A stretch of 64,000 bases of DNA, from assembly GCA_028015205.1 (NCBI GenBank), contig CM051514.1, positions 44,036,150 to 44,100,149 on the forward strand, given 5' to 3'. The translations under genes and the position numbers were made by a program. Within the stretch, counting starts at the first letter, position 1; every line of letters begins with the position of its first letter. Below, piece after piece: positions 1 to 64,000 of this stretch. This DNA comes from Mytilisepta virgata. Its lineage: Eukaryota > Mollusca > Bivalvia > Mytilida > Mytilidae. The notes beneath the pieces were generated by a model. That model was not told the DNA's origin, did not search any database, and saw only the letters and a list, made by a program, of their open reading frames with translations.

Positions 1-345
1 ATGCAATACAGTAAATTACTAGTGAATACTGCTGGGAAATTATGTTCATTATCGACAACAAAGGTTACTAGTAGTGTAGATATATTGTCTCATCAGAAAT
101 ACCTATATAACATATCATTGATATTCTATCTGCATTCTTCAGTTAAACGTATCAAACTTACTTAAAAAAGAGATTTACTTTGGGACTCTTCTTAAGTCGC
201 TCACTCAAATATATTGTTAACTCCATGGCGTATTTTCCGTTCAGTAATTATCTCGTAACTTTTTCATGAATGAAATACTCTGTTTATTTTAAATTTTATT
301 GAAGAATAAGGTCACTTAATAATAGACCTTCTGGTTTTCAATGCT

Positions 346-384
<39 letters not shown>

Positions 385-803
385 AATAAGGTACGCGTGT
401 AAGTCGAAGATTTGTGCATACTTATTTGAATGTGTATGGAAAAGCCTTCTATTGTGATTTAGATTGTATGTACATGTAGAACAACTCATTTCATTTCGTT
501 TCAAATAGGAAATGAAACGGAACAGCAAAGTTTCTCTTTGACATTGATTAGTAGAATAAATTTCCATTGGAATGACAGACAAAAAGATCTAGAAAGATGT
601 TGTTTTTTTTTTTTTTGTTTTTTTTTTTTTTGTTTTTTTTTTGTTGTTGTTGTGAATATTGGGTACTGTGGTACAATGAACGTAAAATAAAAATAATGCA
701 ATCATCTTTAAACTTTCCTCTATATATTTTTTATCGTTACTTACATGACTTAAGGTCCATTTATTTCTGCACTAAACGATGAATTAAACGTTAGAAATAA
801 AAG
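1..803. other. Non-coding AT-rich stretch with simple repeats
   Basis: No gene is supported here; the ORFs are low-complexity artefacts. A (TA)n run lies at 348-382 and a T-run interrupted by G lies at 601-652. Bases 1-130 resemble 1395-1530 (shared phrase GCTGGGAAATTATGTT), an old direct duplication or two copies of a dispersed repeat. Confidence 0.6.
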
Positions 804-903
804 TGTTATATTTCTTATTTTGGAAATGTAAAATTTCAAAATAACTCTATAATGTTATAGAGTTATTTTGAAATTTTACATTTCCAAAATAATAAATATA
901 ACA
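804..903. repeat. Near-perfect 100-bp palindrome (cruciform-capable)
   Basis: Two 49-bp arms (804-852 and 855-903) are inverted copies separated by a 2-base TG loop, with one mismatch (814 against 893). The innermost 38 bp of each arm match perfectly. No ORF or TE terminus was recognised. It is either a very young foldback element or a local inversion-duplication. Confidence 0.9.
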
Positions 904-3900
904 AAAGCACTCTTAGGTTACATACACCAGCAGCTGATTTATAATGCAGAGAAAGCTGAATAAACAAGAACAAAAAGACTCAATACTAGTAAGAAGAAAC
1001 TGCCAACCAAGATGTACATAGTCAAATAATTTATTCTGCTTTAAGTCTGCAAATGATATCGGTGAGCGATACAGGCTATGAACTATCCTATACCGTAATT
1101 TTTTGTAAATTAAATATTGGAAAATATGCACAAATGTTCAGGTCAGTAGGGTTATAGGGGACTATTCTGTGTGATCTATGTACATGTAGAGACATTAAAT
1201 ACACCTACATACAAAATTTTATTGTCAATTTCATATCACCCATGCATCCATAGCCATCTAGTTTTTTTCTATTACCCCGAATACATCTTTGTACCGTTGA
1301 CTTAATTTGTTGATAAATTTGAAGCCATTTGTATTTTACCCTTTTTATTTATTTATCGATTCCTCTATCTAAATGATCATTTCCAGTACATTATACCACG
1401 AATGTAGCAACTGTGTAGGGAATACAGCTGGGAAATTATGTTTGTTATCAGCACCATAACTTGCCATCACTGTCATTTTATTGTCTATATCAGTAGAGTC
1501 AGTAACATATTAGCAAAATTTTATATATTGTAGCGAATAAATGTTATTATAATATAGTTGATAATTATACTGACACAATAACAAAGTCAAATAATTCAAA
1601 CCGGGTTCAGCATTTAGATAAAACTTCAGGTATGATCAAAGTATGAACACTAAATTCAAACCCTCTGAAGACGGTTTCTCTTTAAATGGAACTGTTAACT
1701 TTAAAGAACTGCAACTGGAAATTAACATCTGTGGAAAGTTCATAAAAGCACTCGTGTTTGCCATTGGGCAGGTCATAACCAGTACATTTGCATTAAAAAT
1801 ATTCTGTTTTTACAAACATTTCTTTAACACTCCTACTGCTTTAATCTCAAATTTGGAACTTTCAAAAAGGGTTTCCGGCTAAGCTCGCGACATGATAGCT
1901 CGCCAGCTATGCTCTATAACTGTATAGAATGTTGTTGACATTCCTCGAGGAATTATTTTCAGACTTTTGTTTTCCTGATACATGTACATTTTGTACTGAA
2001 AACGAGCGGACTGGAATGACTTTATCCGGCAAATCAAACACGTGTACATATTGTAGTCTCAAATGAGAATCCATAACTCCTAGTTCCATATATAGACACA
2101 CCTGATGACTTTTAATCCAGAAAATTTGCAAGAGTGCACGTATTAAATTAAAATTTCATTTAGCCACTTTAATTCACCGAATTATTGTAAAGCTACGTCT
2201 AGTCTATTTGTATCAATAAATATTGACAAAAGAGCATGTAAAATTTGATCAAAATAAATGAAATTTAAATAATTTATTTACTCATACTGTAATATGTAAA
2301 TAATCTTCACCACAAAATATGAATCGAATTATTTGTGTATACCGCCCTCAAGATGGCAATTAAGATAAGTATTGATAAGTAATGATCTAGAGATCAGTTG
2401 TCAATTACTCGTTATAATGCATTATTGATCCCTTGAAGTTTAGCGTCATTAAATAAGATAAAACCACAATATTGTACAACAGAATAAAAAAATATGCAAC
2501 TATTTCATATTCACGAATGAATGGAGTGCATAGTCAAAACATAAAATTTATAATCAATTTCACACTATTATCAAAAACGTATGTAAGCAACTGAACTGAT
2601 ATCCTGGGTTTGGAGCAGAGCAGTGTATTCACCTGGTATATTTTGATGCACAAAATGTGCATATTTCGTTGAATTATGACAATTCAATTACGCTGAAGAC
2701 ACAAATATGAACGTGTTGTTGATTCCTGACGAGTAAGAGACGTTCAGACATTGATTTAGGTAATAGGACACTTTAAAAATCAGTAGTTAATGCAGTGTGG
2801 ATACGGCTCCATCAACATAGCTTTGATATATGAGGAAATTTGAAATAACAATGATGTAGTTTTTAAATTTCCAAACTTAAATTTTTAAAATTCTTTCTTG
2901 AGATTATTGTTAAAAAAAAAAGCATTACCGCGAGTCGTCTATTAGCATTTGATTTGATTTTCTGATGAAGAACTGGTTAGCAATAACAATATGAGAACTA
3001 TCAGAGCATTCGTTATTGCAGCAATTTGCATGTCAGTTTTTTAAATGGCGACGAGTAATTCCACACCTCGTTATCGGGGACATAAAGAAACTGTTTCTTA
3101 CTGGAAAAATGTTAGGTAAATCTCAAATCGGATATACACCTACTGTTAGTCAAAATTACGGAAGTGAATAACAAGACATTCATAATTTACAAAGGCATCA
3201 TTAACATGCACAACAACATCACACCCCTCCATGCGCACTAAGAAAATGTTTATCACTTTATTTAAAATACATTTTTTTGCACTTGTTTAGTAATTAGTGA
3301 GTACGTTTTTCCATCATCAGTTTTATTGGTTTAAACCGATTATGCAGCAGATTCTTTGACACACTGCCTTTGCTGTAATCAATTACGTTGAATCTATCAA
3401 AGTAGAAAACAGTTTGAACAAATACATGTGGGGTTTGTTTTTTGTGTTCCATCCTCATGACTTTGTTTTTTTTTTTTCTTGGATTTCGAATCCACTGTTT
3501 TGTAGCGTCGGTATTCTTTTGCCGATATTTTGTTTAATATAGCCTTGGTGTACTAATCGGCTTAATTTTTTCATTCTTATATTATAAAATAACAGATATC
3601 TTTTACAAAAAGCATTCAACCTTTGTTTTATCATTAAATGCAAGCATCTTTTAAGATGGTGACATAGAAAACAAACACCTTAAATTCAGCATAATTATCT
3701 ATCAAACGTTTTTAATAATGAAATAACAATTCAAAGATACTAATATTAGATATAGTAAATTTATACTATGCTGTATACGACACATTTCAAGGAGTTACCT
3801 CTCATCAGCAGCATTAAAACCGAAACATTTGGAAGACCAAAAACCAAACTTATTTTAAAAAAGAAGTAAACCTTTTTATATGATACCCGATGCTCAAATC

Positions 3901-4194
3901 ATTAAATATATGATTGTGGGATAAGGGCAAGAGCAAACTTTGTTTCTCAAAATTGATAAGAAAGTTATTGCTAATGTAAATAATTTTAGTATTACATATC
4001 AAAGGCTTCTTCTACCATACAAGGCCTGTTTTATTATTTTAACGAGCACCGACATCTTTACGAGATTGTAGACTCCATTGACCTAATAGTTCGGACATGC
4101 CCCGATATGACAAGGAAATTATTTTCCACGACAATTGTACTTAAGTACTTCCGTCGTTGTCGCTGTTTTCTCAGTTATTCACTTAAGTTGTCTG
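904..4194. other. Intergenic stretch without recognisable gene
   Basis: No ORF longer than about 80 codons, no splice-consistent exon set and no RNA gene were seen. Around 2600-2760 there is a phrase with a self-complementary core (TGCACAAAATGTGCA) that looks like a dispersed repeat, but no second copy was found in the window. Confidence 0.5.
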
Positions 4195-4440
4195 CAAGGA
4201 ATTCTCCTGATCATGAAGAGAAATGACTTTCACTTAGTACGAAAATGAGGAATATAATCGGAAAACGGAAATTAATTGTGGTTTGATGGGGAACAAATTT
4301 CCATTTGGGAACGATTTGTCGTCTACCGCGTCTAAAGGAAGTTGATTTTCTTTGCAGTAAGAACCGATAACAATGCCACAAGCATTTACAACTAAATCGA
4401 CTAAAACAATGATCAGACAAAATTTCTATCTTTATTAACA
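4195..4440 (+). repeat. Segmental-duplication block A1 (paralogue of 28158-28378)
   Basis: This block and 28158-28378 share a collinear series of phrases: AAGGAATTCTCCTGA, a TTTCACTT block, TCGGAAA-CGGAAATT, AATTTCCATTTG-GAACGAT, TTGATTTTCTTTG, and GATCAGAC at the end. Identity is moderate, with many indels, so the duplication is old. It lies just left of the transposon at 4741; blocks right of the transposon continue the same collinearity at 28395 onward. Confidence 0.7.
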
Positions 4441-4671
4441 GCTAAATTGGGAATCATAACTCGCTCAATGTTAACCTTCTATGAAGAATAATAGCTGGTC
4501 GATATAATATCTACAGAGGCAATTACACAGCCACAAGCTTTAACTGCATCAGCTTAAAAATAAACTAGTCAAATTCATCGCCAATGGAGAATCTCAGGTC
4601 AAAAGTGCAATATTAATTGTCATCTAAGATAGAGGGGAAATAAGTATGATCATATTCCAAAGATAAGCCGC

Positions 4672-4740
4672 TTTCGTGAAAATAGTAACAAACAGAAATC
4701 GTGAAACCGGTAACATAGAGAATTTGTCAAACTAGTACCA
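4672..4740 (+). repeat. GTGAAA-type minisatellite, left portion
   Basis: Two to three degenerate units of the form TCGTGAAA-n-GGTAACATAGAGAA. The same minisatellite in the same orientation resumes at 18583. The array therefore seems to have been split by the insertion of the element at 4741-18582. Confidence 0.7.
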
Positions 4741-5115
4741 CACTGATAATTTTAAATAGTCACCATGACAAATTAAAGTAGTCACCATGACTGTCCTACC
4801 AACGACTATGCTATTAGTCACTTTGACTAACAACTTAGTCAATTTTGACTAATAAATAGTCAGTGTGACTACCTTAACAGTCATGGATGACTATATTAAA
4901 CTAGTCATATTGACTATGCAAATAGTCAATGTTGACTATTTAACTAGTCATTATGACTAGAAATGTTAGTCAACACGACTAACTTGGGTAGTCATAATGA
5001 CTGTCCTACCAAAGACTATCCAGATAGTCACTCCTCAGTGCTAACTAGTCATCCTGACTATGGAATTAGTCACACTGACCACTTCTTCAGTCAAATCTGA
5101 CTAATAAATTTGGTC
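4741..5115. repeat. Left terminal and subterminal palindrome array
   Basis: About 15 copies of TAGTCA-(3-4 nt)-TGACTA, spaced roughly 20-24 bp apart, follow the CACTG terminus. The central bases vary (CCA, CTT, ATTT, GTG, TAT, ATGT, TTA and others) while the TAGTCA/TGACTA half-sites are conserved, as expected for binding sites of a dimeric DNA-binding protein. A TGTCCTACCAANGACTAT phrase occurs twice (about 4792 and 5001), which suggests higher-order duplication within the array. Confidence 0.85.
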
Positions 5116-5594
5116 ATTTAAAATCTTTAGTTTTTTTTTCCTGTTTTGTTATTAAACTCATTTGTTTTGTTGGAAAACATTCACAAATAGAACATTAAAG
5201 CAACAAACATTGTTGACTCGTCCATATTTTACAAAATCATCTGAAATCCTTGGGGGGGGGGGCATTTTTCTAGTGAGAGAAAAATTGGATTCCTATATAT
5301 GTTTTAAATGAAACTGTGCGTGGTAAAGGTGCTCTCTTATTTTTTGATTGTTGCCTCATCTTTATTTACCCAAATATATCATTTTGTCATCTTCTGTATG
5401 TTGTCAAATTCTACTTATATTAGATCTTGTTAAAGCTTTTGACGAAATCAAATCAATTGCTGGTCTAAGAAATCGAAACTGTTGTTTTGGAAAGAAAAGT
5501 GAATTTTTATCAATGCCAACAATGCAACTGACTGACTGAAACATTCATTTTCACTACAACATGTTAACATAGTAAAAGCATCAAAACATTTAAC
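5116..5594. other. Element interior, non-coding, left of accessory gene
   Basis: A G-run lies near 5251-5260. The 63-codon plus-strand ORF at 5348-5539 has no recognisable features. This is probably the 3' flank of the minus-strand accessory gene. Confidence 0.5.
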
Positions 5595-5600
5595 TTTATT
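5595..5600 (-). terminator. Polyadenylation signal AATAAA of accessory gene
   Basis: AATAAA on the minus strand, about 170 bp downstream of the stop at 5769-5771. It is the nearest canonical signal after the last exon of the SAMD3-like gene. Confidence 0.5.
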
Positions 5601-5768
5601 TTAATATCAAATCAAGAAAATTATCTATCTTTTTTTTTTGTTTTGATTTACAATAGATTCACATAAATTTATATTGATTTCAGCGTTCAATAACGCCAAC
5701 ATATTTTATCCTGGAAAATAAGGATAAATTAATTGTTAAGGACAGATAAGTAGCCGTAAACAAACATC

Positions 5769-8700
5769 TTAAACAGTTTTCTTTTTCAATTCCTGATTCA
5801 ACATTGACACAACATTCAAAATCCTTTTGTCTATTGCCATTTCATCATCCACTTTTAGCCAAACTCTCTGGCAAAAAATCAAAGTTTTTTCACATTTTTT
5901 GGGGTATGCCAAGTTAAAGGCATAAATTGCCATCAACAGTGCCAAAACGGCTTCTGTCAAGTTTGATGCATTGCAAACTACATAGTTTTCAACTAGAACG
6001 TTGAATGAGTTCTCCTCTCTGGACAGAATGTCTCCACTTTGGCATATCACTATTCTAGGAGGCTGAAAATACAAATATTCAAATTAATTTCCTTGAAAAT
6101 AAAGAACAACTTAAGTTCAGGAAATATGTTATATACTTTACCAATAACCACTAATACTTTAATTTTATGTCAACAATAAAGTTTGACGAACTCACACAGA
6201 CAACCAATATATTGCAGTTGTCGAGAAAGTAACAAAGCTTTTATTTTACCATAGTCACAGCTTCATGTATTTGGAAGATGTCTTTTGATCACATGTATAC
6301 ACAATCTCCGAAACAGAGGTGCATAGCTCTTCCTTCGTCAGAATATCACCTCTGCCACACCGGATGGAGAGCTTTCCCTCATAATAATCCCATAATGCAT
6401 TATTTTTTTTCTCCATGGTGCAGGGCCTAAACTGGTCCCGGTTGTATATATGTACGAGTAGTATTCCCTACGACCGGGAAACAGACTGCTTATTTGTAAT
6501 GGTGGGCGAGGTGTGGCAGAGGTGTAATCATCTGACAAGGGAGGATATGTAACCTCTGTTTCGGAGATTGATGTATACAATGTGTATTTTCTGCAAACCA
6601 AATCAATTAGTGATTGACATCTCCTTAAAAGAAACATGTCTTGAGTTCACATGGATACCCATTGGTCAGTGGCTTTATACAGCTTAAACTTTGTAATTGA
6701 TTGACAGCTATGTTGTTAAATCCTTTGTTCGCCTTTTCACGCCTACCACCTTTATCAAATCTTATCCTTCGATGTTAAGGAAAGTATACATTGTATAGTA
6801 CATTTATCAAAAGAAGTAAACTGTGACTTTAGGATAATAGAAGTTTTGTCACGTTCTCGACCGCTGCAATAACAGTATCCCTTCAAAGCAGTGCTGCCTT
6901 TTTATAAATATAAGAAAAAAAAGAAATCATAGTGACAAGTAAAAAAAAAACACTAGATGAAACAATATTAAATATTTAAACATATGAAGTATGACCTGTT
7001 TGATTGCTTGGTGGTGTTTGGTCGGTGTTTTCTGTCATTGTGGGAGTTTCCTGTTATTTTTTAATTAGAAGATGTTACAACTAAAAAAACTATTTTTCAT
7101 TTAGCTCTGACCTTAAATGATTTGGTATTATAGTCTAGAAACTTTGAGTTTTCATTGTTCTCAACCAAACATTTACTTTGTGATTTCCACTTTTTCAATG
7201 TGATCTGTACTGAAGAGGCATAAATTGCTGAAATGACCAAATATAGAAGCTAAATTAACTGCAATATCAGTATTTTGTTGTTTTACCTCTTCACTGGTTG
7301 TTATTTCTTCTTTTGTCATAACCAACTGCTGGAAGTTTTCTTTAAGCAATAAAGGTAGGTTTATCAGAACTGCACATCTTTTGGCAGCTAAAATATAAAA
7401 ATTTATATAAGAATATAAAAGAAGTTATACGTACATGTACAGGTTTATGTTTATGTTTGTTATTTGACTTAGTTAAATTATGTCGTATTTCAATGCAAAT
7501 ATTTGAAATGTATTGTCTGAAAGTTGGTAGCCCACTTGTGCCTTTCATTTATACATGTACGTCATTTATGAATATTAGAGGATTCTAATAAATAATATTC
7601 GACATTGGGAAAATACTTATCAGATCTACTGCTTAACCGATTACCGGTAGTATCCAATAATTTACATATACTTTCAATATAATTCCTTACCTTCTCTTTC
7701 AATTTCATTTCTCATGGTAGCTCTTCTAGCCATAATATCATCTCCATGTTTTGCTCCTTTCTTCCCCTTCGTTAATTTCAATATGGCATCACCATATTCA
7801 TCAATGCCATGTAGGAAAGCCTCCTCAACACCAAAGTCTTTCAATGATGGGCCTAACCGGATGAATTCTTTCATTAGCTGAAAAAGATATTGTAATGATT
7901 TGCTTTGTCAAATTTAAATTCAGTAATGAAGGTTACAGTTGGACTTTGATGGCTAAAACCTCAAAGAGACCAATGAAAACAATTTTGAGTTAGAGGGTTG
8001 AATTAACTATAAAGTTAAGAAAAAAGACAACGGAAAGGTTAAAAATATCAATGATGTTTCAGTCATTGCAGTTTGAGTCATCAAAGTTCTACCATTTCTT
8101 TAAGAAATGTATTTCATGTAAATGTATCAGAATCGCACACAAAAGTGTGGTGTGAATTAAAAGCTACATCCTTCATGTAATTACATTTGGACTTTTATTG
8201 TTCATATCTTCATTTAAAAGAAGTTAAAAATCATTCTTAATAAATACCTGTAAACATACAATTATAGAGTTTTGTTTGTTTATGTTTTCACATGCCTTCC
8301 ACTACTGTAAAGCGGGAAATTTTCATGCAGTCTTTATTTCAGTTTTCAACATTAATTTCAGAATATGCGGTCTTGAATTTGCATTTTTCAGTTGATCTAC
8401 TTATAATCATCCAATCACATCAAAATAGTTGTGTTAGTTTTATTTTCATGCTTCAACCCCTTAATGCAATTATAAAATTGAACCAAAAAATTTCATGTTT
8501 ATAGTACCTGTATTCAAGTTCAAAGTTCAATATTTAATGTTTTATTTTTCAGGAATGTCAAATATAAAATTGAAATATTTTCCAACTTACTCAAGTTAGC
8601 ATCAATATCATTGATCATGCAAGGTCAATTCGTTGAAGCATGCAACCTGGAAAAAAAATTACAATAGTTAAGTAACCTAACTCTAATGTAACACTTTATG

Positions 8701-11410
8701 TAAAGTCCATTTTTATTGAACGAGGCGACGTCTAAATTTTCATGGTATTCATTTATAATACATGATTGATAGTGTGGAATTTACAGCACATGCACACTCG
8801 TGTTTCAAAAATAAAAAATAAACATCTTTTCAACAGTTACATTAGAATTGAGATAACAGTATTTAACAGTCTTAATTTATTTTCAAATTTTAAGGCATCA
8901 ATCGAAAATTTTATGGTTGCAAATTCCTGTTTAATGGCACCTCTGAAGCTAAGTCATTTCTTTAAATTGGTGAGCATCAATTCTCCAATTGATGCTGTGA
9001 AATTTTTAAATACAATACAGTTATCTCCCAACTACAGCTAATTGTAGAATCTAACATTTTATGGGTAGACAAATGGTCATTTGAAATATAGCATGCATTT
9101 ATACATAAAGACAAATGTTATTTTCTTTGGTCAGATATAAACACATGCAAAAGAATGGCCCATAGATTTTACTCAAACAGTACAATTTTCAATTTAAACC
9201 TGTTAACAAAATATAGGTAGAGTACCTCAGATGGATTCTTCAGCCAAGGATAGTCTGATAAAATGTCTGCAACCCCTTTCTGTAAGGTTACCACCATATC
9301 TCGTCTTTTATACAATGTCAAATCCATAACTTCATTCACACGTTCCATATCATGATTCTCCTTTTTTTTGTACTCTTTTTTCAACCATTCAATGTGCATT
9401 TCAGACGTTGCAGCATCTTCTGATTCAGGACAAGGGGGAAGGTAATTTGACAGTCCCCATGTTGTTGGTCCTTCAATGGTTGGGATAACTGCCTTCTTTT
9501 GCCTCTTATAGGCTTGCACCTCTGGCAAACCTTTGTCTGCTCTCTTCCGGCTATTCTGAAATTTATGCAAAAGCCTCTCTTTCCAAAGATCCTGTAAATT
9601 CAACAAATAAAATGTGAAAAACTTAATTCTAGTGTAACTTTATAGGTGTTTACTTTGCACATGGAAGTTGTTGTCAGTCAAATTACAGCATCATTTATCA
9701 TAAGAGAATTATTTTAGTTTTCACCACTCGTAACAATGGAATAGTGTTTGTTTTCAAGTTTCGTTAGTTAATTTTGCTTTGTTAGAAATTTGCACAAGAC
9801 TTGTAAAATTATTTGATAATTACCCTAGCACTCTGTAGGGCTACACCTTCCCCTGTAGCCAGGTGTGGGTATTCTCTAAACAGGCTGTCAATTATGGCAT
9901 TATACTGGTCAGCTGTTGGATACCTAAAACAAACAGTGACAAAAAAAAAAACAATTTATTAATCAGTACTTGTAAGAGGAATAATTTGTCATCCCGTATT
10001 TGATGAATATTTAATAATCTCTTATTTCATCAACAAAATACTCATTTATTATTTTTTTTGTTTCAATAAAGCTTAACATCCCAATAAAAGTTTTATAAAA
10101 CCATTTGCAAAAGCATAAGCTTAAAAAAAAAGACTTTTGAAAATCTTAGAACACACTAATAAAGGTAATAATACTTACAATCCACCTTCATGCATAGTGA
10201 CATCAGTATATATTCCACCCAATATTTCTTTCCTGTCTTTTTTCTCTATTGGTAGGTGACTTTCCAACTTAACAACCAATCCTTGGGAAAAGGTGTGTTT
10301 GGGTATGCTATATTCTTTTGGCCAAGGTTTCTTGCTTCTGCAAAAAAGAACCCTAATGTCAATACATATGACATGCATAAGAAATATTGGAACTGTGCTA
10401 TCAAATTATTCGTATTATTATACATTATTTTAATACAATGTCCTTCATTTACTTTGTATCCAATTCTTCTTATATTCATTTGCAACATCATACACAATTG
10501 ACGGTACTGCTGACGTCACAGATAATTTGAAGGTAGTTTTGGCAAGCCATATCGTACCTTCCGTGTAACATGGCAGACTCATCTCAGTACTATTTAAGAC
10601 AACTTCAGATCATCGAAACCCTGTTTATATTATATCAGAATCAAAACAATTGGTGATTTACTGGTTCGTCCCTTATGACAAACATTTTACCCTGGACACT
10701 CAAGAGTAAGATATTTGTCAGAAAGGGCCAACATGTGGTAAAATCAATAACTTCCAATTATTAAATTCTGGGTGAGAGATAGCAAACCAGACCTCAATGC
10801 AATATTAAATGATGTAAACAAAAAAATATACATACCTTTCAAAACTGCTTGCTGCAAACAAATTCCTCTTTCTTGCATTTTCAGATGGTACAGCTTGTTC
10901 AAGTGTTTCAGGTAATGCAGTTGTAAGTAGATGAATGGGAGTTGTAGATCTAGATCCAGGCTGTGATTCAGACCCACTGAGATTTGGTGTTGTTGACCTT
11001 GATTTTAGAGTTAGTGTTGATGACCTTGATTTTGGTGTTTCTATACTTTGTGTACTCTTGTACATGGAAGGTGTTCTTAGCAATGGCAGCTCAACTTCAT
11101 TTCTATCCATAAAATCTTCAGCTAAATCTCTTTTATCTCCTTGATCCTCCTTTGTTTCATTGATAATGATGACATTATCAACTTCTGATTGAGATCTCAC
11201 TTTACTGAAACCATCTTCTTTATCTAGTACATCTAAATTATCATTGTCAAGGTCAAGCCATTCTTGAAATCTGTCATCAAAGTACTGCAGGAAAAATTCC
11301 CCCTTTTGAAGAGAATACTTTTCAACAAATACTTTTGTGATACTTTCAAGGGATACTTCACACACAACCACCTTTTGTCTCTTTCCGTGAGAAATCAACA
11401 GTTGAACCAT
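5769..11410 (-). CDS. SAMD3-like accessory protein of the CACTA-like element (7 exons, 593 aa)
   Basis: Exons on the minus strand: 11410-10836, 10337-10179, 9923-9824, 9591-9226, 7877-7691, 7387-7287 and 6062-5769. Every junction has GT-AG (for example GTATGTA, GTAAGTAT, GTAAGG) and all phases join without a stop. Start chosen: ATG at 11410 (MVQLLISHGK), just after an acceptor (TTATATTTCAG) at the 5' side, so a 5'UTR intron is likely. Residues 1-85 resemble a PB1/ubiquitin-like fold (GEFFLQYFDDRFQEWLDLD); about 90-190 is Ser/Thr-rich linker; about 192-245 has a WPKEYSIPKHTFSQG motif; 250-460 is a charged helical core; 497-593 contains the conserved YAFNLAYPKKCEKTL block. This architecture matches, from memory, the multicopy 'SAMD3-like' uncharacterised proteins of fish and invertebrates; no SAM domain is visible here. 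Function is unknown. By position it could be the TnpA-like helper that binds the subterminal repeats (inference). Confidence 0.82.
6302..6570. mobile_element. 269-bp MITE with CAATCTCCG ends and 9-bp TSD
   Basis: A perfect 19-bp terminal inverted repeat starts CAATCTCCGAAACAGAGGT, with weaker inverted similarity for about 70 bp. It is flanked by an exact 9-bp direct repeat ATGTATACA (6293-6301 and 6571-6579). It lies in the last intron (6063-7286) of the accessory gene, so it is a nested, younger insertion that does not disturb splice sites. A 9-bp duplication suggests a Mutator-like or Merlin-like origin. The ends resemble those of the two MITEs at 34459 and 45142 (all begin CAATCT). Confidence 0.85.
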
Positions 11411-11809
11411 TATTTCTGAAATATAAGTTTTTTTACATAAAACAGAATATATAACAATGAAGTGACTATATACAAAATAAACCAACATTCCATGATTAGT
11501 ATGGACATGTCATAGGTACTGAATGAAATGTACTGATACCTTAACCCCCCCCCCCCCCCCCATAAATTGAGACAGATCACCGTTTCCGTTTCACCTGAGC
11601 AATTTAAAGACAAGAGTAGTGAAAACTACTGCAAATGTAAATTTATACACATATGCTTTTCTCTATGTCTAGCTGGCTACTCTTCTCAGGAAACCATGAG
11701 TAAATCTGGCTCACCCAAATTTTTGTGAAAAAAAAAATGGTATCATGCATTTTATCATATGTTCAAGTACCAACATGACCAATACAACTATAAATCTACT
11801 GTATAAAAT

Positions 11810-14272
11810 TCAAAACAAAAATTTGTACCTCATCACAACAATTCTTAAATCTCTGTGTTTATACAGTCCTATTATTTGACTATCAGTAATTTGATCTACT
11901 TTCTTTAGCTCATAATCTGAAGTGTCATCAACAATGAAACCATAAAAATGCCGATTAAAAGAGCTTGTTTTCAACTTTTTGCCAAGCACAAAAGGAACCT
12001 CATGAACCACAAAACATTGTTCAATTTTCATGAATTGATATAATGAGTCTTTGAAGTCTGTAACTAAGCAACAACCTTTTATGTACCGAATGCCTCTAAA
12101 AGTCAGTGACCTACACTGATATACCTCTGTAGAATCACCAATGTGGGGTGTCAATAGCCTTTGAACTTTATTTTTCAACAAGACAACTGGTACCATGCTC
12201 CCTCCAACAGTCTGTAGTTTGTCAGGGTTTAAAAATCTATCTTGACTTTGGGAAACACATTGTAAATATTGATGTCTTGTTGCTAGGGATTTGCAAATAT
12301 TTCTCTTGCATTTATTTCTTTGGGCAAGTTCTTTAAAATAACTGTGCTTTGCCTCAAATCGTAATGTTTGCAAATGAATAAGTGGGCCAAATTGAAGAAT
12401 TTGGTTAGGATAATGCAACATAAAATGAAATTTTGGTTTCAAGTGTTCATCTGGGAATTCTCTTAAAAATGATTCAAGAAAATCCTCAATAAGCTCTTTC
12501 AGATACTCAATATGACCTCTGCCTAATGCTGGAGCACACACATAAAAAACAACATCATGCAAAGATAACAGTGTTTCCCACTTTGGGTCTCCTACTGGAA
12601 CAAAATCAGCAATCATTAAAGGTAGAAATCTAAAAAGACACCATGACTGAGATGCAGACTGACTAACTTTAAGTTTTGCTAATGTTGATGGAAGCGTTTT
12701 TGGTCTATTTGCTCTGTCGACTTCAGAGAAGAAGAAATCAACTATTTGCCCATTCAGAAAATCCAAACTAAAAAATCCACTCTGAACACAATATTTCAAT
12801 ACATGGGTAATCACAACTGGTACAACTCCCTCAAATAAGTCATGGGCTAAATCAGAAGGCATCCCACCAATCACGTGATAATAATTGAGATCATTCAGGG
12901 TCGATTTCCCTTTCAATCCATATGTAGTTGAAAGATCTTGATTCAAAGAAACAATCCTAACTTGTTGATCATACATTTCCCTAGTTCTTATTGGTAAATT
13001 GTAACAAGAAACTCTTTGTTGCATTTGAGGTTTAGGTAGAAAACAAAATCGACAGCACCTTGCAGTTGTGAAACTTTCAACAAATCCACCAATAGCATGT
13101 GCCCCTAGATTGTCACCTATAACAGCAATAACACTACCTTGCAATGTGATGTTCCCTTCAGGTTTTTCAATTTGTACCCCATCAGTTTCTAAAGTTTTTA
13201 TATCTTGAATCAAAGGTTCTAAGACGTCTTTGAACCCAAAGGCTTTTAGGTGGTCTGATTCTACCAATGCTACAAGCTGAATAACATGAAGCTGTGATCG
13301 ATACTTTGGTGGGAGGTTTGCAAGTATCATATAGAATGCACCCAATTTATACTTTTTTACTGCATGCCCAATAGGATTTGAGACAGTAAAATCATCATAA
13401 AATAAAAGAATTTGTACTTTATTTCTGCCTTGTGCGAAAAAATTATTATTATTGCAGACTGAACCATCACAGATATCTCTTAATATATTATCATTTGATT
13501 TATGACCATTAATCACATATGAAAACACATCTTCGTGTGATAGAAGAGTTTTCAATGTCTCTAAAATAGGTACATATTGCATGGGACACGGCTTTTCATT
13601 CAAATTATCATTCAAAATAAACTCTACTGGTTCAACAATTTTTAAATGCTCTTTTGCATATTTGTTCAACTTTGTACTACTACTGAAATTAAGGAAGGCA
13701 TTTTCAACATCTGAATTTTCTTTCATCAATGACTTGCATTGATTTTTTACTTTCAAATTTGCATCCAAATCACAAAGAACCTTATCTAATTTGCGGCTTA
13801 CTTCAGCTTGGTGAAGACAAAACATATCACTGAATTCTTGCACAATTGTTGGCAAAACATTTGCAGGAAGTTTGCATTTTTCCCTAACATTTAACAAAAA
13901 CAATGCCATTTTCTCCTGGAAATCTACATGTACTTGTGTTTCAATTATATTTTGGTGTTCCTCATTTACCACACCTAAATTGTCTACATGAGCATCTTCA
14001 CCATCATCAACCTCTTGATGTGCTGTTAAATTAAGATATGAATCAGGTTCCTTTTGACTTTCACGGAACCTTGATAGATGCAAGTTGTAAAAATTGACAT
14101 GTTTTCGTCTGATGTGTTTTGTTAAAGAAAATACCAAGCTGTAATTTTTTTGACAACTGTCTACCCCACAAGTAATTTTAAAGCCATTCTCATGACTATG
14201 CACAAATCTATAGTGCAATAATAGATTTTGGTATGTGCGACACAACACTGCACATCGTGAACATGGAAACAT
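11810..14272 (-). CDS. Zinc-finger transposase-like protein (Tnp2/CACTA-type, ~820 aa)
   Basis: Single open frame. The first ATG after a TTG-initiated extension is at 14272 (MFPCSRCAV). The N-terminus has two C2H2 fingers: C4-x2-C7...H-x4-H, then C-x4-C-x12-H-x4-H ending IRRKH. A charged linker follows. The catalytic-like core has LLFYDDFTVSNPIG near residue 295, LGAFYMILANLPPKYRSQLH just after it, VIGDNLGAHAIGGF near 394 followed by a CCRFC pair, and SDLAHDLFEGVVP near 476. The acidic residues of the YDD, GDN and HDLFEG blocks are candidates for a DDE-type triad, though this was not verified by alignment. A C-terminal LRFEAKHSYFKELA block at about 647 is typical of this metazoan family. The stop is TGA at 11810-11812. 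A possible splice donor (GAG|GTACAA) lies just before the stop, but joining it to the next gene breaks frame, so I treat the ORF as a separate gene. No stops or frameshifts interrupt it. Confidence 0.78.
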   Translation of the reverse strand: MFPCSRCAVLCRTYQNLLLHYRFVHSHENGFKITCGVDSCQKNYSLVFSLTKHIRRKHVNFYNLHLSRFRESQKEPDSYLNLTAHQEVDDGEDAHVDNLGVVNEEHQNIIETQVHVDFQEKMALFLLNVREKCKLPANVLPTIVQEFSDMFCLHQAEVSRKLDKVLCDLDANLKVKNQCKSLMKENSDVENAFLNFSSSTKLNKYAKEHLKIVEPVEFILNDNLNEKPCPMQYVPILETLKTLLSHEDVFSYVINGHKSNDNILRDICDGSVCNNNNFFAQGRNKVQILLFYDDFTVSNPIGHAVKKYKLGAFYMILANLPPKYRSQLHVIQLVALVESDHLKAFGFKDVLEPLIQDIKTLETDGVQIEKPEGNITLQGSVIAVIGDNLGAHAIGGFVESFTTARCCRFCFLPKPQMQQRVSCYNLPIRTREMYDQQVRIVSLNQDLSTTYGLKGKSTLNDLNYYHVIGGMPSDLAHDLFEGVVPVVITHVLKYCVQSGFFSLDFLNGQIVDFFFSEVDRANRPKTLPSTLAKLKVSQSASQSWCLFRFLPLMIADFVPVGDPKWETLLSLHDVVFYVCAPALGRGHIEYLKELIEDFLESFLREFPDEHLKPKFHFMLHYPNQILQFGPLIHLQTLRFEAKHSYFKELAQRNKCKRNICKSLATRHQYLQCVSQSQDRFLNPDKLQTVGGSMVPVVLLKNKVQRLLTPHIGDSTEVYQCRSLTFRGIRYIKGCCLVTDFKDSLYQFMKIEQCFVVHEVPFVLGKKLKTSSFNRHFYGFIVDDTSDYELKKVDQITDSQIIGLYKHRDLRIVVMRYKFLF

Positions 14273-14500
14273 TGTCCAACAGTTGAGAAGAAAACTATTT
14301 TGACAGTGCAAAGTACATGTAAACTACATTATACTTGCCTTGAAATATACTGTATTAGTATAAACAGGATATTATGGAGTACAATTTGAATTGTAATTAA
14401 CAGTCTCAAATCTGAAAAAAATATAATTTGCATAAATTTGTAAGATTTACTATCTTTGTTAGTGACAGGACAAAGTCCAACTGTCCCCGGTTCTTATACA

Positions 14501-14758
14501 CCCGTGTATTCTGATACTCAGAACCGATGCTGGCACCAAAAACACTGGTCACGTGACTTGTAATGCATGTGTTGATTGGTCAGGCTTAAAAAAAATGTGG
14601 TAAATGACACAACGGAACACAGTTTTCAGTGCATCTGACTGCACCATGATTTATTGTGACTATAAATTCAAATCTGACCAATCAAAACACCCGTTACAAG
14701 TCAACTGAACCACACCTTTTAGTGCCCGCACTGGTTCCCAGTATCCGATTATACAGTG
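14501..14758. repeat. Imperfect inverted repeat upstream of the transposase gene
   Basis: The left arm (about 14501-14586) and right arm (about 14674-14758) are inverted copies at roughly 75-80 percent identity. Shared blocks include GATACT-n-GAACC, GACTTGTAA and TGATTGGTCAG. Each arm contains an inverted CCAAT box (ATTGG). No target duplication was found. It is either an old MITE or a duplicated promoter module for the minus-strand gene starting at 14272. Confidence 0.6.
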
Positions 14759-15395
14759 TGCTTTAGTTAATAGTTTTGTTTGCTTGGTGCATATTGAGTG
14801 ATGTTTGGTTTGTATTTCTGTTATCATGGGGGTTCTTCTTCAACTAAATTGCTCACTTCTGTATGACGGGTGCAATACAAAGAGCAGAGGATGCTAACTT
14901 TTCTGGAACACCTGATGATACTCCATTTGGTTTTAATTAAGCTCACATTTTTAGTGCTTTGTTTTCCTTTTTATTTGTGTTGCCTGGATTATCTTTTTTT
15001 TTGCATTTTGCAACTGTATTTATTTGTTGATGTTTCTTATACACCTGTCATGTTTTCACATACACATAACTGGTAATGAGGACACTTAAAATTACAAGTC
15101 ACCTGCACCACATCTTAGTTCCATTTTCTGAATACATGTGAAATTAAAATTTTTGTTAAATATTTTTAATTTATTCAATTAAGGTTTCAATTTATCAAAT
15201 AAAATTAAAAAACAATGACATTTTGTAAATTCTGTTAAAACAAGTTCAACATCTACAAGTAAAACATTCCGCAGTTCAACATTATTCATTTGTTCATAAT
15301 AATATACCAGTACAAGTAAGATTGTTCATGATAGTATAAGCTCGTTCAACAGTGACATAGTTTATAGAGGTTTCATTACTGAACAGTTTTCTTTA
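14759..15395. other. Non-coding spacer between two minus-strand element genes
   Basis: No coding signal was found. A minus-strand AATAAA occurs near 15170, about 225 bp after the stop of the small gene at 15396, and could serve as its polyadenylation signal. Confidence 0.45.
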
Positions 15396-15851
15396 CTAAA
15401 ACTTCATTTTTCTTATTCTAAGGGCACGTTTTTGTAACATTTTCAGTTCTTCCCATTTGACTAAGAGTGGATCATTGGCTTCTGTATAATGTTGTAAAAT
15501 GCCATGATGATTTTTGTCCCTGGGCTTAACACTTGGTTTGCTCGAGCTTTGACTTGATTTTACGGAGTGAGAAGAACTAGCTTTGTCGTCAAAAATACTA
15601 TTGCTGCAGCTTGATGTAGTTGATGACGAATCGCAATGTTTTTCATTAGAACAGTTAGTTATTGTCACAGCCTCTTCTGTTAATTTCAAATTATTCGAAA
15701 CGCCTTCTTGGCTATTAGAAGTACTAATTTTGTCCTCGGTAATGGGGATAAATGTTGGATTGCCTGTCATTGCATTTTTCTTTTTTAAAATCTGATTCTT
15801 CTTGCGCCTCTTCTGGTATTCTTTCCTCTTGATTTTATTGTGTTTACCCAT
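15396..15851 (-). CDS. Small Lys/Arg- and Ser-rich protein, 151 aa, unknown function
   Basis: ATG at 15851 (MGKHNKIKRKEYQKRRKK) lies 23 bases after a good acceptor (TTATCTTTAG, exon start about 15874). This is preferred over the longer frame, whose N-terminus is minisatellite sequence. Residues 1-30 are strongly basic and nuclear-localisation-like. The middle (about 75-110) is a Ser-rich run. The C-terminus is basic and helical (WEELKMLQKRALRIRKMKF), then TAG. No family was recognised. A candidate 5' exon ending at 17743 (GAG|GTAACT) would make the higher-order minisatellite an intron. It contains an ATG (17792) opening a short frame that is not in phase with this CDS. Being inside the transposon, it may be a third element protein. 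Confidence 0.5.
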   Translation of the reverse strand: MGKHNKIKRKEYQKRRKKNQILKKKNAMTGNPTFIPITEDKISTSNSQEGVSNNLKLTEEAVTITNCSNEKHCDSSSTTSSCSNSIFDDKASSSHSVKSSQSSSKPSVKPRDKNHHGILQHYTEANDPLLVKWEELKMLQKRALRIRKMKF

Positions 15852-16038
15852 TTTCAGAATTTTTTTTGGAAAATCTAAAGATAAAAAGGCAATATGTTTA
15901 CTATAAATAACTGAGGTGGTTTTAAGGGGGTCTTGATGTGTGCCTTTCCCAAAATCCCAGACCAGGCTTAATTTTCGAGTCTTCTGACAAAGTTTAGTCA
16001 GGTTCTTTGTAATTATAATCTCATTCAAAAATTTTACC

Positions 16039-17152
16039 AAAATGTACCACAAGCACCGAGATTTGCATTCACTCTTCTTGAGACACAAATGTTTCACAAG
16101 CACCAAGACTTTGTCATTCACTCAACTTGAGACACAAAAAAAATGTACCATAAGCACCGAGATAATGACAATTACTCATGTTGAGAAATAAAATGTACCA
16201 CAAGCACCGAGATCAGCATTCACTCTTTTTTAGACACAAAATGTTTCACAAGCACCAAGATTTTGTCATTCACTCAACTTGAGACACAAAAAAAAAATGT
16301 ACCATAAGCACCGAGATAATGACAATTACTCATCTTGAGAAATAAAATGTACCACAAGCACCGAGATTTGCATTCACTCTTCTTGAGACACAAAATGTTT
16401 CACAAGCACCAAGATTTTGTCATTCACTCAACTTGAGACACAAAAAAAATGTACCACAAGCACCGAGATAATAACAATTACTCATCTTGAGAAATAAAAT
16501 GTACCACAAGCACCGAGATTTGCATTCACTCTTCTTGAGACACAAAATGTTTCACAAGCACCAAGATTTTGTCATTCACTCAACTTGAGACACAAAAAAA
16601 ATGTACCATAAGCACCGAGATAATGACAATTACTATTCACTCTTCTTGAGACACAAAATGTTTCACAAGCACCAAGATTTTGTCATTCACTCAACTTGAG
16701 ACACAAAAAAAATGTACCACAAGCACCGAGATAATAACAATTACTCATCTTGAGAAATAAAATGTACCACAAGCACCGAGATTTGCATTCACTCTTCTTG
16801 AGACACAAAATGTTTCACAAGCACCAAGATTTTGTCATTCACTCAACTTGAGACACAAAAAAAATGTACCATAAGCACCGAGATAATGACAATTACTCAT
16901 CTTGAGAAATAAAATGTACCACAAGCACCGAGATTTGCATTCACTCTTCTTGAGACACAAAATGTTTCACAAGCACCAAGATTTTGTCATTCACTCAACT
17001 TGAGACACAAAAAAATGTACCATAAGCACCGAGATAATGACAATTACTTATCTTGAGAAATAAAATGTACCACAAGCACCTAGATTCATGACATTCACTC
17101 TTCTTGAGGCACAAAAGGCACTACATGCACCGACATTTAACCACCTTGAGAA
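16039..17152. repeat. Higher-order minisatellite (3 x ~50-bp subunits, ~7 copies)
   Basis: Three related ~50-bp subunits alternate: A (ATGTACCACAAGCACCGAG), B (ATGTTTCACAAGCACCAAG) and C (ATGTACCATAAGCACCGAG with GAGATAATGACAATTACTC). The A-B-C trimer of about 152 bp repeats about seven times, with one C/A fusion near 16620-16640 from unequal exchange. It lies inside the transposon, immediately 5' of the small basic gene and possibly in its first intron. Confidence 0.9.
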
Positions 17153-18436
17153 ACATTGAAAATACACAAAAATTGCAACGCCTTTTAAATTTTTTTGCTG
17201 TATTGCTATCTATATAGTGTGATTAAAGTGGGAAGTGGAACGGACAGATTTTCGAAGGCTTAAAATAGGATTATGTACCAATTTTTGTCAATTTGTGTCA
17301 TTATTACATGTATGTTATGTTTGTTTTTATGTTATACATCTGTTTTTATATTTGGTTAAAAGCTCTTCAGAGTTTGTATGCATCGAATCAAAATAAATAT
17401 TTCTTATCTTATAACAAGAATGAGGGTGCTTAGGGATTCAGGGAATTGTTAAAAAAATAGTTTCTATTTATTTTGCTGTAACTCAATTGTAATGGTAAAA
17501 TAGCATCAAAGGCTATTTTAATTGTTCTAATATGAGCCTAAACTTCTCTAAACTGAAATAGGTTCCGAGCCAACTTGTGAAAATGAGAAGCCTTGGGAAT
17601 GGCCATAGCCGGGCATAGGCAAAGCACATACACAACTGCACTTGACTCTGTAGTCATGTAGGTGTTATTCCACCTTTTCAAGAGCACCTCTGTAAATAAA
17701 CTGACAGGCTATTTCTGCACATGCATGGTCATAACTAGTTACCTCGATGATAAGTAGTGAAACAACGCTGTGATATTGATATTCTTGTCCATGTCCGCTG
17801 GCAATGTCAACAAACAGAAAATAATACCCAAAACAACATCGTACCCAACTTCCGGTTAACAGTTTTCGTGAACCAAGACTATTATATATGATATTCGCTT
17901 ATTTTAGACCATTTTTGCATAATAATAGTATATAAAATCATTGACAGAGATAAAATTTATCGTCATTGATTCTAAATTGAGGATGGCACGAGATTCCGGA
18001 CCCCCCCCCCTTTTTGCTCTCTCTGGCTGCCTTGTCGTTACGCTAACATTTACGTTATGCCTGTCACATATATCACTCGGGAACTACAGATTCAAAAACC
18101 ATGAACGAAACTGTAACATAATCTTTTGTGGTTGTTTCATGCAAATCGTTAAACCTTTTAGCGGTTCCCCCTTTTCGACTTCAATGACGATTTGTCGATT
18201 TAATCTACACAAATCGGCACAAACTAATTGTTATGTAGGCTCCCTTTTAATTATTTCAAGAATCAATATAAAATTACAATGTTAAATCAATTGTATACTT
18301 ACATTAGACAAATTTTTAAACAATTACAGCTTGTAGTTTCTTGTTCGAACAAAGAGCGAATGAGCCCGCGAAAATATGCGCGTGAAATCCGATACTTCCT
18401 GGGCACACCACGTGGTGTACGACTATCCGCATGGTC
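17153..18436. other. Right interior of the element; candidate 5' exon and promoter side
   Basis: No long ORF of note. A possible minus-strand 5' exon spans about 17820-17743: an ATG in good context at 17792, then 16 codons, then the donor GAG|GTAACT. As the upstream end for all three minus-strand genes, this is the likely promoter side. A C-run lies at about 18000-18010. The 114- and 83-codon ORFs at 17941-18479 have no recognisable content. Confidence 0.35.
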
Positions 18437-18582
18437 AATAGATAAGTTGACCACGTGGGTAGTCCCTCTGACTACCTAGATAGTCATGTTGACTAAGTTA
18501 ATAGTCGTTTCTCTGTCTGACTACCCATAACCGGGATTTTGACTAGTTGATTTGTCACAGTGACTAATTAAAATTATCAGTG
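18437..18582. repeat. Right subterminal array and terminal inverted repeat
   Basis: Five to six AGTCA/TGACTA palindromic units precede the terminus TTAAAATTATCAGTG, whose reverse complement matches the left end at 4741. The array is shorter than the left one (about 145 against 375 bp). Such asymmetry is common for subterminal regions of CACTA elements. Confidence 0.8.
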
Positions 18583-18957
18583 CATAGAGAAATCGTGAAA
18601 CTGTCAAACAGAGAAATCGTGAAACAGGTAACATACAGAATTCGGGACCAAAAACATAGAGAATTCGTGAAACTAGTAAGTTAAACACAAATAATTCGTG
18701 AAAAACAGTAACAGATAATTCGTGAAAAACGTTAATCATAGACATTTCATAATACCTTAGAGAATTCGTGAAGTTAAAAACACAGAGTATTCGTGAAAAC
18801 AGGAACAGAAAGAATTCGTGAAAAACAGTAATATATTATAGAGAATTCATGAATGCAGTAACACAGAGAATTCGTGATAAACAGTAACATAGAGAATTCG
18901 TGAAAAACAGTTACACAGAAATTCGTGAAAAACAGTAACACAGAGAACAAATAGTAC
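18583..18957 (+). repeat. GTGAAA-type minisatellite, right portion
   Basis: About 12-13 units of AGAGAATTCGTGAAAAACAG plus a TAACAC-like spacer, period about 25-30 bp. It is in the same orientation as 4672-4740, so the two pieces formed one array before the transposon inserted. Confidence 0.85.
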
Positions 18958-18984
18958 AAACGGTAATATCCAAAGGGATAAAAA

Positions 18985-21900
18985 CACACCAACGAGAAAG
19001 AATGTTAATCGCTGTAAATTTCAATTTAAGACGCAATGACCTATAGACATTGTATTATCGAATTTATCGCTTAAAATCCATGGCAAAAGAAATATGAATA
19101 AATTTGATGGACGATAATATGACAAGTAATATATCATTTGGTATTTTTTTGGTAACAGTGTTAATACTGTGTTTACAACATAATCAATATATGCAGAACT
19201 AATGTAGTCTTATTTGTCAGATCTAATTTGACGAACAATCACTTCCAAGACTATTCGGTAGACAAATGTGATGAATTTATCAATAATATAAGATACGTTT
19301 CGAATGAAATCACGGAAAATGTATCAAAGATCAAATAATTTAGATTTGGTCCCTGTTATTTATTTGAAAAGCTTAATTAAAGCATGTTTTGTAGAACTAC
19401 CCAAATATTTGGCAACAAGGAAAACTGTAAGCATTTTGATTGCTAAGATTGAAACCTAAAACAACCAGAATATTGTTTTTAAATATGAAAAGACCGAAAT
19501 TGACAATTTTCAAAATACGTGTATTGATATGCAAAAATAATACAAATCTTGCATCGATATTCCTACATAAATTGTGATTTTTTCGACTATATAATTCGTC
19601 GTGTATGAGGTTCTGTTTTATAATATATCTTCATAGTAGTGTAACGGTGAGTATTGTAATCTTTATCCATGATTTCGTGTTCGCCCTGCTTTGGGTAACA
19701 TTTTTGGTATTCTTACAAACAGGCGTATCCTTTTGGAGGTATAGTTTTTGTGTTGTCTTGTCCTAGCTTTGATCTCGTAAATTCGCCTTGCTTTGGATTT
19801 GTCTCTATATTAACAAAGACGAATTTCAAAATTTACTTAAATATTTTACATTTATTTACATTTAATGTTAAAGTTGGTTTAAATATTAATACCATTTTAT
19901 ATATATTATATGACGAAATCAGATAGGTTTGACGTGTGAATATCTTCTTTCTTAATCTTAAATGAAGATTACTCTGTGTCAGTAAAAGGATCGTATCAGG
20001 GGAACCAGTGGGAGATTTAATGAAACATTCACTCATTGTTTGACCCACATAATTTAGGAACTATGTCTAAAATTTCTTCAAAATGCCAAGAAAAACTGTA
20101 ACGCTATACATTTATTTTTCTTGCATTAGTAAAATATGAAGATTTGTTCACCGAGGATAGACATGTTTCCCGAGGGCTTGCTCTACTCCACTAATTCAAG
20201 TTAAATTCTGAGAATTTCGAATAACTGGGATATGATAGTGAAACACGAATCTGAAAGGGAAACACGATGTTTTGTTCAATATCACGTGGGAGAGTCTCAA
20301 CCAATAAAATATGTACATAGCTATGAATTAATATATATATATTGGAATATTACCTTTTGTTTCCTTGTGTAGTCGTGAATAATTCATGCCATTTCCAAGG
20401 TTAGAAGTCTCAAACATTCTGCGAGAGCAACACTCTATTTTCAGTTTTCTTTATTTTGCTGTGAAAAATGACGTCACTACAAACTGCAAATTATGTACCA
20501 AAATGATTTAACCATGCTGATATTTAGAGTAAAGCCATGGCATTTTCATCAGGAAAGGAAATCAGATAATGACAAAAATCATTAATACGCTACTTTCAAA
20601 AGTTAATTTCAACTGCGTTACACAACATTGCGTTTTATGTATCTTTTGTGCAGAATGTGTATTTTCTAATAGAATATAATTTATTTTAATTTCCCAATTA
20701 TGACCCTTTATAAATGTTATTTATCATAGTAGATCGGTATGTAATGATAGGATGAGATAACTGCCATTTAATGGATCACTGATCCCTTTCTATACCAACA
20801 AAAATATATCATTACATTCCTATGTCACGAAGATATTGTTTACATACCTGATACGGTTAAGTAGAAACTAAGTTTATTCAATAAACAACACTGCAAATAC
20901 TTATTTTTCGTGGTACGCCAGTTTTCGTGGTTTTCGTGGACAGATCGATCCACAAATTTAAGAACCGAACGAAATATGAATCATTCTTACAATGTTGTCT
21001 TTGCTTAAACCCTAAATAGAATAGAGATGAAAACGGGGAATGTTTCAAAGAGACAAGAACCCGAACAAAGAGCAGAAAACAGCCCAAGGCCACCAAGCCG
21101 GCCCCTAAACAATAATGCATACTAGTTCATGAACGGACGTTTATACTTTGAAATTAGTCAAATGCAATATAATCATTGATCATAATTAAAAGGAAAACTT
21201 TTTATGTATCAACTTCAACATTTATTTTGAAAATTCATGAAATCCACGAATATGCCCGTGTTCGATAATACAAGACAAGGCATGCATATATACCTATATA
21301 AAGAGAACAAATATACGAACCAGCTGTACGGACTGTTTTGATTATTATTTTAATAAAAGTGTTACGAACATGCTGATTTTGTATTGGCACTGTGCCGGTA
21401 TTCGTACTCTCGTACAGCTGTATTTGTCCTCGGGACCAATAGAGCTTACCTTGTATCAATATAAGGGCCAATGTCAGCAAGTAAGTAACACTATAGAACA
21501 AATATTGAAAAAACATAAACAAAGAATAAAACAAAATCAAGCCTGTTATTTTGTGTAATTTTCATTGTGCATCAATGTACGGATGTCACTAGATCGATAT
21601 CTGACAAAGGATTTCGCCTGCACCGGTAATTATGGCCGTCTTGAACTTACAGCAGGTATTTTTATGCCTCGCTGTGACTTCGAGACAAAGTCAACAGTGC
21701 AATATATAAAAGTGCTCTCTTTAAACAAAGTTTAAAAAAAAAGTAAATGTACTTCACAAAATATTGTCTTTTTACCGAAAGGTATCATCCGTGTAATGGT
21801 GTTGTTAACATTTTAATATACATTTAATATGTTAACTGATTACACCGGTTTATTCTTTGTTACGGGTATACCTGATAAAGGTACATTTAGGTATTGTGCA

Positions 21901-23600
21901 TTGTATGTACGACATTTAGTACCAGAGTTGTTTGTTCTTATAATGCAGCATGACACACATAAGGAGAAAATGTTCAATTTTGTATGATGTAATTTCACAG
22001 TTCCAATTATATACTTATTACGATCGTGTAATTATGCGGAAGTGTTGCGATACACATTCAAATTATTGGTATTATCGGAGTAATTATTTTAAATTAACCA
22101 GTATTAAGAGGGTAATTATTTTAAATTAACTAGTATTAAAACAGTAATTATTTTAAATTATCTGATGATTTGAACTAAAATACACATTTTAAAGTATTTA
22201 TACTTTAAATAAAAATCAATGCAGTCACATGTTCAATAGGAAATGAAATTAGAATTATTCTTGAAACGAAATTCCTACGCATGCGTAATAAACGTTTATT
22301 TTAAAGCAAGACCCCTATTCATAAGATATCTTAAGGGTAAAATCACTCGTAAGTTATACTAGAATTTGTATGACTTAAGGGGTATTTTTCTCTTCAGATT
22401 TTTTGTGAAAAGTACTTCAGATTTCTTATTGCTGTTCTTTATCTTAACGTCACTGTGGGCGTTCAACATATACATTTTTATCTTTTTTCTTTATTTTAAG
22501 TCCAGACAAATCATAAATTTACGATTTAAAGCTTCTCCATAGGCACCTTCACATTTCGCCTTATCAGTTATTCTCAAGGCCTACAATGAAAATAAAAGGC
22601 GAAAATCAAAACAATAGTCCAAAACTTTGAACTTAGAAAAATGCAAATATGGCCAAAAGAATGAAGCAAAAAAAAACAAACAAACAAACAAACAAGAAAA
22701 CAATTGAAGGACAGGGGTATCTATACACGAGGGATGTATTCAGGAGGTAAACCACACTATTTTGTTCTTGAATATAACGGCTCCAGCTCACAAATGGATT
22801 CATAGATGGTTTTATTTATTTATTTTATTAAAGTATCGTTTTTGATGTTGTCACAATTACAGGCATTTTTTTAAGGAATTTACTATTCTTTATACATTTG
22901 AGAGATAGTTGGTATACATTACATGTTAAGGATGTTAAAACAGTATAGAAAGTAGAAAATGTTTCTTTTTTGTCTTCTTATATGGCATGTAATTGGATCA
23001 ATTATTAACATGATATGGTGTATCTTGTTAGATCGGTATTTTATTGTTGCGTGTTGTAATATTTTATTTCAAATCCTGGGCACTTGGATTTTCTATTATA
23101 TTAATTTTCTGTCGTTTATTACAAGTACAGAGAAAGGCTATGCCTATTTACTACCCACACAGTACAAAAAAATGCCACTACGTCATGAGTGTTTTTGTTG
23201 TCGTTTCTAACAAAATATATGAAGCATATGCAGTTTTTGCATGCCGGTATCTAAACTTGTCTTTGCGGAAACCGAAATAAAAATAGCCTATCATTAAATG
23301 ATTCATATACTGAACTACTGTCATCAAAAACGTGACTATGAAGTCCTTCAGCAAGTCTGAGAATGCATGTCAACTGCATTTACCTAGCTTAATTGTCGTG
23401 ATAGATCTATCGTGGTTTGTTTTGTGTTCTTTAGGTGTCGAAATTCAATTATAACAATAAACGACAGGAAAGCTTACGTTTTGAGATGAAATAATCATGT
23501 TTTCTAGGAAAATCTATTTAGCTTTCGTATCTGTAGTAGATTAAATTTGTCACATTTAAAGTTAGTTCTTGTGTTACAGTAAGATCTGGTGTTTTGTAAA
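18985..23600 (+). repeat. Segmental-duplication copy A (collinear with 28395-31330)
   Basis: Matching blocks in the same order: 18985-19340 with 28395-28760 (shared ACTGTGTTTACAAC, ACTAATGTAGTC, AATCACTTCCAAGACTATTC); about 19880-20030 with 29660-29815 (CTTAAATGAAGATTAC); about 20700-20800 with 29945-30050 (AGATCGG, GGATC-CTGATC-CTTTCT); about 23440-23600 with 31165-31330 (GTAGATTAAATTTGTCAC). Spacers differ in length. No exon was recognised in either copy, so what the conserved blocks do is unknown. Confidence 0.65.
22081..22161. repeat. 32-bp tandem repeat, 2.5 copies
   Basis: The unit starts TAATTATTTTAAATTAAC and continues with AGTATTAA; units begin at 22081, 22113 and 22145. The surrounding 19.3-25.7 kb region has no convincing gene. 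A (CAAA)n run lies near 22676-22697. Confidence 0.8.
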
Positions 23601-25744
23601 CATAAATCAAGTTTGGTCAATATGCCATTTGGAAGTTATATCATAGCAAACATTTTCTAGAACCACTAAATGTGCACTGTCTGCGATGATGTTTTGTTTT
23701 TTGTTTTTTTTCTCCATATAAATGTTTGATCAACTAATCTTACAGAGCCTGATACATAAATGGCATACTTGAATCTAAATATTTATACAGAAATGAAATA
23801 TCAAAGCTTAGTATCTAGTTAAATTCAGCAACATGAAATTCCGACTTAAATTTTGTAGCACGTATGATAAAGAGTGTTACCAAATAACAAAATAACGAGT
23901 AAGAAGTATGATAATGCCACATGTTGGTCAACTCCAAGAATTGCCAAATAATTTAATTGTCTAACGGACAACCTACCATAAAGCCATCATAAAAATTCTC
24001 TTGAACTATCAAGAATACTACCTTTCATGGTTGTCCATCAAATTTCAAACTGTGATTGAAAATTTATTCGTTTCCACTCAGATTGTTGAAGATATTCAAA
24101 ATTTGATAGATAATTACATTACAAATTACATATGTCATTAGATGTTTGCTAGATCGAAGAAGACATTTCAAAGTAAGCGTTATATTTATAAGATACTTAA
24201 GCTATGTAAAAACCGTTAAATCCGATTCTCGATGCGGTCAGCAATTTCCTATTTTTTTATATATGGAAAATGCTTTGACGTCACAAGTCAGTTCGAAAAG
24301 GCCGTTTGGCGTCAGAAACTAGAAATGTCCCATAATTAAATTTGTTTTAGAATTAAAATCGATTCCATTAGGATATTTCAAACAATGTTTTCTTATAGAG
24401 AATTGCTAGGAAATTGGCTGCTTGTTTACATAGTTCTATAATTGAAATTAGAACAATAAAATTGAAAACACATCAAGTTTTCTCTTGTGTAAATAATAAC
24501 CACTATATCTTGTTTAATCACAAGTAATTGAAAAAAATATTTCACCATTGCTAGTATCTTATCTCAATCTATTTCTGTGGTAATGATACATAATCTAAAA
24601 ACACAAACAGGAGTTTAAAATTATAGTAAGTTCTTATCATTTTTTATCCTGCGACTCTGCTACTAGTATATGAGCAGCCAGAATGTATGTTTAAAAGTTA
24701 TATACAGTTCCTGGCGGTATATCACGTTTGCTGTGACGTCAGAGTACATATCTGTATGATGTCGTGAAATTCAGTCTTCTGACGTTGCTCGCTTCATGCA
24801 GAAATTCACTATTTTCCAGTAATCTTTGACAGATTTTTATGTTGCAGAATAAACAGAATTTGTTTACATCATGTTGTTGTCTCTTAATAGCGAGCGCAGC
24901 GAGCGCTATAGGAGCATATGGATTTTCTACGTATGGGTCATTTAGAAAAGTCTTTGTTTAATGGGGGCAGCCATATTGTGCTATATACTAAAGCTACAAA
25001 ATGTTTCGTTCGCCGGAAACGAAGTAAGGGAAATAACTTGCTTCAAATTATAATTTTAGAGTCAGAACCGTGATACCGGAAATGAGTTTCCGGAATGGTC
25101 TATTGCTGTGCTCGCATCATTGGTCACGCCAACAGCATATTATAAAATATATTCGAATCCGGCATGAAAAAGGTGAGAAAAGTTTTACAAGCTTCGCATT
25201 TCTACCTGTTGATATTACGAGACAATGTACTCATATTCTATACATGGAGTACATTAAAAGTCTTAGAAACCTTTGACTTTATCTTGATCAGTGTTATGTT
25301 CAGCCTTTGTAATGTCATTAATACGTACAGAATTGCCGTCATCACGATTATTGTTACGAAGTATCTTTCTGAGTTAATTCTTAACTGAGTGTTCTTGCAG
25401 TGTGACTTTTTACGCTATGGGCTGTCTAATGTTGTGTTGTTGTTTTTTTTCTGGTTTGCCTTTGCTATGGTGTGTGCTTTCTTAAGTTTCACTTAATTTT
25501 TTGTTTTGTATTTATCGTTTTATGTTCTCAAGTGTTGGCCTTGTATCTTGTAATTTCCATTCTCGAACCCATTGCTTCAGTAATCTTTGTCGTTATTTGT
25601 AACGTTGCTTTTCCTCTAATTTGACGTCTCTTTTTTTTCTAAAATTCAGTACGAATTAAATATCAATAAAATTACTTGTTAAGATGAAAGTTAAATTAGT
25701 TTGTTTTTATCAGGCAGTCATATACGAATAAATGAAATTATTTG
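23601..25744. other. Intergenic stretch without recognisable gene
   Basis: Only short AT-rich ORFs. A GCGAGCGCAGCGAGCGC motif occurs near 24892, a self-similar phrase that looks like part of a dispersed repeat. No splice-consistent exon was found. Confidence 0.45.
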
Positions 25745-26996
25745 TGACACAATTATTACTTATCACACAAAGTCTCACATCGTCACCTCCTTTACAAACT
25801 CAAATTCTTGGTATTGAAAATAACACACTAAATTGGATTCAGGCATTCCTACAGGACAGAACACAAACAGTAGTCATTAATGGCATTTCCTCCACCCCAG
25901 TACCCGTAACATCTGGTGTACCACAAGATACAGTATTGGGCCCTATACTGTTTCTTATCTATATAAATGACTTACCGGAATACCTACAACACAGCAAGCT
26001 TAGACTCTTTGCTGATGACAGCATAATTTACAGGGAAATAGAAACACAAGATGATTGTCATAAACTACAACTTGACCTTGAATCAGCAGCTCAATGGGAG
26101 TCAGATTGGCTTATGGCATTTCACCCTGATAAATGTACAAACCTTTCCATCTCTCAAAAGAAAAATAACTACCGGCATAATTACATCCTCCACAATCACA
26201 TTCTCGAATCAGTTACATCCGCAAAATATCTAGGCATCACCTTACAATCAAATCTGAAGTGGAACAAACATATAGACAACATAGCATCTAATGGGAACAG
26301 ATCACTTGGTTTTCTAAAAAGAAATTTAAAAATTACAAACACAGAAACAAAATCAAGAGCATACCAGGCACTAGTAAGACCCAAACTGGAATATAGTTGT
26401 AGTGTCTGGGACCCCCATATGAAAGAACAACAGATAAAATTAGAAAAGGTACAGAGACGCGCTGCTCGTTATGTACACAACAACTACGATGTCACAAACA
26501 TGCTAAATCAGTTGAAATGGCCACCACTAGCTGAGAGACGCTTAAAAACCACTTATTTTATTTTATAAAGTAATACATTGTCTTGTAGCCATTCCATCGC
26601 ATATTCTTGAACAAACAGACAGCAGAACTAGACAAAATCATACTCAGACATACAGACACATCCAAACCTCCAAGGACACATACAAATGGTCATACTTCCC
26701 GCGAACAATTATTCAATGGAATTTACTACCACAAACTGTAATTGAAACCACCACTGTTGACAGCTTTAGAGATGAGCTAACACCAGCTGTTCTCTCTAGC
26801 TTCAAATAAATAAACAAATTCAAACAAAACATGTACATATAGTTTTAATCACAAATCTGTATATACAAACACTCCAATTGTTATAAAATATTTCTATAAA
26901 TTTTGTATAAATTTTTGTCAATCACGCATGCGCAACAACATGTATTCTTCAGTATTGAAGCCTTGTTGACCTTAAAGAAGAAGAAGAAGAAGAATT
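25745..26996 (+). pseudogene. 5'-truncated Jockey/CR1-like LINE reverse transcriptase
   Basis: The main frame (to 26568) reads through the RT palm: TLNWIQAFLQDRTQTVVING, GVPQDTVLGPILFLIYINDL, the catalytic LFADDS near 26010, then a KYLGI and PKLEYSCSVWDPH thumb region. At the 5' side the HKVSHRHLLYKL stretch is in another frame than what follows, so there is a frameshift near 25795. A second frameshift near 26560 moves the remaining C-terminal region (WNLLPQTVIETTTVDSFRDE) to another frame, ending at 26808. GVPQD replaces the usual GVPQG. The element ends in an (AAG)n tail at about 26965-26993. The endonuclease domain and the N-terminal RT are missing. It is a dead copy. Confidence 0.88.
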
Positions 26997-28157
26997 ATTA
27001 TATTTACTGGCATTTCGCCCCCAAGATCTTAATTATGCTATCAATATGGTTTTTTCCATTTTTGCACATTTTACTCAAGGGAAAAATAGTTGTTTATTAT
27101 TGATTCACATTAAACGGTTAATAAACATACTCTTGGAACTCATATATCGATAATAGAGAAAAATCTATCAAAGAACACTATATATATTTTAGTTTAAACT
27201 AAGTTATATATATATATATGAGTTGTCAGTCAACTAAATGGCCATATAGTGAATCAAATTTGTTTAGGTATTTTGTAATACGTTTTATTACTACCACTGG
27301 GTCTCTGTCATTGTTAGCGGACCGTTAGTCCCCGAGGGCATTCTCAGCCCAGTAGCCAGAACTTTTGCCTTGGCGTGATTCATTACTCAAATGCCTTGAA
27401 TTTTCCGTTCAAAATTCCATACAAAATACCAGAAATTTCTAAGGCTCTTCCTTTTGATGCAGAGGTAACCCATAGCTGAGTTTGGATACCTGTTTGTTTA
27501 ATTGTTTTGATTTTTGATGGTTCTGCTTGTTAATTCATCATTATATCTTTAACCGGTTTTCCAATATTTTGATCTCGAGCACTGCTAATGAGTTGTCAGT
27601 GAACGAAATGGCCATACAGTGCATCAAATTTATTTCGGTATTTTGTGATACGTTTTATTATAGAGGATTTGGAAAAAATTCATACAAACTATGCTAGCAC
27701 CTCCCCACTTGCGAGAGAGGTCCTTGTAGCGATCTTCAGCCTAATATTTTTTATATCGATTATTTAATGTGACAAGGGTGTTGCCCACCCTTAACCGATG
27801 CAGTCATCTGGCGACTTGCATCTTTTTGTCGAGACCATCCTCGCAAGTAGTGCCTACAGGGCGTCGCCAATTTGATTCCTGCAATTAATCAGACCGGGGA
27901 TTTTCATTGGTATTACTTGGGGAAACTATATTTAATCTTTCCGAAGCAAAGTTACATCTATCGTCGGTAATATACCCCACGGGGAATTATCGCAGATAGC
28001 TGAAAGCAAGCTTAGGATTCAATACAGAATGACCAAAAACACAAAGTTTACCCAACAAGAAATATTAGCCACCGCATTCCAAGCCAGCTGTAACATTAAT
28101 ACGATTATTCAACAATCATAAATTATTGATCAAATACACCGGTTTTTTTAGTTTATT
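26997..28157. repeat. Direct repeats around 27.2-27.66 kb, otherwise non-coding
   Basis: About 75 bp at 27218-27292 (GAGTTGTCAGTCAACTAAAT) recurs at about 27588-27662 with roughly 85 percent identity in direct orientation, 370 bp apart. The spacer contains GTTAGCGGACCGTTAG, which looks like a dispersed repeat. This could be the flanks of a small LTR-like or duplicated unit; neither alternative is proven. No gene was seen. Confidence 0.5.
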
Positions 28158-31100
28158 TAATTCACCCACAAGGAATTCTCCTGAAGCAAATACAATTTCA
28201 CTTTGAATGCAAAAATATAGTCGGAAACCGGAAATTCATTTCGTTTTGACGGGATACTAATTTCCATTTGAGAACGATTAATTAGTTGTAAAAATTTAAA
28301 ATAATTTGATTTTCTTTGGAGGCAGATCAAATATTTACAACCAATTGACTTTAAAAAAAAAGATCAGACCTATTTATCTCCAGATTAACTTGCAATAGAA
28401 AGTTTTATGATTGCTAGTCGCTACAAATTTCACCTTAAGCCCAAGTCTCGACATGAAATGTGACATAGACATTTTATGATTGATTTTATTGCTTATAAGT
28501 TTCCGATATGTATCCAGTAAATCTGATGGCCGATAATTTGACATGTAATATTTCATATAATTTTTTTATTACATAGTGTTACTGTGTTTACAACGCAATC
28601 AATATCTGCAGGACTAATGTAGTCAGATTTGTCAGATCAAATTTGACGAATAATCACTTCCAAGACTATTCAGTAAGCTTAAGTGATGCACTAATTAACA
28701 GTCGAAGATGCATTCCGAATTGAATCACGAATATGTCACAAAGGTCATAAAGAAGTTGATGCTAGTTGTAACGTGTTGATCAAAATTAAGTTTTTGATGG
28801 TATATCAAATATTTCTTTTACTCTGGGTAAAATTAAATGGGTGAGGTATATGGAGGTAAGGAAGTCTGGAAGACTGAGATCATTATCACAGGGAGACCGT
28901 CAAAAAGCCAAAATGGCCACCATACCTTGTAAACTTCGTTTGTTTTGGCAAATTATTAGTATGCCGACAAGTAGGTTCATAGGCAACTGATACAGATTAC
29001 TGTTAGGGAGTAGAATCAAAGACAAACATGTACAAATTGCATCTACAATGTTTTCTGGGTGAGGAATACATTCCTTAATCTCAATCAGTTTAGAACATGG
29101 AGATAGTATTTCCTCATGGATCATAAGTGTCTTTTGGATTTTATGTTTTAATCAGTGTCGTAGTTTACATTTAGGCAGTGAGACATTTGCCTCACCTAAA
29201 ATTTGAGAAAAATATCAAAATTGTCCAAGAAAATGACAATTTTCATTCAGTACTCTGGGCATGAACCAAAATCTTAGATGAGATTTACAATTTGTTTTTA
29301 CCGTGTGGCGTTCTCGGATGTTCTCAAATTTGTTGAAGATCGTTTCATAGGTCATGCGCGAGAAATTTCGCGAGGTATTTACATAGGTTACGAACAAATT
29401 CTACTGAATAGTTCAAAACTTACTAAAAGTATCTAAAAAATCCTGTCATTACCCAAACTAGATGTTTTAGGAAATGGATAATTTTGGTTCATCATCAGGC
29501 TAGGGACATGTTTCCTCACAATCAGAAAGAGCCAAGCAACACCACTGTTTAAGGCCAGGAGTCCCCAGTTTATTTAAGTCCTTGTATTTGGGTAACAAAT
29601 ATATAGGTTATTATTTTTACCTTTTAAAGTCCAAATTCATTTTAAATGACTAAATTGTTATATTAATACTGTATCACGATATCAAAAAAGGCTTGGCGTG
29701 TAAATATCTAGATATATTTCGTCTTAAATGAAGATTACACTGTGACAGTATAAAGATCATCATACAAATAGATAAGGGGAACAAGTGGGAAATTTATTTT
29801 AAATATTCCCTTAATATGGTAATTTAACAGCAAAATCAATGGTTTTTCTGTTGATACGTTTTACAGGCATGCGGTTTACGAGCTTTCTTGCATCAGGTAG
29901 TATTGTCATTTAAATACACCGTAATTTTTCGCAATTTTCAAATGATTACCCTTTATCGATGATAATAAATTTACTTATCACCGTAGATCGGAATTTATAA
30001 CTACCATTAAACGGATCGCTGATCTCTTTCTATTCCCAGTATAAGATGACAAACCATTTAAATTTATGTAAACCATGAACTGTATGTAGCAATGATAGTT
30101 TGATTATAATAAACAAATATTTACTGTTACGAACACAATCAACGTTTCTCCAAAAGGTAACACATGTAACTCTGTTATTGGATTTTTTTCAGATCTAATG
30201 TTTATTATTTTATTTATTCATTTAAACCCCTTTTAAGGGGCGGGAGGGGGTATCAGTTGTGCAACATTGTAAGGCTTATTATCTTGATCACTGCTTATTA
30301 GAATGATTTGCTGAAATTACGTATAAAATGAATCTAAATTAGCATGTACCCATTGCTGTACCGTTGAGTAGGTACTTCTGATGAAAAGTTTTACTCTTCG
30401 AGCGTATCATAGCTCAGTTGATACATAATCTGTTCCTGGTATGAAATTAATACTTTATACTTACTATCAAGTAATTGTTTAATATTTGGAAGCTAAGGAT
30501 TACATCACTGAAGAATGTTTTTGGACTTATGCACACCAAATGAGTCGGAATTCTTGAAATATACGTATACAGTAAATCAAAAGTTGTACTATATACACAA
30601 TCGGTAAAATGACATCACGGTGACAATCATTTGCAGTTTGGGACGATGTGTATCATGTATACAGTTATACTTAGGGGGGTATCTTGACATGACAAAAGGC
30701 TTTTACAGATTCTACATTGAATTAAATATGCTTCAAAAAGTGCTAGATTCGATTTTGATATAAATTCGTACCGAAATTGAATGCTTTTAGAAACTCAGCT
30801 ACCAAACCAAAAGTTACAATGAGCGGAAATAACCTCCAGATATGGAGCATGCTTAACAGTAAAAAGAAATATAGTAGGCAGCAGGGAGCAGAGACTGCTT
30901 ACTCTTCCGGAGCACACGAGTCTACCCCAGGTTTTTTGGTGGGGTCCATGTTGTTCATATGTTTTTTAGTTTTTAATTGTAGTTCATGTATTGTGTTTGT
31001 CTTCACTTCGTTGTTTCCGGAGTTTGTCAATTGTTTCGATTTTTCCCTCCTTCGAATATCCCTTTGGTATTTCTTGACTTTACATATAATGTCTGTTAAC

Positions 31101-31330
31101 AGATAGATTCTTTTATTTATGGAACCAAAGTGATGAAAATCTAATTACTTGTAATAATTTGTGTAGATGATTGTCAAAATTAGATTATAACAAACGACGA
31201 CATGGCATGTTAGGTTACCAGATGAAATATGCATGTTTTCCAAGAAAATCGATAGACTTTTCATGAGGAGTAGATTAAATTTGTCACTTTTAGATTAATC
31301 TTTTAAGAATTTTGTTTTCTGTAAAATTTT
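28158..31330 (+). repeat. Segmental-duplication copy B
   Basis: Partner of 4195-4440 (at 28158-28378) and of 18985-23600 (at 28395-31330). Here the two halves are contiguous, whereas in copy A they are separated by the GTGAAA minisatellite and the 13.8-kb transposon. It is therefore an approximate empty-site reference for that insertion. The short minus-strand ORFs at 28900-29124 and 29215-29397 were not recognised. Confidence 0.6.
30895..31105 (+). repeat. Bivalve dispersed repeat, copy 1
   Basis: Contains GGAGCACACGAGTCTACCCC and ends with TCCCTTTGGTATTTCTTGAC. The same 3' phrase occurs at about 35060-35115 and 52505-52557, always on the plus strand. From memory this is a very common mussel repeat; the 109-codon ORF across it is not a gene. 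Confidence 0.7.
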
Positions 31331-31486
31331 GTTAGCTTGATATAAGACTGAAGACAAAGTCACGTATTCACCAAACACAAATGAGTAAATTGTGTTTCAC
31401 CCTTAAGGATCAGGATAAATTTGTTATTGATAAGAATTGATATCTTATGTTAACGCATTATTGCATCACGAAAATTTTAACTGTAT

Positions 31487-31593
31487 GGTTATTGCATGAA
31501 TATTGGTAAAAATTGTCCCGCGCAGACTTAATATTGTACGAGCTTACGAGTGCAATATAATGTACTGTAAGGGACAACATTCATGCAATAACC
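31487..31593. repeat. Short inverted-repeat element
   Basis: A 15-bp perfect inverted repeat GGTTATTGCATGAAT bounds 107 bp, with further inverted similarity inside (TTGTCCC/GGGACAA; AATATTG/CAATATAA). MITE-like or a hairpin; no target duplication was seen. Confidence 0.5.
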
Positions 31594-31989
31594 AATTCAT
31601 TATATAGTTATCAATATTTTATTCTTTTTTCAGAGCTCCAAATGAAAATAAATAACTTATTGAACTATATAGTGCTAATATGAACGATAAACATTTTATT
31701 TGCATGAGAGTAACTGAATATGAAGTCGATACAACAGTCCGCAGGAAGTCATATCACCCAACGCGGACATATTATACTGGTCCTGAGCCGATCAGTCTTT
31801 TGCTCTTATTCCTAGTCGCCACGTGCTTGGCGGAGAAGATGCAAATGCCAATTTTAATTGTTTGACATTACCTTCCGCACTCGATGCGAGCACGCAACAA
31901 CGATACCACCGGGGTGGTAGGTCGATTCGAAACCTGAGGAATATCGCATTTGTTCTTCCAAAAAATATCCTCCAATTTGTTCTTGTTTA

Positions 31990-32808
31990 AGCCCCCTTTA
32001 CACTGGTCGAAGACTGTGCTACGCTCTCCACGACCTCTACGATGGCCAAGATCGCAGCAGGGTCGTGGAAAAATTGGAAAACCATCTTCAGTGTAAAGGT
32101 ATTCACGACAGCCCTACGATTAAAATACGTTTTTTTCGATAATCTTTCACGTTGCTACTACGCTCTCCTACGTTTTCGCTACGATGCCTGCGTTTGTGGT
32201 ACGTTCAAGCTACGACAATAACACGATCACACGACGCCCCTAGGCCGATGTTGTACGACCTCTCACGATTGTGACACGACATCGATACGCACTTGACGAT
32301 CGAAATACGTTGTCACTACGCTGCTACCACGAGTATTACGACCTTGCTACTTTGTTCTCACGATCTAGCCGCGATCAGCAAATAAACTATATAAAAGGAC
32401 AATTTCTTGCTTGAATGTATATTAGTTCTCACTACGATGTCTCAGTACGATGTCACTACGATGTCTCTGCGCTTCCTCTACGACAGCGGTACGATGTCTC
32501 TGCGCTTCCTCTACGACAGCGGTACGATGTCTCTGCACTTCCTCTACGACAGCGGTACGATGTCTCTGCGCTTCCTCTACGACAGTGGTACGATGTCTGT
32601 ACGATTAAAAGTGGCGACGACCTCGCGACGTAAATTTTGAGCATGTTCAAAACAGTCGTGGCACCTGGAGATTCTACTACGACCTATCACGCGCAATGCC
32701 GACCACACAACGCTACTTGAAGACCTCAGTACGACCCCACTAAGATGTTCCACGATCAAAACATTTTTTATGGTCATAGTGCAGTCTTCGTTCAGTGTAA
32801 AGGGGGCT
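31990..32808. mobile_element. 819-bp CG-rich non-autonomous element, TTA target duplication
   Basis: The ends AGCCCCCTTTACACTG and their inverse meet TTA on both sides (31987-31989 and 32809-32811). PIF/Harbinger elements make 3-bp TWA duplications, which fits; a TTAA-type element with a mutated site is the alternative. The interior is dominated by ACGA and CACGA words and is far richer in CG than its surroundings. An inverted copy of the end motif (CTTCAGTGTAAAGG) occurs at about 32085. No coding region was seen; the ORFs at 32407-32640 come from the internal repeat. Confidence 0.7.
32458..32589 (+). repeat. 33-bp tandem repeat, 4 copies
   Basis: Units start ACGATGTCTCTGCGCTTCCT and end with CTACGACAGCGGT. 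They differ by single substitutions, and the array lies inside the CG-rich element at 31990-32808. Confidence 0.9.
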
Positions 32809-33539
32809 TTACATTATACTTAATAATAGCTCAAGTCGGCTCGTTTTGCAGGTGTTTTTGTTTCCTAAGAAAAGCATTTTTCAACAACAGACAATTTCCG
32901 CCATTTAATTTCTTTAAATATACGAAGATGCAGTAAGTTACAAATCAATTTCAGAACGGACCTGCATCTTTACCGAAAATGAACATACATAGGGTGCAAA
33001 TGCAAGGATTTATTTCACGATCTCTTTCCGTTAAAATCAAAAGGGGAATATCTATTACTATAGAAAAATAGTTTATACCGCACCTAATTGTTACTACTAT
33101 TCGTTATAGAAATTGTTAAGATTGTACTTCTGTTATATAAAACTTGTAAGATAGCCACGAATATCTAGAAAAAAATCTAGAAATAAGTGAATCAAAAAGA
33201 AAGACAAACCAATGAATACCACACACAATAATACTGAATACTAATCACTATGGACAACAGTAACCTCAACATAAACCAGGACTGAATGGATATACAGTTC
33301 CTACTCTGTTTAATGCACCCGTCATGCTATGTTACAAAAGACTGATTGTCTCTCAGTAAAGATTGACATGTCTAGTAATTATATTCCATTCTTCGCTGGG
33401 ATAACAAAGTGTTACTAGATATTACTTTAGTATTATTGTTTATCATAGAAAGGAATCAAAATTATGGCAATTCTTCTCTGCATTATTGAAATCTGTGATT
33501 TTACATTCAGCGTAAAGTAATAAAGGAGCAACCATTTGA

Positions 33540-33735
33540 TTTTTATTGGGGAGGGGACGGGGGTGTCGAGGATCAAGTTTGAAATAAAAAGGCAGAAACA
33601 GGATTTTGGCAAAACAAAAAGCCAGGATCACTATCTCCTCGAAAAAAATCCAGGACCAAGATTTCCGCGAAAAGAATAGCCAAGATCAAACATTTGATCA
33701 TAGACCCCCTACCCCCATAAAAATAAAATGGTTGC
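33540..33735 (+). repeat. Dispersed 'CCAGGATCA' repeat, copy 1
   Basis: Shares AAAGCC(A/T)GGATCACT and AAAAAAATCCAGGACCA phrases with 52285-52490. No protein was recognised. From 32812 to 34458 nothing else is recognisable. Confidence 0.5.
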
Positions 33736-34458
33736 TACCTAATATAAATAAGATGTTTCCCATCGGATTATAATAGCCGGGGTAAGGGTGTATCTTAATA
33801 CTCAAAATTTTATCCACGTTAAGGTTAAATGAAATAGTAAGTTTAAGAAAGAAATAAATTATAACAATATTCAGAGAAAAACGTATGGACTTTTAATTAA
33901 CGAGCTACTGCGACAGTATTATATAACTGTGTTTCTGTAATGTGATCCTATACTGCTGGGAATTAATGTTTTAGTGATTAAATTTGAAGGGAAAGTGATA
34001 TAATCGATAAAAATTATATTATCATAATAAGTATCGTTCCTTCGGGATAATGTAGGAGAAGTCATTTAAATTTGACATCTCTGTGAGCATGGTGAGATAT
34101 TATCATTGATATAGTTAGTTTACTTTTTTTTACCTTTGCTTCTCAAAGAGAAATCTACGTACAATTTTGTGCTGGCTGAAGGAAACATGGGATTGGCTGC
34201 ATAACTGTCCAGGTTGGATCAAACCAAAGACATTAATATTGGTATTTGTTGCTCGGCATTTAAGAGTATGAGCAAAGGACTGGTTGGCTCGAATTCAGTA
34301 TACTATGTCCGAATGGGTTGATTTGTCTTCCTGTGTACTGTTACCTCGTAAGCTAGCACGTATTAAAAAGAATCATACTCAGCGTGTCGGTCGAGTAGAA
34401 AGCAGGGTTCAATCCAAATATACATATAATAATTGCTATTGGACGTTAAGCAATAATT

Positions 34459-34850
34459 CAATCTAATTAAAAACCGATCTCTCATCGGCATCGCTCCCGT
34501 TTTCTGATATGCCGCGTGGGAGATCTAACGAAACCCGCTTTGAGGTCACATGTGAGTGACCTCGTAGGTGTGTCCTGTTCGACCAATGAAATTGCGGCTT
34601 AGACGATCTTGTAAGTTGATCGTGTGGTAAAGGGATGTAACTCATTTTATTAACGAAGAAATCGTCAGTCCCCAGAATTCATAAACTTTTTTGATTGGCT
34701 TATTGATAGGAAGTCAACTCATTTGCATGTCATTATAAATTCATAAGTTCCAGTTCACTCACATGTGACCTCAAAGGGGATTTCGTTAGATCTCCCAAAA
34801 CGACATATCACAAAACGGGAGCGATGAGAGATCGGTTTTTAATTAGATTG
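34459..34850 (+). mobile_element. MITE (392 bp), CAATCTAATT ends, 9-bp TSD
   Basis: Terminal inverted repeats of about 95 bp begin CAATCTAATTAAAAACCG and include GGGAGATCTAACGAAA and GAGGTCACATGTGAGTGA. The flanking repeats are GCAATAATT (34450-34458) and GCAATAACT (34851-34859), 9 bp with one mismatch. The internal sequence matches the MITE at 45142 in reverse orientation. It lies upstream of the first identified receptor exon. Confidence 0.9.
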
Positions 34851-34984
34851 GCAATAACTCATCCCACCAATCGCATAAATGAGTGAAATTCGTAAGCATT
34901 TTCAGAAATATCTTAACGAGTACTCTGTGTCGGTATATTTATTTTGTACCTTAGCATTGCTGTTATTTTTCTAGGTTACTCATC

Positions 34985-35125
34985 CAAGTTGTTCATATGT
35001 TTTAGTTTTTAATTGTAGTGTTTGTATTGTTTGGTCTTGTCCTCGCTGTTCACCGGAGTTGTTTTCGATTTTCCCCTCCTTCGAATATCCCTTTGGTATT
35101 TCTTGACTTTACTTATTGCGTCGCC
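34985..35125 (+). repeat. Bivalve dispersed repeat, copy 2
   Basis: Carries GTTCATATGTTTTAGTTTTT and the 3' phrase TCCCTTTGGTATTTCTTGAC, as at 30895-31105 and 52495-52557. The 89-codon ORF at 35018-35287 is repeat-derived. Confidence 0.7.
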
Positions 35126-35372
35126 ATTAAACTCAACATGCAGCCATCAACTCCACAACTTAAGCCGGTAAATATTGAAATACCATACTGTTATCTCCAA
35201 ACGTTTTCGAATAAAAAGAAATGTTTGATAGATGGAATTGACGCTTTGCACGTGCGTCATCTAAGAGGGTATCAATTGCTGAAGTAAAAACAATGTTACA
35301 ACTACGTTACATTATAATATCCGTTTTACAGCAGACTGCGACCTTATTCATCTCAATTTTATATAATTGCAG

Positions 35373-35624
35373 ATATAACAGAGGTACAATCAACAAATGC
35401 TTGTGAAAACAGCGGAAACCAGTTGGTTTGTGGATATGGGCGAATTATTCAAATACAGGACGTGCTGTGTCTTCCAAGCAACTATACTTGTCCAGAAAAA
35501 CAGCGAATACTTGATATCTGTGATGGACAGAATTCGTGCTCAACTCTTGGTCTTAAAAACCAAATAAGATCTTATTGTAGATTTTCATTCAGAAATGTGT
35601 TAATTACATACAGCTGTGTAAGAG
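35373..35624 (+). CDS. Receptor exon: SUEL-type lectin domain 1
   Basis: 84 codons between acceptor ATAATTGCAG and donor G|GTATTG, phase 1-1. The domain starts ACENSGNQLVCGYGRIIQIQ, continues with a DICDGQNSCS Cys-Asp-Gly signature and ends VLITYSCVRG. This cysteine pattern (C..C..C..C..C, terminal YSC) is that of SUEL/rhamnose-binding lectin folds. One putative N-glycosylation site, NYT. Confidence 0.85.
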
Positions 35625-38600
35625 GTATTGTATGATGTTAGTTAAAAAAAAAGTCAACATAAGAGTTAAACGAAATCAAGATCACATAACACTAGACAAG
35701 ATGGGAACAAAACATCAGGAAGTCAAGAAAGCACTTTTAAAAAAACCGGGGGTTAAAAGACATTTTTTTGAGTACACACTTTCCTTTTATCTCTTCTGTC
35801 CTTTGATGTGTATGATTAGGGACCAGCAGTACTTGATTTAGATAGTAGGGCCACTTTTATTTATTTATAGCGCAACACATATATCAGTTTATCATATATC
35901 CAGCTGCTGGTTGAAATCAAACACACTCTGTTTCAAACTTATCAAAATATATAGAAATAAAGCTTAATTGAAATCGGTTGTATATTTGAGAAACCTATGA
36001 ATATCAATGTAAATGGTATAACCACTTGGCTGACACATGCAGTTAACTAAGTGGTAAGTAAAACAATTGAACTTACCTGATTTTATTGAATCAGGTCTTC
36101 AAGAGAAAACAAATATTACGCTTATGGAATTTTAAATGTAAAAGGGAGACAACTTTTCCTGCGTGATTTATTTTTAAATTAGGCATAACATCCCCGTGTT
36201 GTACCAAATATGTACAGAATGCATGGAAAATTAAAAAAAAAAAGGTTTTGCAAATTTTAAGACAGGTCTACGTTAGACTTTTCAAATTGTCAAAATTTTA
36301 AGCGCACTTCTTTTTCCATTGTAACTTCCCCATTCAAAATGATGTTTGGGGTTTAACATATAACCTTTATAAGCAATATTGTTTTTTTATGTTTTCTTGG
36401 ACGACTCATTGAGGTTAATTAACCTATAAAAAATTAATTTATAATTCAAAATACCACAAATCCATTCGGCGAACTGAGGTTTCCAGACAGTAACTATTTT
36501 GTTTTACAATAGTACAAAGTACTATGTACATGTAAAGTACTCAGTTGTAAATGAACATGCTAGAATTGCTTTCATGGCTTTACATTTAAACAAATAAGTT
36601 GCATATAGCATTGAAACTTTCCTAACAATATGATTTATACGAAAGGAATCGTTTTCTAAACTAAACGGTTGCCAAATATTTCAGATGTACAGCCTCCGCC
36701 TTGTAGAACGAATCTATGCAGTGATGAAAGCCAAGGAATATTTTGTACGTCTGGGAGTATTATACATATTCGGAAAGCTTTATGTGTGAATCCTAACACT
36801 GAGTGTACATGGAAAATTATACATACCTTATATATACTGTGTGAGGGCAAAACGTCTTGCTTTGCTTCTGGACTACGTCTATTTATGCCAAATGTAACGT
36901 GCCTAAATGCTCTTCCGAGAAATGCCAATTTGTTTGTTGATTATATATGTGTACCAGGTGAGTGATGTGTTTTAATGATAATAACAAACAGCAATTTGTA
37001 TTACGATTGGTTGTTCCGACAGATCTAGTACTACAAATGTACATGTATATATATAATTATGAAGAAACCTCTCTCGACTGATTACTAGCCTGTAAAAACT
37101 AAGGGTTTAAGTCTAACTCTTGGAGAGGTGTGTTCGACTAGGATCATAATTGACCAGGTCCTGATTCACAAACATTCGAGTGACTACGATCTGGACTGGT
37201 TTCACGACGTCCATAGAGCACCGACCCTGAAGAGCGGAAATCAGACCACACAGAACAGACTTACGTCTAATCGTTGTCGTACGCATGTTTGTGACACCGA
37301 ATCATGGGTTTACATCTTTACCTGCCGAGGGTTGGTGGTTCTCTGCGGATACTCCGGCTTCTTGCACCAATAAAAACTAACCGGCATTATACAGTCATTT
37401 AACACCACATTAAACCAGACGATATAACCTTAAATCATGAGAAAACGAACGGAACTTGGGCATATTTTCAGACAATATTCTGAATTTAGTTATTTTTTTA
37501 CATTAATTTTCGTAGATTCGGGAAAAAAACATAATCGTGGAAATTTAAAAAAAATTGTTTAACATTATAGTTTACACACACGTACAATGTACATATACGT
37601 ACCGGTTATAATACAATGTACTCATTGAGAGCAAGTTCTTAATAAGTGAAACCTTCCATAATTTCCTCCTTTTTAAGCAACATCTTGCATTTCATCTTGC
37701 TATAAGTATTCAGTAACCATATGTGTTGTTTGACCTATTTAGTGTTCCATTGCAAGATCGCCATAAGTCTTGTTTGACAGTATCGAATTGTATCGAACAA
37801 TTTTATTAATACTGATATTACTAGTATTATTGTTGGATTCACATTTTTGTCAGAAATTAAATAAACGGTTTTAAATTTAAGAAATAATTCACTGATGCCA
37901 TGCTCTATGCTTATTTTAACATGGAGAGGTATACATGTATCTAATTAGCACAGAGCATTGAATCATTGAATTCTTTCGATGCTATCGAAGTGAAGTCCAT
38001 TTTAACCAAGCAAGGACTTTCATAGAAAAACGTAAATGTTTTTTTTAAAAAGCAACAAAAATCGGACTTACATTGTCCAAGCGTTTCAGAACATGTACAA
38101 CGTTTGATTTCCCGTGATTGACTGTCATTCTGGCGTCATTTGAAGGCATGACGCTTGTCATAATTGTTGTATTTCGAAAATGGTTTTGTTCGCAGAGCAA
38201 AGCAGCACGTCATATTAGAATTGTGTTTTTATTGTAATTTCAGAAAAACTTTCAAATGATTTATGCACAGGTCAAATGTTGACATTACAGAACAACTTTG
38301 GATTGATTAAAAGTCCAGGATTTCCGTCTAATCCGTACGGGAATTTAAATGGCTGTTTCTGGGCAGTAATTCCAGGAAGAAGTCAATTTGTACAAATTTT
38401 AATCCATGTCCTGTTTTCTCGAGATAGTGTGGGACTTTGCGACGAGAAATACCTTCAAATCACATACACTGACTGTCGAACGTTAAATGTAAAAAATGAG
38501 CATTACTGTGCAGCGACAAATCCCAACATGGTCCGAAAGTCGTGCGGTGCTCTGTATGTTCGGCACTCCAAATACCTACCAGGAGACAAGTACGGAAACC

Positions 38601-41600
38601 GCTTTGTTATTTCATACGAAGGTAAGTCTACAGATAAAATATGTAAATTGTTTTCAAAGTTGAAAGGGATTTCAATATCCTACTATCGATTCTATTTTAT
38701 GAATGTATGGATAATATTTTGTTTTTAGTAAATTATAAGACTAAAATGAAAATGGGCATATACCCGGTATATATATATGCAATGTTTTTTATTCCTTTAG
38801 TGTTTAAGAGTGAGATACTTACTTAACAGTACAACGTGTTCTGAAAGAGGTTTGGGCTGCGTTTAATATCCCCTTCCACCTGTTTTGGCCCGTGACGAAA
38901 AATTTATCGAACCCTTACTGCCATTCAATGCTATACATACTCTTTATATCAAATTAAAATATAATCCTGCATTAAAAGAGATGTATAAAGACGTCAGATG
39001 CTACGCATTGACATAGAATATGACCATTTGAGACGCTTATTGTCAGTCCTTTATTTAATCAAAATACCAAAACTCTGCATATATTTTACTAAATAAATTA
39101 TCAAAAAGTAAATCATGTCCAGAAATATTTGAGCTTGAGAACATTCCTCAAATAAGAATTTCTCATAATAGGTTTTTTGTCAATTTCATGGGTTGGTATC
39201 CACACTCTGCATACAGTTCTGCAAACCACAGATAAATCTGGCTTAGCGGTAAGAAATATCCATCTTATCCATTACAAACTGATATGTAATCCGCGGAAAA
39301 ATATTGGATCCCCGGATTTCATATCATGTTCTAATGGTAAACATGGATATTTCTAACCGCGGAGCCAGATTTATCCACGGTTTGCAGAACTGTATGCAGA
39401 GTCTGTCACCCATCTACCATCTTTATTGACTCATTCAACAACCAAAAGATAGTCATTCAATCTTAGAGGTATAAAGAATATCTAGTACAGAATTGAGTTT
39501 AAACTGATGTGATGGATTTACACTTTTATAATCATGAGAGAGATTTTACGAATTTGAAAGTCAAGACATGTAACAGCATGCAAATGGTTAACTCTCGTTG
39601 CATATTGGGTATAAAAAAATATTCCAACGACGATAAAGCACATCGACACTACAAAACTACAACATTTTTGTACAAAGTACATTGTTATAAATCCATTTTT
39701 TCCTTCATATTGACAATTATTTTATGTGAAATATCAATACTAGGATGTAAGATATAATTTATACCATAAATGGCTCCTATGAGAATTACGCAAAATAACT
39801 ATATTTTGATTGAATACATGGTTAAACTTCTGTATCTCTACGCAATTTGATAATGGAAACATCAACATCATGGACATTTTTGCAAATGTGAAAAAAGCAG
39901 ATAGGTATTTTATTGAAATATAGCAAAATAATTGTCAGAAATATTGCATAATAATACAGTATCTCGTCAAACGAGATCTGTGAACGATATGTAACAACCG
40001 AACCGCGTTTTATCTACACATAAGCAAATGAATTATAGTCTGACAGTAGTCGGTAGAAAATGAACTGTCTGGCCTTAGTCCATAAAATCAACAATTCTTT
40101 AATTAAATTTTATTTTATTGTATTTTAATATTTCTAAGCAACTGTTTAAATCAAAACTTCAAGATTACTATAAATCAAAAATTGAATTTGAATTTTCGAA
40201 AATTAAAGAAGAGGCATCGGGAAAACTCAAGTTCTACAGTAGAATCTGTGCAAAATTCGAACAACAAAAATATCTTAATTTTAGCATACCAATAGAACTT
40301 AGAAATAAATTGACTAAAATAAGAATTAGTGCCCATTCATTAGCTATTGAGACCGGTAGATACTCCAAACCAAAAACTCCACCAAATGAAAGATTTTGTA
40401 AATTCTGCGTTGATCAAGTGGAGGATGAATTCCATTTCTTGTTTAATTGTCCTCATTATAATTCTCTACGAATTAAATACGAAATCCCTGATAATATTAC
40501 TGATGAATCATTATCAGAATTCTTGAATCCAAATTCTTTAAAAAAATTACGAAACCTATGTTTATTCATAAAGGAAGCGTTTGAAAGCAGGGACCATCCA
40601 ACTGTCTAGTCAATATTCATTGTTGAGATATATGAATTGTGACTCCATGACTATGGTTACTCATTGTTTGGTAAAATATTACATACATTGAGATTACTTA
40701 TATTTTAAATGTTTATACATGTAATGTTTATGTAATGTGTTTGGATCACGCCTCTTATGTGCTCTTTCCAATAAAATATTTAAATTTGAATTTGAATTTT
40801 ACTTCTGACAACCTACGGCTGATAACGCATAAAAAGGCCGTAAATTGATGACAAATGCCAAAAAAATATTTCACATGGTTAAAACGTGGTGCAAAACGTC
40901 AAAATAGACTTAATATTATTTCTTATATTATTTATTGTTATTTCATGGCACGATGCTCGATATTTTATGGTGATAATTGTATAGCATTTTTTTAAAGACT
41001 ATACACATATTGAAGCCAAAGGGCCAGGTGAGTTATTGCCATCACTTGGCGTCCATCGTCGTTAACTTTCTCTTTAAAGATCTTCTCCTCTTGGCACCAA
41101 TGGTCCTTAGATGGTACTCTTTCAGAATTATATCAGACGAACCCAGATGGCCGCAAGAGCCGAACATAGTTTAACATAGGACCCTATGGGAAATTTACTT
41201 AAAGATCTTGTCTTAAACCACTAGGCCAATTGGAACTAAACTTGGAGCAATGGTCCTTATGTTGTCCTATCTCAGAATTGTATATGATGAACCCGCCCGA
41301 CAGAGCCAAATATAGTTTAACATAGGACCCTTGATTTATGGTGCACACAACAGTTTTTCTTAGTACTTTTCATGACGTCATGAATTGAAGGAACATACTC
41401 AAGATTGATAGCTGAACAATTAACTGTATCATATACCCATAGACAACAATATATCAAATAAAACATATTTCTTCAAGCTTTCACTGTATGTAATTTTTTT
41501 AACAAAATCCTTGCCAAAATCTTACCAATACAAACAGATAACTAACAAAAAATAGCCCCCCTGCCGCTTCAAATATTTCAAAAACAGACCAACCTCAGAG

Positions 41601-44600
41601 CATCCTAGCAAAGACTTCAGCATAATTTAGAGAACTGAGTATATGTGTTTTCCAAAGTACACACTCATCTGGTGTCAGCACATGTAGTTTCGGGGTACAT
41701 TCGCCGCCTTTTAAAATTGCTACATGAAGTGGTATAAAAATGCTGTGTTTTCACCTACCCTATTTTTGGATGTTTTCAGAGTAGTCTCCCATTAATAAAA
41801 CTTATCTGAAAAAAATATTGTTTACATTTCATGCATTTTTTAAACTTAAAATAAAGCCAAGATTCTAATTTAAATAATAAAACCAGAAACAATCACAAAT
41901 CAATATTTAGAACTTATAAATAGAGGGAATTCCATACCTGTGACATAATATACTGGAATTTTATACGAAACTGTTGTTTGAATTCTTACTAAAAGATCGT
42001 CTTGTTTTAAACCACTGGGCTAATCGGAACAAAATTTAGCAGTGATGGTCCTTAGGTGGCCCTCTTTCAGCAATATATCAGATGACCCCGCCCGCCATTT
42101 AAGATGGCCACCACAACCAAACATATTGTAACGTAGGACCTTATGGAATAATTCACTGAAAGAATTTGTTCTTGTTTAAACCAGCAAACAGCAATGTTCC
42201 AGACTGCCAGTTAAGATGGATATAGTAAAAAAAGTATACCTCTCTCCAGGGCGGTTTACTGTTTTACCCTTGTGGTTCCATGCGTCCGTGCGTCCGTCTG
42301 ACCAAGGTGAAATCAACTTCCTGTTTAACGACTTCGTTTATTTTTCGACCTTGTCGAAAAGCAGGGGTATCACTAGTGAACAATGTCTCACCTTACATCT
42401 TGTTTATTATGCAAATACCATTGCATGATGCATTTCTGAAACGATTTCCAAAGAGCACGTCAGGTGAACCTTTAATAGGATGAACAACTACCATAGCTGC
42501 TACCTGCAATTTGTTTATGATTTGTGAAACTATAAACTTTTCGAACCTCTGCTACAAAATGTTATCCCATATTTATGGTATCTTTTTTTAAATAATGTGT
42601 GGTAATTTCATCATGTCCCATGTCATCGTTTCAGTTTTTGATTGTTCATTTTTTTTTAAAAACATTGAAAGCAACTGGACGATCAAATGATCCTAATCTT
42701 ATTTCAAGTATCATTATTTTGTCCAATTCTGCCAACATGCATATATGCTGTAGAATTTCTTAATTTTATTTGCTTAAACGAAATATATACAAATGATCTC
42801 TTCAGTCGTATCGTTAGACAGTCTACTATTAATCTGATGCTTAACGTGGTACTGTAAATATTTCATGTAAGGTGATGAATTTGGTTTGAAATAGAACATT
42901 TATTTATTATCGACATATAAACTTGAAAATAGCTCCGTGGGGATTATATATAGAAATTACAATTTCGAATGTTTTGTCGTTAATTAAGTTATAGGAACAT
43001 TACAAATGTATGGTCTCTATCTTAGTGGAATAAAATGTTAACCGAAAAATAGTTTACTCCTGGGAATTTAAACACAATCTGGGAAAAAAGAATGCTTTTC
43101 AGTTTTAATGGGTCTAAACAGAGAGCCAATTGCCACAGGCAGCTGATATTAACGGAATTTGAAGAGGAGTACGGACACTTTCCCCTGTATTTGTTTCACT
43201 CATAACCATATTTTTTCAATCTGTAATATTTACCCACTTTTATCTTAAAAGATTAAATGCAATGGATTTTATTTATTTAATTCTATCAGAAATTTTAGGC
43301 TTTGTTGTTAATAAGTAAGGTTTCTATCTGCAAAGTTCGTGAATATTGGCGATTTAAACTTGATTGAAATGATGAAAATGGTAGATTGAAGGGAATAAAG
43401 TTTTCGTTGTTTGTGGTACAGGGAGATTGTTGATGAAGACAATTTACATATTCCTAGAGAAAATGAATAAGGAATCGATTGATGTATGATTTATTTACTT
43501 AAAATTTGATATATTACGATTTCGAGTCTAAAACCTGCCGCCCAAAGTCTGGGTCGGCAATTTCCATGTTTTCTATACGGAGTGCGCTCTGACATTCCAC
43601 GGCCCCACCATGTCACAAAAAGGCCGCAAGACGTCAGGGCAGTCTCGGACTAACTAGTGAACAACTACAAGCAGACCAAATAAACACTGAAACAAAAAAA
43701 CAATGAACAACACGAACTCCTTTCAAAACCAGGAGTGAACTCAGGTGCTGCCGAAGGGTAAGCAGTTCCTTCTCCGTTTAAAATGGCTCTAGAAGTGAAA
43801 TAAAACAAGGCCCTGCTTGTTCATCAGCTGTTGAGTTTTAACATGTGTATTTAACGATTACATGCATCTTTTTACTCAAGCAATGACTACTAAGAGGACA
43901 TATAGTACAACGGTGAAATATACGTTTTGTTTTGTTGTAGTGGTGTTTATATCTTTCATGACTAATTGTATTTTAATCACATTGAATCATTTGTAATCAC
44001 TGTATGAAATTAATGTTAATTGTTCTGCCCCTTGTTGGCGCTTCTGATTAAGCAATAAAGTATTTGTTGTTGTTGTTGTTGTACATGATTGTGTAGGTTT
44101 ATGTACTACGTGGATGGTATACCTTTCTCTATAACAGAAGAACACTTTCTTCTATTTAAAATTTACATCTTTTTCCTTTGCACGTTACAGTACGAGAGTA
44201 CAGATCCCTTCATCCATCCTACCCACAGTATATGACACAATGTTCATCAACACAGCCACTGTACAATACGTCTGCCAGATCATATACAACGAGGGGAGAT
44301 AACAAATACCTAGCAAAAGATGGCACTTGTAAGTAAAAGACATTCGATAAAAATTTAACCCACTGTTTGTATAAGTACAATGTATAGACGGACTGAGGTA
44401 TGATCAAAACTGGTAGATTTTCGGTTAGGCCTACTTGTGTTCGCACTGGTCGTCAGTGTTGCATCGAGTATTTATTTAGATCGGTAGTTCAAATCATTCT
44501 GGGTAATGATTACACTGACGTAATTACCATGTTCATGAAACTACTTGGGCTTAACGAGAATTACGTATTGCTTAGTGAACATTTCCTCAAAGGAGGATAC

Positions 44601-47600
44601 GAAATACATTTTGGTTTTTTCCTTTACTTTGTATTGATTGCTTCAAGTTTAATCGAACTTTTACAGATCGTTAAAGTTAATCTTTTTATTCCTGGGAGAG
44701 TGTTTTCATTATATAAAACATTTAACATCCATTAGCGACGGATGCTTAATCCGATTTCTTCAAATGAAATCAACACTTTCCAATAGTAGAAATTGCATAT
44801 TACCATAAAATATCCTACTACGGGGTAATAAATAACACTTTAGGTAATACGCTGGGAATAGAAGACATCAATTTACAACTGCGTCCATACGTATTGCAAA
44901 TATCAATAAATATACAGAGAAATCATATCCTCATTTTATAACTTGGAAAATATCAGAGGTCGTTAGGTATTTGAGGTATTTTTCGTCCAAGACTTCGGTG
45001 ACCGCTATTGTTCGACTTTTTTTGTATGTTTCATATACCACTAAAGGTTATTTTTCATCCATGTTTATCCTATATCACCATCAATATCTAGTGCATCAAT
45101 TTTGTGCATCGCTCATTATATTTATTGGTGCCACTGTTCTGCAATCTAATTAAAAACCGCTCTCTCATCGCTCCCGTTTTCTGATATGTCGCGTGGGAGA
45201 TCTAACGAAATCCGCTTTGAGGTCACATGTGAGTGAACTGGAACTTATGAATTTATAATGACATGCAAATGAGTTGACTTCCTATCAGTAAGCCAATCAA
45301 AAAAGTTTATGAATTCTGGGTACTGACGATTTATTCGTAATCAACTTACAAGATCGCGTAAGCCGCAATTTCATTGGTCGAACAGGACACACCTACGAGG
45401 TCACTCACATGTGACCTCAAAGCGGGTTTCGTTAGATCTCCCACGCGACATATCAGAAAACGGGAGCGATGAGAGATCGGTTTTTCATTAGATTGACTGT
45501 TCTGTTAGTTGACTCCAGTGCGGGAGGTATTGCCAGCCCCCTGTAGGACAGCTCTACGACATTTCGAAACGCCGCAACATAGGTATTCAGACTCGAAGAC
45601 GACATTACACAAGGCAAATTCTAATATGACGTCGTTAAACTGTGTAGAAAACTTTACTATGTCGTTGCCAAACAAGCCATCTGAAGTCTATGACATTGGA
45701 ATAAAAATATCCACATTTTACCACGGATGTAGATTTAAGACGTTTGAAGCAGGTCATATTAGAATTGCAAGAAAAATAAATGGAAATGGTGAGCTGTCAA
45801 AAGGGGCAAAAAACGACTAAAATGTATGAAATACACAAGTCGAACAAAACCAAATATAAAATCGTAAAAAAAACAACAACAAACTAAAAAAGTTAAAAAT
45901 ACCCAACGTTTCGACCAATATGGTCTTGATCTTGAGCATGTAAAAAATAAAAATAAAAGTTGTTGACTCTGTGAAACCCAGAGCCAGTCGTTTCATACAT
46001 TTTAGTCTTTTTTTGCCCCTTTTGACAACTCACCATTTCCATTTATTGTTCTTGTTATCTATCGTCGCATGAGCTGTTTCGCTACATACTTCGTTTTTTG
46101 TTCATATTAGAATTAAATATTTACCACTTGCATAAGTCTTTCCTAACAGTTTTTGGATTTTCGGCAAATTATCAAAAATTGCTGTAATACAAAGTACTTT
46201 TAATTGTACATTACCACTGAGGGACTTGAGGGATCCAAGTATTTTCCTCATTTTGTCCTTAGACGGACTTAAGATTCAGACTTGTAATAAGCGAGGTAAC
46301 TCTTACTGATTTATTAGTCGTCAGAAATCCAACCGAAAAATGTACTGTAAAACTGTGTGAATAAAATTGTGGTTTAAGGTTGGTAAAAACGCTGTACTCA
46401 TGAAAGATACCCGTATTTTTATTATTTTGCAAACTGAACAGTTATGCAACTTAGTTTAGCCTGAAGACAAGAACGTATAATTTAATTTTCCTACAATGAA
46501 AGATAAAAAAATATATATATTTACAAATTAAACAAAAATCATTCATTTTTTTCAAGGTATGGTTTAAGTGTCAATTGTACAAAAAAAAAAAAAAAACGGA
46601 AATGGCACCAAAAAATACGTGCATGAGTTGGTTTTAAAATTCGATGTTTACATAGAAACTCTGTCGCTAAGAATATTTTCATTAAATTTTGTAATTTATT
46701 ATTTATGTAATTTCAAACAATAATTTTCTTGATGGAGAAGAAAAACGCATTAAAAAACAAAGAATTGCATTACATTTTGGAGGCACAACCTCTTTCATCG
46801 GATGCTAATCTGACAATGCCAAGTTATTTATTATTTATTATTTATAGATAATAACACAGATGAAGTTATGATATCGACTTTTGATCCAGACAGATTTTAT
46901 GCAATATTCAGTATGTTGAAAGTACAAAATAGGCAATAACCTATTTGGCATGGAGCAGCGCAGATGTCATGTATTACTTGAACAGGAAAATCTCAGGGTT
47001 ATCGTGAACATAACACAAAATACAAATAAAAAGCTAAAGAAAAACTATAAAACACAATGTATATAGAGAATGGAATCTGCTGTAGAAATCAGTATTGAAC
47101 CACAAATTTATATATAGAAGGGTTGATAGATTCTTGTCTACATGGCATCCGTTGAACTGTCCACCATATTCAGTACAGTAGATCGTCCAACATCATCATG
47201 TTATCGAAATAAAAACAAAAAATAATGAAAAGAAAAGAAAACAGAAATTAAATTAAGGAGCTCAGGTTCACAATAATTATAGATTAATACATGGTCTTTT
47301 TCATATTGCCTTATATCATATGAGGGCAGATTACTATTTATCACATATTTTGCCACTCCTAAGAAATAATTTTACTGTTGAATCTTTCACTTGGAGTATA
47401 GAGTCAAACAATTGAATGTTTTCTGCATTTCCTGTGCCCCCCCCCCCCTCCCCCCGAGATCTACAAATAGATTTTTAAGCCCCTATTTTAAACTGCTTAG
47501 AAGTCACCATATACATTTGTATAATGATTAGACGATTAATTACAGCTGAGCGGAAGTGACGTCGATGAGGCTCACGAGGGGGCAGATAACACATCATCCG

Positions 47601-50091
47601 TGGGCAAATAACATGCATCAAATTATGCTTTTATGCAAAATCGGCGTTATTTCAATAAAATCCGTGGTAATATTCAGTAAAGTAATTCACTACCATATGA
47701 ATGTTTTCCTGATTCAATAGTGAAACTATCTTTATCTTTCAGAGATAGTGGTGATAAACTTCTTCCTGTTTGTGATAGCTTTCTGGTTAGTCTTTGCGAT
47801 ATGTCTGGTTTGTTGTAGGTAAGTTGTAGGTAATATTTTTGTCAATAGATGGTCTCTTTAACTCATATATTTGGTTTACCTGGTCCGATGTCAACTGTAT
47901 GGGCTAGCTAGCCCCCAAGACCCTTCTTGATAAGGTACGAGTATGCAAACTTTCTCAGAATGAACGAAGAATCCCCTGATAGTGTAATGTGCTGTAATCA
48001 CATTGAAATACGGAATACGAAAATGTATTGTGAGAAACATTACGAAAATAACATACCTGATGCAGACTGAGAATTATCGAAGCGATATACTTGTTTACAA
48101 ACATAAATTGTACATATAATGTCACAATTCCCAAATTGTGACCTTTTTCACCGTTTTGTGTGTTTAATTTAGAAATTAACGTATCTATAAAAAAAAATTG
48201 AAGTGCAGTATTTTTAGTGTTGTTTTTTCTGGATATTTAGTTAGAACTATGGTCTCTTATGGTCTTTGTTCATAATATACAAGTATTGCAATATACTGAG
48301 TGCAATATAATTGTTATATTACATATGGTGTAGCATTTTTCTTTTTTCATTGGCTAAGACGATCACGTGATTTAAAGGATATTCCATATACGGACGCTTT
48401 GTTTCTATTTTTAAGTATATAGCCGCTATGTTTCTATTTATATATATTGATGCTATACTTCTAAATTTCTAAAGCCGTTCCTGATCGGATTTACCCACCG
48501 CCACACACAATAAAAAATGATTTTCATTTGAATCCTAGTTGTTCGAAACAGAGGAAAAAAAACAAAATATGTTGTGTTTTTGTTAACAATAAAACAAGTT
48601 CATCTTATTTATTGATATTTTCAAAGTCATGCAAAATGAAATACACAGGAAGAACATTGTAGACATTCCCATAATACACTATTTACATATGTAATATATA
48701 AATTAAGGACTTTCACTTGGTCAATACGTTATATAAAGACCTGTTAGATTATATGGACCTCGGACTTCGTCCTCGGTCAATATAATCAGCCATAATTGAT
48801 AAATGTGAACCACTTAACAGAATATTTCCCAAGTCCAACGGCTGCGGTCCAAAAAACATGATATTGCACGATAGTGAAGTGCCATAATTGATTTCTTATA
48901 TTTCACTTTAAAGAGCATAAATTGGAAATCACCTGTTATTTAAAATAGTTCACCGTGCAATATCACAATATATGGACTAGTTTGAAACGCACTGTTTCTA
49001 TATAGATCAAAAAGTACGAAATGTAATCATATGTTTTATTTGCAGTGTTTAAACAAGGCAAATTTAGAATTGACATCTGTGCAAGACAAGTCTTCGTATA
49101 TTTGTAAAAAAAATACATTTCTTATTGCAGGTATTGTAAATTAAACAAAACTGGACAGTATAAGTTGGCCACACAATCGGATACGGACTCGGCTCATTCC
49201 GGAAGAAGAACTGACCCTGGTGGAACGAGTATGCAAACTTTCTCAGAGGGAATCGAAGAATCCCCTGATAGTGAAACGTGTTTTAATCACATTGAAAAAC
49301 GGAATACAAAACTGTATTCATCTGTGTCGTCAGATGGACCATATGCTTCGGTGGATAAATCTGTTTATTATCCAGACAGTCGTTTTGATTTAGCAGGGAA
49401 TACGGGGGGAAACTCTAATAGGATTTCTAGTTTCAGGCCACCGAAAGTGAAAAATCCTTATGCTTCTTATGATAGCTTAGATTTTGATGAACCTGAAGAA
49501 TTGCCAGAATATAATCCTAATCAAAGTACATGTATGCAAACATCTACTATATCGAAAACAACAGAGGACGAATTCCCGCCTCCACCCCCTCCAGAGTTAC
49601 TAGGACGTCCAGATCCTCCATCTCCATCACAACCTTTAAAACCTCAGGGATACGAACCTCAAAATCGTGAACAAAATTCATATCAAAACGGTGCTATTGA
49701 AAGGGATACAGAAATTAAACATTATACAATTAATGATGACGATTACGCGATTGTGCAAAAACCAAAACGAAAACCTCAAATCGCTCCGAGACCAAAACAA
49801 GCTCATAATCCTATGTATGGGCATATCCCACGCAGTGCTTCAAATAACCAGCGACCTGGTATCCCAAATGAAATTCATTCAGATGAAATACCAACACAAG
49901 GGGTCAAAGGTCATTCACCAACAGGACAACCAACCGGATATTTACCACAACATAATTGTATGTTAGAGTGTGAAGGAAACCATCCACATAATTTCCCGCC
50001 GCCTGCTCAAATGAATAGACAGCGTGCTAATGGAAATATGTATACTACAAATACTCCTTACAGTCATGAAAGAACAGAGCATTTCTACTAG
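35373..50091 (+). CDS. Transmembrane receptor: SUEL-lectin x2, CUB, TM, Tyr/Pro-rich tail (5' exon missing)
   Basis: Exons: 35373-35624, 36685-36957, 38244-38621, 44191-44328, 45519-45788 (or 45752), 47743-47818 and 49131-50091. All have GT-AG borders. The introns before the transmembrane exon are all phase 1, typical of shuffled extracellular modules. About 782 residues are encoded: two SUEL-type galactose-binding lectin-like domains, one CUB domain, a glycosylation-prone stalk, one transmembrane helix and a long cytoplasmic tail. The protein should sit in the plasma membrane, bind carbohydrate or protein ligands outside and signal through tail tyrosines and Pro-rich motifs inside. No kinase or death domain is present. 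The first exon, with start codon and signal peptide ending in phase 1, was not found and may lie far upstream. No name can be given. Several introns carry TE insertions. Confidence 0.85.
36685..36957 (+). CDS. Receptor exon: SUEL-type lectin-like domain 2
   Basis: 91 codons, acceptor ATATTTCAG, donor G|GTGAGT, phase 1-1. It shows the same pattern as domain 1: NLCSDESQGIFCTSGSIIHI, LCEGKTSCFASGL, and a terminal FVDYICVPG. It is divergent, so sugar binding is uncertain. Tandem lectin-like modules suggest exon duplication. Confidence 0.8.
37080..37430 (+). repeat. Mollusc SINE-like repeat, copy 1 (intronic)
   Basis: Contains GGTGTGTTCGACT (pol III B-box-like), GGTTGGTGGTTCTCTGCGGA and TACTCCGGCTTCTTGCACCA. 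It shares all of these in order with 53215-53450. From memory this 3' module is widespread in molluscs. It lies in the intron between lectin domain 2 and CUB. Confidence 0.65.
38244..38621 (+). CDS. Receptor exon: CUB domain
   Basis: 126 codons, acceptor TAATTTCAG, donor G|GTAAGT, phase 1-1. Motifs typical of CUB: a GLIKSPGFPSNPYGNLNGCFW start, FVQILIHVLFSRD strand, CDEKYLQIT, and the terminal YGNRFVISYE. Several extra cysteines are present (TDC, HYC, KSC). CUB domains mediate extracellular protein or carbohydrate contacts. Confidence 0.88.
39204..39402. repeat. 199-bp palindromic element (intronic)
   Basis: Arms of about 90-100 bp are inverted copies: ACTCTGCATACAGTTCTGCA at the left, with its inverse ending at 39402, and inner blocks AAATCTGGCT and GAAATATCCAT. 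No target duplication was detected. Probably a foldback MITE in the CUB-stalk intron. Confidence 0.75.
40110..40800 (+). pseudogene. LINE ORF2 C-terminal fragment with (GAATTT)n tail
   Basis: An open frame of about 163 codons (to 40609) encodes the post-RT region: IETGRYSKPKTPPNERFCKF, then the zinc-knuckle-like CKFC...DEFHFLFNCPHY motif and FIKEAFESRDH, then TAG. A 3'UTR of about 190 bp ends in AATTTGAATTTGAATTT. It is severely 5'-truncated, as usual for LINE insertions, and lies in the receptor intron on the sense strand. Same broad family as the minus-strand LINE at 54.46-60.40 kb. Confidence 0.85.
41067..42165 (+). repeat. ~140-bp dispersed/tandem repeat units (intronic)
   Basis: Three related units (about 41067-41206, 41207-41335 and 41985-42150) share AAACCACT(A/G)GGC, CAATGGTCCTTA, CTCTTTCAG and AACATAGGACC phrases in order. 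No gene. The interval 42166-43609 holds nothing else recognisable. Confidence 0.7.
43610..43800 (+). repeat. Dispersed repeat, copy 1 (intronic)
   Basis: Shares AACCAGGAGTGAACTCAGG and GGGTAAGCAGTTCCT, with the preceding AATGAACA-CAC-AACTCCT, with about 61795-61990. Unknown mollusc repeat on the plus strand. Confidence 0.65.
44064..44081 (+). repeat. (TTG)n tail of a retroposon-like repeat
   Basis: About six TTG units follow GCAATAAAGTATT, which resembles the 3' end of a short retroposon. It lies in the intron about 110 bp before the stalk exon at 44191. Confidence 0.5.
44191..44328 (+). CDS. Receptor exon: extracellular stalk part 1
   Basis: 46 codons, acceptor CACGTTACAG, donor T|GTAAGT, phase 1-1. 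Reads REYRSLHPSYPQYMTQCSS and onward with an N-glycosylation site (NTS). No domain was recognised; Tyr/Thr/Ser-rich. Confidence 0.75.
45142..45495 (-). mobile_element. MITE (354 bp), second copy, perfect 9-bp TSD
   Basis: Same family as 34459-34850 but reversed: CAATCTAATTAAAAACCG ends and long GAGATCTAACGAAA inverted repeats. It is flanked by exact ACTGTTCTG (45133-45141 and 45496-45504). Its right end lies 23 bp upstream of the first base of the receptor exon at 45519, so the branch point and most of the original upstream acceptor context were replaced, while the duplicated pyrimidine-rich TSD is part of the present acceptor tract. Confidence 0.95.
45519..45788 (+). CDS. Receptor exon: extracellular stalk part 2, TE-bounded
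   Basis: Acceptor TTGACTCCAG; 90 codons to donor ATG|GTGAGC at 45789. It reads REVLPAPCRTALRHF and onward, with glycosylation sites NMT and NFT. An alternative in-phase donor GCAG|GTCATA at 45753 gives 78 codons. The last 12 codons of the longer form overlap the 13-bp target duplication and the left end of the insertion at 45767-46101, so the strong donor is TE-supplied. RNA data are needed to choose between them. No domain recognised. Confidence 0.7.
45767..46101. mobile_element. 335-bp palindromic insertion with 13-bp TSD
   Basis: The exact direct repeat TCATATTAGAATT flanks it (45754-45766 and 46102-46114). Inside are 57-bp inverted arms (45775-45831 and 45991-46047) with about two mismatches. 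The centre carries a phrase that on the minus strand reads GACCATATTGGTCGAAACG, like the stem II plus GAAAC part of a hammerhead ribozyme as found in Penelope-like retroelements. The long, odd-sized target duplication fits a retroelement better than a DNA transposon. Confidence 0.75.
45901..45940 (-). ncRNA. Degenerate hammerhead-ribozyme-like motif
   Basis: On the minus strand: CTCAAGATCAAGACC (the consensus core would be CTGANGA), a 4-bp stem II GACC/GGTC with ATATT loop, then GAAAC and GTTGGG. One core base differs from consensus and the outer stems were not confirmed, so self-cleavage is doubtful. Confidence 0.3.
46115..47742. other. Receptor intron, no gene seen
   Basis: AT-rich intron between stalk exon 2 and the transmembrane exon. 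A C-run lies at about 47437-47456. No repeat partner or exon was recognised. Confidence 0.5.
47743..47818 (+). CDS. Receptor exon: transmembrane helix
   Basis: Acceptor TTATCTTTCAG, donor AG|GTAAGT, phase 1 to 2. It encodes VVINFFLFVIAFWLVFAICL followed by VCCR: one hydrophobic helix with juxtamembrane cysteines (possible palmitoylation) and a basic stop-transfer (RYCKLNK) continuing in the next exon. Confidence 0.88.
47937..48045 (+). pseudogene. Mutated duplicate of part of the cytoplasmic-tail exon
   Basis: The sequence from ACGAGTATGCAAACTTTCTC to about GAATACGAAAATGTATT matches about 49226-49320 of the last exon at roughly 85-90 percent. A 1-base deletion after TTCTCAGA shifts the frame and gives TGA. 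It lies in the intron immediately before that exon, so it is a decayed tandem exon duplication. Confidence 0.85.
48748..48788. repeat. Short hairpin in a dispersed repeat
   Basis: GATTATATGGACCTCGGA and the inverse of TCCTCGGTCAATATAATC form an 18-bp imperfect stem around CTTCG. A nearby inverted pair GATATTGCACG (48862) and CGTGCAATATC (48955) suggests that the 48.7-49.0 kb intronic part is a small TE. Confidence 0.5.
49131..50091 (+). CDS. Receptor last exon: Tyr/Pro-rich cytoplasmic tail
   Basis: 320 codons from acceptor TTATTGCAG to TAG at 50089-50091. The tail is hydrophilic and probably disordered. It has several Y-x-x-hydrophobic motifs (YASV, YDSL, YAIV, YGHI) usable as SH2-docking or endocytic signals. 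A PPPPPPELLGRPDPPSPSQP run and KPQIAPRPK are possible SH3 or WW ligands. Acidic DDDY and DEPEE patches are present. This points to signalling by adaptor recruitment; no catalytic domain is present. Confidence 0.9.
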
Positions 50092-50441
50092 TCAGACATT
50101 TTATATCTCCATAAATGGCATAATTTATATAAATTTTATTTTAAATGCATATTCTTTGTCTTTCGTCTCCAAAATTCATCTTTCCATATGTTTCTGCAGT
50201 TATTTCGATTGTGGGCTGTATTTGACGTCATATCTGATTTGTCCTATGTCGGTTAAATATGGAACACTTCACCAATCGTTCCATTTTAGGATTTATTTAG
50301 ATACTGCAGTGCCTTTCAAGATGAAAAACAACAACAAAAGTGTCTACTATTTGTATTGCGTTCCGGTATTGCATTGTTTGGTTTTTCATGAATCTGTTTT
50401 GTTCCTATTTATATTCCAAATTGTGGTTCTGTTGGATTCAG

Positions 50442-50447
50442 AATAAA
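50442..50447 (+). terminator. Polyadenylation signal AATAAA of the receptor gene
   Basis: The canonical signal about 350 bp after the stop codon at 50091; a 3'UTR of this length is ordinary. From here to 51539 no gene or repeat was recognised. Confidence 0.6.
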
Positions 50448-51539
50448 CTTTATGCTAATATCCCGGATAATATATATAAACAATTCACCATTTAAATAGT
50501 TTCATTTGGCAGATATCATGATAAAATATCACCAAGAACCAAATGTAAATGTACATGTAGATAAAATTTGATAGGTATATAAAGAAAACATATTGCAGTG
50601 ATAAAACACCAGGCTATGTCCTTACACAAACCCATCAAATATAAACGGATTTTATCCGTAATGCTTTATTCTAGATGTAGAAATGCAAGTCCTGTTGCTA
50701 ATTCAATAATTAAATTAACATATTCAGCAATACCCTTGTCGTTTACTTTTCCTTCCGTTTCAACAGTAGACAACCTAGTGACATTACCTATAAAACGCGG
50801 GTGTCTAGAACAAAAATGAAACATTGAAACAAAAAAATGAACCATTGATTTATCGTACTAAATATCTTGGTTTGCTCTATAAGTACAGTACAGGAAAAAA
50901 AGAGAAGAAAACAAATTCTTTTGTCAGGATCACATCCTTTCCCCTATAAGAAACTATCTATTTTAATATGTTTGTAAATTTTGTTAAAAATTCTTATTAA
51001 AACTGCAGATTTACAGATTGTACAAGGAGTTGGACAATGATGTTCTATGATTGTCCTAAAATAAAATATCCAATAATATATTTTATTATAGTTGAATAGA
51101 TAAAAACCTATGATTTTTTAAAATAAAATATGGGACGATATCATGCATTACGTATATGTAGAAGAATGATAATCCCTGTCTTCATGATTAAGTACAAGCG
51201 TTAGAATTATCATTGTGAGTATGACGTAAAACATGCATTTAAGTAAGGAGTTATCTTTTTGTTTATTTACGTACATGTTGTAACAGTTTAAATCAATAAA
51301 TTTCAAAATATGTGTATCAACTATATTTTATTCTACAGAAAATGACCCTGTATAAATAAAATACGTCTTCATATGTAAAGTAATGAGCTAGAATTTAATT
51401 GTTCAAATCAAATAATAGGATAATACCTTACTAAGAACATTTTTTTACATTCATTCTTCACAATTAAGAAACATCAAATCCTATAAATTCATTGGTCGAG
51501 AGCACTTTGCTATATTCTAAACATTCCATAGATTAAGAA

Positions 51540-51962
51540 TTTACATCCCAGCTCCTTTGTTTTTACAGGGGTGATCTGAGACGGATCACCCCTGCCAGAT
51601 CACCCCAGCAAGAGTGCTTTGTTAGTGTTTAAAGTTGACGGGAACAATTTACTCACGATTAAAACTTAGAAAATTTATGCAGAAACATAAATTACAAATT
51701 AAAAATTAACATTAAAATTTAGAAAGAATGTACCGAGAATCGAACCTGGGACTGTTCGTTTATTAGCCATCCACGTTAACCAATAGGCCAGTGAAGCTCA
51801 CACCGATTAACGTTAATTTTACCTATAAGAATATTAAGTTCGGGGTTCCAGTGGGGAATACAATATATAATATATATAAAAGTATATTATAACGTAAAAT
51901 AGTACTGAAATGTTTACTATATAAGTTTATTATTATTTATCACGGATGAGCTGGGATGTAAA
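51540..51962 (-). mobile_element. SINE-like element with tRNA-derived head
   Basis: Bounded by a 15-bp inverted repeat TTTACATCCCAGCTC (51540-51554, inverse at 51948-51962). On the minus strand about 51800-51726 is tRNA-like: TGGCCTATTGGTTAACG (A box), GGCTAATAAACGA (anticodon arm resembling tRNA-Ile with AAT) and GGTTCGATTCTC (B box). The acceptor and T stems pair poorly, so it is not a functional tRNA. Also contains AGGGGTGATC / GATCACCCCT inverted pieces near 51570. Confidence 0.5.
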
Positions 51963-52070
51963 ATAGTTATCCCACTCGGACTTGGTGTGTCTGTATAAGA
52001 TCATCCCTCGGGCCTCCGGCCCTCGGGATGATCTTATACAGACACACCGCGTCCTTGTGGGATAACTATT
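51962..52070. repeat. 109-bp hairpin with ~50-bp arms
   Basis: AATAGTTATCCCAC and its inverse bound the structure. The inner arm GTGTGTCTGTATAAGATCAT is perfectly repeated in inverse; a 9-bp internal segment is unpaired. It directly abuts the SINE-like element at 51540-51962. Confidence 0.85.
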
Positions 52071-52284
52071 ACGGAAAGTCTAACAGAACCATCTGAGCAC
52101 ATTGTCAGTCATGTGTATTCTTATTTAAAACTGTAGTCACTTCATAACACACAAAGTAAATAGTCAAAATGGCAAAATGTGAGCACATTGTCAATGAATT
52201 CTAATTTCAGTTGTGAAAAATGTATCATGTGATCACAATGTCAATCATTCAAATGATTTCAGCTCAGAAAAATAAATTCACTCC

Positions 52285-52557
52285 ATGAAATTTGATAAAA
52301 AATGGCAGGACCAGGATTTCGGTAAAATAAAAAGCCTGGATCACTTTAGATGTGAAAAAAATGCAGGACCTGTGTCAATCACGAAATTTTCAGGTTTAAA
52401 TGAAAATAAAAGTTTAGGCCGCGATAGCGGACGAAAAAAAAATCCAGGACCACAGTTTGGGCGAAAAAAAGCAGGATTCAACAGGTCACCGAAGTTTGTC
52501 AGTTGTTTTCGATTTTCGCCTTCTTCGAAGATCCCTTTGGTATTTCTTGACTTTACT
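52285..52557 (+). repeat. Dispersed repeats (second copies of 33540 and 30895 types)
   Basis: 52285-52490 shares GGACCAGGATTTCGG, AAAGCCTGGATCACTT and AAAAAATCCAGGACCA with 33540-33735. 52495-52557 carries CCCTTTGGTATTTCTTGACT. The 91-codon ORF across them is not a gene. 52558-53214 holds nothing recognisable. Confidence 0.6.
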
Positions 52558-53214
52558 TAAACAAACGAGCGCTGTAACAACTAAGAAATATATGTTCTGT
52601 AATAACAATCATCGCATCTTAAACTATTGTATAACATCAAAATGGGCATATTGTATATATTACCCGACGCGAAGCCAAATATTTGCCAGGTCTGAGTGGC
52701 GAAGCGGAGGGTAATATGGTCACTCAGAATTGTCAAATATTTCGCATATAACCATCACAAGACCCTAATATTACATGTATTATGTAAAGATATCTGCTCA
52801 ATTTACGACGTCGTATGAAAAACTGAAGAACATTCTTGTGTACACTCTTATACACGTGTGAATAACCAGATTCTGTAAAGCCATCTGAACAAATGAAATG
52901 CGTGTGTTTTCACCTGGAACTTACTATCTCCTTGTCGTTGCCTACATATGCATACAGTTGTTTGTTGTGCTGTATCTAAGTTTTGTTTGTTGTGTGCAGC
53001 GTTTTGATTGGCTGACCCAGTGACCGACTAGCCTATAAATATGGTGTTGTCTCAACCTTCGGTAGTAGTCTTATTTCCTTGGGAAAGATAAATTCACTTT
53101 AATACTTGTACCTAGAAAGATGTCTGAACCAATTGAAAAATTTAGATTAGAGAAAAGCTTGGTACGATCGAGCTATTCAAGTATTAAGAAATATCCTGAG
53201 ATCGTTATACATTT

Positions 53215-53450
53215 GCAGTCGGTCCCTGTAAAGTCAGTCAACCACCTCAGGTCAACCTTCACCTGTGGCGGGGTGTGTTCGACTCCGATCTAAATTGACA
53301 AGGGTTGCCAATTTTCCTATCGAAGGTCGGTGGTTTTCTCTGGGTACTCCGGCTTCCTCCACCAATAAAAACTGGCCGCCGCGAAATAGCCAAAATGTGC
53401 TCAAAACGACGTAAAACCCCAACTACACAAACAAATCAACCTTAAATTAT
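53215..53450 (+). repeat. Mollusc SINE-like repeat, copy 2
   Basis: Contains GGTGTGTTCGACTCCGATCT (B-box-like), GGTCGGTGGTTTTCTCTGGG, TACTCCGGCTTCCTCCACCA and AAAACTGGCCGCCGCGAAAT. Collinear with 37080-37430 and better preserved. Confidence 0.75.
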
Positions 53451-53570
53451 CTATTTAGGAAGGGAAATTCCGCCGATCTTTAGAAGTAAATTTTCATGCC
53501 AATGTTCAAATGATAAAAACTATGAATTTTTATTTATAAGACTTTTTGAAGACCATTTTGGTTAAGTGAT

Positions 53571-53644
53571 ATCAACCTTTAAAAAATCAACCTTCGGGGA
53601 AATCAACCTTCGGGAAAATCAACCTTCGGAGAAATCAACCTTCA
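53571..53644 (+). repeat. ~18-bp tandem repeat, about 4-5 copies
   Basis: Units of AAATCAACCTTCGGGGA with small variations. Local minisatellite; no coding content. Confidence 0.8.
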
Positions 53645-53715
53645 CTCCTTACGGAATGTTGATTTAGATGATTTCTGTAGAGTAATTATAATTGAATGTT
53701 AATTTATGAAACCTG

Positions 53716-54228
53716 ATGTTTGTAAATATCATGATTTTATCAATTGAGAACTTTAATGCAAATCAAACCCTTCCAGCGACAGTGCGATCATGGAACCTAT
53801 TACCAGAAAATACAAAATCAAGTACGTCTCTAGGAATCTTTAAAACTACTTTACAATCGCAAAACACTAGTCTAAGAACGCCCCCCTTTTACTATGTCGG
53901 TAAGCGCCAAGGTCAAATTTTTCATGCAAGACTTAGGATGCAGTGCAGTTCTCTCAATCAGCACCTCTTTATAAAAAATATTGTTAACTCCCCCCTTTGC
54001 CAGTGTGGTGCTATCGAATCTGTTGATCACTATCTCCTTCACTGTCCGCGTTTTGACCTCCAGCGTCAGCAGCATATTGAGTACATTATAAATAGTCCTA
54101 GATTTGACAATAGGATTCTTCTCTTCGGGGCTCATCATTAGAGCGATGAACAAAACATAGAACTTTTCTTGGCAGTTCAGTCATATATTTTGAGTAGCAA
54201 ACGATTTGCTAGACAGTAAACAAATACT
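53716..54228 (+). pseudogene. LINE ORF2 C-terminal fragment with internal TAG
   Basis: The frame reads LPATVRSWNLLPENTKSSTS, KRQGQIFHARLRMQCSSLNQ, then the zinc-knuckle-like CQCGAIESVDHYLLHCPRF. A TAG at 54139-54141 interrupts it, and the same frame continues EQNIELFLAVQSYILSSKRF to TAA near 54228. Family: Jockey/CR1-like LINE common in bivalves (from memory). 5'-truncated. It runs tail-to-tail into the minus-strand LINE ending near 54460. Confidence 0.85.
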
Positions 54229-54459
54229 CATCATTATTCATCAACATTTCAGTGCATGTTATCTATCAAAATTAAATTTTCATAACTTCTTTTAAAAAAT
54301 TTTTAATGTATTGATTCATAATACATAATCTTTTGAGTATGAGAAAATTAACTATGAAAATTATTTTTCGTAGGATACGGATTTATATAAGCCAAAAACT
54401 TGTTTCCGAATCCTATATTGATTATTCAATTGTATTGTATATTACTTGCATTTAATTAT

Positions 54460-57400
54460 TGTATGTTTTATTGAATTAATTAATAAAAATATGTTTACAA
54501 TAAACCCTGACGGGTTGAGCAAATACAAACATTAACATATTATACACAATATATAAAAACATAACACAAGATACATACATAAATAAAGTTATTATAGTTC
54601 CAAATATGTTTGCACTTGACCAATATATGTCTCTCATTTTCGCAATTCAAAAGAATGCTTTATAAAATCAACAGCACTGGTCAAACACTGCTTTATAAAA
54701 TCAACATCACTGGATAAACACTGCTTTATAAAATCAACAGCACTGGACAAAAACTGCTTTATAAAATCAACATCACTGGACAAACACTGCTTTATAAAAT
54801 CAACATCACTGGACAAACACTGCTTTATAAAATCAACAGCACTGGACAAACACTGCTTTATAAAATCAACAGCACTGGACAAACACTGCTTTATAAAATC
54901 AACAGCACTGGACAAACACTGCTTTATAAAATCAACAGCACTGGACAAACACTGCTTTATAAAATCAACAGCACTGGACAAACACTGCTTTATAAAATCA
55001 ACAGCACTGGACAAACACTGCTTTATAAAATCAACAGCACTGGACAAACACTGCTTTATAAAATCAACAGCACTGGACAAACACTGCTTTATAAAATCAA
55101 CAGCACTGGACAAACACTGCTTTATAAAATCAACAGCACTGGACAAACACTGCTTTATAAAATCAACAGCACTGGACAAACACTGCTTTATAAAATCAAC
55201 AGCACTGGACAAACACTGCTTTATAAAATCAACAGCACTGGACAAACACTGCTTTATAAAATCAACAGCACTGGACAAACACTGCTTTATAAAATCAACA
55301 GCACTGGACAAACACTGCTTTATAAAATCAACAGCACTGGACAAACACTGCTTTATAAAATCAACAGCACTGGACAAACACTGCTTTATAAAATCAACAG
55401 CACTGGACAAACACTGCTTTATAAAATCAACAGCACTGGACAAACACTGCTTTATAAAATCAACAGCACTGGACAAACACTGCTTTATAAAATCAACAGC
55501 ACTGGACAAACACTGCTTTATAAAATCAACAGCACTGGACAAACACTGCTTTATAAAATCAACAGCACTGGACAAACACTGCTTTATAAAATCAACAGCA
55601 CTGGACAAACACTGCTTTATAAAATCAACAGCACTGGACAAACACTGCTTTATAAAATCAACATCACTGGACAAACACTGCTTTATAAAATCAACATCAC
55701 TGGACAAACACTGCTTTATAAAATCAACAGCACTGGACAAACACTGCTTTATAAAATCAACAGCACTGGACAAACACTGCTTTATAAAATCAACAGCACT
55801 GGACAAACACTGCTTTATAAAATCAACAGCACTGGACAAACACTGCTTTATAAAATCAACAGCACTGGACAAACACTGCTTTATAAAATCAACAGCACTG
55901 GACAAACACTGCTTTATAAAATCAACAGCACTGGACAAACACTGCTTTATAAAATCAACAGCACTGGACAAACACTGCTTTATAAAATCAACAGCACTGG
56001 ACAAACACTGCTTTATAAAATCAACAGCACTGGACAAACACTGCTTTATAAAATCAACAGCACTGGACAAACACTGCTTTATAAAATCAACAGCACTGGA
56101 CAAACACTGCTTTATAAAATCAACAGCACTGGACAAACACTGCTTTATAAAATCAACAGCACTGGACAAACACTGCTTTATAAAATCAACAGCACTGGAC
56201 AAACACTGCTTTATAAAATCAACAGCACTGGACAAACACTGCTTTATAAAATCAACAGCACTGGACAAACACTGCTTTATAAAATCAACAGCACTGGACA
56301 AACACTGCTTTATAAAATCAACAGCACTGGACAAACACTGCTTTATAAAATCAACAGCACTGGACAAACACTGCTTTATAAAATCAACAGCACTGGACAA
56401 ACACTGCTTTATAAAATCAACAGCACTGGACAAACACTGCTTTATAAAATCAACAGCACTGGACAAACACTGCTTTATAAAATCAACAGCACTGGACAAA
56501 CACTGCTTTATAAAATCAACAGCACTGGACAAACACTGCTTTATAAAATCAACAGCACTGGACAAACACTGCTTTATAAAATCAACAGCACTGGACAAAC
56601 ACTGCTTTATAAAATCAACAGCACTGGACAAACACTGCTTTATAAAATCAACAGCACTGGACAAACACTGCTTTATAAAATCAACAGCACTGGACAAACA
56701 CTGCTTTATAAAATCAACAGCACTGGACAAACACTGCTTTATAAAATCAACAGCACTGGACAAACACTGCTTTATAAAATCAACAGCACTGGACAAACAC
56801 TGCTTTATAAAATCAACAGCACTGGACAAACACTGCTTTATAAAATCAACATCACTGGACAAACACTGCTTTATAAAATCAACAGCACTGGACAAACACT
56901 GCTTTATAAAATCAACAGCACTGGACAAACACTGCTTTATAAAATCAACAGCACTGGACAAACACTGCTTTATAAAATCAACATCACTGGACAAACACTG
57001 CTTTATAAAATCAACATCACTGGACAAACACTGCTTTATAAAATCAACATCACTGGACAAACACTGCTTTATAAAATCAACATCACTGGACAAACACTGC
57101 TTTATAAAATCAACAGCACTGGACAAACACTGCTTTATAAAATCAACAGCACTGGACAAACACTGCTTTATAAAATCAACAGCACTGGACAAACACTGCT
57201 TTATAAAATCAACAGCACTGGACAAACACTGCTTTATAAAATCAACAGCACTGGACAAACACTGCTTTATAAAATCAACAGCACTGGACAAACACTGCTT
57301 TATAAAATCAACAGCACTGGACAAACACTGCTTTATAAAATCAACAGCACTGGACAAACACTGCTTTATAAAATCAACAGCACTGGACAAACACTGCTTT

Positions 57401-60400
57401 ATAAAATCAACAGCACTGGACAAACACTGCTTTATAAAATCAACAGCACTGGACAAACACTGCTTTATAAAATCAACAGCACTGGACAAACACTGCTTTA
57501 TAAAATCAACATCACTGGACAAACACTGCTTTATAAAATCAACATCACTGGACAAACACTGCTTTATAAAATCAACATCACTGGACAAACACTGCTTTAT
57601 AAAATCAACATCACTGGACAAACACTGCTTTATAAAATCAACAGCACTGGACAAACACTGCTTTATAAAATCAACAGCACTGGACAAACACTGCTTTATA
57701 AAATCAACAGCACTGGACAAACACTGCTTTATAAAATCAACAGCACTGGACAAACACTGCTTTATAAAATCAACAGCACTGGACAAACACTGCTTTATAA
57801 AATCAACAGCACTGGACAAACACTGCTTTATAAAATCAACAGCACTGGACAAACACTGCTTTATAAAATCAACAGCACTGGACAAACACTGCTTTATAAA
57901 ATCAACAGCACTGGACAAACACTGCTTTATAAAATCAACAGCACTGGACAAACACTGCTTTATAAAATCAACAGCACTGGACAAACACTGCTTTATAAAA
58001 TCAACAGCACTGGACAAACACTGCTTTATAAAATCAACAGCACTGGACAAACACTGCTTTATAAAATCAACAGCACTGGACAAACACTGCTTTATAAAAT
58101 CAACAGCACTGGACAAACACTGCTTTATAAAATCAACATCACTGGACAAACACTGCTTTATAAAATCAACATCACTGGACAAACACTGCTTTATAAAATC
58201 AACATCACTGGACAAACACTGCTTTATAAAATCAACATCACTGGACAAACACTGCTTTATAAAATCAACATCACTGGACAAACACTGCTTTATAAAATCA
58301 ACATCACTGGACATACACTGCTTTATAAAATCAACATCACTGGACAAACACTGCTTTATAAAATCAACATCACTGGACAAACACTGCTTTGTAAAATCAA
58401 CATCACTGGACAAACACTGCTTTGTAAAATCAACATCACTGGACAAACACTGCTTTGTAAAATCAACAGCACTGGACAAACACTGCTTTGTAAAATCAAC
58501 AGCACTGGACAAACACTGCTATATAAAATCAACAGCACTGGACAAACACTGCTTTATAAAATCAACAGCACTGGACAAACACTGCTTTATAAAATCAACA
58601 TCACTGGACAAACACTGCTTTATAAAATCAACATCACTGGACAAACACTGCTTTATAAAATCAACATTACTGGACAAACACTGCTTTATAAAATCAACAT
58701 CACTGGACAAACACTGCTTTATAAAATCAACAGCACTGGACAAACACTGCTTTATAAAATCAACAGCACTGGACAAACACTGCTTTATAAAATCAACATC
58801 ACTGGACAAACACTGCTTTATAAAATCAACATCACTGGACAAACACTGCTTTATAAAATCAACATCACTGGACAAACACTGCTTTATAAAATCAACAGCA
58901 CTGGACAAACACTGCTTTATAAAATCAACAGCACTGGACAAACACTGCTTTATAAAATCAACAGCACTGGACAAACACTGCTTTATAAAATCAACAGCAC
59001 TGGACAAACACTGCTTTATAAAATCAACAGCACTGGACAAACACTGCTTTATAAAATCAACAGCACTGGACAAACACTGCTTTATAAAATCAACAGCACT
59101 GGACAAACACTGCTTTATAAAATCAACATTACTGGACAAACACTGCTTTATAAAATCAACAGCACTGGACAAACACTGCTATATAAAATCAACAGCACTG
59201 GACAAACACTGCTTTATAAAATCAACAGCACTGGACAAACACTGCTTTATAAAATCAACAGCACTGGACAAACACTGCTTTATAAAATCAACATTACTGG
59301 ACAAACACTGCTTTATAAAATCAACATTACTGGACAAACACTGCTTTATAAAATCAACATCACTGGACAAACACTGCTTTATAAAATCAACATCACTGGA
59401 CAAACACTGCTTTATAAAATCAACATCACTGGACAAACACTGCTTTATAAAATCAACAGCACTGGACAAACACTGCTTTATAAAATCAACAGCACTGGAC
59501 AAACACTGCTTTATAAAATCAACATCACTGGACAAACACTGCTTTATAAAATCAACATCACTGGACAAACACTGCTTTATAAAATCAACATCACTGGACA
59601 AACACTGCTTTATAAAATCAACAGCACTGGACAAACACTGCTTTATAAAATCAACAGCACTGGACAAACACTGCTTTATAAAATCAACAGCACTGGACAA
59701 ACACTGCTTTATAAAATCAACATCACTGGACAAACACTGCTTTATAAAATCAACAGCACTGGACAAACACTGCTTTATAAAATCAACAGCACTGGACAAA
59801 CACTGCTTTATAAAATCAACATCACTGGACAAACACTGCTTTATAAAATCAACATCACTGGACAAACACTGCTTTATAAAATCAACATCACTGGACAAAC
59901 ACTGCTTTATAAAATCAACATCACTGGACAAACACTGCTTTATAAAATCAATAGCACTGGACAAAACATTCATATCTGGATTTAGAATAATTCGTAATTT
60001 ATCTAGAGAGCCAAGCTGGTTATGATTAGGGAGCACATTTATAATATCATTTTGAAACTTTTTTCTTATTTCCTTATTGATTTTGCTATTTAAGCAAAAA
60101 TGATATTCGTCATCAAGAAAATTACAAATTTTGCATGTTCTTTGTTTTTATAGCGTCCCAGCGTCCTTGTGATCACTGATACAATTTTGTTTAATAATCT
60201 ACGGCTGTTAAAGTAATAGTCTGCTGGAACTAAATCTGCTTTTTCAATTTACTGTATAAGTATAATTTTGAACTATTGTCAAATTTGTTTATTTTCTCTA
60301 GAAAGAGTTCATCATAAAAGCCTTTAATGGCTTATGCTCTTATTTTTCACTTTATTCTTTACTTCTTGATAAGTTATGTCAGTATTTTCAAGATCATTTT

Positions 60401-60404
60401 TATA
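54460..60404 (-). pseudogene. Degenerate LINE ORF2 3' part containing a giant in-frame minisatellite
   Basis: Reading on the minus strand from 60404: ELFLEKINKFDNSSKLYLYS, then ...RRLLNKIVSVITRTLGRYKN, a frameshift near 60160, then RTCKICNFLDDEYHFCLN (zinc-knuckle-like C-x2-C...H-x2-C), KEIRKKFQNDIINVLPNHNQ, and ILNPDMNVLSSAIDFIKQ. The frame then enters the 33-bp array and leaves it as AVDFIKHSFELRK with TGA at 54634-54636. About 170 bp of 3'UTR follows with AATAAA near 54462-54472. Without the array this would be an ordinary LINE C-terminus, comparable to 40110-40609. The upstream end stops at a TTAA element. It is not functional: a frameshift, and two stops inside the array. Confidence 0.8.
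54657..59964 (-). repeat. 33-bp minisatellite, ~160 copies, derived from LINE codons
   Basis: Unit on the plus strand: CTGCTTTATAAAATCAACAG plus CACTGGACAAACA (33 bp), translated on the minus strand as CLSSAVDFIKQ. Copies are almost identical. Most variation is at one codon, GCT/GAT/AAT (A, D or N), in blocks of like units, the mark of segmental amplification. Rare TTGTAAAA variants cluster at about 58390-58500. Two units carry CTATATAAAA, giving TAG stops at 58519-58521 and 59179-59181. The plus strand is also open in one frame (LLYKINSTGQT), so the long open frame reflects the 3n unit and not coding selection. Confidence 0.95.
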
Positions 60405-61489
60405 TTAAGAGGCAATGCCAGTAAAAACCAGGCAGAAATGGGGAAATTTGTTCACCAAAGATTTTCAAATAAATGGTGTTTTGCATTCCTCTCACTTTGT
60501 TTTGATAGAATATGACACTAGAAACCTTTACTTTTACTTTATTTTTCTCATAGACACAATAAATTGATTGTCATTTTTATGACCATTTTGGTTGCTTATA
60601 TAGGGAATTATATTGTTTCAATGCTCAACAAGAACAGACAGTTGGACAATAAATCACATGTTATGTAAAAGTCCACAATAAAGATATAAGAAAATAACAA
60701 TAAAATCATTGGTATCTGTTTACATTATTTTGCAAACAGTTGTGGAATGTTCAAGGAAATGGTGGTTTTGTTGTACTTTTTGGTTTTCGGACATACTAAT
60801 TTGCTCTTCTTGTTGAAGGCACAAATATTTTTAGAAGCTACAACATGTTGTTTACATGCATATTTATACATGTTTACCCTTTTATACACATTTTTGACAG
60901 ATTTTTATATGTAAATACCATGGTATGATATTTTGAAATGCCTTTTTGCTCAACTGGACACCTTGTTTCTTCGCCGGAACAGTGCAACCAAGATCATTAT
61001 GATTTGCTAGTGTTAGTACAGTCTCATTTATATAAACACAAAATAACAGAAGACAATAGAATCTGATATAAGATTGATCGCCATTAGGGCAGGAATTTTA
61101 GATTTTCAATGGCAATATCTTACTGTTTGAAATCCTAAAACTATGAAAAGGAACTTTAAACAGTGGTAGCCCACCATATGAAACTGAGTATGAAGAAAAA
61201 TTTACCCAATCTGACACTAAAGGGAGATAATTAAACTTTTTATTTTGAAGCAGAAAAAAGGAGTTCTTAATGAGGTCCCTCATTGTTCTTGTTTATTCAG
61301 TTCCTGAATAATAAGAATTTTTTTTTGAAATCCAACATTTCAACACATGACTGAGAAGAATCTAATTGGCTTAATGATGTTATTTGCTTCAATGTTCAGA
61401 GGTTAAACTTGAAAAAAAAAATTAAAAAGTAGTTGTTGATGTTTTTATGCATACCATTCAAGCCTACAACTGTGTCCAAGGTCAGCAGA

Positions 61490-62560
61490 CCGGTCTTATA
61501 CAGGTATGGATCTACCAAAAACTATCTATAGACCAAAAATGCTGGGTCTACATACATTTATAACATTTGTTGAGAAATGGACTTATTTGTAAAAATGGGA
61601 TCAAAGTCACTAAAACCTTAAATTGTAGTCAAGGTAAGGTGTCAGGAAGTTGCCAAGAAGTTATTACAGACCATATACAGTGGATATAGGCCTTATAGCT
61701 ACAGAGAAATTAACTTTATCATAAAAATGTGTGAAGAGGACAAATATACCTAAGGAGCAAACCAAAAAAACACAATCCATTAGTAGACAAACCTGGAAAC
61801 ACATATGAACAACCACAAGCACTGAAAACTAAGACAATGAACAGCACAAACTCCTATAAAAACCAGGAGTGAACTCAGGGGCTCCGGATGGGTAAGCAGT
61901 TCCTGCTCCATATACGGCAGCCGTCGTGAAGTTCAACAAAGTAAATCCGGTGGTAGTCACAAATCGGTGGAGCTACATGTAATGTAACGACAGTGGGAAC
62001 AGTTCCAACATCATCTTAGATATTTGAACACTGTAACGGGCAATCAATTCGTGATGATGACTGTAAAATTTGCTAAGTAATGACATCAACTTATCCCTGA
62101 TAAAACTCTATTAAACCCTGTGAAATTCAGGCATAGGTCTCAGACAGCCGTGTACCCACCAAAGACTATCTATAGACCAAATATGGTGTGCTTAGGTATT
62201 ACAGTTGCTAAGAAATGGACTTAACCACGAAAATGCGACGCAGGTCATTCTACCATGAAATTGAGGTCAAGTATGAAAAGGCAGGTGTCAGACTTGACAT
62301 TTACCAATCAAGAACTATCTACTGACAAATATTGTGGGTCACGGTATTATAGTTGCTGAGAAATAGACTTAACCACGAAAATGTGACAAAGGCACCCAGG
62401 CATGAAATTGAGGTCAAGGTCCCAAGCCAGCTGTCAGACCGGCATGTATCCACTAAGAACTAAGAACTATCTATAGACCAAATATGGTTGGCCTGAGTAT
62501 TACAGTTGCTGAGATATGGATTTAACCAAAAAACTTGGGATGTAGATTTTACATTTATGT
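61490..62560 (+). repeat. ~150-170-bp tandem units inside the TTAA element
   Basis: Three to five diverged units share GAACTATCTA, AGACCAAATATGG, ATTACAGTTGCTGAGA, ATGGACTTAACCACGAAAAT and GAAATTGAGGTCAAG. The array is interrupted at about 61760-61990 by the dispersed repeat also found at 43610-43800. Confidence 0.75.
61795..61990 (+). repeat. Dispersed repeat, copy 2
   Basis: Partner of 43610-43800: AAACCAGGAGTGAACTCAGG and GGGTAAGCAGTTCCT. It is inserted within the satellite of the TTAA element. Confidence 0.7.
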
Positions 62561-62719
62561 TTATGAAGTCAGTGAACCGTGAAAACGAGATCCAGGTCAC
62601 AAGACAAGTATACTGCGTCAAATGTTATACGATAAGGTATCTGAGGACTATCTTATTGTAGGTATTATTTATCAAAAAAAAATGCAATCTCACCCCCCCC
62701 CCCCCCCAACAAAAAAGCC

Positions 62720-63215
62720 ATCATTATTTATGAAAAATTATATTTTTCAATGATATACTTTGAAACAGTTGATTTCCAACATATCTTGTAATCTATATAA
62801 ATGTCATCATCCAAATATAGAAATGAGAGCAATTTTCCAGTTTTCAGCAATTTTATCTGAAAAAACTATGATTTTCCCCCAAAAATAACATAACATATGT
62901 TTTTTAATTTTATTTTTTAAAACCACTTATTTTCAACATATTTGGTAATCTAGTAATGGTGTCATCGAATACAAATCGCAGCTAAAACTATTTTCCAGTT
63001 TTCAGTGATTTTTCAATAAAAATGAAATTTTCCTAAAAAAACCCAATCATAATTTATGAAAAATTATATTTTTCAATAAAATAATTTGAAACAGTTTATT
63101 TCCAACATATCTTGTAATCTAGTTTATGTGTCAGCGTCCAAATAGTGAAAATAGGACAATTTTCCAGTTTTCAGCAATTTTCTTTAAAAAACCAACATTT
63201 TAACCCAAAATTACC
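62720..63215 (+). repeat. ~165-170-bp tandem repeat, 3 diverged units
   Basis: Each unit contains AAAAATTATATTTTTCAAT, CCAACATATCTTGTAATCT and TTTTCCAGTTTTCAGCAATTT or variants. It follows a C-run at 62692-62707 and lies near the right end of the TTAA element. Confidence 0.8.
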
Positions 63216-63757
63216 ACTCTTTTACAAGTCTTGGTAGACTTTCAGAATTCATTTTTAATTGTTTATCTATGCCAAATACAGGTGAAAAAACATTCTGTTG
63301 CAAATATTGCAGTCTTTTTCATAGATTTACTAGACTATCTGTAAAAACCATGTTTATTCATTATTGTTGCCATTTTCACAATTATTTGACTTTATCTGCT
63401 TAGTTTACAGATAGATGGGTAGAGATACCAGCAATTTTATTTTTGTTAGTTGAAGGGTTCAATATTGGTCTAAACTTCCATTTAGATAGATGGGTCCAAA
63501 CTGTTGTTCTCCGTTTGCTATGCATAATTGAAAATTACTGAAAAACACGTTTTTCCCCTATCATTTCATTGAAAATCCACCGATTGAGCCCAAATATTGA
63601 ATTTCATCATTAAAAAGGTGGTAATGATAAAAAATTACATAAAAACTATATTTTCTCAGTCAGTATGTTAGTCTGGGCTGGAAAAAAATAAATTGCACAA
63701 ATTTTATTTTTTTTCGTTGAACACTTCTGCCTGGTGCTTACTGGCATTGCCTCTTAA

Positions 63758-64000
63758 TTAATTTCATTTATAATACAAACTACATAAAGTAGTTCTTAAA
63801 GTATCCTGACTTACTTTTATTTCAACCATACACCAAATCAAAGGGCCTATGCAAAATGTTCAGTTAAGCCTCTTATTCAAAAATAAGTTAATACATGTCC
63901 AACCGGATTTGTCCGGGATATTAAACAACTTCCACTTGGGGTCAAGTGGCGTTAGAATTAAAGGTCACAATAAAGAGCTGAGGGAAAGGATAATTTTCAA
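63758..64000. other. Flank right of the TTAA element, unassigned
   Basis: This should continue the LINE split at 60405 if the element inserted there, but no clear LINE reading frame could be recognised on the minus strand. No other feature was seen. Confidence 0.4.

Follow-up and report, generated by a model that had tools for sequence, protein, structure and literature searches.

In plants, CACTA elements such as maize Spm/En (TnpD plus TnpA) combine CAC..GTG ends and subterminal repeats with two proteins, one of them a Transposase_21-type transposase, as described in two reports (PMC1636069, PMC4158355). For Spm, the same reports state that TnpA and TnpD are both required, that they interact, and that TnpD stabilises TnpA on DNA (PMC1636069, PMC4158355). 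Animal CACTA relatives have been described with a conserved transposase and with no recognisable partner protein (PMC1636069). Among them, SmTRC1 and other TRC elements possess animal Transposase_21 transposases and make shorter proteins by splicing; for the extra proteins of SmTRC1, its authors report finding no relatives in elements of other animals or of fungi (PMC1636069).

Here we describe a locus of 13.8 kb at positions 4741-18582 of the window, i.e. the whole 64-kb stretch of DNA that was analysed. It is an animal element of CACTA/EnSpm-like type that looks intact and carries an accessory gene seen again elsewhere. With a probability of roughly 0.7, we read it as a single DNA transposon, moving by cut and paste and belonging to the CMC group (animal CACTA/EnSpm-like), which sits in a 25-bp minisatellite and carries a TnpA-like helper. 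The superfamily is already known; the recurring animal accessory gene appears to be new.

Element ends and insertion site

The following features delimit the element:

4739..4740, no strand: target duplication, left copy (CA), in flanking sequence
4741..4763, plus strand: left terminal inverted repeat (TIR), 23 bp; similarity runs on to 4776
4757..5081, plus strand: left subterminal repeats, 10 sites resembling TAGTCANNNTGACTA (motif count)
18460..18566, plus strand: right subterminal repeats, 3 sites (motif count)
18560..18582, minus strand: right TIR, 23 bp; similarity begins at 18547
18583..18584, no strand: target duplication, right copy (CA), in flanking sequence

The first-pass annotation had proposed 23-bp inverted CACTG termini with one mismatch, a CA target duplication, and restoration of a GTGAAA minisatellite upon removal of the element, and all three were borne out. 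The segments 4741-4763 and 18560-18582 are inverted copies with 22 of 23 matches and exact boundaries (32 of 36 when extended to 36 bp). The left terminus reads CACTGATAATTTTAAATAGTCAC at 4741, and its reverse complement is found at 18582 with one mismatch. Allowing up to three mismatches, the terminal pattern occurs exactly twice in the 64-kb window and in none of 100 shuffles. The exact target duplication, CA (2 bp), directly flanks both element ends and comprises the only exactly repeated bases at the junctions.

Near the insertion, CGTGAAA is spaced mostly at 24-25 bp, and the flanks joined with one CA continue the minisatellite at 25 bp (lag 25 gives 16/25 matches). If the sequence is left whole, lag 27 scores best (18/25 matches). 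The period leaves the length of the duplication unfixed, because removal of 3 bp also fits (lag 24, 15/25 matches).

The subterminal motif TAGTCANNNTGACTA (up to two mismatches) was detected 14 times in the window, 13 of these within the element ends (10 left, 3 right), compared with a mean of 3.9 and a maximum of 9 in whole-window shuffles. These palindromes crowd the outermost 120-340 bp of each end. Chance does not account for the inverted ends, the CA duplication or the TAGTCA-N3-TGACTA repeats at the termini; all three are real.

The ends differ from strict plant CACTA/EnSpm termini, given as CACTA...TAGTG in PMC4158355, since the element has CACTG...CAGTG; its duplication is 2 bp (CA) rather than 3 bp. 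TRC termini, in contrast, start with CCC, and SmTRC1 measures 4.5 kb compared with 13.8 kb here (PMC1636069). The CMC(T) clade, which includes animal EnSpm, is characterised in PMC12730594 by CA..TG termini and a 2-5 bp duplication, and both are present here in the form of CACTG..CAGTG and CA.

Transposase

11810..14272, minus strand: transposase, single ORF, 820 aa; no stop; pair of C2H2-like fingers; DDE together with C(2)C and H(3)H; C-terminus BAH-like

The transposase-like ORF, previously reported to lack stops, indeed runs unbroken from 14272 to 11810 (820 aa). All seven motif residues that were checked are present (D293, D387, C407xxC410, H616xxxH620, and E640), which corresponds to the CMC(T) signature listed in PMC12730594, a DDE whose second D and E enclose C(2)C and H(3-4)H. 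A Transposase_21 (tnp2) domain scored below the cut-off of 28.6 bits (E 0.001, 18.8 bits), as it did in the relative P0010 (25.4 bits). In fold comparison, the predicted structure matches RAG1 and Transib, the fold type of the CMC(T) clade. Motifs and predicted fold place the transposase in the CMC/RAG1 group.

Residues 683-810 (window 11843-12200, minus strand) are predicted to adopt a BAH-like fold. Of the 50 VIA rows, the final 13 fall on this region; a BAH domain appears in the titles of 7lmk, 7lmm, and 6vil, and we take the other matches to be BAH domains as well. No CMC(T) member is known from the description in PMC12730594 to carry this accessory gene, and a BAH-like C-terminus lies outside the clade definition given there. 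Among the papers listed by a literature search on this point, none mentioned a BAH domain.

A scan of genome contigs returned a single locus on a 4.5-kb contig (QNXQ01000188.1) in an Aquifex-labelled MAG. It holds a relative of the animal-type CACTA transposase, split across two frames and reaching near the contig end; nothing there matched the accessory protein or the third ORF significantly. The contig is probably a eukaryotic contaminant.

Accessory gene

10836..11410, minus strand: exon 1; holds the start codon, a PB1-like region (assigned through the relative P0001) and then a Ser/Thr-rich linker
10179..10337, minus strand: exon 2 (splice model and P0001 alignment)
9824..9923, minus strand: exon 3 (splice model and P0001 alignment)
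9226..9591, minus strand: exon 4; holds a basic stretch, 11 K/R in 32 residues
7691..7877, minus strand: exon 5 (splice model and P0001 alignment)
7287..7387, minus strand: exon 6 (splice model and P0001 alignment)
5772..6062, minus strand: exon 7; stop at 5769-5771

Seven exons with intact splice phases had been claimed for the accessory gene, and the model at 11410-5772 (minus strand) confirms them, with six GT/AG introns and an open frame of 593 aa. The protein aligns end to end with P0001 of M. galloprovincialis (51% identity), for which 'SAMD3-like' is the RefSeq name. Vertebrate SAMD3 consists of a SAM domain plus a tail. The N-terminal SAM domain of the SAMD3 family was detected neither in the window's accessory protein (exon 1 included) nor in P0001, so the helper is 'SAMD3-like' in its C-terminal region only; the earlier label holds for that region and not for the N-terminus, where P0001 begins with a PB1-like fold. 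No tie between SAMD3 or 'SAMD3-like' proteins and a transposon was found in the papers listed by the literature searches, which for SAMD3 itself covered titles and abstract openings.

The predicted N-terminus of P0001 has the beta-grasp form of a PB1 domain. Of the PB1 signature (beta1 lysine and/or D-x-D/E-x-D/E core), P0001 has K3 and DVEVE, and the window protein has Q3 and DDRFQE at these sites, with DLDND farther along. Structural claims for the accessory protein are confined to residues 1-75 because the predicted structure of the accessory body reached a mean pLDDT of 55 and a pTM of 0.30; residues ~170-270 form a confidently predicted helical stretch without a structural match.

Approximately 8,000 candidates were scored in each accessory search, and the relatives found are a lower bound. 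The window query yielded one relative (P0001), and P0001 as query yielded one more (P0013).

Third ORF and repeats

15396..15851, minus strand: third ORF, 151 aa, rich in lysine at its start and in serine along its body; doubtful as a gene
16039..17133, plus strand: internal tandem array, ~50-bp unit, 21 copies, between third ORF and right end
6293..6579, no strand: small nested element, 269 bp, in the last accessory intron; inverted ends CAATCTCCGAAACAGAGGT match perfectly over 19 bp, with a direct repeat of 9 bp, ATGTATACA, on either side

Of the three genes originally assigned to the element, the transposase and the accessory gene stand; the third is doubtful. Its codon score (0.034) lies among those of 24 noncoding pieces (highest 0.04), and a 152-codon open stretch was reached in 3 of 200 shuffles (tandem array left out). 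The 241-codon open stretch around it was reached in none of 200 (maximum 162). No significant match was found among the 121 proteins compared.

Two further observations concern other parts of the window. At 54656-59965, a 33-bp unit is repeated about 161 times (99% matches), and each strand of this array has several open frames. At 25732-26568 (plus strand), a 278-aa ORF resembles, as judged by eye, the terminal part of a non-LTR reverse transcriptase.

Recurrence of the gene pair and alternative explanations

The combination of a transposase with a 'SAMD3-like' helper, singled out in the first-pass annotation, recurs in M. coruscus and apparently also in Holothuria. In M. coruscus, a single gene model (P0013), found by both the transposase and the accessory searches, joins relatives of both proteins. 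Its first part is a transposase almost identical to P0003 of M. edulis, and its last 330 residues correspond to the accessory body (E 1e-46 vs. the window's protein). The order is that of the window, i.e. transposase, then accessory, on the same strand. Since P0013 is a gene model, the fusion may be artificial; that both genes recur together in this model is shown.

Among the best 120 of 302 transposase relatives (query without its last 10 residues), a C-terminal extension of more than 100 residues was found, besides P0013, only in P0066 and P0091, which stem from Holothuria leucospilota contigs of different size. A bivalve accessory model scored 11.4 bits against the P0066 extension, above all 2000 shuffles (1,040 reported at all; best 5.0), compared with at most 0.8 bits for the C-termini of the 117 other transposase relatives. 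For the P0091 extension it scored 4.1 bits, which 4 of 2000 shuffles reached. By hhalign, the Holothuria extension and the accessory protein share the same blocks in order (score 29.9 vs. 21.95 for the best of 50 shuffles; probability 7%), and plain BLAST of the Holothuria extensions against the accessory protein was not significant. This similarity is weak; we judge a relation of the Holothuria tail to the accessory body likely but not proven. Searches for PDB sequence relatives at E below 0.05 returned none for P0001 or P0003, and no relative of the transposase, P0001, or alignment A1 was found in viral contigs.

P0091 starts with a SAM-like domain ahead of the transposase (SAM_1 E 0.0015, 19.3 bits, under the cut-off of 23). 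The presence of SAM-like domain, transposase, and accessory-like tail in one gene model suggests a shared transcription unit. Speculatively, the SAM-like exon spliced to the tail would, if real, give the SAM-plus-body layout of SAMD3.

In a transposase tree of 44 rows, the window transposase falls into a bivalve group with Saccostrea and Mytilus (support 100/99), and the two Holothuria transposases join fish sequences (support 100/100). The accessory label requires three changes on this tree; 49 of 500 shuffles were as low, hence there is no significant clustering. A missing label means little here, because only fused gene models reveal the accessory.

This scatter of accessory carriers would fit the main rival explanation, in which a CACTA element captured a host SAMD3-like gene by transduplication, as in plant Pack-CACTA, and carries it as cargo without a role in transposition. 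According to PMC8616336, plant CACTA elements take up host genes and MUGB precursors probably acquired a PB1 exon by capture; PB1 and CACTA are treated together there, as captured PB1 exons in MUGB and Pack-CACTA. P0001 also bears a host-type gene name in its annotation. However, the accessory gene spans its full length with every intron and frame unbroken, and in M. coruscus, and apparently at two Holothuria loci as well, it again follows the transposase downstream on the same strand. That a complete gene turns up repeatedly in this position speaks against capture, which we regard as unlikely.

The two genes, one a SAMD3-like gene of the host and the other an independent transposase copy, might also have come to lie between the ends by chance in a composite or nested insertion, so that the 13.8 kb would not be one mobile unit. 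One copy is known, and a small element does sit nested in the last accessory intron. Yet a single matching pair of ends, the CA duplication and the restored repeat register enclose both genes, the transposase-accessory pair was found again in a mussel, and neither protein matches elsewhere in the 64-kb window, which makes such an arrangement highly improbable. A dead relic whose frames only appear intact, as the one TIR mismatch and the nested insertion might suggest, is the least probable reading, given about 1,400 codons across transposase and accessory gene without stop or frameshift and the complete set of catalytic and motif residues. The description 'potentially autonomous' is apt as far as these unbroken frames go and covers nothing beyond them.

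A possible two-component system

For a single transposon carrying both genes, a mechanism can be proposed. Judging from family membership and motifs, the transposase would cut at the CACTG ends. The accessory protein, likened to TnpA of maize Spm by this proposed role, would bind the repeated TAGTCA-N3-TGACTA palindromes through its basic middle part, while the PB1-like module at its N-terminus (SAM-like in the sea-cucumber relative) would chain accessory copies head to tail and so draw both element ends together. Perhaps it also controls how the element itself is transcribed. Through its BAH-like C-terminus, the transposase may be directed toward particular chromatin.

More tentatively, the locus could represent an ancient animal two-component CACTA system, composed of a RAG1-like, BAH-tailed transposase and a helper with a swappable head that associates with itself (PB1 in bivalves, SAM in echinoderms) on a shared SAMD3-type body. 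On this view, vertebrate SAMD3 would be a helper that was domesticated and left without its transposase; we consider this scenario possible but doubtful.

A recurring partner gene would make the existence of an animal TnpA directly testable. It would provide a RAG1-fold transposon with a second subunit, comparable to RAG1/RAG2, and would hint at the origin of the poorly understood SAMD3 family. The element, if intact, could serve as a trial transposition system in cell culture.
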